In this document: positions 1-64,000 of the stretch, one piece after another
Layout: the number at the start of each line of letters is the position of its first letter
How positions within the stretch are numbered: position 1 is the first letter of the stretch
Source of the DNA: an uncultured Lutibacter sp.
GTDB lineage: Bacteria; Bacteroidota; Bacteroidia; Flavobacteriales; Flavobacteriaceae
Direction: 5' to 3'
Assembly (NCBI RefSeq): GCF_947493565.1
Contig: NZ_CANLRG010000002.1
Location: 186,001-250,000, forward strand
DNA length: 64,000 nucleotides
Translations under genes and position numbers: made by a program
The notes under the pieces: model-generated
The model's database searches: none
Seen by the model: only the letters and a program-made list of their open reading frames with translations
Told to the model about the DNA's origin: nothing

Positions 1-1
1 C

Positions 2-1522
2 TATTCTAGTTATGAAAAACCAAAAGGAAGTGAACTTTCAGCAAAAACGGATCAACATCGTTTATTTTATCATAAATTAGGCACTTCACAAAAAGAAGAT
101 ATTATAATTTTTGGGGATAAACAAAAAAGAAGATATGTAGGTGGTGGTGTTACTGAAGATGGCAAATACTTAATAATTAGCGCCTCGGTATCAACTTCTG
201 GAAATGAATTATATATAAAAGATTTATCCAACCCTAATAGTGCAATTATTCCTATAATCACTAATTTTGACTACGATACTTCTGTTATTGATAATGATGA
301 AGATACTCTTTTATTACTCACAAATTTAGATGCTCCAAACAAACGAGTTGTAAAAGTGAATGCAAAAAATCCAACACCTGAAAATTGGATTGATGTAATT
401 TCAGAAACTAATAATGTATTAAATGTTACTACAGCAAGCAAAAGTATTTTTGCAAATTATATGGTTGATGCTGTTTCTCAAGTACAACAATACGATTACA
501 ACGGAACATTAATTAGAGAAATTAAATTACCTGGAATAGGAACCGTTGGAGGCTTTAATGGGAAAAGCACAGATGAACTAATTTATTATTCATTTACAAA
601 CTATACAACTCCCGGTTCAATTTATTCATTTAAACCTGCAAATGGCGAATCTAAATTATATGTAAAACCTGCTATAGATTTTAACTCTGATAATTTTGAA
701 TCAACTCAAGTATTTTACACTTCAAAAGATGGAACTAAAATTCCTATGATTATTTCATATAAAAAAGGAACTGAATTAAATGGTAAAAATCCAACTATTT
801 TATATGGTTATGGCGGTTTTAATATTAGTTTAACTCCAAGTTTTAGCATTGCTAATGCTGTTTGGATGGAACAAGGCGGTATTTATGCAGTTCCTAATTT
901 AAGAGGTGGTGGTGAGTACGGAAAAGCTTGGCATGATGCTGGAACAAAACAACAAAAACAAAATGTATTTGATGATTTTATAGCCGCTGCAGAATATTTA
1001 ATTGAAAACAACTATACCTCTTCAGGTTACTTAGCTATTAGAGGAGGTTCTAATGGAGGTTTGTTAGTTGGTGCAACAATGACTCAAAGACCTAGCTTAA
1101 TGAAAGTGGCGTTACCTGCTGTTGGAGTTATGGATATGTTGCGTTACCATACTTTTACTGCTGGAGCAGGATGGGCTTATGATTATGGAACTTCTGAAGA
1201 GTCAAAAGAAATGTTTGAATACCTAAAAGGATATTCTCCTGTGCATAATGTAAAAGAAGGTGTTGAATACCCGGCAACTATGGTTACAACAGGAGACCAT
1301 GATGATAGAGTTGTACCTGCACATTCATTTAAGTTTGCCGCTGAATTACAAGCCAAACAAAGTGGAAGTAATGCTACCTTAATTCGTATTGAAACCAACG
1401 CAGGTCATGGTGCAGGAACACCTGTATCAAAAACTATTGAACAATACGCTGATATTTTTGGATTTACTTTATACAATATGGGATATAAAGAATTACCTAG
1501 TAAAACAAATGTTAAAGGTTAA
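2..1522 (+). CDS. Prolyl oligopeptidase family serine peptidase (5' end outside window)
   Basis: The reading frame is open from base 2, so the gene begins upstream and 506 residues are visible. The family (S9A) cleaves peptides after proline; it has a beta-propeller followed by an alpha/beta-hydrolase domain. The catalytic serine sits in GGSNGG (Ser codon at 1049-1051), the aspartate in GDHDDRVVP and the histidine in NAGHGAG, so the triad is complete. The visible N-terminal part is the last part of the propeller. An internal ATG at 356 is not the start because homologous propeller sequence continues without interruption upstream of it. A bidirectional terminator follows directly. Family assignment is firm; export to the periplasm is common for these enzymes but the signal peptide region is not in view. 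Confidence 0.93.
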
Positions 1523-1542
1523 TTTTATAAATACTTTAATAG

Positions 1543-1571
1543 AAAAACCGTTCAATTGAACGGTTTTTTTA
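1543..1571. terminator. Bidirectional intrinsic terminator
   Basis: A perfect hairpin with arms AACCGTTC / GAACGGTT and an AATT loop is followed by a T run on the plus strand and an A run on the other side. It lies between the convergent prolyl oligopeptidase and GreA-like genes and can serve both. Confidence 0.85.
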
Positions 1572-1575
1572 TCAA

Positions 1576-2031
1576 TCAATATATTTCTATAATTTTTGTA
1601 TCATTAAAAGCAATTACATCTCCAACACTACTTCCCAATAATTGTTTACCTATTGGTGAATTAATTGAAACGGCAAAATAGTCTATATTTTTAATAAGAA
1701 TTTTACCTGCGCTTATTGCTAAATAATAAGTAGCTTTGTTGGTAATCACAACACTTCCTAAGCAACTTACTTTAGATGTTTTTCCAATAGATATTTTATT
1801 CAAAACTTCTTTCATTTGTTGTACTGAAGCTAATTGTTGACTAGCTTTTTCCATTTCTAATTGTAACATAGCTCTTCCCGTTTCATGCTTATCTCCTGCA
1901 GAACTCTTAGTTTCAGATAGCAGTGCTTTTTGATTCGAGTTCATCATTTGTTTAATGGTAAGCGATCTGTTATTTACAAATTGTAAACAAGCTTCAAATA
2001 ATTGTTGTTTTATTTTTAATGAATCTTTCAT
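1576..2031 (-). CDS. GreA/GreB-like transcript elongation factor family protein
   Basis: 151 residues with an N-terminal coiled coil (about 1-85) and a C-terminal FKBP-like Gre domain (about 88-151, ending SSVGDVIAFNDTKIIEIY). The tip of the coiled coil reads GDKHETGRA, with acidic residues where GreA carries its catalytic acids, so RNA polymerase secondary-channel binding is plausible. The true GreA of Bacteroidota is a different, about 158-residue protein, so this is a paralogue. Relatives are often labelled 3-oxoacyl-ACP synthase in databases; nothing in this sequence supports that. The ATG start has no rival in the frame. It ends against a terminator shared with its convergent neighbour. 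Confidence 0.72.
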   Translation of the reverse strand: MKDSLKIKQQLFEACLQFVNNRSLTIKQMMNSNQKALLSETKSSAGDKHETGRAMLQLEMEKASQQLASVQQMKEVLNKISIGKTSKVSCLGSVVITNKATYYLAISAGKILIKNIDYFAVSINSPIGKQLLGSSVGDVIAFNDTKIIEIY

Positions 2032-2070
2032 AATTAGTTGGTAAAAATAATTTATAATCTCATTAAAAAC

Positions 2071-3405
2071 TTAAAAACCTATATAAATAGCAATTACAAT
2101 CGCTATTGCACCAACAAATAATATGGCTATTACAAACCTAAAAATAAACTTTAACCATTTATTAAAAGGAATTCCTGCAATAGCTATGACAGCCATTAAT
2201 GCTCCTTGAGTTGGAAAAACTAAATCCATCATTACAGCTCCATATTGATAGGCTAATACACAAACTTGACGAGAAATTCCTATTAAGTCTGATAAAGGTG
2301 CCAAAACAGGCATTGTTAAAATTGCTTGACCCGAATAACTTGAAACAGGAAAGTGTAATAAAGATTGAGAAATCATCATTGAAATAGCAGCCAAACTTTT
2401 TGGTAAATATTGCATAGGTGTAAAAAGACCATAAATGATTGAATCTATAATTTTACCTTGTTGAAGGATGATTGAAATGCTACTAGCAAAACCAACAATC
2501 ATGGCGGCAAAAACCAATTCTTTAAAACCCTCAATATAAGTTTCAATAGTGCCATTCATTCCTAATTTACCTATTAAGCCTACAATAATTCCCAAAGTAA
2601 AAAACTCAGCCGACATTTCATTAAACCCCCAATTATATTTCATCATTCCAATGATTAGCACAACAAATGCTAACCCTACTAATGCTAAAATTATAATACT
2701 TCTTAAACTTATTTTTTGGATTAATTCGTTTGGTTCAATTAGCTTGCTAACTTTATTTTTGTTAGCATATCTAATAATCATAAACATCCATATAATAAAA
2801 GCAAAAAGCATGATTAATAATCTATATACACTTCCTGATAAAAATTCTAATCCGGTTTCTTTTTGAGCAATTACCACTGCAAATGGGTTAATTGGACTAA
2901 ATGAAGCTCCTAAAATTGCCGAACCATAACTAATTGCTATAGCAACAAAAGCATTATACCCTAATCGTGAAGTTAAATAAAGTAAAACAGGCATCATAGC
3001 AATAACTTCTTCTTGCAATCCACTTAAAGCTCCAGCAATTAAAAAAATTATTGAAACTAATATTAAAACCACTTCTTCTTTACCTTTTAATTTTATTGTT
3101 AAATAAGTAATCCCTTCTTTGAGTGCTCCTGTTTTTTCAATAATATAAAAACAGCCTCCTATTAAAAGAATCAATGCTATTAAATCAGCTCTGCTAACTA
3201 TGCCTTCTGGAATAGCTAAAATGGTTTTGAAAACAGATACTGGTTCAGCATCAATAAGTTTGTAAGAATTTGGAATAACAGTAACTTGATTTGTATTTGG
3301 GTTAGTAACTCTTTGATATTCACCTTTAGGAATAAGATAAGTTAAAATTGCAGAGAGCAAAATAAAGCCAATCATAATCACCAAGGCATTCGGAAATTTT
3401 TTCAT
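2071..3405 (-). CDS. YfcC/DcuC-family membrane carrier
   Basis: 444 residues, strongly hydrophobic with about 11-12 membrane segments; the first starts at residue 8 and is followed by an extracytoplasmic loop of about 50 residues. The stretches GALSGLQEEVIAMMPVLLYL and SYGSAILGASFSPINPFAVV fit the YfcC family (C4-dicarboxylate anaerobic carrier superfamily, pfam03606). In that family substrates are dicarboxylates, basic amino acids or, in E. coli YfcC, possibly acetate-linked; substrate here cannot be told from sequence. No enzyme of a matching pathway sits beside it. The ATG at 3405 is well placed before the first helix. Confidence 0.8.
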   Translation of the reverse strand: MKKFPNALVIMIGFILLSAILTYLIPKGEYQRVTNPNTNQVTVIPNSYKLIDAEPVSVFKTILAIPEGIVSRADLIALILLIGGCFYIIEKTGALKEGITYLTIKLKGKEEVVLILVSIIFLIAGALSGLQEEVIAMMPVLLYLTSRLGYNAFVAIAISYGSAILGASFSPINPFAVVIAQKETGLEFLSGSVYRLLIMLFAFIIWMFMIIRYANKNKVSKLIEPNELIQKISLRSIIILALVGLAFVVLIIGMMKYNWGFNEMSAEFFTLGIIVGLIGKLGMNGTIETYIEGFKELVFAAMIVGFASSISIILQQGKIIDSIIYGLFTPMQYLPKSLAAISMMISQSLLHFPVSSYSGQAILTMPVLAPLSDLIGISRQVCVLAYQYGAVMMDLVFPTQGALMAVIAIAGIPFNKWLKFIFRFVIAILFVGAIAIVIAIYIGF

Positions 3406-3484
3406 AGATTTAGTTAGTTTAGTCTTTATGAAGATAATAAAAAAATATAACCCTTAGGTTTTAGGTATTCTAAACAGATCCTAT

Positions 3485-3492
3485 TATTTTTG
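3485..3492 (+). promoter_or_regulatory. Candidate -7 box for the radical SAM gene
   Basis: TATTTTTG matches the Bacteroidota -7 consensus TAnnTTTG and ends 16 bases before the GTG start at 3509. No clear -33 TTG was found, so this is a moderate call. Confidence 0.45.
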
Positions 3493-3508
3493 GAATTTAG
3501 ACAAAGTT

Positions 3509-4453
3509 GTGGAAATTACAGGAAAACGATATAATGATTATGGCTCATTTATCAAACTACATTTTGGTGAACGAGTTCAGAAAATATCTCTTGATATAGG
3601 CTTTTCTTGCCCAAATAGAGATGGTTCTAAAGGTTATGGAGGTTGCACCTATTGTAATAATAATACGTTTAATCCTGATTATTGCGAACCACAAAAAAGC
3701 ATCAAAGATCAACTTGAACAAGGCATTGAGTTTTTCTCTAAAAAAGGTAAAAACAATAAATTTCTAGCTTATTTTCAAGCTTACACCAATACCTATTCAG
3801 ATTTTGAGTCGCTAAAAGCTATGTATAATGAAGCTTTAAAAGTTCCTAAAGTTGTTGGGTTAGTTATTGGAACTCGCCCAGATTGTATTTCAAATGAAAT
3901 TATTAATTATTTAAATCAGCTTTCAAAAAAATACTTTATTTCTTTAGAGTTTGGAGTGGAAAGTACCAATGAAAATACATTACTAAATGTAAATCGATGC
4001 CACACATTTGAAGATACAAAAGCAACTTTTGAAAAATGTAAAAATAAGAGCTTTCATCTAGGAGCTCATATTATATTAGGACTTCCAGGAGAAAATAAAA
4101 AAGATTTATTAAACCACGCAGTTGAAGTTTCAAAATTACCTATTGATACTTTAAAAATACATCATTTACAAATTGTAAAAAATTCTGTAATGGCTATTCA
4201 ATACAAAAGAAATCCTGAAAATTTTAACTTATTTACCTCTAAAAAATATATAGATTTTGTTACCGAATTTATAAGTTATTTAAACCCTAATATTGTAATA
4301 GAACGCTTTGTGAGTGAAGCACCTCACGATTTATTAATTGCACCAAAATGGGGTAAATTAAAAAACTTTGAAATTGTAGCTAAAATTGATAAAAAATTAA
4401 AAGAAAAAGACACTTGGCAAGGTAAAAATTATACACTTGAACTTATTAAATAA
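3509..4453 (+). CDS. TIGR01212 family radical SAM protein (YhcC-like)
   Basis: 314 residues. The iron-sulfur cluster cysteines are C34, C46 and C49 (C-x11-C-x2-C), the long-spaced pattern of the YhcC/TIGR01212 family, preceded by ISLDIGFSCPNRDG. Downstream are the glycine-rich SAM site (LEFGVEST) and the HLGAHIILGLPGE motif of the family. These proteins bind SAM and a 4Fe-4S cluster; the reaction and substrate of the family are still unsettled, though a link to tRNA or redox stress has been proposed. The start is GTG; no ATG precedes the conserved N-terminal motif. It lies upstream of a TauE-type exporter, 57 bases away, probably by chance. Confidence 0.88.
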   Translation: MEITGKRYNDYGSFIKLHFGERVQKISLDIGFSCPNRDGSKGYGGCTYCNNNTFNPDYCEPQKSIKDQLEQGIEFFSKKGKNNKFLAYFQAYTNTYSDFESLKAMYNEALKVPKVVGLVIGTRPDCISNEIINYLNQLSKKYFISLEFGVESTNENTLLNVNRCHTFEDTKATFEKCKNKSFHLGAHIILGLPGENKKDLLNHAVEVSKLPIDTLKIHHLQIVKNSVMAIQYKRNPENFNLFTSKKYIDFVTEFISYLNPNIVIERFVSEAPHDLLIAPKWGKLKNFEIVAKIDKKLKEKDTWQGKNYTLELIK

Positions 4454-4510
4454 TAGTGTACTTTTAATTAAACAGAGTTTTGGAAAAGTGAACTTTCAAA
4501 AATTTTTAGT

Positions 4511-5245
4511 TTGGATTATTTTTTACTCTTTATCATACTAGCATTAGCTGCAGAAATTCTTGGAACCGTTGGCGGATTTGGTTCTTCATTATTTTTTGTA
4601 CCTATCGCTAGTTTCTTCTTAGATTTTCATTCTGTTTTAGGAATTACAGCAATTTTTCATGTTTCAAGTAACCTAACTAAAATTGCTTTTTTTAGAAAAG
4701 GTCTTGATAAAAATTTAATGATTTGGGTAGGCACTCCAGCAATTTTGTTTGTAATAATTGGGGCTTATTTTAGTAATTTATTTAACTCCAAAATATTAGA
4801 AATTATACTTGCTTGTTTTTTAATAATTACAAGCCTTACATTTTTATTCTTTAAACAAATAATACTCAAACCAACTATAAAAAATTCTGTTTTAGGAGGA
4901 ATCTTTTCAGGACTAATTGCAGGCTTAATTGGCACTGGTGGAGCGATAAGAGGAATTACTTTGACCTCATTTGGATTAACTATAGAAACTTTTATAGCTA
5001 CCTCAGCTTTTATAGATTTAGGCGTTGATTTAAGTAGAAGCATTGTATATTACAACAACGGATTTGTTCATAAACACGATTTATATTTAATTCCTTTTTT
5101 ATTAATTGCTAGTATTTTAGGAACTTTTATTGGTAAAAAATTACTTAATTATATTTCAGAAAATAGATTTAAATCTATCGTATTAATCTTAATATTAATT
5201 ACAGGTGTTATCACCTTTTTAAAATTAACTATATTTAGCAATTAA
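4511..5245 (+). CDS. TauE/SafE family membrane exporter
   Basis: 244 residues with about 7-8 membrane helices in two homologous halves. The halves start with the family's glycine-rich motifs GTVGGFGSSLFFVP (about residues 17-30) and GLIGTGGAIRGI (about 138-149). The family exports sulfite, sulfoacetate or related organic anions, and some members act in sulfur compound uptake or release; the substrate here is unknown. The start is TTG at 4511, chosen because the first helix begins at residue 3 and no ATG is available before the first motif. Confidence 0.82.
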   Translation: MDYFLLFIILALAAEILGTVGGFGSSLFFVPIASFFLDFHSVLGITAIFHVSSNLTKIAFFRKGLDKNLMIWVGTPAILFVIIGAYFSNLFNSKILEIILACFLIITSLTFLFFKQIILKPTIKNSVLGGIFSGLIAGLIGTGGAIRGITLTSFGLTIETFIATSAFIDLGVDLSRSIVYYNNGFVHKHDLYLIPFLLIASILGTFIGKKLLNYISENRFKSIVLILILITGVITFLKLTIFSN

Positions 5246-5264
5246 TATGTTGTATGTTTAACAA

Positions 5265-5327
5265 ATGAAACTTCACAAGATTAAACACCTTTCAGAAATG
5301 CCTTGGATATTTATTCCTGGTTTATAA
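5265..5327 (+). other. 20-codon open frame of unknown meaning
   Basis: An ATG-started frame encodes MKLHKIKHLSEMPWIFIPGL and then stops. It lies in the 136-base gap between the exporter and the saccharopine-dehydrogenase-like gene. It could be a leader peptide, the remnant of a decayed gene, or chance. I see no promoter or clear ribosome site. Confidence 0.2.
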
Positions 5328-5381
5328 ATTGAAAACAAATTCTTTAAAATTCAATTTATCTACTCATTTTAAATTTTTCTT

Positions 5382-6515
5382 ATGATTTCAATTATTGTAT
5401 TAGGCGCTGGTATGGTTGGAAGTACTATGGCAATTGATTTAGCAACAAAACACCGAGTAACAATTTCAGATTTAAATAACAATGTATTAAAAAAAGTTGC
5501 AAAAAAAGGTACAACTTTAACAACACTTCAATTAGATGTAACTAATAAAAAAGAACTTCAACAAGCACTAAAACCTTTTGATTTAGTAATTTGTGCCGTT
5601 CCTGGATATTTGGGTTTTCAAACGTTAAAAGCTGTTATAGAAGCACAAAAAAATGTTGTAGATATTTCTTTTTTTCCTGAAAACTCTTTAGAATTAGATC
5701 AACTTGCAAAAGAAAAAAATGTCACAGCTATTGTTGATTGTGGTGTAGCTCCTGGAATGGGAAACATCATTCTTGGCTATTACAACGAAAAGCTAAAACT
5801 AACTGATTTTGAGTGTTTGGTAGGAGGTTTACCTAAGGTTAAAAAATGGCCTTTCTGTTATAAAGCCCCATTCTCCCCTGTTGATGTTATAGAAGAATAC
5901 ACGAGACCAGCACGCTATATTGAAAATGGTACAGTAATAACTAAAGAAGCTCTATCAGATTGTGAGTACGTTGATTTTAAAGGCATTGGCACTTTAGAAT
6001 CGTTTAATTCTGATGGATTACGATCTATTATTTTTACTATGCCACATATAAAAAACATGAAAGAAAAAACGCTGCGTTACCCCGGTCATGTAGAATATGT
6101 AAAAGTGTTAAAGGAAAGTGGTTTTTTTAATAAAGAAAAAATAACTATTAACGGAACTTCTATTTCTCCATTAGATTTCACTTCAAAAATATTGTTTAAT
6201 GAGTGGAAACTAGGTGAAACTGAAGAAGAGCTTACCGTAATGAGAATTACATTAAAAGGATCCAACTCTAAAGGTCAATTAAAAACAATAGTTTACAATC
6301 TACATGATGAATATTGTGAAAAAACACAAACTACATCAATGGCTAGAACAACTGGTTATACAGCCACTGCGGTAGCTAATTTATTTTTAGATGGATTATT
6401 TGTTGAAAAAGGTATTTTTCCTCCAGAATTGATTGGTAAACATGAAATTTGTTTCAATTACATTTTAAATTATTTAGAAGAAAGAAATATACACTACATA
6501 AAAAAAGAAAATTAA
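5382..6515 (+). CDS. Saccharopine dehydrogenase family protein
   Basis: 377 residues. The N-terminus is a Rossmann fold with the nucleotide motif VLGAGMVGSTMA (about 6-17) and an acidic residue at the end of strand 2 (SDL), suggesting NAD(H). A second domain (about 120-330) carries DCGVAPGMGN, typical of the saccharopine dehydrogenase / carboxynorspermidine synthase superfamily. In bacteria the family acts in lysine breakdown to alpha-aminoadipate semialdehyde or in polyamine synthesis. No partner gene lies next to it, so the substrate is open. The start ATG directly precedes the Rossmann motif. Confidence 0.83.
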   Translation: MISIIVLGAGMVGSTMAIDLATKHRVTISDLNNNVLKKVAKKGTTLTTLQLDVTNKKELQQALKPFDLVICAVPGYLGFQTLKAVIEAQKNVVDISFFPENSLELDQLAKEKNVTAIVDCGVAPGMGNIILGYYNEKLKLTDFECLVGGLPKVKKWPFCYKAPFSPVDVIEEYTRPARYIENGTVITKEALSDCEYVDFKGIGTLESFNSDGLRSIIFTMPHIKNMKEKTLRYPGHVEYVKVLKESGFFNKEKITINGTSISPLDFTSKILFNEWKLGETEEELTVMRITLKGSNSKGQLKTIVYNLHDEYCEKTQTTSMARTTGYTATAVANLFLDGLFVEKGIFPPELIGKHEICFNYILNYLEERNIHYIKKEN

Positions 6516-6526
6516 TTTATTACTTT

Positions 6527-6557
6527 TTTGGTAATATCAAAAAATAAATTATTTTTG
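6527..6557 (+). promoter_or_regulatory. Promoter of the tetR-type gene
   Basis: TTTG at 6527-6530 and TATTTTTG at 6550-6557 are separated by 19 bases, which fits the flavobacterial pattern of a -33 TTG and -7 TAnnTTTG. The operator palindrome begins at the base after the -7 box, so a bound repressor would cover the transcription start. Confidence 0.65.
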
Positions 6558-6573
6558 TTGACTGATTAGTCAA
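6558..6573. promoter_or_regulatory. Perfect palindromic operator for the TetR-family repressor
   Basis: TTGACTGATTAGTCAA has 6-base arms that are exact inverse complements around a 4-base centre. It sits between the -7 box and the start codon of the TetR gene, the usual place for autorepression. A related site (12 of 16 bases equal) lies at 7162-7177 before the next gene. Confidence 0.65.
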
Positions 6574-6579
6574 TTTTAA

Positions 6580-7143
6580 ATGGATAAAAAAGAATTATTA
6601 CTAGAAGCCGCTACCAAACTTTTTGTTGCAAGAGGTTTACATGCAACACCAACATCTGCTATTTCTAAAGAAGCAGGGGTTAGTGCAGGTATTCTTTTTC
6701 ATTATTTTAAAACAAAAGATGATTTAATTGATGAATTATACCTATCCATAAAAAAAGAATTAAACTCTTCCATATTAAATGACATTAACAAAATTAATTC
6801 TGACATTGGAAAATTACGTTTAATATGGTCCAATTTATGGAATTGGGGACTAGATAATAAGCTGAAATTTAAGTTTTTACAACAAATAGATCACACTAAT
6901 TGTTCAGAGAAAGTTAAACAACACCCTGAAATAATGGAAAAACAACAACATTTTAGAGCTTTCATTGAAGAATCAATTGATAAAAAAATTATAAAAAATA
7001 TTGATATTCAATTTTTAATGAGTTCTATGTTTTATCTAATAGCTTCACTGGTTAATCATTTAACCATGTTTCCAGAGTTACGCCACAATCAAGTATTTAT
7101 TGAACAAGCTTGGGAAATGTATTATAATAGTTTAAAACCTTAA
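6580..7143 (+). CDS. TetR/AcrR family transcriptional regulator
   Basis: 187 residues. The N-terminal helix-turn-helix domain (about 1-50) contains TKLFVARGLHATPTSAISKEAGVSAG followed by ILFHYFKTKDDLIDELY, the standard TetR pattern. The rest is an all-helical ligand-binding and dimer domain without assignable ligand. A perfect palindrome in its own promoter and a similar one before the following metallo-beta-lactamase-fold gene suggest that it represses itself and that hydrolase. The ligand may be lipid-like if the target enzyme is related to NAPE-phospholipase D, but that is inference. Confidence 0.9.
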   Translation: MDKKELLLEAATKLFVARGLHATPTSAISKEAGVSAGILFHYFKTKDDLIDELYLSIKKELNSSILNDINKINSDIGKLRLIWSNLWNWGLDNKLKFKFLQQIDHTNCSEKVKQHPEIMEKQQHFRAFIEESIDKKIIKNIDIQFLMSSMFYLIASLVNHLTMFPELRHNQVFIEQAWEMYYNSLKP

Positions 7144-7161
7144 AAAAATTTCTTTTTAATA

Positions 7162-7177
7162 TTGAGTAAATAGTCAG
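7162..7177. promoter_or_regulatory. Second candidate TetR operator
   Basis: TTGAGTAAATAGTCAG shares 12 of 16 positions with the perfect palindrome upstream of the TetR gene and keeps the half site AGTCA. It lies 50 bases before the start of the metallo-beta-lactamase-fold gene, fitting control by the same repressor. Confidence 0.45.
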
Positions 7178-7226
7178 TTTAAACTATAAAATTAGGATAA
7201 AAATAATTGTTAAAATATAAACAAAA

Positions 7227-8369
7227 TTGAAAAAAGACAAAACCATTAAAAAAGTATTAAAAAAAATTATGATTGGTATTTTATCTGTTATTGGAATAAT
7301 CTCTTTAGTTGGTATTACTTTTATAAATGTGAGCCCACAGTTTGGAGCTACTTCTAAAAATGGAAGTTTAGAACGCATTAGAAACTCACCCAACTTTTTG
7401 AATGGAGCTTTTAAAAATATAGAAAAAACAGTTCAAAATACTGGTTTTAAATGGAGTACTATTCCTCAGTTTTTTACAAATGGAAATAATAAAGTTCCTT
7501 CTAGTGAATTACCTTTAATAAAACTAGCAAGTTCTCATTTTAAAAATCAACCTCAACAGCCCAGAATAACTTGGTTTGGGCATTCTGCTGCTTTTGTAGA
7601 GTTGGAAGGACTAAATATTTTTATTGATCCTATGTTAGGAGATGTTCCCGCTCCAAGTCCAATACTAGGTTCAAAAAGGTTTCAAAAAGAGTTGCCAATT
7701 TCTATTGACTCTTTACCAAAAATAGATGTGATTTTAATTTCTCATGACCATTATGATCATTTAGACTATGGGTCTATTTTAAAGCTAAAAAATAAAGTAA
7801 CTCAATTTTACGTTCCATTAGGAATTAAAGCTCATTTAACATCATGGGGAATTGATGAAACTAAAATCAAAGAATTTGATTGGTGGGAGAGCATTCAATT
7901 TAAAGAAATTGAGTTTGTTTCTACACCTGCTCGTCATTTTTCAGGAAGAGGAATTACCAATAGAAATAGTACATTATGGTGTTCTTGGGTTTTAAAATCT
8001 AAAAGTTCAAGTATCTTTTTTAGTGGAGATAGTGGGTATGGAAAACATTTTAAAGAAATTGGAGAAAAATATGGACCATTTGATTTTTCAATGATAGAAT
8101 GCGGACAATATAACGATCAATGGGCACAAATTCATATGACTCCTGAAGAAACAATAAAAGCAAGTATTGATGTTCAAAGCAAACTTACAATGCCAATTCA
8201 TTGGGGTGCTTTTAAATTAGCTTTACACAGTTGGAATGAACCAATTATAAGAGCAACCACTAAAGCAAAAGAGCTAAATATCAAATTTACAACACCTAAA
8301 ATTGGAGAATCAATTTTATTAAATCACGACAATTTTCCAAATAGTTCGTGGTGGCTTAACAAAAAATAA
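7227..8369 (+). CDS. MBL-fold metallohydrolase, NAPE-PLD-like, membrane-anchored
   Basis: 380 residues. A hydrophobic segment at about residues 15-33 serves as signal anchor. The metal-binding HxHxDH motif is complete in ISHDHYDHLD, preceded by the ITWFGHSAAFVEL and IFIDPMLG strands typical of the UlaG / NAPE-phospholipase D branch. Later ligands appear in PARHFSGRG, FFSGDSGYG and MPIHWGAFKLA. The substrate is likely a phosphodiester or lipid-type molecule facing the periplasm, by analogy only. Start is TTG; an ATG at codon 15 would remove the positively charged stretch before the helix. A TetR-type operator lies upstream and a small gene follows after 7 bases. Confidence 0.85.
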   Translation: MKKDKTIKKVLKKIMIGILSVIGIISLVGITFINVSPQFGATSKNGSLERIRNSPNFLNGAFKNIEKTVQNTGFKWSTIPQFFTNGNNKVPSSELPLIKLASSHFKNQPQQPRITWFGHSAAFVELEGLNIFIDPMLGDVPAPSPILGSKRFQKELPISIDSLPKIDVILISHDHYDHLDYGSILKLKNKVTQFYVPLGIKAHLTSWGIDETKIKEFDWWESIQFKEIEFVSTPARHFSGRGITNRNSTLWCSWVLKSKSSSIFFSGDSGYGKHFKEIGEKYGPFDFSMIECGQYNDQWAQIHMTPEETIKASIDVQSKLTMPIHWGAFKLALHSWNEPIIRATTKAKELNIKFTTPKIGESILLNHDNFPNSSWWLNKK

Positions 8370-8376
8370 TAAGATT

Positions 8377-8583
8377 ATGGTTTTAGTATTTAAAACAAAC
8401 ATTTTTCATCAATTAGAAATCCATGTTAGAGACCTGCTATCAACTTTTAGAAATATTTCAAGAATTGATTTTGATTTTGAAGACCGTGATAAAGTATTAA
8501 GAGTTGAAGCTTCAAAAGATATCAGTTCTGAAATCGTTTTTTTATTAAATTCAAAAGGGTTTTATTGTAAGGAACTTGAATAA
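8377..8583 (+). CDS. Small conserved-looking protein, unknown function
   Basis: 68 residues (7.9 kDa by length), starting 7 bases after the metallohydrolase stop and therefore probably cotranscribed. The predicted pattern strand-helix-strand-strand-helix with a C-terminal strand (FYCKELE) resembles a ferredoxin-like fold such as the HMA/ACT class, but the metal-binding CxxC is absent. I do not recognise a family. It is convergent with dinB, with only 21 bases between. Confidence 0.62.
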   Translation: MVLVFKTNIFHQLEIHVRDLLSTFRNISRIDFDFEDRDKVLRVEASKDISSEIVFLLNSKGFYCKELE

Positions 8584-8604
8584 GTTACTGCATTTAGTAT
8601 TCTG

Positions 8605-9699
8605 TTAAAACTCAAATTTTAGCTGTACATTAATGGGTTTTTCTGGTTTCTTTTTTAAATGAATATTTAAATTGGTTACCGAAATTCCTAGTAAACGCAC
8701 AGAATTTAAAACTTTTTCTTGAAACAATAATTCTTTAACGGTTTCAAATAAAATTGCTTTTTCTTTTACAAAATAAGGCAATGTTTTGCTCCTAGTTTGA
8801 GTTTTAAAATCGCTATATTTTATTTTTAAGGTAATTGTTTTTCCCGACACTTTAGATTTTATCAATCGGTTTTCTAACTCTTCAGATATTTTTTCCAATT
8901 TTTCAATCATAAAAATTTCTGAGGTCAAATTCTTTATAAAGGTATGTTCTGCAGCTACTGATTTTCGTTCTCTGTTTGGTTTTACTTTACTTTGATGAAT
9001 ACCTCTAACTATTTGATAATAATGTAAACCCGATTTATTAAAATTTCTAATTAAAAATTCTTCTGTTTTTTCTTTCAAATCCTTTCCATTAAAAATACCC
9101 AAGTTGTACATTTTAGCAGCAGTAACTTTACCTATTCCAAAAAACTTTTCAATAGGTAACGTTTCTAAAAATGAAATAACCTCTTCTGGAGGAATTGTTT
9201 TTTGTCCGTTTGGTTTATTAATATCTGAAGCTATTTTGGCAATAAATTTATTCACTGAAATTCCAGCAGAGGCACTTAAATTCAACTCTTCAAAAATTCG
9301 TTGTCTTATTTCTTTTGCAATTAAACTAGCCGAAGGATTTCCTTTTTTATTTTCTGTAACATCTAAATATGCTTCATCTAGTGATAGCGGCTCTACTAAT
9401 TCGGTATACTCATAAAAAATAGCTCTAATTTTTTGTGAAATTTCTTTGTATCTTGAAAATCTTGGTCTTACAAAAATTAAATGTGGGCACTTTTTTTTTG
9501 CAACCACTCCACTCATTGCTGAACGCACTCCAAATTTACGAGCTTCATAACTAGCTGCTGCTACCACACCTCTTTCACTTTCACCTCCAACAACAATTGG
9601 TTTTCCTTTTAAATCTGGATTATCTAATTGTTCAACAGATGCATAAAAAGCATCCATATCAACGTGAATTATTTTTCGATATGATACGTTTTCTTTCAC
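8605..9699 (-). CDS. dinB: DNA polymerase IV (Y family)
   Basis: 364 residues, the usual length. Translesion polymerase that extends past damaged bases. The palm motif HVDMDAFYASVEQ begins at residue 12 with catalytic Asp14; the second motif SLDEAYLDVT carries the catalytic Asp-Glu pair at about residues 108-109. The helix-hairpin-helix thumb (FFGIGKVTAAKMYNLGI) and the C-terminal little-finger domain follow. The start is GTG at 9699; the next methionine lies inside the catalytic motif, so the non-ATG start is required. No beta-clamp motif can be called with confidence, though the C-terminus NVQLKFEF resembles a clamp-binding tail. Confidence 0.94.
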   Translation of the reverse strand: MKENVSYRKIIHVDMDAFYASVEQLDNPDLKGKPIVVGGESERGVVAAASYEARKFGVRSAMSGVVAKKKCPHLIFVRPRFSRYKEISQKIRAIFYEYTELVEPLSLDEAYLDVTENKKGNPSASLIAKEIRQRIFEELNLSASAGISVNKFIAKIASDINKPNGQKTIPPEEVISFLETLPIEKFFGIGKVTAAKMYNLGIFNGKDLKEKTEEFLIRNFNKSGLHYYQIVRGIHQSKVKPNRERKSVAAEHTFIKNLTSEIFMIEKLEKISEELENRLIKSKVSGKTITLKIKYSDFKTQTRSKTLPYFVKEKAILFETVKELLFQEKVLNSVRLLGISVTNLNIHLKKKPEKPINVQLKFEF

Positions 9700-9754
9700 C
9701 TTATAAAACTACAAAACTTAAAATTCATTTATATAGTAACCTTTAATAAATTCA

Positions 9755-9762
9755 TATATTTG
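9755..9762 (+). promoter_or_regulatory. -7 promoter box for the M18 aminopeptidase
   Basis: TATATTTG matches TAnnTTTG and lies 37 bases before the ATG at 9800. A -33 element is not obvious. Confidence 0.5.
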
Positions 9763-9799
9763 TTAGATACATTTTAAACTAAAATTATAAGACTTTTTT

Positions 9800-11101
9800 A
9801 TGGCAAAAAACCTAAAATACGCTAAAGATTTAATTAATTTTATTTACGATAGTCCTAGCCCATATCATGTAGTAAACAATGCTAAAAAAAGATTGATTGA
9901 AAAAGGATTTTCTGAATTAAAATTAACCGATAAATGGAACATTTATAAAGGTGAAAAATATTTTGTTTGCCAAAACAATACTTCTCTTTTTGCATTTACT
10001 GTAGGAACTGGAAACTTAGAAGAGAGTGGCTTTAAAATTATAGCCTCACATTCTGATTCTCCAACATTTAAAATAAAACCTTCACCTGAAATTTCAGTAG
10101 ATAATAAATATATTAAATTTAATACCGAAACTTACGGAGGACCTATTTTAAGCACTTGGTTTGATCGTCCATTATCTATTGCTGGTAGGGTTAGTGTAAA
10201 AAGCGACAACCCTTTAAAACCAACATCTCATTTAGTAAATATCAAACAACCTATTCTTGTTATCCCTAATTTACCAATCCATTTCAATAGAAAAGTAAAT
10301 GATGGCATTGCTTTAAACAAACAAATTGACATGTTGCCTGTAACTACCGTTGTGAGTGAGGAGTTAAATACAGACAACTTATTGGCAATCAAAATTTCTG
10401 AAGAAATAAATGTTCCTGTTAAAGATATTTTAGAAGTCGATTTAAACCTTTATAATTTTGAAAAAGGAAGTATTATAGGATTAAATAATGAATTTATTTG
10501 TTCAGGTAAATTAGATGATTTAGCAATGGTACACGCAAGTTTAAATGCTTTTTTAGATGCTCCAATATCAAACTCAACTAATATTTTAGCTGTTTTTGAT
10601 AATGAAGAAGTGGGTAGTAGATCTAAGCAAGGAGCTGGCTCCCCTATACTTAAAGATATCTTAAAAAGAATAGTTACTGTCCAAAATAAAAATGAAGAAG
10701 AGTTTCAGCGTGCTATTTACAATTCATTTATGATAAGTGCTGATATGGCTCATGCATTACATCCTAATCATCCAGACAAACACGATCCTGTAACAAGACC
10801 TATTATTAATGGTGGACCTGTTATAAAAATTGAAGGAAATCAAAAATATACTACTGACAGCGATTCTAGTGCTGTTTTTGAAATGATTTGTAACAAAGCT
10901 TCAATACCTTGTCAAAAGTTTGTTAATCGCTCTGATATGCTAGGAGGTGGTACTTTAGGAAATGTTTCTGCAGGTCAATTAGCAATTCGCTCGGTTGACG
11001 TAGGAAATCCAATGTGGGCTATGCACTCTGTTATGGAAACAGGAGGCGTAGAAGATCACTCTTATATGACCAAGGCGTTGAATCAATTTTATAACTTATA
11101 G
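9800..11101 (+). CDS. M18 family aminopeptidase
   Basis: 433 residues, normal for the aspartyl/leucyl aminopeptidase M18 family. The metal ligands of the co-catalytic zinc site can be seen in ASHSDSPTFKIKP (His-x-Asp), GKLDDLAMV, FDNEEVGSRS (Glu-Glu) and ADMAHALHPN, and the last histidine in MHSVMETGG. These enzymes are cytoplasmic dodecamers that trim N-terminal residues in peptide turnover. It has its own promoter and a strong terminator. Confidence 0.94.
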   Translation: MAKNLKYAKDLINFIYDSPSPYHVVNNAKKRLIEKGFSELKLTDKWNIYKGEKYFVCQNNTSLFAFTVGTGNLEESGFKIIASHSDSPTFKIKPSPEISVDNKYIKFNTETYGGPILSTWFDRPLSIAGRVSVKSDNPLKPTSHLVNIKQPILVIPNLPIHFNRKVNDGIALNKQIDMLPVTTVVSEELNTDNLLAIKISEEINVPVKDILEVDLNLYNFEKGSIIGLNNEFICSGKLDDLAMVHASLNAFLDAPISNSTNILAVFDNEEVGSRSKQGAGSPILKDILKRIVTVQNKNEEEFQRAIYNSFMISADMAHALHPNHPDKHDPVTRPIINGGPVIKIEGNQKYTTDSDSSAVFEMICNKASIPCQKFVNRSDMLGGGTLGNVSAGQLAIRSVDVGNPMWAMHSVMETGGVEDHSYMTKALNQFYNL

Positions 11102-11108
11102 TTTAATT

Positions 11109-11139
11109 AAAAAGGGTTGCAAATATTGCAACCCTTTTT
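11109..11139. terminator. Bidirectional intrinsic terminator
   Basis: Perfect 14-base arms (AAAAAGGGTTGCAA / TTGCAACCCTTTTT) around a 3-base loop, with A and T runs at the ends. It separates the convergent M18 aminopeptidase and glutamate dehydrogenase genes. Confidence 0.9.
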
Positions 11140-11162
11140 AATATCATCAATAAAATAATTTA

Positions 11163-12500
11163 TTAAATAACACCTAAATCTAACATTGTATCGGCTACTT
11201 TTATAAAACCAGCAATATTAGCTCCTTTAACATAATTAATATAATTATCATCATTTGTTCCGTATTTCAAACAAGCTTCATGAATTGAACTCATAATTGT
11301 TTTTAATCTAGCATCAACTTCATCACTAGACCAATTAATTTTCATTGCATTTTGAGTCATTTCCAATCCAGAAACTGCAACACCTCCTGCGTTTGCTGCT
11401 TTACCTGGAGCAAATGGTAATTTATTGTTATGGAATACATCAATAGCTTCAGGGGTACAACCCATATTTGAAACTTCAATTACGTATTTAACGCCATTTT
11501 TTACCAACATTTCGGCATCATCTCCATTTAATTCATTTTGAATTGCTGATGGCATAGCGATATCGCAAGCAACTTCCCAAGGTTTCTTTCCTGGGAAAAA
11601 TTTAGTTTCAGGAAACTCTTCGGCAAAAGTAGAAACAATATCATTATTTGAAGCTCTTAATTCTAATAGATATTCAATTTTATCAGCATCAAGACCATTT
11701 TCATCATAAATATAACCATCAGGTCCAGAAATAGTAATTACTTTACCTCCTAGCTCAGTAACTTTTAAAGCTACACCCCAAGCAACGTTTCCAAATCCGG
11801 AAACTGTTACAGTTTTACCTTCAAAAGTATCATTATTAGCTTTTAACATTTCATCAGCAAAATAAGTTGCTCCAAAACCAGTAGCTTCAGGTCTTACTAA
11901 ACTTCCTCCCCAATTAAGTCCTTTACCAGTTAAAACTCCTGTATTTTCTTGCTGAAGTTTTTTGTACATTCCATACATAAAACCAATTTCTCTACCACCA
12001 GTTCCAATATCACCAGCAGGAACATCGGTATTTGGACCTATTAACCTCCATAGTTCAAGCATAAAAGCTTGGCAAAAACGCATAATTTCTGTATCAGATT
12101 TACCTTTTGGGTTAAAATCAGATCCTCCTTTACCACCTCCCATAGGTAGTGTAGTTAAGGCATTTTTAAAAATTTGCTCAAAACCTAAAAACTTAAGAAT
12201 ACTTAAGTTTACACTTGGGTGTAATCGAATTCCTCCTTTATAAGGACCAATTGCATTATTAAATTGAACTCTATAACCTAGGTTTACTTGAACATTTCCT
12301 GAATCGTCTAACCAAGAAACTTTAAAAGTTAAAATTCGGTCTGGTTCCACTAAACGCTCAATAATTTTTGCAGCTTCATATTGAGGATTTTCATTATAAA
12401 TAACTTCAATTGATTCTAGCACTTCGTGCACTGCTTGAAGAAACTCTTTTTCTCCTGGATGCTTCGCTTCCAAGGAATTCATTATGTCATTTACATTCAT
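11163..12500 (-). CDS. Glutamate dehydrogenase, probably NAD-type (copy 1)
   Basis: 445 residues of the hexameric Glu/Leu/Phe/Val dehydrogenase family. The glutamate site PYKGGIRLHPSVN and catalytic region LPMGGGKGGSDFNPKG are intact. The Rossmann motif is GFGNVAWG and the motif that reads EGANMP in the neighbouring paralogue is replaced by VSNMGCTPEAI. From memory the GFGNVAWG form is seen in the NAD-dependent enzyme of Porphyromonas, so a catabolic NAD-linked role (glutamate to 2-oxoglutarate and ammonia) is inferred, in contrast to copy 2. Two TAAATTTG -7 boxes (minus strand, 12544-12551 and 12560-12567) lie upstream. Confidence 0.9.
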   Translation of the reverse strand: MNVNDIMNSLEAKHPGEKEFLQAVHEVLESIEVIYNENPQYEAAKIIERLVEPDRILTFKVSWLDDSGNVQVNLGYRVQFNNAIGPYKGGIRLHPSVNLSILKFLGFEQIFKNALTTLPMGGGKGGSDFNPKGKSDTEIMRFCQAFMLELWRLIGPNTDVPAGDIGTGGREIGFMYGMYKKLQQENTGVLTGKGLNWGGSLVRPEATGFGATYFADEMLKANNDTFEGKTVTVSGFGNVAWGVALKVTELGGKVITISGPDGYIYDENGLDADKIEYLLELRASNNDIVSTFAEEFPETKFFPGKKPWEVACDIAMPSAIQNELNGDDAEMLVKNGVKYVIEVSNMGCTPEAIDVFHNNKLPFAPGKAANAGGVAVSGLEMTQNAMKINWSSDEVDARLKTIMSSIHEACLKYGTNDDNYINYVKGANIAGFIKVADTMLDLGVI

Positions 12501-12543
12501 GTTTTTTGGGTATAATTATATTTATTTTTTTTCTAATTTATTA

Positions 12544-12567
12544 CAAATTTATTTCATAACAAATTTA
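12544..12567 (-). promoter_or_regulatory. Tandem -7 boxes upstream of glutamate dehydrogenase copy 1
   Basis: On the minus strand TAAATTTG occurs twice, at 12551-12544 and 12567-12560, both matching TAnnTTTG. The nearer one is 44 bases before the start codon. No -33 box is clear for either. Confidence 0.4.
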
Positions 12568-12693
12568 CTGAATTTTCTTTTATTTGCCTAAAAAAGATGT
12601 AGTTATATTGCTTATGTTATACTTTTTTCAAACACATTTTTCACTTTTAATTTATTACTAATTTGAAGTTCTTTCTTTTTAATTACATTTTAT

Positions 12694-15600
12694 TTACATA
12701 AACCCATCTGGAGGTAATAAATCGATAGATTCTTCAATTATATCTTCATTTTCTTTTAAAACGAATCCTTCTTTATAAATAACTGCTTTGTTGCTTTTTC
12801 CATCCACCAAAATAGTTAAAAAGTTTTCAAAGTTAATATGTCTTAAATACTCATCTTCATAAGTTGCTTTTTGTTTATTTAAATAATCTATATCAAAAAA
12901 ACCGTCTTTTATAAAAGGGTTTATGGTTAAATAACCCACTTTAAAAGAAGTTAAATTTTGAAAGAAATGAGTTCCTTGGCTAGGATCTATTCTAAAGTCA
13001 TGCAGACCAGACTCAATAATTATTTTTGCTGAAGATATTTGCGGCCAAATAACAGGAATCCCCAACCAAGGATCGCTTGATCCCCAACGTCCAGGACCCA
13101 CTAGAATATAATTTTTACCAGACTCTTCAAACTTTTTATTAATTTTTTCTACAGCAACTGCAATTTGTCTTGTATTGGCCGAATTAAATGTTTCAGGTTT
13201 TACATAAACAATATCGCAAATATTCTCGTATTTCCCATTTCCTAAAGCAGATTCAGAATAAATTATAGTATCTGAAAAATCGATTTTTGTTGGTAATTCA
13301 TTGGTTGATTCTATACTCTCTACAATCGGTCTAATTTGCAAAAAACTAAATTCTTTAGGTTGTCCGGCCGGCACATCTAATTTAATTGCAAACTCCATTT
13401 CTATCGGATTTCTCATTTCTCGTTGTCCTACCCTCAATAAATCCTGTAATATTTCGCTTAACGGAAATGTATTGTATTTTAAAATATTATCAAATGTAAT
13501 TACTCTAATTCCATCATGTAATACTCCAGGTCTGATAATATTATTTTGTAAATCGTAGGTCGAAGCTACATACTTTAATGAGCCATGGTCTTTTGCTTTT
13601 CTTAGACTAATTTTTTTCTTGTTTATGGCTTCGCTTGTAGAGGCTTTATAACTACTTGGATCCATATCTAATCCATAAAAATATTTTTGAGTTTCTCTTT
13701 GCGCAGTACCTGGTGATGATAATTGCAGTATTTTTTTGGGATGATGAGGAGAAAAACGCAACGTATTTCCACCGCCAACAATAATTTCACCTAAGCCTAA
13801 AGCAATATTAGCAATACCTTCATTTGGTTTTTCCTCTCCTAATGGATAAAAATTTATGGAACGAGCTACACCTGAAATGTTTGGATAATATACATCGTTG
13901 TATTTTTTTCCTATTACTTCTTGTAAAATAACCGCCATTTTATCTTCTTCAATAGTATGTGAAGTTGCTTTTAAATACGATTTACTATTTTGATAAAATG
14001 CAGATGCAATTACAGATTTTACTGCATTAGAAATCATTACTAACATTTTATCTAAATTGGTATTTGGAATCATATATGTAGCAAAAACTCCTGCAAATGG
14101 CTGATAATGAGAATCTTCTAAAACACTAGATGACCTAACTGCAATTGGGTTTTGTGACGTTTTTAAAAAGGCCTCAATATCGTCCATAGCCCATTTTGGA
14201 AGGTCTTTTGATACAAACATTTTTAAAATTTCTTCATCGTTGTTACATTTAGCAGCAAAACGTATTAGTTTGTGAGTTTCAATAAATTGGTCAAAAACAT
14301 CGGTACTTATTACTACGGTTCTTGGAATGGAAATATTTACATTGTCGTATTTTTTAAATAACTTATTTCGTTTTAAAAAGGAATCAATAAAAGCTAAACC
14401 TCTTCCTTTTCCACCTAAAGCACCTTCTCCAATTCTAGAAAAACCAACATATTCATCGTACCTATTTTTGTCAAACTTTACAATTACTCCACGAGATCGA
14501 TAAACTCGGTAGGCTTTTATAGATTTTATTAAAAATTCTCTAACTTGGTTAACGTCTTCAAAATCTTCAAATTCAATATTTCTTAACAAATCGGCTAATG
14601 GAAATAATGCTCTAGACTCTAACCATTTAGAATACTCACTTCTTTTAGCATGGTATACAATTGCTTCATTTGTGACCGCAGTTAATGCTTTTTGAAATTC
14701 ACTTAAATCTTTAGTTATTGCCAGAACTTTCATTTGTTCTGGATCCCAAAACTCAAAATTTCCGAAAGAAAAATATTTTGTTATGTAATATTTTATATCA
14801 ACTCCCAGTGTTTCAGAATGTTTATATAAGAATTTTCCTTTTAGTTCTAAAGTTCTTTTTTCATTATTTTTATCAGATGATTGAATTAAAAAAGGAAAAT
14901 ACCTTTTATAACTTCTTACATATTTTAAAAAAAGAAAACCTGCTTCAGGATTTCGTACTCCATTCTTAAAATAATTAACATCTGAAATAACTCCTAATAG
15001 CTTATCTTTGTATTTTTCAAAAAGGGTTATTCCTTCTTCATAAGTAGTTGCTAATAATATTTTAGGTCTACCACGCATTAGCATCATTTGTCTGTGTTCA
15101 TTTAACCCTTCAGACATAAATGCATGGGTTTGTTTTAAAATAGTTTTATAAATAAGTGGCAAATATCTTGAATAGAACTTCAATGAATCTTCAACTAGTA
15201 AAATAGCTTTTACGCCAATATCACTAATATCATTTTCAGCATTCATTCTATCTTCCGTTAATTTTATAATTGCCAAAAATATTTCCACATTTCCATTCCA
15301 ATGAAATACAAAATCTATAATTCCTGTATTTTCTTTTTGAAGCTTACTTCTTAGTTCTGATGAATAGTGGCTTAAAGCTGCAATAGGTACATTTGGGCAA
15401 GCTTCTTTAATTTGTTTAGAAGTTTCAAAAGCTTTGTAATTACCGATATCTAACCACGTTATAACTAAGTCTATTTTATTAGATTGAAGCATTCTAATTG
15501 CTCTTTTAGCAGAATTAGCATGCATAAAACTTGGAGGATATCTTAGGTGTAAAGCGGTATATTCATTAAAAATACGTTCATCAATTCTTCCATCTTCTTC

Positions 15601-15726
15601 CAACATATAATAATCATAATTTGAACATACAATTAATACTTTATGAATCCTATTTTGCATTAATTGATTAAACTCAAATTCTTCAAATTCATACGTTTTT
15701 AAATCTGGAAGCTGTTTGTTTTTCAT
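12694..15726 (-). CDS. Receiver-domain protein with PPDK-type ATP-grasp (PEP/pyruvate-binding) domain
   Basis: 1010 residues. Two receiver-like domains come first: residues 28-155 (degenerate, Asp93 in TWLDIG) and 173-300 (VED at 178-180, acceptor Asp249 in ISDVNYF, Ser283/284 at the switch position). From about residue 430 to 900 follows the PPDK N-terminal ATP-grasp domain, with GEGALGGKGRGLAF, PIAVRSSSVLEDS and SFLQIRPIVES. The swivelling His domain and the PEP-binding barrel of true PEP synthase or pyruvate phosphate dikinase are missing, so the enzyme names often attached to such proteins should not be used. It lies alone between the two glutamate dehydrogenases, and a terminator separates it from copy 2. 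Its reaction is unknown. Confidence 0.8.
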   Translation of the reverse strand: MKNKQLPDLKTYEFEEFEFNQLMQNRIHKVLIVCSNYDYYMLEEDGRIDERIFNEYTALHLRYPPSFMHANSAKRAIRMLQSNKIDLVITWLDIGNYKAFETSKQIKEACPNVPIAALSHYSSELRSKLQKENTGIIDFVFHWNGNVEIFLAIIKLTEDRMNAENDISDIGVKAILLVEDSLKFYSRYLPLIYKTILKQTHAFMSEGLNEHRQMMLMRGRPKILLATTYEEGITLFEKYKDKLLGVISDVNYFKNGVRNPEAGFLFLKYVRSYKRYFPFLIQSSDKNNEKRTLELKGKFLYKHSETLGVDIKYYITKYFSFGNFEFWDPEQMKVLAITKDLSEFQKALTAVTNEAIVYHAKRSEYSKWLESRALFPLADLLRNIEFEDFEDVNQVREFLIKSIKAYRVYRSRGVIVKFDKNRYDEYVGFSRIGEGALGGKGRGLAFIDSFLKRNKLFKKYDNVNISIPRTVVISTDVFDQFIETHKLIRFAAKCNNDEEILKMFVSKDLPKWAMDDIEAFLKTSQNPIAVRSSSVLEDSHYQPFAGVFATYMIPNTNLDKMLVMISNAVKSVIASAFYQNSKSYLKATSHTIEEDKMAVILQEVIGKKYNDVYYPNISGVARSINFYPLGEEKPNEGIANIALGLGEIIVGGGNTLRFSPHHPKKILQLSSPGTAQRETQKYFYGLDMDPSSYKASTSEAINKKKISLRKAKDHGSLKYVASTYDLQNNIIRPGVLHDGIRVITFDNILKYNTFPLSEILQDLLRVGQREMRNPIEMEFAIKLDVPAGQPKEFSFLQIRPIVESIESTNELPTKIDFSDTIIYSESALGNGKYENICDIVYVKPETFNSANTRQIAVAVEKINKKFEESGKNYILVGPGRWGSSDPWLGIPVIWPQISSAKIIIESGLHDFRIDPSQGTHFFQNLTSFKVGYLTINPFIKDGFFDIDYLNKQKATYEDEYLRHINFENFLTILVDGKSNKAVIYKEGFVLKENEDIIEESIDLLPPDGFM

Positions 15727-15792
15727 AATTATCTTTAGTTTAACTTTTGCTAAGTTAAAATTTTCGTTAATAGTTTTATAATTATAACACTT

Positions 15793-15825
15793 AAAAAAAG
15801 ACCGCCTTAAAAGGCAGTCTTTTTT
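15793..15825 (-). terminator. Intrinsic terminator of glutamate dehydrogenase copy 2
   Basis: Hairpin AGACCGCCTT / AAGGCAGTCT with a single C-A mismatch, flanked by A and T runs. It lies just past the stop of the gene that is transcribed leftwards, and before the receiver/ATP-grasp gene. Confidence 0.8.
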
Positions 15826-15846
15826 GCGTAAATATAAATTTAAGGA

Positions 15847-17190
15847 TTAAACAATACCTTGCGCTAACATTGCATCAGCAACTTTAACAAAACCAGAGAT
15901 GTTTGCTCCTTTAACATAATCAATATATCCATCATCTTGTTTCCCAAATTTAATACAAGAATCGTGAATATCAGCCATAATTTTTTGAAGTCTCACATCA
16001 ACCTCTTCACGTGTCCAATTAATACGTAACGAATTTTGAGACATTTCTAAACCAGAAGTTGCTACACCTCCAGCATTAGATGCTTTTCCAGGAGCATAAA
16101 GTATTTTAGCTTCTTGGTAAGCGGTAATCGCTTCTGGTGTAGATGGCATATTAGCACCTTCACTTACTACATAGCACCCATTTTTTAATAATGTTTTTGC
16201 TTCGCTTTCATTTACTTCATTCTGAGTTGCACACGGTAAGGCAACTTCACATTTTACAGACCATGGTCTTTCCCCTTTAAAAAATTTAGCATTTGGATAT
16301 TTATTTATATAAGCACTAATTCTACCTCTTTTGTTATTTTTAAGATCCATTACAAAAGCAAGTTTATCGGCATCTATACCATCTTCATCATAAATATAAC
16401 CTGAAGAGTCAGACAAAGTAACTACTTTAGCTCCTAATTGAGTTGCTTTTTCACAAGCATATTGAGCTACATTTCCTGAACCTGATATAGTTACTGTTTT
16501 CCCTTTTATAGTATCTTCTTTAGTTTCTAGCATACTTTGAGCAAAATATACCGTTCCATAACCTGTTGCTTCAGGTCTAATTAAAGAGCCACCCCAAGAC
16601 ATTCCTTTACCAGTTAATACACCCGTAAACTCGTTACGTAATTTTTTATACATTCCAAATAAGAAACCTATTTCTCTTCCACCTACACCAATATCTCCTG
16701 CTGGAACATCTGTATTTGGTCCAATATGACGGAATAACTCACTCATAAAGCTTTGACAAAAGCGCATAATTTCACCATCAGATTTTCCTTTAGGATCAAA
16801 ATCTGACCCACCTTTACCACCACCCATTGGTAATGTAGTTAAAGCATTTTTAAAAACTTGCTCAAATGCCAAAAATTTAAGAATGCTTAGGTTTACTGTT
16901 GGATGAAAACGCAACCCTCCTTTATAAGGTCCAATAGCTGAGTTCATTTCAATTCTAAACCCTCTGTTTACAATAATTTCACCGCTATCATCAACCCAAG
17001 GAACGCGGAACATTAAAACCCTTTCAGGCTCCACCATTCTTAATAAAATGTTTTTGCCGTTGTAAATTTCATGGTTAGCAATATAAGGAATAACCGTTTC
17101 GACTACTTCTTCTACAGCTTGTAAAAACTCAGGTTCAAATTGGTTACGTTCTTTCACCAAATTCATAAACTCTTTAGTTTTTGATTCCAT
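15847..17190 (-). CDS. gdhA: Glutamate dehydrogenase, NADP-type (copy 2)
   Basis: 447 residues from the ATG at 17190. All signatures of the biosynthetic GdhA are present: PYKGGLRFHPTVN, LPMGGGKGGSDFDPKG, the dinucleotide motif SGSGNVAQYA and EGANMPSTPEAI. It aminates 2-oxoglutarate with NADPH in ammonia assimilation. A longer frame opens at 17235, but that region holds the -7 promoter box (17233-17240), so the downstream ATG is the real start. An inverted repeat overlaps the promoter and may be an operator. A strong terminator follows the gene. Confidence 0.94.
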   Translation of the reverse strand: MESKTKEFMNLVKERNQFEPEFLQAVEEVVETVIPYIANHEIYNGKNILLRMVEPERVLMFRVPWVDDSGEIIVNRGFRIEMNSAIGPYKGGLRFHPTVNLSILKFLAFEQVFKNALTTLPMGGGKGGSDFDPKGKSDGEIMRFCQSFMSELFRHIGPNTDVPAGDIGVGGREIGFLFGMYKKLRNEFTGVLTGKGMSWGGSLIRPEATGYGTVYFAQSMLETKEDTIKGKTVTISGSGNVAQYACEKATQLGAKVVTLSDSSGYIYDEDGIDADKLAFVMDLKNNKRGRISAYINKYPNAKFFKGERPWSVKCEVALPCATQNEVNESEAKTLLKNGCYVVSEGANMPSTPEAITAYQEAKILYAPGKASNAGGVATSGLEMSQNSLRINWTREEVDVRLQKIMADIHDSCIKFGKQDDGYIDYVKGANISGFVKVADAMLAQGIV

Positions 17191-17232
17191 AATTTTTGAT
17201 GTATTATTTTGAATTTTATTTAATTTGCTACA

Positions 17233-17240
17233 CAAATATA
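17233..17240 (-). promoter_or_regulatory. -7 promoter box of gdhA copy 2
   Basis: TATATTTG on the minus strand matches TAnnTTTG. It lies 43 bases before the ATG at 17190 and overlaps the upstream alternative start, which it therefore argues against. Confidence 0.6.
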
Positions 17241-17260
17241 GCCAATTTTTAAGGCTATAT
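17236..17260. promoter_or_regulatory. Inverted repeat over the gdhA promoter, candidate operator
   Basis: ATATAGCC and GGCTATAT are perfect 8-base arms with a 9-base AT-only spacer. The left arm overlaps the -7 box. This is a plausible repressor or activator site for nitrogen-dependent control; the regulator is unknown. Confidence 0.45.
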
Positions 17261-17425
17261 TTAAAATAATAAACTTTATTTACGAAAATATTTTAGTTTT
17301 CTAAAACGTTTTCGTAAAAGGTTATTTTAAGAATTACTTATACCTATTATAAATCCTTATTTATATATTTAAAAAGTGATATTTATCATTCATCTATTCA
17401 TATTATTTATGAAAATAAAAATGCT

Positions 17426-17433
17426 TAAATTTG
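17426..17433 (+). promoter_or_regulatory. -7 promoter box of pheS
   Basis: TAAATTTG matches TAnnTTTG and ends 19 bases before the pheS ATG, giving a leader of about 13 bases. Confidence 0.5.
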
Positions 17434-17452
17434 CATTCTAATTTTATACAAA

Positions 17453-18472
17453 ATGTTAGATAAGGTAAAGGAATTGATTGAAGAAGTAGCAGCATTTAAT
17501 GCAACTTCAAAAGATGAAATTGAAACGTTTAGAATTAAATTTTTAGGTAAAAAAGGAATACTTAATGATTTATTTGCTGAATTTAAAAATGTTGCCCCTA
17601 CAGATAGAAAAGAATTTGGTCAGGTAATAAACACTTTAAAAAACACTGCCCAAGATAAAGTAAATGAACTTAAAGAAGCACTTGAGAAAGTTTCTGAACA
17701 AAAAGGTGTTTATGGTGATTTAACTAGGCCTGAAGAACCTATTGAATTAGGCTCTCGTCATCCAATTTCATTAGTTAGAAATCAAATAATTGATGTTTTT
17801 TCTAGAGTTGGTTTTACGGTTTCTGAAGGACCAGAAATTGAAGATGACTGGCATAATTTTACAGCACTTAACTTACCCGAATATCATCCAGCACGTGATA
17901 TGCAGGATACTTTTTTTATTGAAAAAAACCCTGATGTATTACTCCGTACCCATACGTCGTCAGTACAAGTGCGTTATATGGAAAATCATAAGCCGCCAAT
18001 TAGAACAATTTCTCCAGGTCGTGTTTTTAGAAATGAAGACATTTCGGCAAGAGCACACTGTATTTTTCACCAAGTAGAAGGTTTATATATTGATACCGAT
18101 GTTTCATTTGCTGATTTAAAACAAACATTATTATATTTTACCAAAGAAATGTTTGGGAAATCTAAGATTCGATTACGTCCGTCGTATTTCCCATTTACCG
18201 AACCAAGTGCTGAGGTAGATATTTATTGGGGATTAGAAACTGAAACCGATTATAAAATAACCAAAGGAACAGGTTGGTTAGAAATTATGGGTTGTGGTAT
18301 GGTAGATCCTAATGTTTTAAAGAACGCAAATATTGACCCAGAAGTTTATTCAGGTTATGCTTTTGGAATGGGGATAGAACGTATTGCAATGTTACTTTAT
18401 CAAATTCCTGATATTAGAATGTTTTATGAAAATGATGTTCGCTTTTTAGAACAATTTAAATCAATCTTGTAA
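17453..18472 (+). CDS. pheS: Phenylalanine--tRNA ligase alpha subunit
   Basis: 339 residues. Charges tRNA-Phe together with PheT, as an (alpha-beta)2 enzyme. An N-terminal coiled-coil tRNA-binding arm (about 1-85) is followed by the class II catalytic core: motif 2 region [14 protein letters not shown] and [22 protein letters not shown], and motif 3 [16 protein letters not shown] near the C-terminus. The length is normal. PheT is not adjacent, which is usual in this group. A short unknown gene follows after 29 bases. Confidence 0.97.
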
Positions 18473-18501
18473 TTTTCTTTATTTAAAATACTATTTTTCT
18501 T

Positions 18502-18903
18502 ATGAAAAAAGATATTGAAATACCAGTGGTAAAAGATGTTTTTATGGCTGTTGTAAAAGAATATAATGATGAATTTAAATGTAACGATTGGAATGCTTAT
18601 ATTGTTAACAATAAAGCTGAACTTATTGAAATGGTATTAATTGTGTCTAAAGGATATGATGAGGACCAAATGATAGAAACAGCGGTATTGAGACATAAAA
18701 TTGAAAAACTTCCTTCAAAATCTTACGCAAAAGTAGAGTTACTTCAAGAAGATGTATTAAAACTTACTAATTTTTTTAATGTTTCTTTTTTTGAAGGAAC
18801 AACAATGTTCGATAAAAAATATGTGTTTAAAAAAGGAGCTATAAAAGAAAGTGCTTTAAGACACATTCCTTTATTAAATAAAAAAGGAATTATTGTACAT
18901 TAA
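18502..18903 (+). CDS. Unknown conserved-looking cytoplasmic protein
   Basis: 133 residues, no signal peptide or membrane segment, mixed alpha/beta composition with charged surface. No family is recognised from motifs. It follows pheS by 29 bases on the same strand without a terminator in between, so it is likely cotranscribed. Its stop lies only 9 bases from the end of the convergent hybrid kinase gene. Confidence 0.65.
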   Translation: MKKDIEIPVVKDVFMAVVKEYNDEFKCNDWNAYIVNNKAELIEMVLIVSKGYDEDQMIETAVLRHKIEKLPSKSYAKVELLQEDVLKLTNFFNVSFFEGTTMFDKKYVFKKGAIKESALRHIPLLNKKGIIVH

Positions 18904-18912
18904 GTCAATTAT

Positions 18913-21900
18913 TTAACCAATTATTTCTTGATTTTTGTTTAACAAGTAACTTTCCATAATAATTTTTAAATCATTTTTATTTATTGGTTTTGTAATAAAA
19001 TCATTACACCCTGCATCAAACGCTTTTTCTTTGTCTTCTGTAGTTGAATATGCTGTTTGCATAATTATTGGAATTTCAGTATTAAACTCTCTAATTTTTT
19101 TGGTAGCTTCAAATCCATTCATTACTGGCATATTAATATCCATTAAAACAAAATCAATTTCACTATTTTGCTGACACATTTCAAGTGCTTCCTTACCATC
19201 TTTTGCATGTAATATATTACAGTCTACGTTTATCTTTTCTGTAATTATAATTTCAATAAATAAATAATTTACTTCTTCGTCTTCAACTATTAAAATAGTA
19301 TGTTTTTTATTTTCTTTTGTTGATTTATCTTTTTGAGAATTATTATCTATTATATTATTAATTGGTTTATAAGGAATTGAAACTTTAAAAGTAGATCCTT
19401 TTCCTTTTACCGAATCAACTGAGATTATACCTCCTAAAAGCTCCGTATTTTCTTTAGCAATGGAAAGCCCTAAGCCTAATCCACCTGCATTTTGAGATAG
19501 TTCTTTTTCTTCTTGAGAAAACCTCTCGAATATGGTTTCTTGTTTGTCTTTATTAATTCCAATACCTGTATCTTTTACAAAAATTTCTAAGTTTGCACCA
19601 ACCAATTGATAGCCAAAACTTATACTTCCTTCATTGGTATATTTTAAAGCGTTTTCTAATAGGTTGCTGAGTATTTTATTTAGTTTAGATTTATCTGTAA
19701 ATATTGTGCTCTCAACATCAGAAAGTCCATTTTTAATGTATAATGGTATTTGGTTTTCTTTTGCTTTTAAATCAAAAATTGAGAATAGTTCTAATAGCAA
19801 ATCGTTTAAACAAACTGGTTTTTCAATGACCATTACTTGTTTGGTTTCTAATCTTGAAATTTCAAGAATATCATCAATTACACGGAGTAATTGGTTACCG
19901 CTATTTTGTATGATATTGATAAAATAATTTCGTTTATCTTCAGTAATTGATGGGTCACTTAAAAATTGAGAAAAGCCTAAAATACCATTCATTGGTGTTC
20001 TAATTTCATGCGACATATTATTTAAAAACTCTGTTTTAAGCCTATTGCTTTCTTCGGCTTTTTCTTTTGCTTTTATCAGCTCAATTGTTTGTTCTTCAAT
20101 TTTTGACAGTGCTTTTTTTCTAATGGTAATATCTCTATGAGAACCTAATATTCTCTCTACTTCACCTTTTTTATTTTTTATGACTTCAGCTGTTGAAAGT
20201 ATCCAAATATAAGAACCATTTTTATGACGGAATCTGAACTCAGTAACATATTGTTTTTGTGGGTTTTTTAAATACTCTTTAAACTCATGTAATTTCACAT
20301 CTCGTTCATCAGGATGTAAATGATCTACCCAAGTAGAAAATTCATTTTCAAGTTCATCCTTATCATATCCTATTTGTTTTTTGTAATAATTTGAAAAATG
20401 AGTTTTACTTGTTTTTACATTCATATCCCAAATTCCCAAACCAGATGCAGCTACGGCAAGTCTATAACGTTCGTCGCTTTTCTCAGCTTTTAATTTAGCA
20501 ATGTTTAATTGTTTTTCAGCTTCTTTTATAGCTGAAATATCCACTACCGACACAATGGATTTTCCTTCAGAATCTATTTCAGACTTTATAATTGCTGAAA
20601 TAACTTTCCCATCCATTCTTAAAAATTCTGTTTCACCATAAAACTCTTTTTTATTAAGTGCAACAGCGGTAATTTCATTTGCCAAGCTTTTAAAAGATTC
20701 TTTGGTATTAGTTTTTTGTAAAAGAACTCTTAATTCTTCAATGGATTTAGCTCCTAATAAATTAAACGTGCTTTTATTAACTCTTAAAATTTTAATTTTT
20801 GAAATGCACTCAATTAAAAAATCTTTATTTTTAATTAAGTATTTATTTAAATTTGACGCTTCAATTCCTGCATCTTTTATTAATTTTTTTACCTCTGAAA
20901 AATCTTCTTCCCATAAAGATATTGGGCTGTTGTCAAATAAGTTTTTAAATTTGTTTTTACTTTCAATATGAAGTCTGTTTTTTTCAGATAACTGTTCACT
21001 AAGTTTTCTTAATTCACTATTTGTTGCCTCTAATTTTAGGTTGGCTAATTTTAAGTTAGAAATATTGGTTACTAAGGCAAATGAACCAATACGCTCATAA
21101 TTTTTATTATATATAGGTGAGGTATTAAATGAACAAGCTACATTTTGGCCATTACTTTTTAAAAGCTCAATTTCATAGCTTGTTGAAAGTCCAAATGCTC
21201 TTTTTTTAATTTCACATTTAAAAATTTTAGCATTTTCTTCGTCTACAAAGTCATAAATTGATTTGCCTATAATTTCAGATTCATCTCGTTCTAAAATTGT
21301 ACACATTTTTTCATTAACCTGAAGCGTATTAGAATTTATATCGATAATCCAAAAACCTTCATTGGCAGTTTTTAAAATATTTGATAAGTAATCTTCTTTT
21401 TCTTTTAATAAATTATAGGCTGTTTTTAGTTCTTTTTCCGATTTTTTTCTTTGTGTAATATCTTCTTTTATGGCAAGAAAATTAATAATCTCATTCTTAC
21501 TATTTTTAATAGGTGTTATTGTTGCTTGTTCCCAAAATAGTGTTCCGTTTTTACTTTTATTTTGTATTTCTCCTTTCCAATTTTTTCCACTTAAAATAAC
21601 ATCCCACATTTTTTTATAAAAATCTTTAGAATGTTTTCCTGAGTTTAAAATACTTGTATTTTTTCCTTGCGCTTCTTTTAAATTATAACCTGTAAGTTCT
21701 GTAAATTTTGGGTTTACATATTCTATATTTCCATGTATATCAGTAATAACAATAACATTTGCACTTTGTTCAACAGCTTTTGATAATTTAACATTTTCAA
21801 TTTCTGATTTTTTTGATTTTGTCAAATCTTTGATAACACAAACTTTTAGTGTGTGGTTATTTTTAGATTTTACATTTCTAGATTCAATTTCAATAGGAAA

Positions 21901-22659
21901 TACCTCTCCATTCTTTTTAATACCTTCCATTTCAAAAGGTATATCCATTTTATTAACAATATTACTTTTAATAAAAGAATGATATTTTTTTGGAAACAAT
22001 TTTTCTAAAATGTCATTACCTATAAGTTCTTCACTCGAGTAACCAAACATTTTTTCAAAGGTTTCATTTATTTCAAAAACTTCACCTTTATTATGAATTA
22101 AAATTCCTTCAAGTAAAATATTTCTAAGCTTTTTATGCTTTAACTCATTTTCACTAAATAATTCTTTATAAATAGCTTTTTCAAGTATTTTTTCAACTTT
22201 TATGGCTACTATTTTTAATATGGTTTCTAAAGTTTGTGAGTTTTCTATAGGTTTAATATCCATAAAGGTTATTAAGCCAATAGGTTTTTTATTAGAACTC
22301 AAAAGAGGAATGCCAACATAACTCTCAACCTTCATTTCAACTAAAGATTTATCCAATGGAAATAATTGTTGAACTTTTGAGGAGTAACAACAAAAATCTT
22401 TATCAATTACAACATCACAAGGAGTATCTTTTAATTTATAAGTTATGTTTGGTAAAAATTTTTGGTTTCCATAAAAGGCTCGTGTTTCAACAGTATTTTC
22501 CTCTATACTGGAATAAGTGCTTATTAATACATATTCAATATTTAATAATTTTGAAAGAAACTTTACTGTTTGATTTAAAAATTCATTAATTGAAGAGTTA
22601 TATCCATTCTTATAGATAAACTCTAACGTGTCATTAATGTATTTTTGCTGTATAGGCAT
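18913..22659 (-). CDS. Cytoplasmic hybrid sensor histidine kinase (GAF, multiple PAS, HisKA, HATPase, receiver)
   Basis: 1248 residues, no membrane segment. Order: GAF domain (about 20-160), PAS (175-285), PAS with PAC (295-405), PAS (425-540), a divergent PAS-like segment (575-725), PAS_3 (745-855), HisKA with phospho-acceptor His in NNMSHEIRTPMNG (about residue 880), HATPase with ENALKYTNEG and GLGLGLSIAKE (about 990-1105), and a receiver ending the chain with acceptor Asp in DFVLMDINMPVMNG (about 1173). It probably senses several intracellular cues and phosphorylates itself; the output partner is not next door. A TATCTTTG -7 box lies just upstream. Confidence 0.93.
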   Translation of the reverse strand: MPIQQKYINDTLEFIYKNGYNSSINEFLNQTVKFLSKLLNIEYVLISTYSSIEENTVETRAFYGNQKFLPNITYKLKDTPCDVVIDKDFCCYSSKVQQLFPLDKSLVEMKVESYVGIPLLSSNKKPIGLITFMDIKPIENSQTLETILKIVAIKVEKILEKAIYKELFSENELKHKKLRNILLEGILIHNKGEVFEINETFEKMFGYSSEELIGNDILEKLFPKKYHSFIKSNIVNKMDIPFEMEGIKKNGEVFPIEIESRNVKSKNNHTLKVCVIKDLTKSKKSEIENVKLSKAVEQSANVIVITDIHGNIEYVNPKFTELTGYNLKEAQGKNTSILNSGKHSKDFYKKMWDVILSGKNWKGEIQNKSKNGTLFWEQATITPIKNSKNEIINFLAIKEDITQRKKSEKELKTAYNLLKEKEDYLSNILKTANEGFWIIDINSNTLQVNEKMCTILERDESEIIGKSIYDFVDEENAKIFKCEIKKRAFGLSTSYEIELLKSNGQNVACSFNTSPIYNKNYERIGSFALVTNISNLKLANLKLEATNSELRKLSEQLSEKNRLHIESKNKFKNLFDNSPISLWEEDFSEVKKLIKDAGIEASNLNKYLIKNKDFLIECISKIKILRVNKSTFNLLGAKSIEELRVLLQKTNTKESFKSLANEITAVALNKKEFYGETEFLRMDGKVISAIIKSEIDSEGKSIVSVVDISAIKEAEKQLNIAKLKAEKSDERYRLAVAASGLGIWDMNVKTSKTHFSNYYKKQIGYDKDELENEFSTWVDHLHPDERDVKLHEFKEYLKNPQKQYVTEFRFRHKNGSYIWILSTAEVIKNKKGEVERILGSHRDITIRKKALSKIEEQTIELIKAKEKAEESNRLKTEFLNNMSHEIRTPMNGILGFSQFLSDPSITEDKRNYFINIIQNSGNQLLRVIDDILEISRLETKQVMVIEKPVCLNDLLLELFSIFDLKAKENQIPLYIKNGLSDVESTIFTDKSKLNKILSNLLENALKYTNEGSISFGYQLVGANLEIFVKDTGIGINKDKQETIFERFSQEEKELSQNAGGLGLGLSIAKENTELLGGIISVDSVKGKGSTFKVSIPYKPINNIIDNNSQKDKSTKENKKHTILIVEDEEVNYLFIEIIITEKINVDCNILHAKDGKEALEMCQQNSEIDFVLMDINMPVMNGFEATKKIREFNTEIPIIMQTAYSTTEDKEKAFDAGCNDFITKPINKNDLKIIMESYLLNKNQEIIG

Positions 22660-22684
22660 TTTCTAGGGTTAGGGGTTAAAGCAG

Positions 22685-22692
22685 CAAAGATA
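22685..22692 (-). promoter_or_regulatory. -7 promoter box of the hybrid histidine kinase
   Basis: TATCTTTG on the minus strand matches TAnnTTTG and lies 25 bases before the ATG at 22659. Confidence 0.5.
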
Positions 22693-22797
22693 AGCATATT
22701 ATGTTATATACTTACTGACAATGGTCAATACAAATATAGCCAGATTTATAGTTGTTTTGTTTAAAAAAATAATTGTTAATGCTCTTACAATTGTTTG

Positions 22798-23682
22798 TTA
22801 TTTTAGTTCAAAAAAGAAAATATTATCAGCATTGTCGTATCTAAAAGTATTTAAATATCCTTTGTTTTTAGAAATAAACACAACTCCCAAATCATCAAAC
22901 TCCGAATTAAATACTGTTGCTTTTTGTGGTAGTTGCCATATTCCATTTATCTTAGTGATTTTAAAAATATTGAAATCTCCTTTTTCAACATTAATTTCAT
23001 CAACCACTAATTTATCATTCATTCTTTTATATGTTACTTCTTTAACGTCTCCTTTAGAACTATTTGTTGAAAAATAAATAGTATTATTATTAAAAAATGT
23101 TGGGTTGATAATATCAAAATTTGATTGTGTAATAAAAATAGGTTTTCCTTTTTCCCATTTATTATCTTTTGTTCTCTTTAATTCTAACAAATGATTTTTT
23201 CCATTTTCATTTGACACAATAACCATACTTTGCCCATCTTTTGAAATTGATGGGTGCGCATAACTAAATTGATTTACACATATTGGTAATTTTTTTATTT
23301 TCTTAATTTTATACCCCTCTAAATAACCTTTGTATATCACTAAATTTTCTTGATTATTACTAGAAACAAAATCCTTTCCTGTAAAATAAATTTCATTATT
23401 AAAAACAGTAGTTGATCCAGAATAAAACTTATTGCTAACCTTTATTTTTTTCGATGTAGATTTTAAATCGGAATAATATAATTTATAAATTTTGTATTTT
23501 CCTAAGGAAATATATAATAGCCCATTTTTATAAATTGTTGGAAAAATATTTTCTTTTGAATTTTCTGAAATATAGGTGTCAAATATTCTTATACTATCTG
23601 TTTCAACGATGAGTGATGATTGTGCTTTTAGATAATTTAAGCACAATAAACATATAATAACAAGGTTTAGTTTAAACTTCAT
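22798..23682 (-). CDS. Secreted PD40/TolB-like beta-propeller protein
   Basis: 294 residues from the ATG at 23682 (the codon before is TTG). A signal peptide with hydrophobic core LNLVIICLLCLNYLKAQ is followed by repeated propeller blades such as YAHPSISKDGQSMVIVSNENG and NPTFFNNNTIYFSTNSS, the PD40 pattern. In flavobacteria this module usually forms the N-terminal half of OmpA-family envelope proteins; here the OmpA domain is absent. It may bind peptidoglycan-associated or outer membrane partners, but no function is shown. It lies upstream of the hybrid kinase on the same strand, with a separate promoter between them. Confidence 0.72.
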   Translation of the reverse strand: MKFKLNLVIICLLCLNYLKAQSSLIVETDSIRIFDTYISENSKENIFPTIYKNGLLYISLGKYKIYKLYYSDLKSTSKKIKVSNKFYSGSTTVFNNEIYFTGKDFVSSNNQENLVIYKGYLEGYKIKKIKKLPICVNQFSYAHPSISKDGQSMVIVSNENGKNHLLELKRTKDNKWEKGKPIFITQSNFDIINPTFFNNNTIYFSTNSSKGDVKEVTYKRMNDKLVVDEINVEKGDFNIFKITKINGIWQLPQKATVFNSEFDDLGVVFISKNKGYLNTFRYDNADNIFFFELK

Positions 23683-23717
23683 CAATGCAATTTAAGTTTT
23701 TTAACTTAAAACTAAGT

Positions 23718-24245
23718 TTAAAATGTGGCTAACCTTTCTCCAAATTGTTTTACTTTCTTCCAATTAGTATATTCAATTTTTGTGTTTTTATCTGTAGGTC
23801 CTTTGGTCATCCACATAATAAATTGAATCATAATTCTATCAAAAGTCTTGTATTTTTTATAATCTAACATTCCTGCAAAAACTTCTACAATTGTAGGTTT
23901 CCAAGTAATATTTTTAAAAAACTTAATAACATACGGATTGGTTTCTGCTGTATTTTTTTCTGGTTTACGTGCTACTAAGTTTACAGAAAAAAAGGCTGTT
24001 TTTATGGTATCTAATTGTGGTTTGTTTTTATTAATAAACTCAATAATTTTTTCATGATGAACTCCATACCTAATACTTGATCCAATAATTAACTTGTCAA
24101 AGTCTGAAATGTTTTTATTAAAAGTATCAATGGTAAATAAATCTACCTTTTTACCTTTTTCTTCTATAGTTTTTACAAGTTCATTGCAAATTTTTAATGT
24201 ATGACCATCCACAGTAGCATAAATAATTCCAATTCTTTCGTTCAT
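23718..24245 (-). CDS. hemG: Menaquinone-dependent protoporphyrinogen IX dehydrogenase
   Basis: 175 residues from the ATG at 24245. A flavodoxin-like FMN protein that oxidises protoporphyrinogen IX to protoporphyrin IX in haem synthesis, passing electrons to menaquinone. The FMN phosphate loop IIYATVDGHTLKICNEL is at the N-terminus, and the family-specific long insert with ARKPEKNTAETNPYVIKFF and MTKGPTDKNTKIEYTNW is present. A TAAATTTG -7 box lies at 24271-24278. Its haem product fits the multihaem nitrite reductase genes at the right end of the window. Confidence 0.87.
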   Translation of the reverse strand: MNERIGIIYATVDGHTLKICNELVKTIEEKGKKVDLFTIDTFNKNISDFDKLIIGSSIRYGVHHEKIIEFINKNKPQLDTIKTAFFSVNLVARKPEKNTAETNPYVIKFFKNITWKPTIVEVFAGMLDYKKYKTFDRIMIQFIMWMTKGPTDKNTKIEYTNWKKVKQFGERLATF

Positions 24246-24270
24246 CAAAAAATCTTTTTAATTATATGCT

Positions 24271-24278
24271 CAAATTTA
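24271..24278 (-). promoter_or_regulatory. -7 promoter box of hemG
   Basis: TAAATTTG on the minus strand matches TAnnTTTG, 25 bases before the ATG at 24245. Confidence 0.5.
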
Positions 24279-24351
24279 CAAAACCTGCAATTTGTTTATG
24301 CTGACAAATATCACACCTAAAAATGATATAAAAAAGATTGAATGGAAGATG

Positions 24352-25347
24352 TTAATCTAATTCTTCTGTTAATTTTTTAAATATTTGTTTTGGGTTTTTA
24401 TGCTGATATAACACCGCATAAACCGCATCGATTATTGGTGTTTTTGCTCCGTTTTTTTCGTTTAATAAATAGGCACTTTTTGCTGCATAATACCCTTCCG
24501 CAACCATACTCATCTCCATCATAGCACTTTTAACAGTGTATCCTTTCCCAATCATATTTCCAAACATCCGATTTCTACTAAAAACAGAATATCCAGTAAC
24601 CAATAAATCTCCTAAATACGCTGAATTATTGATGTTTCGTTTCATCTTATGTACTTTTTTAATAAAACGCTTCATCTCTCTAATTGAGTTTGACATTATT
24701 ACTGATTGGAAATTATCTCCATATCCTAGCCCATGGGCAATTCCAGCAGCTATTGCATAAATGTTTTTTAACATTGCTGCATACTCGGTTCCTATAATGT
24801 CATCAGAGGTTTTTGTTTTTATATAATCGCTCGAAATATATTTACTTAACATTCTGGCTTTTTTTCTATCTTGACATGCTATGGTTAAGTAAGATAACCT
24901 TTCCATTGCAACCTCTTCAGCATGACAAGGGCCAGTTATAACTCCAATATTTTCAATAGGAACTTGGTACATTTTATGAAAATGCTCTCCTACAATTAAG
25001 CCACTTTCAGGAACAATTCCTTTAATGGCTGAAAAAATTATTTTTTCAGAAATATTTTCTGATATTTTATCTAACTCTCCTTTTAAAAAAGCTGAAGGAA
25101 TTGCAAAAATTAAAACATCTGCATAATTAACTAATTCATTAATATCATTAGATAATAACAATTTAGAAACATCAAATTCTGCTGAACTTAAATAGTTAGG
25201 GTTATGTTCATTAATTTTAATATAGTCTATTGCGTTTTCATTACGCATATACCAGCCAACTTCATTTAAATTTTCACACAACATTTTCACAATGGCTGTT
25301 GCCCAACTTCCACCGCCAAAAACGGCTATTTTAGGGTTTTTAATCAT
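24352..25347 (-). CDS. gpsA: NAD(P)-dependent glycerol-3-phosphate dehydrogenase
   Basis: 331 residues. Reduces dihydroxyacetone phosphate to sn-glycerol 3-phosphate for phospholipid synthesis. N-terminal nucleotide motif AVFGGGSWATAIVKML (about 8-23), catalytic lysines in FSAIKGIVP and AAMLKNIYAIAAG, and the substrate-binding stretch GDLLVTGYSVFSRNRMFG. The length is normal. A TACATTTG -7 box sits 20 bases before the start. Confidence 0.95.
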   Translation of the reverse strand: MIKNPKIAVFGGGSWATAIVKMLCENLNEVGWYMRNENAIDYIKINEHNPNYLSSAEFDVSKLLLSNDINELVNYADVLIFAIPSAFLKGELDKISENISEKIIFSAIKGIVPESGLIVGEHFHKMYQVPIENIGVITGPCHAEEVAMERLSYLTIACQDRKKARMLSKYISSDYIKTKTSDDIIGTEYAAMLKNIYAIAAGIAHGLGYGDNFQSVIMSNSIREMKRFIKKVHKMKRNINNSAYLGDLLVTGYSVFSRNRMFGNMIGKGYTVKSAMMEMSMVAEGYYAAKSAYLLNEKNGAKTPIIDAVYAVLYQHKNPKQIFKKLTEELD

Positions 25348-25366
25348 GTTGAAAGATTTTAGGTAT

Positions 25367-25374
25367 CAAATGTA
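25367..25374 (-). promoter_or_regulatory. -7 promoter box of gpsA
   Basis: TACATTTG on the minus strand matches TAnnTTTG and leaves a leader of roughly 13 bases before the gpsA ATG. Confidence 0.5.
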
Positions 25375-25397
25375 AAAAAACTTACTGAAACCAATCC

Positions 25398-26267
25398 TTA
25401 AAATTTAGTTATAATCGTTTTTATACTTTGTAAATACGGGTTTCCAAATAAATTTAAATGAATTAAAAGTGGATATAAATTATACAAATCTTTTCGAGTA
25501 TTGAATCCTTTTTCTAAGGGATAAATTTCTTGATAGGCATTATAAAAATTCAAAGAAAATCCTCCAAATAATAAGCTCATTGCTAGGTCAATTTCTCGAT
25601 GTCCATAGTATACTGCTGGATCAATAAAAACAGCCTTGTTATTTGCAGTACTAATATAATTACCACTCCACAAATCGCCATGAACTGCACTTGGTTTTTC
25701 CTTTGGAAAAATTGTTGGTAATTGTTGATATAGGTATTCAAATTTTCTAAGATCCCCTTTTGTAAGTAATTTTTTATCAAAAGCTATTTTTACCTGAGGT
25801 TTTAATCTGTTTTCAATAAAAAAGTTATCAAACTTATTAAAAAAGCTATTTTTTTGAATTAATTGTCCCATATAATTAGAATATTCTAATCCAAATTTAT
25901 CGCTTTTATGTTGATGTAAATTAGCGAGTTGATGTGCAAAATTTTTCCAAAAATTATTGTTTTGAAATTCTTTATCAATCCAGCTTAACACTAAATAAAT
26001 TTTAGAGTTAAAACTTCCTTCTAAAATAATTTTAGGCGTAATTGCTTCATTTAATTTTAAAAACTTCAGCCCTAAAACTTCTTCTTTAAATCCGTTTTTG
26101 AAAACCGATTTATCATTTATTTTAACAAAATAATTATGGTTGTTTGCTGAAATTTTATAGGTTAAATTAATTGAGCCTCCACTAATACTTTCCCATTTAA
26201 AAGTAAGGTTAGTATTTAACTTAATAGTTAATTGTTTTTCTATGTAATGCTGTAATTTCAAATCCAT
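25398..26267 (-). CDS. Fructosamine kinase family protein
   Basis: 289 residues with the aminoglycoside phosphotransferase-like kinase fold. The N-lobe has WESISGGSINLTYKI and a lysine in NYFVKIND; the catalytic loop reads AVHGDLWSGN, followed by the metal-binding FIDPAVYYGHREIDLAMS. Bacterial relatives phosphorylate ribulosamine or erythrulosamine adducts on proteins so that the sugar is released (deglycation). The gene is downstream of no clear partner; gpsA follows on the same strand with its own promoter. Confidence 0.87.
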   Translation of the reverse strand: MDLKLQHYIEKQLTIKLNTNLTFKWESISGGSINLTYKISANNHNYFVKINDKSVFKNGFKEEVLGLKFLKLNEAITPKIILEGSFNSKIYLVLSWIDKEFQNNNFWKNFAHQLANLHQHKSDKFGLEYSNYMGQLIQKNSFFNKFDNFFIENRLKPQVKIAFDKKLLTKGDLRKFEYLYQQLPTIFPKEKPSAVHGDLWSGNYISTANNKAVFIDPAVYYGHREIDLAMSLLFGGFSLNFYNAYQEIYPLEKGFNTRKDLYNLYPLLIHLNLFGNPYLQSIKTIITKF

Positions 26268-26326
26268 TATTTTAAAGTTACATCTTCTTATTGAAACTTA
26301 AAAATTATTTTATTGAAATGAAGTGA

Positions 26327-26334
26327 TACTTTTG
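26327..26334 (+). promoter_or_regulatory. -7 promoter box of the flippase-dut run
   Basis: TACTTTTG matches TAnnTTTG, 32 bases before the TTG start of the flippase gene. Confidence 0.5.
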
Positions 26335-26365
26335 TACTTTTATAGTTTTACTTTAAAAACCCAAT

Positions 26366-27820
26366 TTGAGCGCACTTAAACGATTTTTTAAGGATACTAT
26401 TATATACGGAATTGCAGCAGTTTTACCTCGTGTAATTAACTTTTTGTTAGTAAAAGTTCATACAGATGCGTTGCCAACAAATAATTATGCGGAAAATACT
26501 AACTTTTACATTTGGATTGCATTATTTGCTGTTTTATTAACTTTTGGAATGGAAACTGCTTTTTTTAGGTTTTATAATGCCGAAAAAAAGAAAGATTCAA
26601 TAGTATCAACTGCATTTATTAGCGTATTAACTTCTGCAATCATTTTTTTAATAATTGCATTTATTTTTTCTGATTTTTTTATCAAACTATTTGATTTTAC
26701 AACGAATCCACTTCAGTTCAAATTATTTGTAGGAATTTTAGCCATTGATACCATAGCGGTAATTCCATTTGCGTATTTAAGAGCTTCTAACAGACCTCTT
26801 AAATATACTGCAATTAAACTGATAAATGTTGGTGTAATTGTACTTATCAATTTATTATTTTTAAAATTTATACCTTCATTTGTTGAACAAGGAAAAAATT
26901 TGCCTAAAATTTTAAATGAAACTTATAATAGTACTCCATTAGTTAATTTTATTTTTATTGCTAATAGTGTAGGGAGTGCCATTTCTTTAGTTTTATTACT
27001 TCCGTATGTTTTAAAGTTCAAATGGAGTTTTAACAACGTATTATTTAAAAAAATGGTTGCTTATTCTTGGCCAATTGCTATTGCTGGAATTGCCTATGTA
27101 ATAAACGAAAACTTAGATAAAATTTTGATTGGTAAAATGATTGATAAAAACGCCATGGGAATTTATTCTGCCTGTTATAAATTGGCCATTTTTATGAATT
27201 TATACATTATGGCATTTAGGTTAGGTGCTGAACCTTTCTTTTTTAATCATTCAGGAGAAAAAACTGCAAAAGCTACTTATGCTAAAATTTTAAATTATTT
27301 TATTATTGTTGGTGCTTTAGTTTTTGTAGGAATTGTAATTTTTATAGACCTTTTAAAGCGTCCTTTTATAAATGAAGCTTATTGGGACGCAATAATAATT
27401 GTTCCAATTGTGCTGTTAGCAAATTTATTTTTAGGGATTTACCACAATTTGGCCATTTGGTATAAATTAACCGATAAAACTAGGTTTGCAATGTATTTTT
27501 CTATTTTAGGAGCTATAATTACTATTCTTGTTAATATAATTTTTATTCCTATTTTTGGATTTATAGCATCTGCTTGGGCTACTTTAATTGCTTATGCTAC
27601 TATGATGCTTGTCTCATATTTTATAGGAAAAAAATACTATCCTGTTCCTTATAACCTAAAAAAATCTGGGAGCTATTTAGCTGCTTCAATTATTATTGCA
27701 TTTATTTCTTTTAATTACTTTAGAGAAAATTATGTAATCTCCGTTGGGCTGGTCCTTGCTTTTGCTTTTTTAATTTATTTCAACGAAAAAAAGGAAATTT
27801 TAGCCCTTATTAAAAAGTAA
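26366..27820 (+). CDS. Oligosaccharide flippase-like membrane protein (MOP superfamily)
   Basis: 484 residues with about 13-14 membrane helices and the N-terminal pattern MSALKRFFKDTIIYGIAAVL seen in flavobacterial Wzx-like proteins encoded near dut. Such proteins flip lipid-linked sugars across the inner membrane. No glycosyltransferase genes are nearby, so this is not part of a polysaccharide cluster here. Start is TTG at 26366, preceded at the right distance by a -7 box. The esterase gene starts 4 bases after its stop. Confidence 0.85.
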   Translation: MSALKRFFKDTIIYGIAAVLPRVINFLLVKVHTDALPTNNYAENTNFYIWIALFAVLLTFGMETAFFRFYNAEKKKDSIVSTAFISVLTSAIIFLIIAFIFSDFFIKLFDFTTNPLQFKLFVGILAIDTIAVIPFAYLRASNRPLKYTAIKLINVGVIVLINLLFLKFIPSFVEQGKNLPKILNETYNSTPLVNFIFIANSVGSAISLVLLLPYVLKFKWSFNNVLFKKMVAYSWPIAIAGIAYVINENLDKILIGKMIDKNAMGIYSACYKLAIFMNLYIMAFRLGAEPFFFNHSGEKTAKATYAKILNYFIIVGALVFVGIVIFIDLLKRPFINEAYWDAIIIVPIVLLANLFLGIYHNLAIWYKLTDKTRFAMYFSILGAIITILVNIIFIPIFGFIASAWATLIAYATMMLVSYFIGKKYYPVPYNLKKSGSYLAASIIIAFISFNYFRENYVISVGLVLAFAFLIYFNEKKEILALIKK

Positions 27821-27824
27821 ATTC

Positions 27825-28667
27825 ATGAAAAATATTCTCTTATATTTTAGTTTATTAGTATATTCTTCATTATTGTTTGGACAAAGCTTAAGTGAAAAAA
27901 AATCAACAGCAGCTAACAATGTTTTTATTTTAAAAAAAGAGTTTGTTATTCCAAATTTAAATAATAGTAGTCGTAAAATTTGGGTGTATTTACCACCAAA
28001 TTATAATAGTAGTTCAAAAAAATATCCTGTTATTTATATGCATGATGCTCAAAACTTATTTGATACCTATACGTCTTATGCTGGTGAATGGGAAGTTGAT
28101 GAAACTTTAAATAAGTTGTATAACACAACTAAAAAAGGGTTTATAGTAGTTGCTATAGAAAATGGTGGAACTGAAAGAATTAATGAATATACCCCTTGGG
28201 AGCATCAAAAATATGGTGGAGGGAAAGGTGAAATTTATATCAATTTTATTAAAAATACCTTAAAACCATATATTGATAAAACTTATAAAACAAAACCTCA
28301 ACCAAAACACACTGCACTGATTGGAAGTTCTTTAGGCGGATTGATATCCTATTACGGCGGATTAAAATATCCTAAAACATTTGGAAAGATTGGAGCCTTG
28401 TCAACCTCCTTTTGGTTTTCTAATAAAGTAGCACATTTTACAAAGCTCTATGGCAAAAACAACACTTCAAAATTATATCTTTTAATAGGTGAAAAAGAAG
28501 GTAAAAATATGATTGAAGACACTCAAAAAATGAAAAAACTATTAATTGAATCTGGTTTTAATACTAAAAATATAAAAGTTAAAATTAATCCTGATGGTGC
28601 TCATAATGAAACCTTTTGGAAAAGTGAATTTTCAACTGTAGTAAAATGGCTATTTAACCTAAAATAA
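27825..28667 (+). CDS. Secreted alpha/beta-hydrolase (esterase D-like)
   Basis: 280 residues with a signal peptide (hydrophobic core ILLYFSLLVYSSLLFGQ). The mature part is an esterase D / IroE-type hydrolase: KIWVYLPPNYNSS, YMHDAQNLFD, nucleophile Ser in GSSLGGLISYYGG, and the C-terminal His in PDGAHNETFW. It acts on an ester, possibly a siderophore or sugar ester, in the periplasm. It sits 4 bases after the flippase and 17 before the SRPBCC gene, within one apparent operon ending in dut. Confidence 0.87.
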   Translation: MKNILLYFSLLVYSSLLFGQSLSEKKSTAANNVFILKKEFVIPNLNNSSRKIWVYLPPNYNSSSKKYPVIYMHDAQNLFDTYTSYAGEWEVDETLNKLYNTTKKGFIVVAIENGGTERINEYTPWEHQKYGGGKGEIYINFIKNTLKPYIDKTYKTKPQPKHTALIGSSLGGLISYYGGLKYPKTFGKIGALSTSFWFSNKVAHFTKLYGKNNTSKLYLLIGEKEGKNMIEDTQKMKKLLIESGFNTKNIKVKINPDGAHNETFWKSEFSTVVKWLFNLK

Positions 28668-28684
28668 CCCTAACAATTGAAAGT

Positions 28685-29122
28685 ATGAAAGCAAACGAAA
28701 CTATTATAGTAGAGGAACAATTAAGCGCTCCAATAAGTGTTGTTTGGGATGCAATTACCAATTTAAATAGCATGAAAAAATGGTTTTTTAATAATATTCC
28801 ATCTTTTAAATCTGAAGTTGGATTTAAAACTCAATTCAATGTAAAATCAGAGGAAAGAAACTTTTTACATTTATGGGAAATTATCGAAGTTGTTCCTTCT
28901 AAAAAAATTGTTTATAATTGGAAGTATGCTGAGTATTCAGGCAATTCATTGGTTTATTTTGAACTTTTTGAAAACATTAACAACACCACTAAAATAAAGC
29001 TTACTTGTAAAATTACTGAAAGTTTTTCAGATGATATTCCAGAATTTAAAACCGAAAGCTGTAGAGGAGGATGGAATTATTTTATAAAACAAAATCTTAA
29101 AAATTATTTAGAAAATTCTTAA
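28685..29122 (+). CDS. SRPBCC/AHSA1-domain protein
   Basis: 145 residues forming one START-like helix-grip domain: EEQLSAPISVVWDAITNLNSMKKWFF at the N-terminus, then antiparallel strands, and a long C-terminal helix SCRGGWNYFIKQNLKNYL. Members bind hydrophobic ligands or Hsp90-like partners. No specific role can be given. It lies within the flippase-esterase-dut run. Confidence 0.82.
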   Translation: MKANETIIVEEQLSAPISVVWDAITNLNSMKKWFFNNIPSFKSEVGFKTQFNVKSEERNFLHLWEIIEVVPSKKIVYNWKYAEYSGNSLVYFELFENINNTTKIKLTCKITESFSDDIPEFKTESCRGGWNYFIKQNLKNYLENS

Positions 29123-29149
29123 AATTAAACACCTATAATAAACAAAAAA

Positions 29150-29581
29150 ATGCAAATACAAATCATTAATAAATCAAAACACGAATTACCAAATTATGAA
29201 ACCATTGCTTCTGCAGGAATGGATTTAAGAGCTAATATTTCTGAACCAATTACGTTAAAACCATTGGAACGAACTATAATTAAAACAGGCTTATTTATTG
29301 CTTTACCTGTTGGTAGTGAAGCACAAGTAAGACCGAGAAGTGGTTTGGCTGCTAAAAAAGGCATTACCGTTTTAAATGCCCCTGGAACAATAGATGCTGA
29401 TTACCGAGGTGAGATTGGTGTTATTTTAGTTAACCTTTCCAATGATAATTTTGTAATAAAAGATGGCGAACGTATTGCACAATTAGTAATTGCAAAACAC
29501 GAACGTGCAGATTGGGAAGTTGTTGATGTATTAAGTGAAACCAAACGTGGAACTGGAGGTTTTGGATCTACAGGTGTTTAA
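29150..29581 (+). CDS. dut: dUTP diphosphatase
   Basis: 143 residues. Hydrolyses dUTP to dUMP, keeping uracil out of DNA and feeding thymidylate synthesis. The conserved motifs of the trimeric enzyme are present in order: AGMDLRAN (1), [10 protein letters not shown] (2), [16 protein letters not shown] (3, catalytic Asp), RIAQLVI (4) and the C-terminal arm [10 protein letters not shown] (5). Length is standard. Confidence 0.97.
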
Positions 29582-29677
29582 TTTTAATAATTCTTAATAT
29601 AATACTTTTAAAAAGTGATGATAGACATTAAGGTATTGATGTAAAAACACTCTTTATTTTCTCGATAACCGTTGAAT

Positions 29678-30625
29678 TTAGTTACAATTAATTTTTATAA
29701 ACACCTCTTGATTACTATTTACCTTTGTTGAGTGTTCAAAAAAAATAGTTTTATCTTTAAATTTAGCTTCAATTAAATAAGAGTTTCCTTTAAAATAAGA
29801 ACTTACCACTTTAGCTTTTAACTTAGAATTTGAAGTTAAGGTAATCTCATTTGGATATAATAATACAGTTTTGTTTAAAGTTTTCTTAGAATCAATTAAC
29901 TTTAATGGAAGTTCATTTATTTCATTAAAAAATGACGCAACATACGCAGATTTTGGTTGGTTATATAACTGTTCTGGCGTTCCTTGGGCAACAACTTTTC
30001 CATTTCTAATTACTAAAATTTCATCGGCAAAAGAAAGTGCATCAGTAGTATCATGTGTTGCAACAATACACAAAATATTTTTAGATTTTAAGTACTTAAA
30101 CAAACTTCTCCGAAGCTTATTTTTTCTAAAATTATCTATATGGCTAAAAGGTTCATCCAATAATAAAACCTCTGGTTCTTTAGCCAATACTTTTGCAATT
30201 GCAATACGCTGTTTTTGACCGCCACTAAGGTTTTTAACTTTGGTTTTTAAAAAATCAGTCATATCCACAACTTTTAATAATTCTAGAATCCTATTTTGTT
30301 TATTAGGATCTAAACTTGATATGTTTTTACCTACATTTTCTTCAACTGTTATATAAGGCATCAAATCAAAATCTTGCGGTAAATATTTCATAAATTCTTC
30401 ACCTGGAATCAAATAAAAATTTGGTCCAAGCAATTTATTTTCATTCCAATAAACAGCTCCTTTATCTATATGTAACAGCCCATAAATAATTTCTAATAAT
30501 GTGCTTTTTCCACAACCACTTTCACCTACAATGGCAATATAATCTCCTTTATTAGCTTTAAAACTAATATTTTTTATGACTTCGTTTAAAGTGTACCCAA
30601 ATGAAACCTTATCTACTTTTAACAT
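29678..30625 (-). CDS. ABC transporter ATP-binding protein without adjacent permease
   Basis: 315 residues. The nucleotide-binding domain has Walker A GESGCGKST (34-42), Q-loop region YLPQDFDLMP, signature LSGGQKQRIAIAK, Walker B VLLLDEPFSHID and the switch histidine in VATHDTTDALSFADE. About 85 residues follow that look like a TOBE-type regulatory domain, as in PotA/FbpC/ModC importers. No permease or binding protein lies nearby. It starts 8 bases after the AstE-like gene and so shares the operon with RimK and the retropepsin-like protease, which is unexpected for a transporter ATPase. Confidence 0.87.
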   Translation of the reverse strand: MLKVDKVSFGYTLNEVIKNISFKANKGDYIAIVGESGCGKSTLLEIIYGLLHIDKGAVYWNENKLLGPNFYLIPGEEFMKYLPQDFDLMPYITVEENVGKNISSLDPNKQNRILELLKVVDMTDFLKTKVKNLSGGQKQRIAIAKVLAKEPEVLLLDEPFSHIDNFRKNKLRRSLFKYLKSKNILCIVATHDTTDALSFADEILVIRNGKVVAQGTPEQLYNQPKSAYVASFFNEINELPLKLIDSKKTLNKTVLLYPNEITLTSNSKLKAKVVSSYFKGNSYLIEAKFKDKTIFFEHSTKVNSNQEVFIKINCN

Positions 30626-30633
30626 AATTTATT

Positions 30634-31593
30634 TTATTCAAAACCTATATGAAGTAATGCATCTCCTTGATTTACCACGGGAGAATGGTTAGCATTTAAT
30701 ATATAACCTTCTTGCGGGTTTTTAAAAATGGTTTCATTAGTACCAAAAGGGTCAGAGATACTTCCTAATTTAATGCCTTTTTCAACCTTTTGTCCAACGT
30801 TTATATAAGATCTATACATTCCTGATTGTTTGGCTCTTATCCATTTAGAACTTTTAATTATAATGGGTGGGTTTTCTTTAGAATGTTTTGATATTTTAGA
30901 AGAAAAATCTCTCATTCCTAAGTGATGCATTACATTAATTGCACCTTGAATACCAACTTTTGTCACTATTTTATCAAGATTTAATGATTTTCCTCCTTCA
31001 AAGAGAAGAACTTTCTTACCTAAATCTACCATAGATTTTCTAAAAGTCTTTTCTTTATTCTTGCTATAAACAATAAATGGAGATCCAAAAATTTTAGCCA
31101 ATTCTAAAGTTTCGTCATCTGTACCATCAATTCTAACTTGAGAATAATTAAAACGTTGAGCCCCTCCAGTATGATAATCGATACAATAATTTACTTTTGG
31201 AATAACTTTCGTCATTAAATGATACGCAAATCTACTTGCTAACGATCCTTTAATAGATCCTGGAAAAGCTCTATTTAAATCTCTACCATCTGGAAACTCT
31301 CTTGTTTGATTTAAAAATCCAAAAACGTTTAATAAAGGAATACAAATTACAGTACCACAATTAGGCCTATGCAATTCTGAAGCTATTAATTGCCTTACAA
31401 TTTCAACTCCGTTAGTTTCATCTCCATGAATGCCCCCTATTAATAATAAACAAGGTCCTTCTTTTTTACCTCTAGAAACAATGATGGGGACTTCAATTTT
31501 AGTTCCAATACTAAGCTGAGCAATATCCATTTTTAATTGTATGGTTTGCCCTAAACTTATTTTTTGATTTAGAATTTTAAACTCATTCGGCAT
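30634..31593 (-). CDS. Succinylglutamate desuccinylase/aspartoacylase-family zinc hydrolase
   Basis: 319 residues from the ATG at 31593, which overlaps the 3' end of rimK by 11 bases (a TTG at 31602 is the alternative). The M14-like zinc site has His and Glu in [12 protein letters not shown] and the third ligand in [10 protein letters not shown]; the catalytic glutamate is probably in LLFEGGKS. The C-terminal about 90 residues form a barrel-sandwich-like domain ([16 protein letters not shown]). Family members hydrolyse N-acyl amino acids or amide-linked glutamate. Next to a RimK ligase and a retropepsin-like protein, removal of added glutamates or of a related conjugate is a reasonable guess. 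Confidence 0.85.
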
Positions 31594-32458
31594 GACGCTC
31601 AATATAATGAATTATTTTTCCAGCAATATCAACTCCTGTAGCAGCTTCAATTCCTTCTAAACCAGGAGAAGAATTCACTTCTAAAATTAAAGGACCTCTA
31701 TCTGATTGTAATAAATCTACACCTGCAACACCTAACCCCATAACTCTTGCTGCTTTTAATGCAGCGTTTTCTTCATCTATAGATAATTTTATAATTTCAG
31801 CAGTACCTCCACGGTGTAAGTTTGAACGAAATTCGCCTTCTTTTCCTTGTCTTTTCATGGCGCCAACAACTACACCATCAACAATAAAAACTCTAATATC
31901 AGCTCCCTTTGCTTCTTTTACAAATTCTTGAACAATTACTCTTGCTTGTAACCCATTAAATGCTTCTAAAACAGATGTTGCTGCATTGTCATTTTCAGCT
32001 AAAACCACCCCTAAACCTTGAGTTCCTTCCAATAATTTTATAACTAAAGGAGTGCCCCCAACGTCATGGATTACATCTTCTACGTTTTTAGAATAATTGG
32101 TAAACACCGTTTTTGGTAAACCTAAACCTGCTCTGGATAATACTTGTAAACTTCTAAGCTTATCTCTAGAGCGCATTAGTGCTTGAGATTCAACAGCTGT
32201 AAAAACTTTCATCATTTCAAACTGACGCACTACAGCTGTTCCAAAAAAAGTAACCGAAGCTCCAATCCTAGGGATTACAGCATCTACATTTGTAATAAGT
32301 TCATGTTTATATCTAATTGCTGGCTTTTTCTTTTCAATAATAATATCACATTTGGTATGGTCAATTATTAACATTTCGTGATTTCTATTTTTACCTGCTT
32401 CAACAAGTCTTTTTGTAGAATATAAATTTGGATTTCTTGATAAAACAACAATTTTCAT
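31583..32458 (-). CDS. rimK: RimK-type ATP-grasp alpha-L-glutamate ligase
   Basis: 291 residues, close to the length of E. coli RimK. The ATP-grasp core has [19 protein letters not shown], the lid region and [20 protein letters not shown], and ends with the metal and substrate motif [22 protein letters not shown], a RimK signature. RimK adds glutamate residues to the C-terminus of ribosomal protein S6; some relatives add glutamate to small molecules or carrier proteins. It overlaps the AstE-like gene and lies 11 bases after the retropepsin-like gene. The S6 gene is not in this window. Confidence 0.9.
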
Positions 32459-32469
32459 GTGAGTTTGTT

Positions 32470-32907
32470 TTATGAATTAGTTTTTTTAAATGATACATTT
32501 TTTTTAGCTGTATCAACAATAAATTTTTTGGATAGAAATTTTCTTCCCAACAATACTGGATATTTCATAGATCCTCTTTCTGTTAGTGTAAGCTCAATTG
32601 GATATTTTTGACTGAAAAGAATAATTTCTGTTAAAATTAGATATCTATCTTCTACCATTCCATTGGAACTTTTTACTTTTTTTTGAGTAAAATTTTCAAA
32701 TAAAAAATATTTTTCATGATATTTTTCATGCTTAGGATCTAAAAACTGACATTTTAATTGATGATTTTCAATTTCTATGTGGTGACAATGAAAACTTGAT
32801 GTAAATGCTCCAGTGTCAATTTTAATATCAATATCAAATAATTCTAGTTTTGGAAAATCTGCAATATCAGTTCTGCCTATAATTAATTTTTCAGTATTAT
32901 TTTTCAA
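32470..32907 (-). CDS. Retropepsin-like aspartic protease (RimB / PF05618 type)
   Basis: 145 residues from a TTG start, required because the conserved [14 protein letters not shown] begins at residue 8 and no ATG precedes it. The active-site triplet is [10 protein letters not shown] with Asp31, and the second hydrophobic-hydrophobic-Gly feature appears as [10 protein letters not shown]. The family, earlier called ATP-dependent zinc protease, occurs next to rimK; in Pseudomonas a protein of this kind named RimB counteracts RimK. It heads the four-gene minus-strand cluster, with a TACTTTTG -7 box at 32963-32970. Confidence 0.85.
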
Positions 32908-32962
32908 AAGAGATAAAGAAAGTATAAAAATTTAAAATTTATTTTTTATGATTTTTGAGTGC

Positions 32963-32970
32963 CAAAAGTA
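32963..32970 (-). promoter_or_regulatory. -7 promoter box of the rimK cluster
   Basis: TACTTTTG on the minus strand matches TAnnTTTG and lies 55 bases before the TTG start of the retropepsin-like gene. Confidence 0.5.
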
Positions 32971-33036
32971 AACTTTTATTAAATATAGAAAAGGTTTTGA
33001 ATAAAATAAATATTTTATTGATAAATAGTTAGCAAA

Positions 33037-33071
33037 AAAAGGATTGTTTTAAAATTTAAAACAATCCTTTT
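33037..33071 (-). terminator. Intrinsic terminator of recA
   Basis: A very long perfect inverted repeat: AAAAGGATTGTTTTAAA and its exact complement around a single base, ending in a T run. It lies 21 bases past the recA stop. Confidence 0.85.
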
Positions 33072-33092
33072 AGTTTAATATATTAAATTCGT

Positions 33093-34100
33093 TTATTCTT
33101 GAGAATTGATAGCTTCTTTAATTTTAGTTTCTAATTCTTCTGCTAATTCAGGATTGTCTTTAATTAATCCTTTAACTGCATCGCGACCTTGACCTAATTT
33201 AGTATCTCCATAACTAAACCAAGAACCACTTTTTTTAACAATTCCAAATTCTACACCTAAATCTAAAATTTCTCCTGTTTTAGAAATTCCTACACCATAC
33301 ATGATATCAAATTCAGCTGTTTGAAATGGAGGTGCTACTTTATTTTTTACAACTTTTACTTTAGTACTATTACCTATTACTTTGTCACCATCTTTTATTT
33401 GGGTTCTTCTTCGAATATCTAATCTAACTGAAGCATAAAATTTTAAAGCATTTCCCCCAGTGGTTGTTTCAGGATTACCAAACATCACTCCAATTTTTTC
33501 ACGTAATTGATTGATAAAAATAACAGTACAATTGGTTTTATGAATAGTTCCTGTTAATTTACGCAAAGCTTGAGACATTAAACGAGCATGTAACCCCATT
33601 TTAGAATCACCCATTTCTCCTTCAATTTCACTTTTAGGCGTTAAAGCAGCAACCGAGTCTACAACTACAATATCAATAGCTCCAGAAGAAATTAAATTAT
33701 CAGCAATTTCTAAAGCTTGTTCCCCATGGTCAGGTTGAGAAATAATTAAATTATCAATATCTATTCCTAAATTTTGAGCATAAAAACGATCAAAAGCGTG
33801 TTCAGCATCAATAAAAGCTGCAATACCTCCTGCTTTTTGAGCTTCTGCAATTGCGTGTAAGGTTAATGTTGTTTTACCTGATGACTCTGGACCATAAATT
33901 TCAATAATTCTTCCTCTTGGGTAACCTCCAACTCCTAAAGCTAAATCTAACCCTAATGATCCTGAAGAAATAGCATCTATATCATCTATTGCTACATCTC
34001 CCATTTTCATTACAGTTCCTTTCCCATAAGCTTTATCTAATTTATCTAAAGTAAGCTGTAATGCTTTTAATTTTGCTACTTTTTCTTTGTCTTCTGCCAT
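33093..34100 (-). CDS. recA: Recombinase A
   Basis: 335 residues. Forms filaments on single-stranded DNA, drives homologous pairing and promotes LexA-type cleavage where present. Walker [10 protein letters not shown], the catalytic Glu in DAEHAFD, Walker [14 protein letters not shown] and DNA-binding loops 1 and 2 ([39 protein letters not shown]) are all present. The C-terminal acidic tail is short. It is followed by a strong terminator. I see no SOS-box-like palindrome upstream. Confidence 0.98.
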
Positions 34101-34197
34101 AATATTAAAAAATATGTTTAAAATGAATGTTGCTAAAATATAAAAAAGTATTGAGTATATTTAGCCTTTGTTTAGAATTCTATTAACTATTATTAAC

Positions 34198-34713
34198 ATG
34201 AAAATAAAAAATTTATTAATTGCATTTATTGTACTAATTTCCAATAACTTAATAGCTCAAAATGATGCTATTTCTGCTTTTTTATTGAAATGGGAAAATT
34301 CTAAAAATTATTTAATAGAAATTGCAGATGCTATGCCTGAGGAATCTTATAATTTTAAACCTATTGAAAGACAAATGAGTTTTAAAGAGCAGCTACTCCA
34401 TATAAGAACTAATATGGTGTGGTTAAGTGAAACTTATTTTATGAATGAAAACTTTACAAAAACGGGCAAAATTAATCCTACTACAAAAAAAGAAATTATT
34501 GAGGAATTAACTATAACTTTTAATAAAGTTTCAAAAATTATTAATCAAACTTCTTTAGATGATTTAACTACAAAAGTTGATTTTTTCGCGGGCTCTAAAA
34601 GCAAATTACAAATTTTAAATTTATTACAAGATCACGTTACACACCATCGTGGGCAATTAATTGTCTATTTAAATTTAAATAATATTACGCCTCCAAAATA
34701 TAGCGGATGGTAA
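34198..34713 (+). CDS. Secreted DinB/YfiT-like four-helix protein
   Basis: 171 residues from the ATG at 34198. The frame is open from a TTG 30 bases earlier, but the ATG directly precedes a good signal peptide (NLLIAFIVLISNNLIAQ). The mature chain is a DinB-like four-helix bundle: WENSKNYLIEIADAMPEESYNFKP, then ERQMSFKEQLLHIRTNMVWL and the C-terminal metal-site helix LLQDHVTHHRGQLIVYL, whose histidines match the family's metal triad. Members include mycothiol/bacillithiol-dependent enzymes, but no thiol substrate can be named. It is the only plus-strand gene in this part and is divergent from recA. Confidence 0.82.
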   Translation: MKIKNLLIAFIVLISNNLIAQNDAISAFLLKWENSKNYLIEIADAMPEESYNFKPIERQMSFKEQLLHIRTNMVWLSETYFMNENFTKTGKINPTTKKEIIEELTITFNKVSKIINQTSLDDLTTKVDFFAGSKSKLQILNLLQDHVTHHRGQLIVYLNLNNITPPKYSGW

Positions 34714-34722
34714 TTAGTTTAT

Positions 34723-35307
34723 TTACTTACACAATTTATTTAGTTGTGCATATTGTAATAGTATAACCGTTTTAGCGTCTTTAATTTCTCCTGATGAAAT
34801 CATGTGTATAGCTTTGTTAAAATTAAGCTCTAACACTTCAATTTCTTCGTGTTCAGAAGCTAAGCCACCTCCATTACCAAGTTTCATTTCATCAGAATAC
34901 TCTGCAATAAAATAATGAATTTTTTCTGTAACTGCTCCTGGTGTAGAATAAATTTCAAATAATTTTGTTGGATTGTTTATTTGGTAACCGGTTTCTTCTT
35001 CAGCTTCTTTTTTAATACACGTTAATGGATCATCTTCATCTAACAAACCTGCACAAACTTCAATCATCATACCATCTGAATTTTCATTTAAATACGTGGG
35101 CATTCTAAACTGTTTGGTTAAAATTACCGTGTTTTTTGTAGAATTATATAATAAAATTGCAGCTCCATCTCCTCTATCATAGCATTCTCTATTTTGTGTT
35201 TGCCATTCTCCTTTTTTGGTTTTGTAGTCAAAATTTACTTTATCTAATTTATACCAATCGTTGGCTAAGTTTTTTATATTATTAATTTTAACTTTAGAAT
35301 TTTTCAT
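34723..35307 (-). CDS. NUDIX hydrolase, NudK-like (GDP-mannose/ADP-ribose pyrophosphatase type)
   Basis: 194 residues. The Nudix box reads GLLDEDDPLTCIKKEAEEET followed by GY; the catalytic REUxEE part is intact as KEAEEE, with Asp in place of the first box glutamate. The length and the MIEVCAGLLDEDDP context resemble GDP-mannose pyrophosphatase NudK. It hydrolyses nucleoside diphosphate sugars or ADP-ribose. It is probably the last gene of the minus-strand run that starts at rpiB, 13 bases after the preceding gene. Confidence 0.87.
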   Translation of the reverse strand: MKNSKVKINNIKNLANDWYKLDKVNFDYKTKKGEWQTQNRECYDRGDGAAILLYNSTKNTVILTKQFRMPTYLNENSDGMMIEVCAGLLDEDDPLTCIKKEAEEETGYQINNPTKLFEIYSTPGAVTEKIHYFIAEYSDEMKLGNGGGLASEHEEIEVLELNFNKAIHMISSGEIKDAKTVILLQYAQLNKLCK

Positions 35308-35320
35308 TAAAAATTATGAA

Positions 35321-35845
35321 TTATTGTTTAATTAAAGAATTGGTACCAAAACAGCTATATTCTTTGTTTGGAAAAGACACATCAAAAATGGTTTTAATTT
35401 CAGAAACACTAATTTTTTCTATGGTTAAACGTGCTTTTCCTCCTGGAACAAAATTTTCAATAAGTTCAGTTTCAAAAATAAAAATATCATCTGTTGATAA
35501 TTCTTCATTCAAAATATACTGATTTACATAACCCTCATTGTTAAATTGTCTGTAAACTAATTTATTTCTAGAAGTATCAAAACTTATAAATCCTTTATCT
35601 TTATGGTGCTCTCCTTTTGGGTTTTGTTCTGTTGGTTTAAAATTAGATTCATGGGTAACTTCAATATATTTATTATTCATTATAAAATTATATGAAGCTG
35701 TAATTTCTGAGGTAGAGTTTCCAAAACCACTTCCAGTTCCTTTCCAATCTCCTATTAAAAATTGTAATTTATGTAAGCCATTATCTTGTGAAAAAGAATA
35801 AAATGTACTTAAGCTTAAAAATACTAAAATGGTTAACTTTTTCAT
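35321..35845 (-). CDS. Secreted small beta-barrel protein (DUF1579/nitrobindin-like)
   Basis: 174 residues with a signal peptide (LTILVFLSLSTFYSFSQ). The mature chain opens with LHKLQFLIGDWKGTGSGFG, the fatty-acid-binding-protein-like or nitrobindin-like barrel motif, and continues as alternating strands. A haem or lipid ligand is possible for the fold but no ligand residue can be assigned. Lies between the acetyltransferase (18 bases) and the NUDIX gene (13 bases) in one run. Confidence 0.7.
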   Translation of the reverse strand: MKKLTILVFLSLSTFYSFSQDNGLHKLQFLIGDWKGTGSGFGNSTSEITASYNFIMNNKYIEVTHESNFKPTEQNPKGEHHKDKGFISFDTSRNKLVYRQFNNEGYVNQYILNEELSTDDIFIFETELIENFVPGGKARLTIEKISVSEIKTIFDVSFPNKEYSCFGTNSLIKQ

Positions 35846-35863
35846 TTAAATATAAGTTTTAAG

Positions 35864-36307
35864 TTAATTTTTTATCATTGCTATATGTGGAATATTATCT
35901 TCTAAATACTCATCACCTATTTGTTTAAAACCATGTGACTCATAAAAAAATTTTAAATATGTTTGAGCTGAAATTTTTATTGTAATTTCGTTAAAATAAT
36001 GTTCAATTGCTTTTATAGAATGTTTTAATATAATATGTCCATAGCCATATTTTCTCTCATTAACCGCAACCACCACTCTTCCAATACTTGCATTTAAAAA
36101 ATAATCATTAGGTTTAAAAATACGTGTATAAGCAACAATTTTATCATTTTTAAACCCTAAAATATGCATTGCTTTTTGATCTTTGTAATCAATATCTTGA
36201 TATACACAGTTTTGTTCAACAACAAAAACCTCACTTCGAAGTTGGAGAATTGCATACAATTCATTTGTTGTTAATTCTGAGAATGATTTTACTACAACTT
36301 CTAACAT
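35864..36307 (-). CDS. GNAT N-acetyltransferase, ElaA-like
   Basis: 147 residues. ElaA family start LYAILQLRSEVFVVEQNCVYQDID, then the acetyl-CoA loop region GRVVVAVNERKYGYGHIILKHSI and the C-terminal FYESHGFKQIGDEYLEDNIPHIAM. The ElaA substrate is not known. One base separates it from the cation efflux gene upstream, so translation is probably coupled. Confidence 0.88.
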   Translation of the reverse strand: MLEVVVKSFSELTTNELYAILQLRSEVFVVEQNCVYQDIDYKDQKAMHILGFKNDKIVAYTRIFKPNDYFLNASIGRVVVAVNERKYGYGHIILKHSIKAIEHYFNEITIKISAQTYLKFFYESHGFKQIGDEYLEDNIPHIAMIKN

Positions 36308-36308
36308 A

Positions 36309-37217
36309 TTAATCTTGTTTTATCAATTCTTTTAAATCATCTCTCTTAAATTCTGGTTGAAAATTACAATGATTAATATGAAATTTTTCCAAAAGCATAG
36401 TTTCAATAGTTTCGCAAATAATATCAAATTCAGAAAGTTTAATATCATTCATAAATTCAATATGAGCTTCAATATGAATATCGTGATCGTTCAATTGCCA
36501 AATATGAACGTGATGTATATTTTTAACTTCATTTATTTTTAAAACTTCAGTAGCAACATTATCAATCATAATATGTTTGGGTGCAAAAAGCATTAAAATT
36601 TTTACGGATGAAATTAAAATGTCCCAACTAAGGTATATTAAATAAACTGAAATTATAAGAGTTAATAAACCATCTACCCAATAAATTTGATAATATTTCA
36701 TTAATAAACCACCTATTAAAACCGCTACAGAGGTTAACATATCTGATAACAAATGAATGTATGCAGAACGCATATTTAAATTACTTTGTGCATCTTTTTT
36801 TAATAATAAAACACTAAATCCATTAGCGGCAATTCCTAAAATTGCTAACCAAATAACTAAATTACTTTCTATTTCAATTGGAGCTGAAAAACGTTTAACT
36901 GCTTCAATACCTAAGAAAATTGCTACTACTATTAGAGTAGCTGCATTTATAAATGCAGCAATAATTTCGGCACGTTTATACCCAAAAGTATATTGTTTGG
37001 TTTGCTTTTTTTTACGGGTAAGAATATTAGCTATATAACTAATTATTAAGGATATAACATCTGAAAAATTATGAACAGCATCAGAAATTAATGCTAAACT
37101 TCCTGAAATAAAACCTCCAATAACTTGAGCTGTTGTAATAAGTATATTTAAAACAATTGAAAGCAATAAATTTGTTCCAGATAAAGTAGTATGACTATGT
37201 GAATGATTGTGACTCAT
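36309..37217 (-). CDS. Cation diffusion facilitator, CzcD/ZitB-type zinc exporter
   Basis: 302 residues from the ATG at 37217, which gives the his-rich N-terminus MSHNHSHSHTT; the frame is open for 7 more codons but those look like leader. Six membrane helices, with the metal site in helices 2 and 5 (DAVHNFSDVISL and HLLSDMLTSVAVL) as in zinc exporters, then a cytoplasmic dimer domain with VHIWQLNDHDIHIEAHIE. It lies 36 bases after a Fur-family regulator gene, fitting zinc homeostasis. Confidence 0.92.
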   Translation of the reverse strand: MSHNHSHSHTTLSGTNLLLSIVLNILITTAQVIGGFISGSLALISDAVHNFSDVISLIISYIANILTRKKKQTKQYTFGYKRAEIIAAFINAATLIVVAIFLGIEAVKRFSAPIEIESNLVIWLAILGIAANGFSVLLLKKDAQSNLNMRSAYIHLLSDMLTSVAVLIGGLLMKYYQIYWVDGLLTLIISVYLIYLSWDILISSVKILMLFAPKHIMIDNVATEVLKINEVKNIHHVHIWQLNDHDIHIEAHIEFMNDIKLSEFDIICETIETMLLEKFHINHCNFQPEFKRDDLKELIKQD

Positions 37218-37253
37218 TTTTTTAATTTTATAACACAAAATTAGAGTTTAAAT

Positions 37254-37679
37254 TTATGCAACTTTGTTGTAAACTTCACAAATTCCTTTAATTATTATTT
37301 CGGTAGTAAAAACTTTAAAATTTTTTAACTGAATTTTTGGTAGTGACACATAATTTATACAAGTGGTAATTTTACATTTTTCGCAATAAAAATGTGGATG
37401 AATATCAGTATGCTTTTCAATTTTACAATTACTTTCACATAATGCATATTTAGTAACTCCTGTTCCATCATTAATTTTATGAACTAAAGCTTTAGTTTCA
37501 AAAGTTTTTAATGTTCTATAAAGTGTTGTTCTTTCGGAATAATAAAATTTATGTTCTAGTTGAGGTGAACTAATGGCAGAATTTTGTTCTAAAAAAAACT
37601 GCAATACTAAAATACGCATTGCAGTTTTTTTAATTTTTTTTGTATTTAAGAGCTTAGTTATTTCATTATGATAAATCAT
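37254..37679 (-). CDS. Fur-family regulator, probably zinc-responsive
   Basis: 141 residues. Winged helix with AMRILVLQFFLEQNSAISSPQLEH and the recognition region RTTLYRTLKTFETKALVHKI, then a dimer and metal domain with HTDIHPHFYCEKCKITTC. The CxxC pair (CEKC) and histidines fit a Zur-type zinc site. The gene begins one base after the rpiB stop and precedes a zinc-exporter gene, which favours zinc over iron. The exporter would be expected to rise with zinc, so this protein may not be a classical uptake repressor. Confidence 0.87.
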   Translation of the reverse strand: MIYHNEITKLLNTKKIKKTAMRILVLQFFLEQNSAISSPQLEHKFYYSERTTLYRTLKTFETKALVHKINDGTGVTKYALCESNCKIEKHTDIHPHFYCEKCKITTCINYVSLPKIQLKNFKVFTTEIIIKGICEVYNKVA

Positions 37680-37680
37680 A

Positions 37681-38118
37681 TTAACAACATTTTGTAGGTA
37701 TTTTATCTACACGATTTTGATGTCTTCCACCTTCAAATTCAGTATTTAAAAAAATATCTACAAAACTTAAAGCTTGTTGTAATGAAACAAAGCGAGCAGG
37801 AATTGATAAAACATTTGCATTGTTATGTAAACGAGCTAATTCAACTAATTCATTATTCCAACAAAGTGCTGCACGAATTCCTTGATGTTTATTAGCAGTC
37901 ATTTGTGCGCCATTTCCACTTCCACAAATTATAATTCCAAAAGCTGCTTTATTGTTTTCAACAGCATCAGCTACAGGATGAATCGCATCTGGATAATCCA
38001 TACTATCTGAAGTATCAGTTCCAAAATTTAAAACTTTAATACCTTTACGTTCTAATTGTTTAATAATTTCAAATTTATACTCAGTACCGGCGTGATCATT
38101 ACCAATTGCAATTACCAT
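37681..38118 (-). CDS. rpiB: Ribose-5-phosphate isomerase B
   Basis: 145 residues. Interconverts ribose 5-phosphate and ribulose 5-phosphate in the pentose phosphate pathway. GNDHAGTEYKFEI at the N-terminus, catalytic Cys in IIICGSGNGAQMTANK and the phosphate-binding GGRHQNRVDKI are all present. A TATTTTTG -7 box lies at 38148-38155. It heads a run of up to six minus-strand genes. Immediately upstream begins the 9-mer array described separately. Confidence 0.95.
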   Translation of the reverse strand: MVIAIGNDHAGTEYKFEIIKQLERKGIKVLNFGTDTSDSMDYPDAIHPVADAVENNKAAFGIIICGSGNGAQMTANKHQGIRAALCWNNELVELARLHNNANVLSIPARFVSLQQALSFVDIFLNTEFEGGRHQNRVDKIPTKCC

Positions 38119-38147
38119 AGTTGTAGTTTTGTTAATAAGTTAGGCTA

Positions 38148-38155
38148 CAAAAATA
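38148..38155 (-). promoter_or_regulatory. -7 promoter box of rpiB
   Basis: TATTTTTG on the minus strand matches TAnnTTTG, 29 bases before the rpiB ATG. It sits between the first two copies of the 9-mer array. Confidence 0.5.
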
Positions 38156-38245
38156 CAAATTCACCGTTATTAACAGCAATAAAAACAAATGTTAATAGTA
38201 TTTTTTATATAGTTGATTAACAATTAGTTTACATAAATTTAAGAT

Positions 38246-38254
38246 TGTGAATAA
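38246..38254 (-). promoter_or_regulatory. Canonical DnaA box
   Basis: TTATTCACA on the minus strand fits the general DnaA box TTATNCACA. It lies inside the 9-mer array, which supports reading that array as DnaA-related. Confidence 0.4.
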
Positions 38255-38622
38255 GTTTAGAGTTAAAAAAGAAAACTATTTTTTGAATTATAAAAAGTTT
38301 TTATTAATACTAAAATTAGATTTTAACTCGCAAATTTTTTTATTGAATTTTTAAATCAAGTTTTAAACATATTTTAAAGCTGTTATTAACACTCAAATTA
38401 AAAAATATTATACAAAAAAATGGTGAATTAACACTATTAACAGCTTGTTAATAACTACTACATTTCTATTGATTTTAAACATTTTAAAATTTAAGTAAAT
38501 GTTAATAGAATTTTAAAAACGATATTTCAAAATATTAAAACAAAAAGTTATTGTAGCTATTAACAACCTATAATAACAAAAAATATTTTTTAAAATTTTA
38601 AAAACTTCTTTTTATAATAATT

Positions 38623-38808
38623 CTAATTGTTAATAAAGTTGAAAATTTTAACCTGAGCTGCCTTTTTTAAAATTGTAGGAGAAGAAGTAACGGTTTCAAT
38701 TGATTCATCTTCATTTGAAAAAAAAGTATTGATGCTCTTTATAGAAATATAAATTCCTATAAAAAAGATACAAATAAAAAAGATAATAATTTTAAATAAC
38801 CGTTTCAT
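38623..38808 (-). CDS. Small single-pass membrane protein, unknown
   Basis: 61 residues with one membrane helix (about 5-25, IIIFFICIFFIGIYISIKSI) and a polar tail. ATG start, no recognised family, no clear promoter. Its stop codon region overlaps the last copy of the 9-mer array. It could be a real small protein or a by-product of AT-rich sequence; the charge pattern MKRLFK before the helix favours a real one. Confidence 0.5.
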   Translation of the reverse strand: MKRLFKIIIFFICIFFIGIYISIKSINTFFSNEDESIETVTSSPTILKKAAQVKIFNFINN

Positions 38809-38889
38809 TGTTAAGCTGTTCTGTTTTTAATAGACGAACAATTTTAACATTTGTTACAGTTTTATTAAGAAAATTTTAACTTTTATTTT

Positions 38890-39804
38890 TTATGGTACTA
38901 TAAAATTAATTGATTTTGGTACAATAGAGACACTAAAACTACCCGAACCAATTATTTCTCCATCTGCTTGAATATAAGTGTCTTGTGTGTCTAAAACAGT
39001 AATTTTTAACTCAGAAGATTTGTAATTTTTTATTATTTTTAAATGAGTTATTTTTCCATTAAATAAACCTTTAATATTTTTTAAAAGTGTTAAAAGTGAA
39101 ATATTTTTAACATAAGTTATATCAAATAAACCATCTGTTGAATTGGCATTTTGAGTTAATTGCATACCTCCACCTGAATATTTACAAATACCTATTAATA
39201 AAGCAAGTGCTTTACCTTTTAACACTGTTTTATTAAATTTTATTTCTAAATTACTTTTTTTATAAGTTGTTAAACTCACTAAAGCACCTGTTAAATACGC
39301 TAAAAAACCTAAATGTTTATACTTATGAACTTTATTAACTACATAACCATCAAATCCAATACCAGCTAAATTATTAAAGTAAATTTCTTTACCAGTTTCT
39401 TTAATATTTAGTTTACCTATATCTTGTTGAATAATTTTTTCAGCTTTAATAACTTTTATAGCTTCTTTATAATTTTTTGAAATATAATAAGTTTTTACCC
39501 AATCATTTCCAGTACCAATAGGTATAATTCCAATTTTTATATTGGAAGTATTTTTACTATTTAAACTTAAAACAGCATTCACAAAATTATGTATTGTACC
39601 ATCACCACCTACACAAATAAGCTTTTTATAACCTTTATTTATTGCTTGATGAATTAGTATAATGGAATGTTTTTCATATGCTGTAAAAGCAAATTCAAAT
39701 TCTATATTTTGATGATTTAATTCTTTATAAATTTTAGGCCATTTTTTTTTAGAAATCCCATTTCCTGAAGTTGGATTTACTACAACAAACCATTTTGTAC
39801 TCAT
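38890..39804 (-). CDS. Diacylglycerol/lipid kinase family protein
   Basis: 304 residues from the ATG at 39804, where the conserved WFVVVNPTSGNG begins; the frame extends 11 codons further to a TTG. The nucleotide motif CVGGDGTIHNFVNAVL and IGIIPIGTGNDWVKTY are the DAGK catalytic signature, and the C-terminal domain holds GGGMQLTQNANSTDGLFDI. It phosphorylates diacylglycerol or a related lipid, recycling it for phospholipid synthesis. It is divergent from the sensor kinase that follows. Confidence 0.92.
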   Translation of the reverse strand: MSTKWFVVVNPTSGNGISKKKWPKIYKELNHQNIEFEFAFTAYEKHSIILIHQAINKGYKKLICVGGDGTIHNFVNAVLSLNSKNTSNIKIGIIPIGTGNDWVKTYYISKNYKEAIKVIKAEKIIQQDIGKLNIKETGKEIYFNNLAGIGFDGYVVNKVHKYKHLGFLAYLTGALVSLTTYKKSNLEIKFNKTVLKGKALALLIGICKYSGGGMQLTQNANSTDGLFDITYVKNISLLTLLKNIKGLFNGKITHLKIIKNYKSSELKITVLDTQDTYIQADGEIIGSGSFSVSIVPKSINFIVP

Positions 39805-39885
39805 TTGGTATAAATTAAAAAGAGCACCAAAATACAAATTGTTATTTATATAGTTGTTATTATTTATTACACGTATAATTATTTG

Positions 39886-39893
39886 TATTTTTG
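39886..39893 (+). promoter_or_regulatory. -7 promoter box of the dCache histidine kinase
   Basis: TATTTTTG matches TAnnTTTG, 20 bases before the ATG at 39914. It lies inside the longer open frame and therefore supports the shorter start. Confidence 0.55.
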
Positions 39894-39913
39894 ATGAAAT
39901 TTTAGCCCAATAT

Positions 39914-41773
39914 ATGTTTAGAAAAAATATAAAACTTCAATTTATATTAATAAATATAGTTCTTTTATTACTTGTAATTATTGCTTTATTTTCAATTAAA
40001 CATTTAAAAAATAATTATAATAAAGAAATTGAAAAAACATTAAATACAGCATCTAGTAGCGTTCAATCAGCTTATCATTTATGGTTAGAAAATTTAAAAG
40101 TAGATATTGAACTTGTTGCAAATGATCCAGTAGTAATTAATTTTACTGAAAAACTATTAACATACCCTCTAGATTCATCAATATTAATTAATAATAATAC
40201 ACAGACAGAATTAAGAAAATATTTAAATCCATTTTTAAAAATACATGACTATATAGGCTTTTTTATAATATCAACAGAAAACTATGTTAGTTATGGATCT
40301 ATGAGGAATTCTAATATTGGAACAAAAAATTTAATAAGTAAAGATTATCCAGATTTATTTGATAAAGCAAAAAAAGGAGAATTTTTTGTTGTACCTCCAA
40401 TTGCTTCAGATGTACCTTTAAACAATAAAAATAATTTTGAAAAGGAATTAACTATGTTTATTGGTTCACCTATTAAAAATAAAAAAGGCAAAATAATTGC
40501 TATATTAACTTTTAGAATTAACCCTTTAAAAGATTTTAGTAATATCGCTAAATTTGGAACTATTGGTAATAGTGGGGAAACTTATGTAATTGATAAAAAT
40601 GGTTTTATAGTAACTCAAAGTAGATTTTTAAAAAAGTTAAAACAAGATTCACTTCAAGTACATATCTCAAATTCTGAAACATTTAAAGTTACTAATCCTA
40701 GTAGTAATAAATTTAAAGAAAATAGTATTAAAATTAAAAATCAGTATTTACCATTAACGCTAGCTGCTAAAAATGTATTAAATAAAGAAACTAACATAAA
40801 TACCGAAGGTTATTTTAATTATTTAGGAACTGAAGTAATTGGATTTTGGACTTGGGATGAAATTCTTCAATTAGGTTTTATTACAGAAATTAATGTTTCA
40901 GAAGCGTTAAATCCATTTTATAAATCTAGAAATATTGTTTTATTTATGTTAATAGTAACAATAATTTTAGTATTATTATTATCATATTTAATCATAAAAC
41001 TAGCTAAAAAACACAGATTAAAATTAGTAAAAATTAATGAAAGTCTTGAAACTAAAGTACATGAAAGAACACTTGAACTGCAAGAAATTAATGCTACTAA
41101 AGATAAATTTTTTTCTATCATAGCTCATGATTTAGCAAACCCATTTAATTATTTAATTGGTATGACAGATTTCTTATCTGAAAATATAGAAACTGTAGAT
41201 GCTGAAACGAGAGATGAATTAATTTTAAAGCTTAATGATTCTGCAACAAGTGCGTTTGATTTATTATCTAACCTTTTAGTTTGGGCTAGAAGTCAACAAA
41301 AAATGATTAAAATTTCGCCTAAAAACTATAATTTAAAAGAATTAACTGATACTAGTATAAAACCACTTATAAATATAGCTAAAGAAAAAAATATTCAATT
41401 ACTAAATAAAATACAACTAAACAAAGATGTTTATATAGATCAATATATGGTTTCAACAGTTATTAGAAATTTAGTAAACAATGCCATAAAATTTACTAAC
41501 TATAATGGTATAATTGAAATTGAAGCTATTAAAAATGAAAATATAGTAACTATTTCTGTAAAAGATAATGGAGTAGGTATGAGTGAAGAAATACAATCAA
41601 AAATATTTAAAATTGGTGAAAAGGTTTCAACTCATGGTACAAATAATGAATCTGGTACTGGATTAGGTCTTATTTTATGTAACGAATTTATTTCTAAAAA
41701 CAATGGTAAAATTTGGGTTGAAAGTATAGTTGGAATAGGATCTACTTTTTATTTTACAGTACCATCTGCATAA
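39914..41773 (+). CDS. Membrane sensor histidine kinase with extracytoplasmic Cache-type domain
   Basis: 619 residues from the ATG at 39914. Membrane helix 1 (about 10-30), a periplasmic double-Cache-like sensor (about 35-325, with SFRINPLKDFSNIAKFG-like and GETYVIDKNGFIV stretches typical of dCache), membrane helix 2 (about 338-360), a coiled-coil linker, HisKA with phospho-acceptor His in SIIAHDLANPFNYL, and HATPase with NLVNNAIKFTNYNG and GTGLGLILCNEF. It senses a small molecule outside the membrane. No response regulator is adjacent, so it is an orphan kinase. Confidence 0.9.
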   Translation: MFRKNIKLQFILINIVLLLLVIIALFSIKHLKNNYNKEIEKTLNTASSSVQSAYHLWLENLKVDIELVANDPVVINFTEKLLTYPLDSSILINNNTQTELRKYLNPFLKIHDYIGFFIISTENYVSYGSMRNSNIGTKNLISKDYPDLFDKAKKGEFFVVPPIASDVPLNNKNNFEKELTMFIGSPIKNKKGKIIAILTFRINPLKDFSNIAKFGTIGNSGETYVIDKNGFIVTQSRFLKKLKQDSLQVHISNSETFKVTNPSSNKFKENSIKIKNQYLPLTLAAKNVLNKETNINTEGYFNYLGTEVIGFWTWDEILQLGFITEINVSEALNPFYKSRNIVLFMLIVTIILVLLLSYLIIKLAKKHRLKLVKINESLETKVHERTLELQEINATKDKFFSIIAHDLANPFNYLIGMTDFLSENIETVDAETRDELILKLNDSATSAFDLLSNLLVWARSQQKMIKISPKNYNLKELTDTSIKPLINIAKEKNIQLLNKIQLNKDVYIDQYMVSTVIRNLVNNAIKFTNYNGIIEIEAIKNENIVTISVKDNGVGMSEEIQSKIFKIGEKVSTHGTNNESGTGLGLILCNEFISKNNGKIWVESIVGIGSTFYFTVPSA

Positions 41774-41902
41774 AATTTTAAACTCTTAATAGTAAATAAA
41801 ATTATCTTACAATATTTAATATACTTTACTATTTAATTTAAACAATCTACAAATTTTAATTTAAATAACTTATAATTAACTTAATAGAAGTACAAATAAT
41901 TG

Positions 41903-41910
41903 TACTTTTG
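41903..41910 (+). promoter_or_regulatory. -7 promoter box of rnr
   Basis: TACTTTTG matches TAnnTTTG and ends 17 bases before the rnr ATG. Confidence 0.5.
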
Positions 41911-41927
41911 ATTATTAAATAAAACAC

Positions 41928-44138
41928 ATGTCAAAAAGAAAAAAAATTTATAAAAAAAAAGGAAATATTATTAAAGATTTAACTAGAAAAATCTTACAAA
42001 TTTTAAATCAATCACCAGGTAATAGTTTTAATTATCGACAAATTTCTGCAAAATTAGATATTACAGATGCTAATGGTAGAAATCAAATTATTCAAAAATT
42101 AGAAGCATTAAAATCACAACAAAAGGTAGAAGAAATAGAGCGTGGAAAATTTAAAATAATTCCATTTGATAAATACTTCATTGGAACTATAGATGCTACT
42201 GCAAATGGAAATGCTTATTTTATTTGTGATGAATTAGAGCATGATATTTACATACCAGCTCGTAATTTAAATAAAGCCTTAGATAAAGACACGGTTAAAA
42301 TATATTTATACAATAGAAGAAATAGTAAAAAAGAAGAAGGCGATGTAGTAGAAATTATAAAACGCGCTAAAACAGAATTTGTTGGGGTACTTCAACTAAG
42401 TAAAAACTTTGGTTTTTTAGTTCCTGATGATTCTAAAATGTATGCAGATATTTTTATACCAAAAAATAAATTAAAAAATGCAGAACACGGTGTAAAAGTA
42501 TTGGTTAAAATGTTAGATTGGCCAAACAATTCTAAAAATCCTTTTGGTGAAGTAATTGAAGTTTTAGGAAAGCCTGGTGATCACGAAACAGAGATTCATT
42601 CCATACTGTTAGAATACGGTTTACCTTATAAATTTCCAGAAAAAGTAGAAGCAGAAGCTGCTAACATTTCTTTTGAAATAACAGATGATGAAATTTCTAA
42701 AAGAAGAGATATGCGTAAAGATTTAACCTTTACCATAGATCCAAAAGATGCCAAAGATTTTGATGATGCCTTATCTTTCAAAGTATTAGAAAATGGTAAT
42801 TATGAAATAGGAATCCATATAGCAGATGTTTCATATTATGTTCAAGAAAACACTATTTTAGAAAATGAAGCTTATGAAAGAGCTACTTCGGTATATTTAG
42901 TTGATAGGGTAGTACCTATGTTACCAGAAGTATTATCTAACGGTGTTTGCTCTTTACGCCCTCAAGAGGAAAAATTAACCTTTTCTGCAGTTTTTGAAAT
43001 CAATGAAAAAGCTCAAATTATACATGAATGGTTTGGAAGAACTGTAACCTATTCAGATATAAGATTTGCTTACGAAGAAGCACAAGAGATTATAGAAACT
43101 AAACAACCTATAATTTCAAAAGAAATTTCTATAACAGGTGAAGCATATACAGTAACACCTGAAATTGTAACAGCTATATTAACATTAGATACTTTAGCTA
43201 AAAAACTTCGTAAAAAGCGATTACAGCAAGGTGCAATAACTTTTGATAGAGTAGAGGTAAAATTTAATTTAAATGAAAATGCGGAGCCAATAGGTGTGTT
43301 TTTTAAAGAATCTAAAGATGCTAATAAACTAATTGAAGAGTTTATGTTGCTTGCTAATAAAAAAGTTGCAGAATTTATTGGAAATAACAAAGGTGTACCA
43401 AGTAAAAAAACATTTATTTATAGAGTTCATGACGAGCCTGATATTGAAAAATTAGCTTCGCTTCAAACCATTGTTAGTAAGTTTGGTTATACCAATAAAA
43501 TTGATACTAAAAATAAAAAAACGACTTCAGAATCTTTAAATAAATTGTTAAAAGATGTACATGGAACTGGTGAAGCAAATATGATTGAAACACTAGCGGT
43601 ACGATCTATGAGTAAAGCTGAATATACAACAGAAAATATTGGTCATTACGGATTGGCTTTTGATTATTACAGTCATTTTACATCACCAATTCGTCGTTAT
43701 CCAGATGTTATGACGCATAGATTATTACAGCATTACTTGGATGGTGGTAAATCTCCTAAAGCTGAAGCTTATGAAGAAAAGTGCAAACATTCATCCGATA
43801 TGGAGCAACTAGCTTCTAAAGCCGAACGAGATTCCATAAAATACATGCAAGTAAAATATATGGAAGATCATAAAGATCAACAATTTGAAGGGGTTATTTC
43901 GGGTGTTACCGAATGGGGAATTTATGTTGAAATCATTGAAAATAAATGTGAAGGAATGGTTCGTATTCGTGAAATTAAAGATGATTATTATTTATACGAC
44001 GAAAAACAATATGCTTTAGTGGGTCAATCAACAAATAATTTATATCAACTCGGAGATCGCGTTATCATAAAAGTAAAACATACAGATTTAGAACGTAAGC
44101 ATCTAGATTTTAATTTATTAGAAAAAATTGATAAATAA
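41928..44138 (+). CDS. rnr: Ribonuclease R
   Basis: 736 residues. Processive 3'-5' exoribonuclease that degrades structured RNA. A helix-turn-helix-like N-terminus (about 10-75), cold-shock domains, the RNB catalytic domain with DPKDAKDFDDALSF (metal-binding aspartates) and HYGLAFDYYSHFTSPIRRYPD, and a C-terminal S1 domain (FEGVISGVTEWGIYVEI) are in the expected order. The lysine-rich extreme N-terminus follows the family pattern. It has its own promoter and a following gene 61 bases away. Confidence 0.96.
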   Translation: MSKRKKIYKKKGNIIKDLTRKILQILNQSPGNSFNYRQISAKLDITDANGRNQIIQKLEALKSQQKVEEIERGKFKIIPFDKYFIGTIDATANGNAYFICDELEHDIYIPARNLNKALDKDTVKIYLYNRRNSKKEEGDVVEIIKRAKTEFVGVLQLSKNFGFLVPDDSKMYADIFIPKNKLKNAEHGVKVLVKMLDWPNNSKNPFGEVIEVLGKPGDHETEIHSILLEYGLPYKFPEKVEAEAANISFEITDDEISKRRDMRKDLTFTIDPKDAKDFDDALSFKVLENGNYEIGIHIADVSYYVQENTILENEAYERATSVYLVDRVVPMLPEVLSNGVCSLRPQEEKLTFSAVFEINEKAQIIHEWFGRTVTYSDIRFAYEEAQEIIETKQPIISKEISITGEAYTVTPEIVTAILTLDTLAKKLRKKRLQQGAITFDRVEVKFNLNENAEPIGVFFKESKDANKLIEEFMLLANKKVAEFIGNNKGVPSKKTFIYRVHDEPDIEKLASLQTIVSKFGYTNKIDTKNKKTTSESLNKLLKDVHGTGEANMIETLAVRSMSKAEYTTENIGHYGLAFDYYSHFTSPIRRYPDVMTHRLLQHYLDGGKSPKAEAYEEKCKHSSDMEQLASKAERDSIKYMQVKYMEDHKDQQFEGVISGVTEWGIYVEIIENKCEGMVRIREIKDDYYLYDEKQYALVGQSTNNLYQLGDRVIIKVKHTDLERKHLDFNLLEKIDK

Positions 44139-44199
44139 TTAACTAAAAAGGTATAATTATTGTTTTATAAAATAGTTATAGAAATAAATATTTATTACA

Positions 44200-44874
44200 A
44201 TGAAAAAAATAACTTTATTACTGATACTTATTTCAACCTTAGGAATGAGTCAAGAAACCATTACCACAAAATTAGGAGATTTTCATACCTTAAAAGTTTT
44301 TAATGGTTTAACAGTTGAATTACAAAAAGCAGCAACTTCAAAAGTTGTAATTTCAGGATCACAATCTGAAGATGTATCAATTAAAAATGCGGATGGTGTT
44401 TTAAAAATTAGATTACATTTTCCAGATAGTTTTACTGCAGAAGATGTAAAAATTGTATTATTTTATTCGAAAGATATAGATGCATTAGATGCTAATGAAG
44501 GTGGTAAAATTTTTTCTGATGAAACATTAAAACAACAACATTTAGAAGTAAGAACACAAGAAGGGGCAAAAATTAATTTAGCGGTTAATACCAAACATTT
44601 AACAGTTAAAAGTGTTTCAGGAGGTATTATAGAATTAACAGGTGTAACAGAAAATCAAACAGTTGAAGCAACTACAGGAGGAATATATGAAGCATTTGAA
44701 ATGCAAAGTAAGCAGGCAATTGTTACCGCTGCATCTGGTGCTAACGTTGAAGTTAGTACAAGTGAAATTTTAGATGCTAAAGTTCGTTTTGGAGGGAATA
44801 TTTACTACAAAGGTACGCCTGAAGTGCTTAAAACAAAAAAAGTAATAGGCGGTAAAATTGTAGATAAAAACTAA
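44200..44874 (+). CDS. Secreted DUF2807 (GIN domain) protein
   Basis: 224 residues. A signal peptide (ITLLLILISTLGMSQ) precedes a right-handed beta-helix-like chain with repeated short strands such as GDFHTLKVFNGLTVEL, SVSGGIIELTGVTENQTVEATTGG and AASGANVEVSTSEI, which is the auto-adhesin GIN pattern common in Bacteroidota. No enzymatic site. Probably at the cell surface or periplasm; function unknown. Confidence 0.85.
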   Translation: MKKITLLLILISTLGMSQETITTKLGDFHTLKVFNGLTVELQKAATSKVVISGSQSEDVSIKNADGVLKIRLHFPDSFTAEDVKIVLFYSKDIDALDANEGGKIFSDETLKQQHLEVRTQEGAKINLAVNTKHLTVKSVSGGIIELTGVTENQTVEATTGGIYEAFEMQSKQAIVTAASGANVEVSTSEILDAKVRFGGNIYYKGTPEVLKTKKVIGGKIVDKN

Positions 44875-44941
44875 TAATAAAGTTTTTTAACCAAAAAAAA
44901 TTGAGTTTTATAAAAGTTAGTATTGGTTTTGAATTAATTAC

Positions 44942-44949
44942 TATCTTTG
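44942..44949 (+). promoter_or_regulatory. -7 promoter box of tatA
   Basis: TATCTTTG matches TAnnTTTG, 19 bases before the tatA ATG. Confidence 0.5.
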
Positions 44950-44968
44950 TAACTTAAAATTTAAACAA

Positions 44969-45163
44969 ATGAATGCACTTTATATATTTTTAGGAATGGT
45001 TGGACCTTGGCAATGGATTATAATTGGATTGGCAATTTTATTATTGTTTGGAGGAAAAAAATTACCAGAATTAATGAAAGGCTTAGGTGGCGGAATTAAA
45101 GAATTTAAAAAAGCTACAAAAGAAGACGATGGTGAAGATGAAAAGATTGAAGATAAAAAGTAA
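44969..45163 (+). CDS. tatA: Twin-arginine translocase subunit TatA/TatE
   Basis: 64 residues. Forms the pore of the Tat system, which exports folded proteins. One membrane helix (about 15-30, [15 protein letters not shown]), the family motif [23 protein letters not shown] with the amphipathic helix, and an acidic/basic tail are present. TatC is not nearby. Followed by a strong bidirectional terminator. Confidence 0.94.
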
Positions 45164-45183
45164 TTCATAACATGTTATTACAT

Positions 45184-45218
45184 AAAAAAACCTGAGCAAA
45201 TTTTGCTCAGGTTTTTTT
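45184..45218. terminator. Bidirectional intrinsic terminator
   Basis: Perfect 17-base arms (AAAAAAACCTGAGCAAA and its complement) around one base, between the convergent tatA and YbjQ genes. Confidence 0.9.
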
Positions 45219-45229
45219 ATGTTCAATAT

Positions 45230-45547
45230 TTAGAATTTTACAGCAGTTCCAGAAGCTGTAACCATTAGCATTCCTCCATTAGGGCCAACAGTTTCATAAT
45301 CTAAATCCACACCAATTACAGCAGTTGCTCCTAGTCTTTGAGCTTGTTCTTCCATTTCTTTTAATGCGGTTTCTTTAGCTTCTCTTAAAACTCTTTCATA
45401 AGAGCCTGATCTTCCACCCACAATATCTCTAATTCCAGCAAAAAAGTCTTTAAATATATTAGCTCCAATAATGGTTTCACCAGTAACAATTCCAATATAT
45501 TCTTTAATATTGTTGGTTTCTAAGGTATTAGTAGTTGATAATATCAT
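45230..45547 (-). CDS. YbjQ family protein (PF01906)
   Basis: 105 residues, normal for the family. It begins SDTNTLETN-like ([32 protein letters not shown]) and contains [25 protein letters not shown] and [16 protein letters not shown], the YbjQ hallmarks. Once called heavy-metal-binding, the family forms pentameric domains of uncertain role. It starts 3 bases after the stop of the band 7 protein and is clearly cotranscribed with it, hinting at a membrane-associated function. Confidence 0.9.
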
Positions 45548-45550
45548 AAT

Positions 45551-46477
45551 TTAGTTTTTAGAATCTTTTTTATCATTTGCTTTTTTCATTGCTTCACCAA
45601 TTTGGTTTGAAGCTGTAAACGAAGCCACCATATTATTTAACATATCACTTCCGGCTTGTGGCGAATTCGGTAATAATATTAAATTAGAATTTACGTGTTC
45701 ACCAATACTTTGTAAAGTATCATAATGTTGGGTTACTACAATTAAAGCAGATGCTTCTTGAGAATTGATACCCACATTATTTAAAACATCAACCGATTCT
45801 TCTAAACCACGTGCAATTTCTCTACGTTGATCTGCAATACCTTGTCCTTGTAAACGTTTACTTTCTGCTTCTGCTTTTGCTTTTTCAACAATTAAAATGC
45901 GTTGAGCATCACCTTCAAATTGCGCTGCTACTTTTTCACGCTCTGCAGCATTAATTCTATTCATTGCTTGTTTTACTTGAGAATCTGGATCAATATCTGT
46001 AACTAATGCTTTTACTATATCGTAACCGTAATCGAGCATAGCTTCTTTTAATTCTCTTTGAATTGCAATAGCAATGTCGTCTTTTTTCTCAAAAACATCA
46101 TCTAAAATCATTTTAGGAACTTCAGCTCTTACCACATCAAAAATATAGGCAGTTATTTGGTCGTGAGGGTTTTGAAGTTTGTAAAAAGCGTCGTATACTT
46201 TTTCTTTTAAGATTTGAAATTGAACAGAAATTTTTAATTGTACAAAAACATCATCTTTTGTTTTTGTTTCTACAATTACATCTAACTGTTGAATACGTAA
46301 ACTAACACGTCCTGCAACTTTTTCAATTAAAGGTACTTTAAGGTTTAATCCTGGAGAATTGGTTCTTACATATTTTCCAAAACGTTCAATAACAGCAATG
46401 GTTTGTTGCTTTACTACAAATAAACCAGATAAAATAAGTACAGCAACAATAAAAATAATTACATAGGTTTCTATCAT
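45551..46477 (-). CDS. SPFH/band 7 membrane protein (stomatin/paraslipin-like)
   Basis: 308 residues from the ATG at 46477. One N-terminal membrane helix (VIIFIVAVLILSGLF), the band 7 domain with VVKQQTIAVIERFGKYVRT and DDVFVQLKISVQFQI, then a long helix with AMNRINAAEREKVAAQFEGDAQRI, and a C-terminal tail. These proteins form large ring-like membrane microdomain scaffolds, often paired with a NfeD-type partner; here the partner in the operon is a YbjQ protein. The frame is open to 46504, but that end coincides with the -7 box at 46502-46509. Confidence 0.92.
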   Translation of the reverse strand: MIETYVIIFIVAVLILSGLFVVKQQTIAVIERFGKYVRTNSPGLNLKVPLIEKVAGRVSLRIQQLDVIVETKTKDDVFVQLKISVQFQILKEKVYDAFYKLQNPHDQITAYIFDVVRAEVPKMILDDVFEKKDDIAIAIQRELKEAMLDYGYDIVKALVTDIDPDSQVKQAMNRINAAEREKVAAQFEGDAQRILIVEKAKAEAESKRLQGQGIADQRREIARGLEESVDVLNNVGINSQEASALIVVTQHYDTLQSIGEHVNSNLILLPNSPQAGSDMLNNMVASFTASNQIGEAMKKANDKKDSKN

Positions 46478-46501
46478 TTTAATTTTTTTAAAGATTAATA
46501 A

Positions 46502-46509
46502 CAAATTTA
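46502..46509 (-). promoter_or_regulatory. -7 promoter box of the band 7 gene
   Basis: TAAATTTG on the minus strand matches TAnnTTTG, 24 bases before the ATG at 46477. It excludes the upstream alternative start. Confidence 0.55.
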
Positions 46510-46612
46510 AAGATACTATGTTTTAAAATTGAATTCAAAACATAATGTATTTATTTGTAGCTTGAATAATAAAAATGTTACAGTCTTTAAAAAAGCAGCG
46601 TAAGATATTAAA

Positions 46613-48139
46613 TTAAGTTAAGGTTTCTATGGCTTTATTTATTCTATTAATGGTTGCTTGTTTACCAAGCATTTCAGCAATATCAAATAGGTGAGGCCCT
46701 TTCATAGCACCAACTAAGCTTAACCTAAAAGGTTGCATTATTTTTCCAAAACCTATTTCTTTTGATGTAATCCAATCTTTAACAATAGTTTCTATATTTT
46801 GCGAATTAAAATCTTCAATTTTTTCTAAAACAGGAATTAATTCATTCATTAAGGATGAAGTGTCTTCTTTCCAGTTTTTCTTTGAAGCTTTAACATCATA
46901 ATTAACAGGGGTTTGAAAGAAATAATCACTTAATTCCCAAAAATCAGTTACAAATGTAGCGCGTTCTTTAATTAAAGAAACTACTTTGGTAATATAATTA
47001 AAGTCTTTTGATATTCCTTTTTCTGATAAAATAACTTTATATGATTTAGCTAATTCTTCATTAGATTTTAACATCATATATTGTTGATTAAACCACTTGG
47101 TTTTATCGGGACTAAATTTGGCGCCACTTTTACTAACACGTTCTAAAGAAAATGTTTGAGAGAGCTCTTCTAAAGTGAATAATTCTTGTTCAGTACCTGG
47201 ATTCCAACCTAATAAGGCAAGCATATTAATAAATGCTTCGGTAAAATATCCATCTTCTTTATAACCGCGAGAAATTTCTTTTGTTGCTTCATTTTTATAT
47301 TCTAAAGGAAATACAGGAAATCCTAATTTATCACCATCACGTTTGCTTAATTTTCCTTTTCCTACTGGTTTTAAAATTAAAGGTAAATGTGCAAATTTAG
47401 GAATTTCCCATTCAAAAGCTTCATACAACGCAATATGGAGTGGTAATGATGGTAACCATTCTTCACCTCGAATTACATGACTGATTTCCATTAAATGATC
47501 ATCTACAATATTTGCCAAATGATAGGTTGGCATTCCATCACTTTTAAATAAAATTTTATCGTCTAAAATTTCCTTTTTAAAGGAAACATTTCCACGTATA
47601 ATATCTATTGCATTAATAGTTTCAACATCTTTTTTTTGGTTGTACATTTTAAAACGAACTACATATTTTTCACCATTTGAAATACGTTTTTCAACTTCTT
47701 CTTTTGAAAGAGTTAATGAATTGGTGAGTTTTTCTCTATTGTGCCAATTGTAAATAAAGGTTTTTCCTTTTTCTTCATGGTTTTTTCTATGAAAATCTAG
47801 TTCCTCAGCAGTGTCAAATGCATAATATGCTTTTCCTTTTGTAATTAATTCTTCGGCATATTTTTTATAGATTTCTTTACGTTCAGATTGGCGATAGGGT
47901 CCAAATTTTTCATTTTTATTAGGTCCTTCATCAAATGGAATATTACACCAATTTAAGGCGTCAATAATATACTGTTCGGCATTTTTTACATAACGAGTTT
48001 GATCTGTGTCTTCAATTCTTAAAATAAAAGTTCCGTTGTGTTTTTTAGCAAATAAGTAGTTAAAAAGAGCTGTTCTAACTCCTCCAATATGTAAAGGTCC
48101 TGTTGGACTAGGTGCAAATCGTACTCTAACGTTGTTCAT
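46613..48139 (-). CDS. gltX: Glutamate--tRNA ligase
   Basis: 508 residues from the ATG at 48139, directly before VRVRFAPSPTGPLHIGGVRT. The class I HIGH motif is PLHIGG and the KMSKS motif is KLSKRDGDKLG. The C-terminal half is the helical anticodon-binding domain. The frame is open 17 codons further, but that stretch carries the -7 box at 48159-48166 and looks untranslated. Charges tRNA-Glu; as no other Glu/Gln ligase is seen, its exact discrimination cannot be judged. Confidence 0.96.
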   Translation of the reverse strand: MNNVRVRFAPSPTGPLHIGGVRTALFNYLFAKKHNGTFILRIEDTDQTRYVKNAEQYIIDALNWCNIPFDEGPNKNEKFGPYRQSERKEIYKKYAEELITKGKAYYAFDTAEELDFHRKNHEEKGKTFIYNWHNREKLTNSLTLSKEEVEKRISNGEKYVVRFKMYNQKKDVETINAIDIIRGNVSFKKEILDDKILFKSDGMPTYHLANIVDDHLMEISHVIRGEEWLPSLPLHIALYEAFEWEIPKFAHLPLILKPVGKGKLSKRDGDKLGFPVFPLEYKNEATKEISRGYKEDGYFTEAFINMLALLGWNPGTEQELFTLEELSQTFSLERVSKSGAKFSPDKTKWFNQQYMMLKSNEELAKSYKVILSEKGISKDFNYITKVVSLIKERATFVTDFWELSDYFFQTPVNYDVKASKKNWKEDTSSLMNELIPVLEKIEDFNSQNIETIVKDWITSKEIGFGKIMQPFRLSLVGAMKGPHLFDIAEMLGKQATINRINKAIETLT

Positions 48140-48158
48140 TTTAATTTGTTTTAAAGTG

Positions 48159-48166
48159 CAAAGATA
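48159..48166 (-). promoter_or_regulatory. -7 promoter box of gltX
   Basis: TATCTTTG on the minus strand matches TAnnTTTG, 19 bases before the ATG at 48139. Confidence 0.6.
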
Positions 48167-48200
48167 ATTTATAGATATAAAAATTAGCATTTATATTACA

Positions 48201-48225
48201 AAAAAAAGGTTGCTCGAAAGCAACC
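48201..48225 (-). terminator. Intrinsic terminator upstream of gltX
   Basis: GGTTGC / GCAACC stem with a 6-base loop, followed on the minus strand by seven Ts. It ends the transcript coming from the small membrane gene or from an RNA gene in 48226-48333, before gltX begins. Confidence 0.8.
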
Positions 48226-48294
48226 TCTAAAATCAGCCCAATAAATGATTTTAAGAACCCTTTGATAAAAATCAAAGAATACGTTAACGTAGGG
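48201..48294 (-). ncRNA. Candidate structured RNA or structured 3' leader
   Basis: Reading on the minus strand, three further inverted repeats precede the terminator within 94 bases: palindrome TACGTTAACGTA (48280-48291), CTTTGAT with loop AAAA (48260-48277), and TAAAATCA / TGATTTTA (48228-48253). Four stems in a row ending in an intrinsic terminator suggest a small RNA or a structured tail of the short membrane-protein mRNA. I cannot match it to a known family by eye. Confidence 0.4.
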
Positions 48295-48333
48295 ATATAT
48301 TAAAAGACAATTTTTTCATCTTACTAAAAACTA

Positions 48334-48483
48334 CTATTTGTTTATTTGTTTAACAATTGGAGTTTCAGAATAATTAATTACTTTATTTAACAAATAAAAA
48401 TTTAAACAAACTGCAATTAAAATGAACAATCCAATAGCAAATCTTTTAATACTCATACGTGTAAAATTTTTATTAGTAAACAT
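48334..48483 (-). CDS. 49-residue single-pass membrane peptide
   Basis: The frame from the ATG at 48483 encodes a basic N-terminus, one membrane helix (about residues 15-33, FAIGLFILIAVCLNFYLL) and a short polar tail ending VKQINK. A second in-frame ATG at 48456 would give 40 residues. A TACATTTG -7 box 24 bases upstream and a terminator downstream make it a plausible independent gene. No family is recognised. Confidence 0.6.
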   Translation of the reverse strand: MFTNKNFTRMSIKRFAIGLFILIAVCLNFYLLNKVINYSETPIVKQINK

Positions 48484-48506
48484 TTTAACTTAGTAATTAT
48501 ATACTA

Positions 48507-48514
48507 CAAATGTA
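48507..48514 (-). promoter_or_regulatory. -7 promoter box of the small membrane peptide
   Basis: TACATTTG on the minus strand matches TAnnTTTG, 24 bases before the ATG at 48483. Confidence 0.5.
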
Positions 48515-48559
48515 TGTGTGCTTGAACTAAATTTTAGCAGTAGATATCCCTGTTTTAAT

Positions 48560-48575
48560 AGGGGAAATATCCCCT
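48560..48575. promoter_or_regulatory. Palindromic candidate operator before the signalling cluster
   Basis: AGGGGAAATATCCCCT is a 16-base perfect palindrome (6-base arms, 4-base centre) in otherwise AT-rich DNA. A related half site, ATATCCCT, lies at 48544-48551. It sits between the divergent small membrane gene and the signalling cluster, 65 bases before the first ATG, and may be bound by the cluster's own NarL-type regulator. Confidence 0.45.
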
Positions 48576-48640
48576 TATTAAAGTTTTTCATTTTAAATTA
48601 AAAGCGTAACTTTAACTTTTTAACCAAACGAAATATTACT

Positions 48641-49030
48641 ATGAATAAAATTACCCCAACTAGAGCCAAAGAACTAAACCAAAATTTTGTAAAAACTCGT
48701 GGAAAAGCAATAGATATAGCTATTGGAAAAAAAGACGCTATCTCAGCTTGGTTTTCTATAGATGAATTAAAAGAATACATTGCTTTTGTTGAAAAAGAAG
48801 GCAAACAAAAAGGAGTTACAGTAAACGGATTGCGTGTATATTTTGGAGCCTATGCTGATACTGATATTGAGATACCAAAAAAGAACATGTCAACCGTATT
48901 TTTTGTACCTACTCAGGCAAATTTAGGCTCAGGAAATGGTGGAGATGGAGATAATAGCGATATTGGTGATATTGATGGATTAAATCATGGAACTATGGGT
49001 GAACCACCTTCAGCTACTTATCCTCAATAG
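48641..49030 (+). CDS. Unknown protein at the head of a two-component cluster
   Basis: 129 residues, no signal peptide or membrane helix. Residues 1-90 look like a compact alpha/beta domain (ITPTRAKELNQNFVKTRGKA, AWFSIDELKEYIAFVEKEG, VNGLRVYFGAYAD); the C-terminal 35 residues are Gly/Asp-rich and probably disordered. No family is recognised. The next gene starts 2 bases after its stop, so the two are likely translated together, and a kinase and regulator follow. Confidence 0.75.
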   Translation: MNKITPTRAKELNQNFVKTRGKAIDIAIGKKDAISAWFSIDELKEYIAFVEKEGKQKGVTVNGLRVYFGAYADTDIEIPKKNMSTVFFVPTQANLGSGNGGDGDNSDIGDIDGLNHGTMGEPPSATYPQ

Positions 49031-49032
49031 TT

Positions 49033-49695
49033 TTGAATTTATACGCACTTTTTTTTCCAACGTTATATCTAATTGTTATAATTTTTGGAATTGTAAATTA
49101 TAACAAAATTAAAGATGTTTTTTTCTTAAAACTCTTTTTATTTTTTTTAGTTTATTCATTTTTAACTGAAATAACTGCTTTTTATATAGGTATTTATAAA
49201 GGTATTAATACTTTTTATATTTTTAATACTTGGACTATTGTTAGCACTTATTTCTATTTATACTTTTTTTTAAATTTGGTTGGTAATAATTTTAAAAGAA
49301 ACTTTTTAAAATTATTAATTTTGATTTATTCTATATTTTCAATTATTGATATCCTTTTTTTTGCAGATTTTATTTATAAAGGTTTAAATAACAATACAAT
49401 TATAGCAAATATTTTTATAGTAATTAGTATTTTAATTTATTTTTCTGAGCTATTACAAAGCAGCGCTATTTTAAATATTAAGCATACTATTTATTTTTGG
49501 ATTGCTATAGGTGTTTTGCTTTATAATATTGGATTTTTACCTATTATAGTGATAGCTGAGTATATTAATTATTCGGGTGTTTTTAGATATACAATTTATG
49601 TATTAAATTTTATAACGGATAGTTGTTTTATCTTAGGTTTTGTATTAAGTAAAAAAGAGTATAATAAGTTAACATTAACATCTTTAGGTGAGTAA
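49033..49695 (+). CDS. Seven-helix membrane protein of unknown function
   Basis: 220 residues from a TTG start 2 bases after the preceding stop. Seven membrane helices can be drawn (about 3-21, 29-52, 58-80, 86-109, 118-138, 148-172, 185-208) with short loops and almost no charged residues within helices. No recognised motif. Its position directly before a small membrane kinase suggests that it acts as a sensor or as a regulator of that kinase, but this is inferred only from gene order. Confidence 0.78.
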   Translation: MNLYALFFPTLYLIVIIFGIVNYNKIKDVFFLKLFLFFLVYSFLTEITAFYIGIYKGINTFYIFNTWTIVSTYFYLYFFLNLVGNNFKRNFLKLLILIYSIFSIIDILFFADFIYKGLNNNTIIANIFIVISILIYFSELLQSSAILNIKHTIYFWIAIGVLLYNIGFLPIIVIAEYINYSGVFRYTIYVLNFITDSCFILGFVLSKKEYNKLTLTSLGE

Positions 49696-49728
49696 AATTT
49701 TAAGGTTATGAAATATAATTATTAGCTT

Positions 49729-50505
49729 ATGGATCAAAAAGAAATTCAAGTATTGGTATTAGTAGTAACTATTGTTATACTGGTTTTATCCTTAGCAGTT
49801 ATTCTATTTTTTTCTTACTTTCAAAAGAAAAAAACTGCTTATTTAATTGAACAACGTGAAACCAAAAAAAGATTTGAAGAAGAAATTACCAAATCAAAAA
49901 TGGAAATTCAAGAACAGGCACTTCAAAATATTAGTTGGGAAATTCATGACAATGTAGGCCAATTGCTTTCTGTTGCTAAAATGCAATTAAATATGGTTCA
50001 ATTTTCTTTGCCTAATGAACAACAAATTAAAATACAAGAAACAGGAGATATTGTTGGTAAAAGCTTACAAGAGTTAAGAGGTTTAGCAAAATCATTAAAC
50101 CCAGATACTATAAAAAATATTGGATTGGAAGAATCAATTGCTTTAGAGATAGGTAGATATAATAGATTAAATGTAATTAAAGCCGAATTAAAAATTCAGA
50201 AAGAACCTTTTATTTTAAGCAATGAAAAAGAAATCATTTTATTTAGAATTATACAAGAGTTTTGTAATAATACTTTAAAATATTCTAAAGCCAAAAATCT
50301 AGACATTCACTTAAATTTCAATGAAAAAGATTTAGAAATTATTGCAGAAGACAATGGTATTGGGTTTGATGTAAATGATTCAAGTTTGCAAACTGGAATT
50401 GGCTTGCTAAATATGAAAAGTAGAGCCAAATTAATTGGAGCAAAATTAGTACTTGAATCTTCTAAAAAGAATGGAACAAAGTTATATATTAGTTGCCCAA
50501 AATAA
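49729..50505 (+). CDS. NarX/DesK-type sensor histidine kinase
   Basis: 258 residues. One membrane helix (about 8-30, VLVLVVTIVILVLSLAVILFF), a coiled coil (about 35-70), the HisKA_3 dimerisation helix with phospho-acceptor His in SWEIHDNVGQLLSVAKM, and HATPase motifs IIQEFCNNTLKYSKAK and EDNGIGFDVNDSSLQTGIGL with LLNMKSRAKLIGA. It lacks any extracytoplasmic sensor domain, so input must come from the membrane or from a partner such as the seven-helix protein before it. The response regulator gene begins 7 bases after its stop. Confidence 0.93.
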   Translation: MDQKEIQVLVLVVTIVILVLSLAVILFFSYFQKKKTAYLIEQRETKKRFEEEITKSKMEIQEQALQNISWEIHDNVGQLLSVAKMQLNMVQFSLPNEQQIKIQETGDIVGKSLQELRGLAKSLNPDTIKNIGLEESIALEIGRYNRLNVIKAELKIQKEPFILSNEKEIILFRIIQEFCNNTLKYSKAKNLDIHLNFNEKDLEIIAEDNGIGFDVNDSSLQTGIGLLNMKSRAKLIGAKLVLESSKKNGTKLYISCPK

Positions 50506-50512
50506 GCTTACT

Positions 50513-51163
50513 ATGAACCCAATAAATATCATTATTGTAGACGACCATTTATTGTTTTCGAACGCATTAAAGGGGTTAATATCGAATTATAAAGAATTTA
50601 ATGTAGTTGCTGTTTTAAAAGATGGAAGTGAACTGGTTGATTATTTTTCTAATAGCGATACAAAAGCACTTCCTGAAATTGTTTTAATGGATATACAAAT
50701 GCCAATTATGAATGGTATTGAAGCCACCCATTGGTTAAAAGAACAGTATCCTAACATTAAAGTTTTAGCACTGTCTATGGAATGTGATGAAACAACTATT
50801 TTAAAAATGTTAAGAGCTGGTGCAAAAGGATATTTATTAAAAGATATTCACCCTACAATTTTACATCATGCCTTAATTGAAGTTCATAAAAATGGTTTTT
50901 ATTATACTGAAAATGTTGCTAATACACTTTTAAATTCTATTGAAAATAAACCCATTATTAATAATGTAAAATTAAAGGAAAGAGAATTAGAGTTTTTAAA
51001 ATTAAGTTGTTCTGAAATGACCTACAAGCAGATCGCAGAAGAGATGTGTTTAAGCCCCAAAACTATCGAAAATTATAGAGAAGCATTGTTTGAAAAATTA
51101 GAAGTAAAAACTAGAATTGGAATGGTGTTGTATGCTATAAAAGAAAAAATTGTGATACTTTAA
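50513..51163 (+). CDS. NarL/LuxR-type response regulator
   Basis: 216 residues from the ATG at 50513 (the frame also extends 20 codons into the kinase gene). Receiver domain with IIIVDDHLLFSNALKGL, acceptor Asp in EIVLMDIQMPIMNGIEA and switch Lys in KGYLLKDIHP; C-terminal LuxR helix-turn-helix LKERELEFLKLSCSEMTYKQ followed by IAEEMCLSPKTIENYREAL. It is the cognate partner of the preceding kinase. The palindrome at 48560-48575 could be its binding site. Confidence 0.95.
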   Translation: MNPINIIIVDDHLLFSNALKGLISNYKEFNVVAVLKDGSELVDYFSNSDTKALPEIVLMDIQMPIMNGIEATHWLKEQYPNIKVLALSMECDETTILKMLRAGAKGYLLKDIHPTILHHALIEVHKNGFYYTENVANTLLNSIENKPIINNVKLKERELEFLKLSCSEMTYKQIAEEMCLSPKTIENYREALFEKLEVKTRIGMVLYAIKEKIVIL

Positions 51164-51211
51164 GTTTAATTTTCTTTAATTTTATCCGTTATAACAATTA
51201 AAATTAAAGAA

Positions 51212-54200
51212 TTGAGTCAATTTATAAACATACAAACAAAACTTCAACAATTTTATAAAAGGTTCTATTTAAATGAACTTATTAAAGGCTTGTTATTGTT
51301 TTTTTCTATTGGATGTTTATATCTTATTTTCACTTTATTTATTGAACACTTCTTTTGGTTAAAACCTTTAGCCCGTACTATTTTATTTTGGTTATTTATA
51401 ATCGTTGAGCTGGTTTTAATTATTACCTATATAAGCATTCCATTGGTAAAATTAAGTGGATTAAAAAAAGGAATTACCGATACCCAAGCTGCAAAAATTA
51501 TTGGCAATCATTTTCCTGAAATTAGTGATAAGTTACTTAATATTATACAGTTAAAACAAATCCATGATGGTTCAGAGTTGATTGAAGCTAGTATAGAACA
51601 AAAAGCGAAGCAACTTCAACCTATACCTTTTAAAAAAGCGATCAATTTTAATAAAAACAAAAAATATATTAAATATGCGTTACTCCCAATTTTAATATGG
51701 CTACTCACGTTAATTACGGGTAATATTGCTATTTTAAATTCTAGCTTTTCACGTGTAGTACATCACAACACACCTTATGAACCTCCTGCACCTTTTTTAT
51801 TCAATATAGCAAATACATCTTTAAGAGTTATAGAAAATCAACCTTTTACCTTACAAGTAGAAATTATTGGGAATACGCTGCCAGAAGATGTTATTATTAA
51901 CTTTAATAATGAAAATTATTATCTTGAAAATAAAGGTTTTGGTAAATTTGAATATACATTTTCGAATATTAAAGAATCACTTAATTTTTATTTAGAGGCA
52001 AATGGAGTTGTTTCCAAAAAATATACGATTACCAGTATTGAAACACCTATTATTAATAATTTAAAATTGGTTTTAAACTATCCAGCTTATACACGAAAAA
52101 AAAATGAAATATTACAAAATACTGGAAATACCATTGTTCCACAGGGAACAAATATTAGCTGGCAGATAGAAACTCAAAAAACTAGTCTAGTAAAGTTTAT
52201 ACGTAGTGAAATGGATACGGTAAATTTTGAACAACCTACTGAAAATTATTTTAGTTTTTCAAAACAAATCTTAAATCCTTTAAATTACCAAATAACAACT
52301 TCAAATTTAAAGTTAAGTGATTATGAATCCTTGAATTTTAATATTCAGGTAATAACTGACCAATATCCAAAAATAGAGGTGACTTCTAATATTGATTCAA
52401 TTACGATTGGTCCTGTACAGTTTTATGGTCAATTAACCGATGATTACGGCATTCAAAAGCTTCAGTTAATATATTATGACAAAAACAATATAAATTCACG
52501 TAAAACACATCCTATTTCAATTTCAAAATCTTTGTTTACAGACTTTTATTATATTTTTCCTGACGGTATCGAAATTGAGGAAGGTGTAACCTACGAGTTT
52601 TATTTTGAGGTTTTTGATAACGATGCCATTCATGGTTCCAAAAAAACCAAAAGTCGTGTTTTTAGTTATTATAATAAAACTCAAAATGAGCTCAAAGAAT
52701 CTTTATTAAATAATCAAAAAGTAACCATTAATAAAATTGCAAATACTTTAAAAAGTGCAAAAGAAAATAACAAAGAGGCCAAAGAATTTAAAGATGAACT
52801 TCAGAAGAAAAGTGAAGCTAATTGGAATGATACAAAAAAGCTTAAAGAGTTTTTAAAAAGACAAAATCAGTATCAAGAAATGTTTGAAAAGCAAACAACT
52901 GATTTAGAAAAAAATTTAAACGAACAACTAGAAAACGAAAGGTTAAAAGAACAGCGAGAAGATTTAAAGAACAGAATTCAAGAGGCTAAAGAATTGGTAA
53001 AAAAGGAGAAATTATTAGAGGAACTTGATAATTTAACTAAAAAGTTAACTAAAGAAAATTTAGTTGATAAATTAAAAGATATAGCCAAAAAGAATCAACA
53101 AAAAGAAAAAAGTTTAGAGCGTATTCTAGAGCTTATGAAGCGTTTTTATGTGGAACAAAAAGCTTCTCAAATTAGTCAAAATCTAGAGGAACTTTCAACT
53201 AAAGAAAAAGAATTATCCAGTCAACAAAATGAAGGTAATACCCCAACGAAGCAACAAGAGATTAATGATGATTTCAAAAAAATTAAATCTGAATTTAAAG
53301 AACTACTCCAACAGAATTCTAATTTAATTCGCCCAATGAAAATTCCAAATAGTACAGATGAAATTCAGGAAATAAATACAGATTTAGAAAAAGCTTTGGA
53401 TAATTTAGAGAAGAACAATCCAACAAACGCACAAAAAAATCAAAAAAGAGCAGCAAAAAACATGAAAGCTCTAAGTAAAAAATTAGGAGCTTCTATGAGT
53501 GCTATGCAAGGAGAACAGATTGATGAAAATATTGATGATTTGAGAATTATAGTTGAAAACTTAATTGAATTTTCTTTTCAACAAGAAGCATTAATGGATA
53601 AATTTACAGCTACTGATTTTCGTCAAGCAGACTATCCAAATAACTTAAAAAAACAATTTGTTCTTAAAGAATATTTTGAACATATAGATGATAGTTTGTA
53701 CTTGCTTTCATTGCGACTGTTTAAAATGAGTTCCGTTATTCAAAAAGAAGTTTCCGATGTTCATTATTATATGAATGAATCTTTAACTAATTTTACCGAT
53801 AATAAGTTTAATATAGGAGTTTCCAATCAACAATTTGTTATTACTTCTGCTAATAATTTAGCAGATGTATTGAGTGATTTATTGGAAAGTTTAATGAACG
53901 CTTCATCTAGTATGGGCAAAGGAAATGGAAATTCAAAGGATTTTGCTTTACCTGATATTATACAAAAGCAAGGTGAGCTTTCAGAAAAGGTGAAAAATGG
54001 CTCTTCTAAAAAGAAAGGTTCAGATAAAATTGATTCTGAATCTGAATCACAAACAGAACAATTAAATGAAGAATTATACCAAATTTATAAACAACAATCT
54101 CAATTACGTAACGCACTACAACAAATTCTAGAAAAAGGAACTTCTAAAGGATCCAATAAAGCAAAAGAAGTTCTTAAATCTATGGAAGAGTTAGAAGCTG

Positions 54201-54475
54201 AAATGCTTGAAAATGGATTTTCTGATGAAGTTTTAAAAAAGATGCAACAAATCAATTACGAATTATTAAAACTTGATGAGGCTAAGGAGGAGCAAGGAGA
54301 GGATAAAGAGCGTGAATCGGTATCAAATTACATGAATTATAAGCAACGAGTAATTGATCAATTAAAGCTTCAACATGAGTATAAGAATTATAATGAAATA
54401 TTAAATAGACAATCATTACCTTTGCGCTCAATTTATAAAAATAAAGTACAAGAGTATTTTAAAATCAATGATTAG
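51212..54475 (+). CDS. DUF4175 family large membrane-anchored protein
   Basis: 1087 residues from a TTG start at 51212. Three membrane helices near the N-terminus (about 22-45, 55-78 and 150-172) anchor a large extracytoplasmic part with beta-sandwich-like regions (about 190-480) and then a long, highly charged coiled coil (about 500-760) and helical C-terminus. This architecture is the Bacteroidota DUF4175 protein; function unknown, presumably an envelope scaffold. It lies directly before ybeY, overlapping or abutting it by a few bases, an order that I recall from other flavobacteria. Confidence 0.88.
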   Translation: MSQFINIQTKLQQFYKRFYLNELIKGLLLFFSIGCLYLIFTLFIEHFFWLKPLARTILFWLFIIVELVLIITYISIPLVKLSGLKKGITDTQAAKIIGNHFPEISDKLLNIIQLKQIHDGSELIEASIEQKAKQLQPIPFKKAINFNKNKKYIKYALLPILIWLLTLITGNIAILNSSFSRVVHHNTPYEPPAPFLFNIANTSLRVIENQPFTLQVEIIGNTLPEDVIINFNNENYYLENKGFGKFEYTFSNIKESLNFYLEANGVVSKKYTITSIETPIINNLKLVLNYPAYTRKKNEILQNTGNTIVPQGTNISWQIETQKTSLVKFIRSEMDTVNFEQPTENYFSFSKQILNPLNYQITTSNLKLSDYESLNFNIQVITDQYPKIEVTSNIDSITIGPVQFYGQLTDDYGIQKLQLIYYDKNNINSRKTHPISISKSLFTDFYYIFPDGIEIEEGVTYEFYFEVFDNDAIHGSKKTKSRVFSYYNKTQNELKESLLNNQKVTINKIANTLKSAKENNKEAKEFKDELQKKSEANWNDTKKLKEFLKRQNQYQEMFEKQTTDLEKNLNEQLENERLKEQREDLKNRIQEAKELVKKEKLLEELDNLTKKLTKENLVDKLKDIAKKNQQKEKSLERILELMKRFYVEQKASQISQNLEELSTKEKELSSQQNEGNTPTKQQEINDDFKKIKSEFKELLQQNSNLIRPMKIPNSTDEIQEINTDLEKALDNLEKNNPTNAQKNQKRAAKNMKALSKKLGASMSAMQGEQIDENIDDLRIIVENLIEFSFQQEALMDKFTATDFRQADYPNNLKKQFVLKEYFEHIDDSLYLLSLRLFKMSSVIQKEVSDVHYYMNESLTNFTDNKFNIGVSNQQFVITSANNLADVLSDLLESLMNASSSMGKGNGNSKDFALPDIIQKQGELSEKVKNGSSKKKGSDKIDSESESQTEQLNEELYQIYKQQSQLRNALQQILEKGTSKGSNKAKEVLKSMEELEAEMLENGFSDEVLKKMQQINYELLKLDEAKEEQGEDKERESVSNYMNYKQRVIDQLKLQHEYKNYNEILNRQSLPLRSIYKNKVQEYFKIND

Positions 54476-54890
54476 TATGATTGAGTTTAATTATGAAACT
54501 GCATTTAAATTAAAAGATGAAGAAAAAATTAAGAATTGGATTTCTTCATGCATTCTTCATTATGGATTTACTGAAGGTGAACTTAATTATATTTTTTGTG
54601 ACGATGCTTATTTATTAAAATTAAATGTTGAGTTTTTAGAACACGATACTTTAACTGACATTATAAGTTTTGATTACACGCTTGGTAAGCTTATAAGTGG
54701 CGATATTTTTATATCCATAGAACGAGTTAAAGAAAATGCAAAAATATTTAGTCAAACACTTGATAATGAATTAAATAGGGTTATTATACATGGTGTTTTG
54801 CACTATATAGGATATAAGGATAAAACCGAAGGCGAAAAATTATTGATGAGAGCCGAAGAAGATGCTTGTTTAAAATTATTAGAATCTTAA
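54468..54890 (+). CDS. ybeY: Endoribonuclease YbeY
   Basis: 140 residues from the ATG at 54468, overlapping the upstream gene by 8 bases; a second in-frame ATG at 54477 is equally possible. YbeY is a zinc-dependent RNase for 16S rRNA maturation and ribosome quality control. The family motif is HGVLHYIGYKDKTEGEKLLM. The third zinc ligand position, a His in most bacteria, is Asp/Lys here (GYKDK), which I believe is usual in Bacteroidota. Its stop lies one base before the parS site that precedes mnmG. Confidence 0.92.
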   Translation: MISMIEFNYETAFKLKDEEKIKNWISSCILHYGFTEGELNYIFCDDAYLLKLNVEFLEHDTLTDIISFDYTLGKLISGDIFISIERVKENAKIFSQTLDNELNRVIIHGVLHYIGYKDKTEGEKLLMRAEEDACLKLLES

Positions 54891-54891
54891 A

Positions 54892-54907
54892 TGTTCCACG
54901 TGGAACA
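54892..54907. promoter_or_regulatory. parS site, ParB/Spo0J binding palindrome (left)
   Basis: TGTTCCACGTGGAACA is a perfect 16-base palindrome that fits the bacterial parS consensus tGTTNCACGTGNAACa. It lies between ybeY and mnmG. ParB loads here to organise and segregate the origin region. Confidence 0.9.
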
Positions 54908-54921
54908 AAATTTAGTTGATT

Positions 54922-56793
54922 ATGTTTAATACAGAATATGATGTTATAGTTGTTGGAGGAGGTCATGCTGGTGGTGAAGCAGCTGCTGCAGCTGCAAATA
55001 TGGGCGCTCATACATTGTTAATTACTATGAGTTTGCAAAATATTGCTCAAATGAGTTGTAACCCTGCTATGGGTGGAATTGCGAAAGGTCAGATTGTACG
55101 AGAGATTGATGCTTTAGGTGGTTATAGTGGTATTGTAACAGATAAAACAGCTATTCAGTTTAAAATGTTGAATAAATCTAAAGGGCCTGCAATGTGGAGT
55201 CCGAGAGCTCAAAGTGATCGAATGCGTTTTGCAGAATGTTGGCGAACTATGTTAGAGCAAACTGATAAATTGGACTTTTATCAAGATATGGTCAATGGTT
55301 TATTATTTGATCAAGATACAATTATTGGTGTTAGAACTTCTTTAGGAATTGAAATAAAAGCTAAAACTGTAATTATTACTGCTGGAACTTTTTTAAATGG
55401 CTTGATTCATATAGGAGATAAAACTTTTGGTGGTGGTAGAGCAGGAGAACGTGCTTCTACTGGAATAACAGAAGATTTGGTAAAAAAAGGATTTGAAGCA
55501 GGTAGAATGAAAACAGGAACTCCTCCTAGAGTGGATGGTAGATCTTTAGATTTCTCTAAAATGATTGAACAACCTGGTGATGAAAATCCTGAAAAATTCA
55601 GTTATTTGCCTTCAACTAAACCTTTGATCAAACAACGTTCTTGTTATATGAGTTATACTTCCAAGGAAGTTCATGAGTTGTTAAGAACAGGTTTTGATAG
55701 ATCGCCTATGTTTAATGGTAGAATTAAAAGTATAGGACCTAGATATTGCCCTTCTATAGAAGATAAAATTGATCGTTTTGCTGCCAAAGAACGACACCAA
55801 ATTTTTGTGGAACCAGAAGGTTGGGACACGGTGGAAATTTATGTAAATGGATTTTCTACTTCTTTACCCGAAGATGTTCAGGATAAAGCATTAAGAAAAG
55901 TACCTGGATTTGAGCAGGTAAAATTCTTTAGATATGGTTATGCTATTGAATACGATTTTTTTCCTCCAACACAATTAAAGCACACTTTAGAAACTAAACG
56001 TATAAAAAATTTATATTTTGCTGGGCAAATTAATGGAACCACTGGTTACGAAGAGGCTGCTGCACAAGGGTTGATGGCAGGTGTAAATGCTGTTTTAAAT
56101 ATTAAAGGTAAAAAGCCTTTTATTTTGAAGAGAAATGAAGCTTATATTGGAGTTTTAATAGATGACTTAATTACTAAGGGAACAGAAGAACCATACAGGA
56201 TGTTTACTTCTCGTGCAGAGTATAGGACTTTGTTACGTCAAGATAATGCTGATTTGCGTTTAACTCCTTTGGCTTTTGAGTTAGGATTGGCATCAAAAGA
56301 GCGTTTAAATAGAGTTATAGAAAAACAGGAAAAAACAGATTTATTTGTGAAGTTTTTAACAGAAACGAGTGTTAAACCTGAAGAAATAAATCCAATTTTA
56401 GAGGCTAAAAATACGGCGCCAATTTTGCAATCTATGAAGTTGTTTAAGATAGCTGCAAGACCCCAATTAGATTTTTCTGATATTAGAAAACTTGAAAGTG
56501 TTGAATCTTTTATAGAAATTAATGAGATAGATTTTGAGATTATTGAACAAACAGAAATCCATGTAAAATATGCAGGTTATATAGAGAAAGAAAAGAATCA
56601 AGCTGACAAGTTAACTAGATTAGAGAATGTTTCTATTCCTGCTAATTTTGATTATTCTAAGGTTAAATCTTTATCTATTGAAGCTCGTCAAAAGCTAACA
56701 AAAATTCAACCCATAACCATTTCTCAAGCGAGTAGAATTAGTGGAGTTTCTCCGAGCGATATTTCTGTGTTATTAGTTTATATGGGACGTTAA
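54922..56793 (+). CDS. mnmG: tRNA uridine-5-carboxymethylaminomethyl(34) synthesis enzyme
   Basis: 623 residues from the ATG at 54922 (a TTG two codons earlier is less likely). Works with MnmE to modify the wobble uridine of several tRNAs, using FAD and NADH. FAD motif VIVVGGGHAGGEAAAAAANMG, then SCNPAMGGIAKGQ, the second signature GPRYCPSIEDKIDRF and GTTGYEEAAAQGLMAG are intact. Historically gidA, often near oriC. Here it is flanked on both sides by identical parS palindromes. Confidence 0.98.
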   Translation: MFNTEYDVIVVGGGHAGGEAAAAAANMGAHTLLITMSLQNIAQMSCNPAMGGIAKGQIVREIDALGGYSGIVTDKTAIQFKMLNKSKGPAMWSPRAQSDRMRFAECWRTMLEQTDKLDFYQDMVNGLLFDQDTIIGVRTSLGIEIKAKTVIITAGTFLNGLIHIGDKTFGGGRAGERASTGITEDLVKKGFEAGRMKTGTPPRVDGRSLDFSKMIEQPGDENPEKFSYLPSTKPLIKQRSCYMSYTSKEVHELLRTGFDRSPMFNGRIKSIGPRYCPSIEDKIDRFAAKERHQIFVEPEGWDTVEIYVNGFSTSLPEDVQDKALRKVPGFEQVKFFRYGYAIEYDFFPPTQLKHTLETKRIKNLYFAGQINGTTGYEEAAAQGLMAGVNAVLNIKGKKPFILKRNEAYIGVLIDDLITKGTEEPYRMFTSRAEYRTLLRQDNADLRLTPLAFELGLASKERLNRVIEKQEKTDLFVKFLTETSVKPEEINPILEAKNTAPILQSMKLFKIAARPQLDFSDIRKLESVESFIEINEIDFEIIEQTEIHVKYAGYIEKEKNQADKLTRLENVSIPANFDYSKVKSLSIEARQKLTKIQPITISQASRISGVSPSDISVLLVYMGR

Positions 56794-56799
56794 TTGTTG

Positions 56800-56815
56800 T
56801 GTTCCACGTGGAACA
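56800..56815. promoter_or_regulatory. parS site, ParB/Spo0J binding palindrome (right)
   Basis: A second exact copy of TGTTCCACGTGGAACA, 6 bases after the mnmG stop. Two copies 1.9 kb apart greatly reduce the chance that either is accidental. Confidence 0.9.
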
Positions 56816-56853
56816 TAACCTAGTTTAAATACAAATAAACAGTTGTTATTATA

Positions 56854-57714
56854 ATGAATAGTAAGAAAATGATTTATTTAACTTGTAAAGATTATACGGT
56901 TTCAAATGAAAAATTTGAGTTAATATATAACTCTAAATTTGAAATGTTAGAGACTTATCCTCAACCTAAATTAGATAAATTAGCATCTTATTATGAAAGT
57001 TCAACATACATTTCTCATACCGATTCTAAAAAAACGTTTATTGATAAAATATATCAACTAGTTAAAAAGTACACATTAAAAAATAAATTAAAACTTGTTA
57101 ATTCATTTAAAAGCCCAGAAAAAAAAATACTCGATGTTGGATGTGGTACAGGTGATTTTTTGTTTACATGTAAAAATAATGGTTGGTCTGTTGTGGGGGT
57201 AGAACCAAATATAAATGCTAAAAGTTTAGCTGAAATTAAATTAGCTAGTTCTAATTCAAATCCTATTTTTTCAAAACTTGAGGAGTTAGAAGATATAAAA
57301 TTGGATGTAATTACTTTGTGGCATGTATTAGAACATGTTCCAAATTTAGAAAAATACATTTCACATTTAAAAAGTTTATTAAAACCAAATGGAATTTTAG
57401 TTGTGGCTGTTCCTAATTTTAAGAGTTATGATGCTCAATATTATAAAAAGTTTTGGGCAGCTTATGATGTGCCTAGACATTTATGGCATTTTTCAAAAAA
57501 ATCAATTCAACTTTTATTTGAAAATGAAAACATGAAAGTTGATCAAATACTTCCAATGAAATTTGATTCATTTTATGTGGCTTTATTAAGTGAAAAATAT
57601 AAACATCAAAAATCTAATTTTTTAAAAGCATTTTGGATTGGATTGCTTTCAAATATTAAAGCAAGTGAGTCTAAAGAGTATTCATCTTTAATTTACATCA
57701 TTAAAAACAGTTAA
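56854..57714 (+). CDS. Class I SAM-dependent methyltransferase
   Basis: 286 residues. The N-terminal part has a conserved lead-in (PQPKLDKLASYYESSTYISHT); the Rossmann core contains motif I KKILDVGCGTGDFLF (about 90-104), the acidic end of strand 2 (VVGVEPN), and LDVITLWHVLEHVPNLEKYI (motif IV to post-IV), typical of ubiquinone/sugar-type methyltransferases. The substrate is unknown; related flavobacterial proteins follow mnmG. The ATG at 56854 could be replaced by one at 56869 with little loss. Confidence 0.88.
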   Translation: MNSKKMIYLTCKDYTVSNEKFELIYNSKFEMLETYPQPKLDKLASYYESSTYISHTDSKKTFIDKIYQLVKKYTLKNKLKLVNSFKSPEKKILDVGCGTGDFLFTCKNNGWSVVGVEPNINAKSLAEIKLASSNSNPIFSKLEELEDIKLDVITLWHVLEHVPNLEKYISHLKSLLKPNGILVVAVPNFKSYDAQYYKKFWAAYDVPRHLWHFSKKSIQLLFENENMKVDQILPMKFDSFYVALLSEKYKHQKSNFLKAFWIGLLSNIKASESKEYSSLIYIIKNS

Positions 57715-57952
57715 AACTTATTTTAAAGCGATTTTACAAACTTTATTAGCTATAGGCTTAGTATGTGTAGAAAAATCAATAAAACTCTTTTATATGAGAG
57801 TTATTAAAGTTGTTTTTAATAATAAAAAGCTATTAAATGTGTTTAATAAATAAATAAATTCAATTCTTTGAAATTATTGGTAAACCTATCCTAAATTGTT
57901 TTTATATTCGCAGCAATTTTAATAGAAGAAACCAAAACTAAAATATTTAAAA

Positions 57953-58462
57953 ATGAAAAAACTATTATTAGTTGCTTTTGCAATAGTGTTAGCGTCATGC
58001 AACCAAACCAAAATTGCCTACATCAATGTTGAAGATTTAATGAAGGATTATGAAGGTACCAAAGCTTTAGAAGAAACTTTAAAAGCAAAACAAGATGCTA
58101 TGGCTAAAGAGTTAGATAGTTTATCGGCACCTTTCCAAACCAAGGTTCAGGAATATTATCAAAACGCTCAAAAAATGTCTGCACAAAAAAGAGCTCAAAC
58201 AGAACAAGGTTTACAGCAAGAACAGCAAATGTTACAGCTTAAGCAACAACAAGCATCTCAAACTTTACAACAAGAAAATCAGGAATTAAGTGAGGCAATT
58301 ACTAAAAAAGTAGACAGTTTTGTAACTGAATATGCTAAATTAAAAGGGTTTAATTTAGTGTTGGGTACTTCTGGAAATGGAACCGTAATGTATGGTGATG
58401 AAACTTTAAATATAACTAACGAAATTTTAGTTATTTTAAATGAAGATTTTACTAAAAAGTAG
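57953..58462 (+). CDS. OmpH/Skp-like periplasmic chaperone lipoprotein
   Basis: 169 residues. Signal peptide with lipobox LASC, so the mature protein is probably a lipoprotein with Cys16 lipidated. The body has the Skp pattern: a short beta part (KIAYINVEDLMKDYEG), a long Gln-rich coiled coil (about 40-125), and a C-terminal beta return (KGFNLVLGTSGNGTVMYG). Skp-type trimers hold outer membrane proteins during transit. A strong bidirectional terminator follows. Confidence 0.9.
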   Translation: MKKLLLVAFAIVLASCNQTKIAYINVEDLMKDYEGTKALEETLKAKQDAMAKELDSLSAPFQTKVQEYYQNAQKMSAQKRAQTEQGLQQEQQMLQLKQQQASQTLQQENQELSEAITKKVDSFVTEYAKLKGFNLVLGTSGNGTVMYGDETLNITNEILVILNEDFTKK

Positions 58463-58480
58463 CCTAAAATATCAAATCAA

Positions 58481-58514
58481 AAAAAAGCCTTTAACTTTTG
58501 CTAAAGGCTTTTTT
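58481..58514. terminator. Bidirectional intrinsic terminator
   Basis: Perfect arms AAAAAAGCCTTTA / TAAAGGCTTTTTT around an 8-base loop; partial complementarity extends further outwards. It separates the convergent OmpH-like gene and the end of the holB operon. Confidence 0.9.
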
Positions 58515-58517
58515 TGA

Positions 58518-59042
58518 TTATTTTTTTACTCCAGAAAACTGTTGCTCTTTTATTTTAAAAAGAATATTAAATGTAGTTAAACTACCATAAATTCTAGTAA
58601 TGTATTGTTGTAAATCAACTTTTTCTTGGTCATCTAAATTACTACTCGAATTTATTTTTTGCTCCATAACTCTAATACGGTCTCTAACCATTACTATTTT
58701 ATGAAAAAAAGTGTCGATAGGAATTTCTTTACTTGCCAAGCTAGTATCCTTGGGTTCTAAAATTAATTTGCCGCCTTTCCATCGATCTCCAATGGGAATA
58801 ATTTCAGAAATGTCTGACCATTGTTTTAACATGTTTTTAAGGGTGGTTTCAACTTCATAAAAACTAATAGTATCCACTTCATCTTCAACACTTTCAATAA
58901 CTTCAAACTCGCTATTTATGTCAATTGTTTCTAATCCGTTTTCAATAAATGTTACCCAATAATGTTTGGAGGTTACGTTGGTTACAACGCCAAGTCCAAA
59001 TTCTAAATGTTTAATGCGTGAACCTATACCTAATAATTTCAT
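58518..59042 (-). CDS. Unknown cytoplasmic protein with small beta-barrel N-terminus
   Basis: 174 residues from the ATG at 59042. Residues 1-45 (LGIGSRIKHLEFGLGVVTNV, HYWVTFIENGLETI) look like a small SH3/KOW-like barrel; the rest is helical (ETTLKNMLKQWSD, MVRDRIRVMEQKI, LQQYITRIYGSLTTF). No family name can be given. It is the last gene of the holB run, 10 bases after a DoxX-like gene. Confidence 0.75.
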   Translation of the reverse strand: MKLLGIGSRIKHLEFGLGVVTNVTSKHYWVTFIENGLETIDINSEFEVIESVEDEVDTISFYEVETTLKNMLKQWSDISEIIPIGDRWKGGKLILEPKDTSLASKEIPIDTFFHKIVMVRDRIRVMEQKINSSSNLDDQEKVDLQQYITRIYGSLTTFNILFKIKEQQFSGVKK

Positions 59043-59052
59043 AATCAATGTT

Positions 59053-59442
59053 TTAAGTTAATATGTATATGCCTATTATATTTAAAATAAAGTAAATTGT
59101 AATGTTCATAGCACCAGGATAATCCTTAGCTAACCTTTGACCAGCTAAAAATTGAATTAAAATAATTGCAGAAATTTCTAATCCAATTTTTGCTGTTAGA
59201 AAAGAAGCTTCTGTTATTAAATAATATAATCCTAGGGCTAGCACAACAAATGCTATAATTTCTAATATCACAATATGTATTAATAATATTGGAACTAGTT
59301 TATGTAGTATTGTTTTTTTAAAATGATTTGAATAATAGTTTGTTGTATTTTTCCAAGCTGTAATTTTTTCAAGTACAGATATGAAATAAGTAATTATGAA
59401 AAAAACTACAATTAATATTTGTGCTGCATTATTATTAAACAT
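59053..59442 (-). CDS. DoxX-like four-helix membrane protein
   Basis: 129 residues with four membrane helices and the DoxX-like start ILIVVFFIITYFISVLEKITAW and core AGQRLAKDYPGAMNITIYFI. The DoxX group contains thiosulfate:quinone oxidoreductase subunits and many proteins of unknown role. It begins 6 bases after holB. Confidence 0.75.
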   Translation of the reverse strand: MFNNNAAQILIVVFFIITYFISVLEKITAWKNTTNYYSNHFKKTILHKLVPILLIHIVILEIIAFVVLALGLYYLITEASFLTAKIGLEISAIILIQFLAGQRLAKDYPGAMNITIYFILNIIGIYILT

Positions 59443-59448
59443 AAATTT

Positions 59449-60591
59449 TTAAGAAGTTTCTTTTTGATGTAAAAGCCTAGTGAGTTTGATGGATAAATCT
59501 AATAAAATAATTTTAGGATTTCCATTTCTTTCTATATGATATAAAGCATCATTTAATTCTTTAGTAATTTCAATAATATTTCCACTATGAACGAAAGGTG
59601 CAAAATTTTCAAGTTTAAAATTAGGGGATTTTGGTTGTAAAAAAACCAATTCTTCAGTTCCATAGTTTAATAACATTGCTTGTCTAAAAAATTGCAAACA
59701 ATAGTTTAAAAAACGTTTTTGAGTTTCTCTACCTGTTTTAGCGATAGTTTCACTCCATTCAATTAAATTTTTAATGACAGCTGCATTTCCTTTTGCTTTA
59801 AAAGCAGCACGTATCCAAGTTATAAACCACTGTTCAAATTGTTCATCGGTATTATCATTATGCAATAAATGGAGCGCTTTGTTAAAGTTTCCATCTGCTT
59901 GTTGAGCAATATTCTGAGCAATTGGAGGATCAGTTCCTTCGCGTTCAACAAGTCCTTTGATAATATCTGTTTCAGAAAGTAATGGGAACTGTAATATTTG
60001 ACAACGTGATTTAATGGTTGTTATAATTTGTTCTTCATTTTCAGCAATTAATAAAAAAACAGTTTTTTTAGGGGGTTCTTCTAAAAGCTTAAGTAATTTA
60101 TTAGCCGTTGCAGCATTCATTTTTTCAGCCATCCAAATAATCATTACTTTATAGCCCCCTTCGTAACTTTTTAACTTTAAAGATTTTACAATTTCGTCGG
60201 CTTCATCAACGCCAATTTGTCCTTGTTTGTTTTCAATACCTAAAGTTTGCAACCATTCAAATAAGTTTCCATAGGGGTTTGTAGTTACAAATTTTCTCCA
60301 TTCATCTAAAAATAAATTACTTACGGGTTTAGATTTAACGGTTTCATTTGTTGAAACTGGGAATGCAAAATGTAAATCGGGGTGTTGTAATTTTTTACAT
60401 TTTAAAGCACAAGCTTCTTTATTAGAAGAGGTACTACATAAAATATATTGTGCATAAGCAATGGCTGTTGGCAATACCCCAGACCCTTCTTTTCCAACAA
60501 ACAACTGTGCATGAGAAATTCTACCATTATCGGTAGATTTTACCAAATGATTTTTTAAATGCTCTTGCCCTAAAATTTCAGAAAAATTCAT
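59449..60591 (-). CDS. holB: DNA polymerase III delta' subunit
   Basis: 380 residues. Part of the clamp loader that opens the beta ring. The P-loop region reads FVGKEGSGVLPTAIAYA, degenerate (no GKT), as expected for delta' which does not hydrolyse ATP. The zinc-module cysteines are visible in CSTSSNKEACALKCKKLQHPDLHF. The sensor-region MIIWMAEKMNAATANKLLKLLEEPP is the strongest signature. The C-terminal 150 residues are the helical collar domain. It starts a three-gene minus-strand run. Confidence 0.93.
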   Translation of the reverse strand: MNFSEILGQEHLKNHLVKSTDNGRISHAQLFVGKEGSGVLPTAIAYAQYILCSTSSNKEACALKCKKLQHPDLHFAFPVSTNETVKSKPVSNLFLDEWRKFVTTNPYGNLFEWLQTLGIENKQGQIGVDEADEIVKSLKLKSYEGGYKVMIIWMAEKMNAATANKLLKLLEEPPKKTVFLLIAENEEQIITTIKSRCQILQFPLLSETDIIKGLVEREGTDPPIAQNIAQQADGNFNKALHLLHNDNTDEQFEQWFITWIRAAFKAKGNAAVIKNLIEWSETIAKTGRETQKRFLNYCLQFFRQAMLLNYGTEELVFLQPKSPNFKLENFAPFVHSGNIIEITKELNDALYHIERNGNPKIILLDLSIKLTRLLHQKETS

Positions 60592-60697
60592 TAAAGCGAA
60601 AGTAAAACTTTTTTTTAATTTTTAAATTGTTTCGTTTCTAATTCTTTGGAGTGAAATCGCTTTCGTAAATATCTTAAACCCTTAGCTTAATTTAAGT

Positions 60698-60705
60698 TAT
60701 ATTTG
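60698..60705 (+). promoter_or_regulatory. -7 promoter box of pgk
   Basis: TATATTTG matches TAnnTTTG, 20 bases before the pgk ATG. It overlaps an inverted repeat, ATATTTGT / ACAAATAT with 3-base centre (60699-60717), which may be an operator or an accident of AT-rich sequence. Confidence 0.55.
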
Positions 60706-60725
60706 TACAACAAATATTTACAAAA

Positions 60726-61913
60726 ATGAAAACAATACAAGATATAAATTTTGAAGGTAAAAAAGCTTTGATTAGAGTAGATTTTAATGTGCCTTTAGAT
60801 GAAAATTTTAAAGTTACAGACGCTACAAGAATTGAAGCAGCTAAACCAACAATTATTAAAATATTAGAAGATGGTGGTGCAGTAGTTTTAATGTCTCACT
60901 TAGGAAGACCAAAAGGTGCTGAAGTTAAATTTTCATTACAACATATTGTTGAAAAAGTTTCTGAAATTCTAGGTGTTCAAGTAAAATTTGCTTCTAACTG
61001 TGTAGGTGAAGTTGCAGAAAGCGCTGCTTTTAATTTAAAAATGGGAGAAGTTCTATTGTTAGAAAATCTACGTTTTCATACCGAGGAAACTAAGGGGGAT
61101 ATTGAATTTGCTAAACAGCTTTCAAAATTGGGAGATGTATATGTAAATGATGCTTTTGGAACTGCGCACAGGGCACATGCCTCAACTACCATTGTGGCTC
61201 AATTTTTTCCTAATAATAAATGTTTTGGAAACTTATTAGCACAAGAAATAATTAGTATTAAAAAAGTGTTAGAAGATAGTGAAAAACCTGTTTTAGCAAT
61301 TTTAGGTGGAGCTAAAGTATCTTCTAAAATTACCATTATTGAAAATATTTTAGATAAAGTAGATCATTTAATTATTGGTGGAGGAATGAGTTTTACATTT
61401 GTTAAAGCAAAAGGAGGAAAAATTGGAAAGTCTATTTGTGAAGATGATAAACAAGCATTGGCATTGGATATTTTAAAACAAGCAAAAGAAAAAGGTGTTC
61501 AAGTTCATATTCCTGTTGATGTAGTAGCTGCTGATGATTTTAGTAACGATGCAAATACACAAATTTGTGACATTTATAACATTCCTGATGGCTGGGAAGG
61601 AGTAGATGCAGGTCCAAAATCACGCGAAATATTTGATAAAATTGTAAACGAATCTAAAACAATTCTTTGGAACGGACCGTTAGGTGTTTTTGAAATGGAA
61701 AGTTTTGCTCAAGGAACAATTGCTTTAGGTAATTCAATTGCAAATGCTACTAAAAATGGAACATTCTCTTTAGTTGGAGGAGGAGATTCTGTAGCAGCAG
61801 TAAAACAGTTTGGTTTTCAAGACAAAGTAAGTTATGTTTCAACAGGTGGAGGAGCAATGTTAGAAAGTTTGGAAGGAAAAACATTACCAGGTATTGAAGC
61901 TATTTTAAAATAA
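60726..61913 (+). CDS. pgk: Phosphoglycerate kinase
   Basis: 395 residues. Converts 1,3-bisphosphoglycerate and ADP to 3-phosphoglycerate and ATP in glycolysis. N-terminal substrate domain with [14 protein letters not shown] and SHLGRPKG, histidine and arginine motif [13 protein letters not shown], and C-terminal nucleotide domain ending in [15 protein letters not shown] and [18 protein letters not shown]. The length is typical. Own promoter and terminator. Confidence 0.98.
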
Positions 61914-61940
61914 ATACAACCGTATTTTATAAAATTTAAA

Positions 61941-61970
61941 AACGCGTTCTATTTTAGAACGTGTTTTTTT
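61941..61970 (+). terminator. Intrinsic terminator of pgk
   Basis: AACGCGTTCT / AGAACGTGTT stem (one G-T pair) with a 5-base loop, followed by a run of Ts. It is 28 bases past the pgk stop. Confidence 0.8.
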
Positions 61971-61988
61971 ATTGTCACATTTCTAACG

Positions 61989-62017
61989 TTGTTTACTAAA
62001 TTATTTCTTTACTTTTG
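61989..62017 (+). promoter_or_regulatory. Promoter of the aldo/keto reductase
   Basis: TTG at 61989-61991, an 18-base spacer and TACTTTTG at 62010-62017 match both elements of the flavobacterial promoter. It lies 34 bases before the ATG at 62052 and within the longer open frame, so it settles the start. Confidence 0.65.
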
Positions 62018-62051
62018 GAAAGTTAAAAAAAGAATTACTACTATAAAAATT

Positions 62052-63089
62052 ATGAAATACACCTACATTCCAAATACCGATATAAAAGTTAGTAAAATTT
62101 GTTTAGGAACTATGACTTTTGGTCAACAAAATACAGAAGAAGAAGCGCATGAACAGTTAAATTTTGCAAAGGAAAAAGGAGTAAACTTTATTGATACTGC
62201 TGAAATGTATTCCATACCAGGAAGAAAAGAAACTCAAGGTAGTACAGAGCGCTATATAGGATCTTGGTTAAAGGATCAACAAAGAGATGATTTAGTAATT
62301 GCAACCAAAATAACCGGGCCTAATGAGTATTTTAAATTTATTAGAGAAGATTTGGGTTTTTCTAAAAAGGTACTTACCGAAGCATTAAATAACAGCTTAA
62401 GTCGTTTACAAACTAATTATGTAGATATTTATCAATTACATTGGCCAGAAAGAAATACCAACTTTTTTGGGAAAAGGAATTATGTACATGATGCCAATGA
62501 AAAGTGGGAAGATAATTTTAAAGAAGTAATTGAAACACTAGATAGTTTTGTAAAAGAAGGTAAAATTCGTCATTATGGGGTTTCCAATGAAACCTCCTGG
62601 GGTGTTATGCGCCATTTATCAGAAAGCACAACGCACAATTTAACACGTTGTAAAACTATTCAAAATGCTTATTCACTAATAAACCGTTTATTTGAAATTA
62701 ATTTAGCAGAAGTTTCCATACGTGAAAAGGTTGGTTTATTAGCTTACTCTCCTTTAGCTTTTGGAGTTTTATCTGGAAAATATTTACATGGAAATTTACC
62801 CGAAAATTCCCGTTTAAAATTATTCCCTCAATATAGCAGATACAGCAGTAAACAATCTTATTTTTTAACTGAAAAGTATATGGAGTTGGCAAAAGAATTA
62901 AATTTAAGTTTAGTGCAATTGGCTTTGGCTTTTGTTAATCAACAAGAGTTTGTAACTGCAAATATTATTGGAGCAACTACACTCAACCAATTAAAAGAAA
63001 ATATTTCAAGCATTGAGGTAAAATTATCTTCAGAAATATTAAACAAAATAGATCAAATACAAGAATTGCAACCAAATCCTGCTCCATAA
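62052..63089 (+). CDS. Aldo/keto reductase, Tas-like
   Basis: 345 residues from the ATG at 62052. NADPH-dependent TIM barrel. Catalytic tetrad: Asp in NFIDTAEMY, Tyr of the same stretch, Lys in VIATKI, His in IYQLHWPER. The C-terminal cofactor region NIIGATTLNQLKENI is intact. The N-terminal MKYTYIPNTDIKVSKICLGTMTFG and the long loop WPERNTNFFGKRNY resemble E. coli Tas. The physiological carbonyl substrate is not known. Confidence 0.92.
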   Translation: MKYTYIPNTDIKVSKICLGTMTFGQQNTEEEAHEQLNFAKEKGVNFIDTAEMYSIPGRKETQGSTERYIGSWLKDQQRDDLVIATKITGPNEYFKFIREDLGFSKKVLTEALNNSLSRLQTNYVDIYQLHWPERNTNFFGKRNYVHDANEKWEDNFKEVIETLDSFVKEGKIRHYGVSNETSWGVMRHLSESTTHNLTRCKTIQNAYSLINRLFEINLAEVSIREKVGLLAYSPLAFGVLSGKYLHGNLPENSRLKLFPQYSRYSSKQSYFLTEKYMELAKELNLSLVQLALAFVNQQEFVTANIIGATTLNQLKENISSIEVKLSSEILNKIDQIQELQPNPAP

Positions 63090-63137
63090 AATTCATTTCA
63101 AATAGTTTATAGTTACTTGCATAAATTTGTAACAATA

Positions 63138-63151
63138 ATGACATAAATCAT
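63138..63151. promoter_or_regulatory. Candidate Crp/Fnr-family site upstream of nrfHA
   Basis: ATGACATAAATCAT has exact 4-base arms and keeps the TGAY-N4-RTCA core of the Crp/Fnr family. It lies 96 bases before the nrfH ATG. A weak -7 match, TAATATTG, is at 63204-63211, which would place the site near -73. Confidence 0.4.
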
Positions 63152-63246
63152 AGTTTATACATTAAATTTTAACAAATTTTGCATATCGAAAAAGCATAAA
63201 AGATAATATTGTCTTAAACTCTTTTTCTGAATTTAATAGAAACTAT

Positions 63247-63855
63247 ATGAAAAGACTATTTCGATTTTTAATTCCACCAAAACAATGGCGTTTACCAGTA
63301 ATCATATTATTGGGGGCTATGTCTGGTCTTTCATTGTATGCACTTATCGAATCCAAAGCTGTTTCGTATTTATCAGATGACCCAAAAACTTGTGCAAATT
63401 GCCATGTAATGACACCACAGTACACAACTTGGCAAAACAGTTCTCATAGAGAGTGGGCCTCTTGTAATGATTGTCATGTTCCACAAGACAATGTATTTAA
63501 AAAATACCTTTTTAAAGCTAAAGATGGGATGTATCATGCCTCAGTGTTTACTACTCGTGGTGAACCTGAAGTAATTAGAATGAAAGAAGCAGGTGTTGAA
63601 GTTGTTCAAAATAATTGTATTCGATGTCATCAAGATCAAGTTACTGATGGTAGGTTAAGTGCTTCAGTTACCAATCATTTTGAAAGTAGAACTACCCGAA
63701 AATGTTGGGAATGTCATCAAGAAGTTCCGCATGGAAGTGTGCATAGCTTATCTTCTATAAAGTACTATGGAAAAGTACCTAAAGAACATCAAGAAACTGT
63801 GCCAGAATGGTTAAACAAATATTTAAATAAATCAGATAATAAAAACGACAAATAA
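63247..63855 (+). CDS. nrfH: Cytochrome c nitrite reductase small subunit
   Basis: 202 residues. NapC/NirT-family membrane quinol dehydrogenase that passes electrons from menaquinol to NrfA. One N-terminal membrane anchor (about 16-34, LPVIILLGAMSGLSLYALI). Four CxxCH haem motifs: CANCH, CNDCH, CIRCH and CWECH, the full number for NrfH. Histidine ligands are seen in SSHREWASC and TNHFESRTTRKC. The nrfA gene starts one base after its stop. This is dissimilatory nitrite reduction to ammonium. Confidence 0.96.
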   Translation: MKRLFRFLIPPKQWRLPVIILLGAMSGLSLYALIESKAVSYLSDDPKTCANCHVMTPQYTTWQNSSHREWASCNDCHVPQDNVFKKYLFKAKDGMYHASVFTTRGEPEVIRMKEAGVEVVQNNCIRCHQDQVTDGRLSASVTNHFESRTTRKCWECHQEVPHGSVHSLSSIKYYGKVPKEHQETVPEWLNKYLNKSDNKNDK

Positions 63856-63856
63856 A

Positions 63857-64000
63857 ATGAATAATAAAAGAAAACCTTGGATGAACTGGATGCTGTTTTT
63901 TGCATCTTTAGTAGTAGTGTTTTTGTTAGGACTTTTAGTTTCTTCAATTACAGAGCGTAAAATGGAGGCTAAATTTGCATATACTCCAATGACAGAAATA
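63857..64000 (+). CDS. nrfA: Ammonia-forming cytochrome c nitrite reductase catalytic subunit (3' end outside window)
   Basis: The first 48 residues are visible. They hold a membrane/signal segment (WMNWMLFFASLVVVFLLGLLVSSI) and the start of the mature enzyme, ITERKMEAKFAYTPMTEI, which resembles NrfA N-termini. Its position directly after nrfH supports the call; haem motifs lie beyond the window. Confidence 0.88.
   Translation, partial: MNNKRKPWMNWMLFFASLVVVFLLGLLVSSITERKMEAKFAYTPMTEI

What the first reader, a model, noticed from the sequence alone, without database searches (positions are those of the whole stretch)
38130..38636. Nine-copy TTATTAACA/CTATTAACA array plus a DnaA box in an AT-rich gene-free stretch: candidate oriC
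Seen directly: five exact TTATTAACA and four CTATTAACA copies on both strands in about 500 bases, one TTATTCACA, and an almost pure A/T stretch at 38255-38380. Assuming about 70 percent AT, one exact 9-mer would be expected here far less than once. Known: origins carry clusters of DnaA boxes near an easily melted region. Inference: the 9-mer is either a lineage form of the DnaA box or the site of another origin or nucleoid protein. If confirmed it would define a divergent DnaA box for this group.
Basis: partly seen in the sequence, partly recalled or inferred. Interest (0 to 1): 0.85.

Follow-up and report, generated by a model that had tools for sequence, protein, structure and literature searches.

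The report
Flavobacterial replication origin, divergent DnaA boxes
This is very probably the place where a marine flavobacterium starts copying its chromosome; it is marked by a cluster of slightly unusual docking sites for the initiator protein, lies far from the initiator gene where software tends to look, and is kept at the same spot in many related genera.

Summary
The locus is very probably oriC of a Lutibacter-like Flavobacteriaceae. The GC-skew minimum of the 400 kb read from its contig lies 1.6 kb past the array, the only such cluster there. In three closed congeners the skew flips at rpiB, not at dnaA. Exact parS sites sit 16-18 kb away; in the 12 of 19 closed relatives that have exact copies, all 17 lie within 55 kb of rpiB-rnr. 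In 34 family loci TTATNAACA is 12-fold and TTATNCACA 9-fold enriched; T or G at position 6 is not. Across 29 aligned origins of the genus, position 5 varies most, as in DnaA boxes. DnaA has Ala at E. coli T435 in 43 of 43 genomes. Corrections: the likelier melting site is 38566-38627. Upstream of dnaA, C6 boxes are enriched but A6 boxes are not, so A6 boxes are probably weak, cooperative sites around one C6 anchor. A second protein on them is not excluded. No binding or replication data exist here.

The parts
38130..38138 (-). box 1, TTATTAACA (exact in 12 of 29 aligned genus origins, own included)
38167..38175 (+). box 2, TTATTAACA (exact in 21 of 29)
38190..38198 (-). box 3, CTATTAACA (exact in 24 of 29)
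38246..38254 (-). box 4, TTATTCACA: the one canonical (C6) DnaA box; TTATNCACA in 25 of 29, TTATTGACA in 3, TTGTTCACA in 1
38383..38391 (+). box 5, TTATTAACA; TTATNAACA in 26 of 29, position 5 free (A 13, G 8, T 5)
38434..38442 (+). box 6, CTATTAACA; poorly conserved (exact in 5 of 29)
38446..38454 (-). box 7, TTATTAACA; TTATNAACA in 29 of 29, position 5 free (A 17, T 6, C 4, G 2)
38500..38508 (-). box 8, CTATTAACA; last four letters AACA kept in 29 of 29, first half degenerate
38557..38565 (+). box 9, CTATTAACA; ATATTAACA in 15 of 29; its 3' end points into the AT-rich stretch
38566..38627 (.). probable duplex-unwinding element: 90.3% AT, least stable 60-mer of the intergenic region, between two boxes whose 3' ends point inward
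   Evidence: least stable site here in 20 of 29 genus origins, own included
38628..38636 (-). box 10, TTATTAACA; TTATNAACA in 29 of 29 (C 14, T 13, G 2 at position 5)
38119..38622 (.). intergenic core of the proposed oriC
37681..38118 (-). rpiB, ribose-5-phosphate isomerase B: flanking gene
41928..44138 (+). rnr, ribonuclease R: divergent gene on the other side, 3.3 kb from the array here, its near neighbour in many family members
40275..40275 (.). cumulative GC-skew minimum of the contig (C2:226275)
54892..54907 (.). exact parS, TGTTCCACGTGGAACA
   Evidence: C2:240892
56800..56815 (.). second exact parS; the two flank mnmG (54937-56784)

Best explanation
The locus is the chromosomal replication origin (oriC) of a Lutibacter-like member of the Flavobacteriaceae. 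DnaA, encoded on another contig, anchors at the single C6 box (38246-38254). It then spreads cooperatively over nine weaker A6 boxes (TTATNAACA / YTATTAACA) on both strands. It melts the 62 bp AT-rich stretch at 38566-38627, framed by two boxes whose 3' ends point inward, and the helicase is loaded there for two diverging forks. Shown: the array, its conservation, its base preferences, the skew minimum, the parS neighbourhood, the distance from dnaA. Inferred: DnaA as the binder of the A6 sites, the strong/weak division, the melting site, bidirectional initiation.
For: Skew: V-shaped cumulative GC skew over 400 kb with its minimum at C2:226275, 1.6 kb from the last box. In closed congeners G011, G018 and G036 the skew turns from negative to positive at rpiB, while dnaA near base 1 lies in a stretch of positive skew, 1.04-1.33 Mb away. 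parS: the only two exact sites in the own genome are 16-18 kb away; in the 12 of 19 closed relatives with an exact match, 17 of 17 sites lie 5-55 kb from the start of rnr, or from rpiB in G011. Motif: 34 family regions hold 87 TTATNAACA (shuffled mean 7.5, max 14) and 18 TTATNCACA (1.9, max 6), but 3 TTATNTACA (6.2) and 1 TTATNGACA (1.4); the top five 9-mers found without a prior are this motif or shifts of it. Footprint: box columns 0.895 conserved against 0.791 overall, position 5 lowest at 0.73. Locus: rpiB and rnr divergent in 34 of 40 family loci read; the densest TTATNMACA window of the stretch, ties included, starts in that gap in 29 of 34. Melting site.
Against: A6 boxes are not enriched upstream of dnaA (2 observed, 2.4 expected, 36 genomes) while C6 boxes are (6 against 1.0, max 4), so DnaA's preferred isolated box still looks like TTATTCACA. 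In G036 and G018 the minimum of the 60 kb read around rpiB is about 18 kb from the array. 2 of 34 family regions (L127, L190) have no TTATNMACA beside rpiB, and 9 of 77 named loci have no TTATNAACA there. The congener G011 has one YTATTAACA at most in any 520 bp of its rpiB stretch. Four 60-mers elsewhere in the window are less stable than the proposed melting site, and in 9 of 29 genus origins the least stable 60-mer lies elsewhere. Ala at position 435 also occurs in some Epsilon/Delta proteobacteria, while mapped epsilonproteobacterial boxes keep TTCAC (PMC5043019, passages), so Ala435 alone does not explain A6. No binding or replication data.
Confidence: 0.86

Rival explanations
1. The locus is oriC, but the A6 nine-mers are bound by a different, origin-specific protein (a nucleoid or sequestration factor). 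DnaA uses only the one C6 box.
For: A6 boxes cluster at the origin and are not enriched upstream of dnaA, where C6 boxes are. At the well-kept sites 4, 5, 7 and 10 no sequence exchanges C6 for A6, as two different binders would also give.
Against: The A6 sites share the whole DnaA-box frame TTAT-N-M-ACA with a free position 5. C6 and A6 are enriched in the same regions while T6 and G6 are not. No candidate protein was looked for.
Confidence: 0.12
2. The array is an operator that regulates the adjacent gene rpiB (or rnr), not an origin.
For: It lies directly upstream of rpiB in most loci read.
Against: It follows neither gene. Where rpiB and rnr are 1.9-8.9 kb apart, the cluster is 0.1-1.0 kb from the start of rnr and away from rpiB in L258, L265, L268, L278 and L283, but beside rpiB in others (for example L248, L271, L276) and in the window, where rnr is 3.3 kb off. 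L272, L284 and L292 show no cluster at either gene (at most 2 per 520 bp). Skew and parS are unexplained by this reading.
Confidence: 0.02
3. The origin lies next to mnmG, as predicted by Ori-Finder for Mariniflexile litorale (text) and shown for Algorimicrobium (map legend).
For: Those predictions (PMC11278836 passages; PMC12843772 passages). mnmG is 11-54 kb from rpiB or rnr in 11 of 11 genomes tested.
Against: No TTATNMACA cluster lies near mnmG on C2; mnmG is flanked by parS in the own genome; the skew minimum is 14.7 kb from mnmG and 1.6 kb from the array. The Mariniflexile text and its figure legend contradict each other on which end mnmG marks.
Confidence: 0.05
4. Chance cluster in AT-rich DNA.
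For: The intergenic region is 83% AT.
Against: Dinucleotide-preserving shuffles and conservation across 29 genus origins and 34 family loci.
Confidence: 0.003

Closest known systems
Escherichia coli oriC (R boxes, weak I and tau sites, DUE)
   Same: Consensus TTATnCACA boxes at the ends with weaker sites between them, beside an AT-rich element (passages of PMC5742627; weak I and tau sites: passages of PMC5043019).
   Different: Here the putative weak sites are regular TTATNAACA nine-mers, the origin lies between rpiB and rnr, and dnaA is far away.
Mycoplasma hominis / M. arthritidis / M. mobile dnaA-region boxes
   Same: The same nine-mer, TTATTAACA, was called a putative DnaA box (passages of PMC2751442).
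   Different: One or two boxes upstream of dnaA in a different phylum; here nine YTATTAACA plus a C6 box, remote from dnaA, with wide conservation in the family.
Epsilonproteobacterial origins with altered DnaA specificity
   Same: A lineage-specific box preference tentatively tied to helix 5 residues including position 435 (passages of PMC5043019).
   Different: There position 5 is fixed as T and position 6 stays C (TTCAC core); here position 5 is free and position 6 is mostly A.

Membership tests
bacterial DnaA-dependent oriC | dense cluster of DnaA-type boxes, locally unique | tested here: met
   10 boxes in 507 bp; next best 520 bp window on 400 kb of C2 holds 2. Only 100 of 245 YTATTAACA places of the genome were listed, so uniqueness genome-wide is not fully tested.
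bacterial DnaA-dependent oriC | lies at the GC-skew minimum | tested here: met
   1.6 kb from it on C2; 1-19 kb from the minimum of the 60 kb read around rpiB in three closed congeners, which were otherwise only sampled. Other contigs of the own genome were not read.
bacterial DnaA-dependent oriC | AT-rich, easily melted stretch beside the boxes | tested here: met
   38569-38628 is the 5th least stable of the non-overlapping 60-mers of the window and the least stable of the intergenic region. Melting itself was not tested.
bacterial DnaA-dependent oriC | near parS in genomes with ParABS | tested here: met
   7 of 19 closed genomes, two of the three closed congeners among them, had no exact match and say nothing. 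The presence of parA/parB was not checked.
bacterial DnaA-dependent oriC | bound by DnaA and replication starts there | not testable with these tools
   needs experiment
canonical DnaA box (TTATNCACA) | C at position 6 | tested here: not met
   1 of 10 boxes in the window; in 34 family regions 18 C6 against 87 A6; in 77 of 80 named loci 41 C6 against 247 A6 (no shuffled control)
DnaA box, broad sense (TTAT-N-M-ACA) | free position 5, selected position 6, conserved flanks | tested here: met
basal unwinding system (DnaA box, spacer, 3'-GAT-5' trios) | DnaA-trios about 10-13 bp from a box | not tested
   looked for by eye only, no clear GAT repeat seen; definition from passages of PMC8287927
origin next to dnaA | adjacent to dnaA | tested here: not met
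   dnaA is on contig C5 and rpiB is 1.04-1.33 Mb from it in closed congeners

The most novel reading that the evidence does not exclude
Flavobacteriaceae run a two-tier DnaA code: a recognition helix with Ala in place of the usual Thr435 reads one C6 anchor box strongly and many A6 boxes weakly. The order of C6 and A6 sites, held at fixed positions across a genus, sets when and where the rpiB-rnr origin opens, at a melting site framed by inward-pointing A6 boxes.
Probability: 0.35. Interest if true: 0.7.

Novelty: new variant of a known kind. Interest (0 to 1): 0.55.

Why it matters
Of the 19 closed Flavobacteriaceae genomes examined, 7 carry the DnaA domain within their first 1.5 kb, so are numbered from dnaA, and published predictions fall on mnmG: one paper notes that dnaA does not fit the skew (PMC11278836, passages). 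A TTATCCACA search with one mismatch finds no 520 bp window with more than 2 hits on 400 kb of the contig. The locus rpiB-[oriC]-rnr, with the motif TTATNMACA, gives a concrete, testable origin for a large, mostly marine group. It also links a fixed change in DnaA's recognition helix to a change in box preference, as a hypothesis.

Tried and rejected
Operator of rpiB or rnr: rejected, the cluster follows neither gene when they are apart. DnaA autoregulation through A6 boxes: not seen. Conservation beyond the family: in 20 loci from other families of the order (some cut by contig ends) 0 of 20 showed a divergent rnr upstream of rpiB in the stretch read; L200 and L205 had four boxes, the others fewer. 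A phylum-wide check of residue 435 could not be completed (one search gave positions but no letters). A residue-to-base map for T435 was sought, but the structure paper is not held; that residues 432-435 and 438-439 make base contacts is from passages of PMC5043019. That the E. coli DUE lies on the 3' side of the TTATCCACA box R1 is recalled, from no call; so are the species behind the PDB codes. Literature: the listings shown (those of 46, 47 and 65 capped at 20 of 53, 20 of 33 and 15 of 71 papers) showed no paper on TTATTAACA as a flavobacterial DnaA box or on rpiB-rnr as an origin; of the 13 papers only PMC2751442 was opened. DoriC's records are not in the library, so an entry there may exist.

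Full report
What is there. The window is C2:186001-250000 of a 3.10 Mb, 37-contig genome. The nearest named relatives by RpiB are Lutibacter litoralis and L. flavus (best 80 of at least 580 kept). Between rpiB (37681-38118, -) and a 61-aa ORF (38623-38808, -) lies a 504 bp, 83.3% AT intergenic region. It holds nine YTATTAACA, the last overlapping the ORF's end, and one TTATTCACA, on both strands. On the far side of the 61-aa ORF come a lipid-kinase gene, a histidine-kinase gene and rnr.

Is it the origin? Four lines agree. (1) Skew: over 400 kb of the 409 kb contig the cumulative G-C count falls to -5765 at C2:226275 and rises again to -3164; the minimum is window 40275, 1.6 kb past the last box. 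In three closed congeners, sampled at 20 stretches of 20 kb each, the stretch with rpiB sits at the change from negative to positive skew. The samples are noisy further out, and in two of the three the minimum of the 60 kb read around rpiB is about 18 kb from the array. (2) dnaA is elsewhere: on contig C5 here, and at the first kilobase of the three closed congeners, 1.04-1.33 Mb from rpiB the short way round. (3) parS: the only two exact TGTTCCACGTGGAACA in the genome flank mnmG at C2:240892 and 242800; a one-mismatch site lies at C2:93296. Of 19 closed genomes of the family, 12 have exact copies, and all 17 of these lie 5-55 kb from the start of rnr (from rpiB in G011); the other 7 genomes have no exact copy. 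(4) Uniqueness: no other cluster on C2, and at most 2 YTATTAACA per 520 bp in 57 of 57 sampled stretches away from rpiB; the same yardstick, however, misses the rpiB stretch of G011, whose boxes are mostly other variants.

Is the nine-mer a DnaA box? I read 40 family loci around rnr, chosen from the 117 genomes with a match among 120 (fetched); 34 had a visible rpiB. In the up to 700 bp upstream of rpiB in these 34, 22,664 bp, position 6 of TTATNxACA is A 87 times, C 18, T 3, G 1, against shuffled means of 7.5, 1.9, 6.2 and 1.4. AT-richness alone would favour T as much as A, so A or C is selected. In 77 of 80 named loci (3 had under 450 bp upstream) the counts are A 247, C 41, G or T together 18, without a shuffled control; 9 of the 77 have no A6 box there. 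In 29 aligned genus origins (own plus 28; one short locus dropped) box columns are better conserved than the region (0.895 against 0.791) and position 5 is the most variable (0.73). Boxes 7 and 10 (29 of 29) and 5 (26 of 29) change at position 5 while keeping TTAT and AACA; box 4 keeps C6 in 26 of 29, the other 3 having G. Boxes 1 and 6 are poorly kept. This is the grammar of TTATnCACA (PMC5742627, passages) with A allowed at position 6.

The recognition helix. DnaA reads GKRDHATVLHA or a near variant in 43 of 43 loci examined, own included: Ala where E. coli has Thr435. The five alignments shown (1j1v, 8btg, 2hcb, 1l8q, 3pvp; by recall E. coli, B. subtilis, Aquifex twice and M. tuberculosis) all have Thr. 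Residues 432-435 and 438-439 make base contacts, and variation at 435 has been proposed to shift box preference (PMC5043019, passages). In that paper Ala also occurs in some Epsilon/Delta proteobacteria, while mapped epsilonproteobacterial boxes keep C6, so Ala435 is a lead and not a proof.

A result against a simple reading. In 306-357 bp upstream of dnaA in 36 of 43 loci (7 had too little upstream sequence or no clear start), A6 boxes are not enriched (2 against 2.4 expected), while C6 boxes are (6 against 1.0), five of them TTATTCACA at about -85 to -105. Isolated strong boxes therefore still seem to be C6. I infer that the A6 boxes are weak and act together at the origin, around the one C6 anchor; a second protein on the A6 sites remains possible.

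Where it opens. The least stable 60-mer of the intergenic region is 38569-38628, the fifth least stable of the window; the four weaker ones lie outside the array. In 20 of 29 genus origins it falls at the same place. It is framed by boxes 9 (+) and 10 (-), whose 3' ends point inward; that this is the side on which E. coli R1 faces its melting element is recalled.

How far it reaches. rpiB and rnr are divergent in 34 of 40 family loci; of the other six, one (G084) is a record that begins 546 bp before rnr, and five show no rpiB in the stretch. rnr lies divergent upstream of rpiB in 73 of 77 named loci. The densest TTATNMACA window of the stretch, ties included, starts in the rpiB-rnr gap in 29 of 34; L142 counts only by a tie at one box, L130 and L192 miss by under 100 bp, and L127, L137 and L190 miss clearly. 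Where rpiB lies far from rnr the cluster is near rnr in L258, L265, L268, L278 and L283 (0.1-1.0 kb), while L272, L284 and L292 show none at either gene, and L249 and L267 none in the stretch. Outside the family, 0 of 20 loci show the pairing.

Known or new. TTATTAACA has been named as a putative DnaA box in mycoplasmas (PMC2751442, passages). For flavobacteria, one paper seen in passages reports that dnaA does not fit the skew and takes an Ori-Finder call at mnmG (PMC11278836), and another labels oriC at mnmG (PMC12843772). This is an origin of the known DnaA kind with a lineage-specific box class, so a new variant of a known kind.

Noticed in passing
window 38623-38808 (-): A 61-aa ORF with a hydrophobic N-terminus next to the origin; found by tblastn in 16 of 29 congeners, 4 of 40 family loci and 7 of 80 named loci, no Pfam match. 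Its end overlaps box 10.
   Followed up: partly
window 54892-56815: Two exact parS sites immediately flank mnmG, which may explain why mnmG is used as an origin indicator in this family.
   Followed up: partly
L061, L152, L158, L165, L166 (upstream of dnaA): A single TTATTCACA about 85-105 bp upstream of dnaA in 5 of 36 genomes, perhaps dnaA autoregulation through a C6 box.
   Followed up: no
window 38265-38286 and aligned congeners: A conserved AAAAAAGAAAAC / TTTTTTG element next to the C6 box; AAAAGAAAA is also enriched in the family (26 in 22 of 34 regions against 4.7 expected).
   Followed up: no
L200 (G038, another family of the order): Four A6 boxes beside rpiB and a strong local skew flip (-0.247 to +0.192), so the origin site may be older than the family.
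   Followed up: no
L179 (G084), start of the record: This closed record is numbered from 546 bp before rnr, that is from inside or beside the proposed origin.
   Followed up: no
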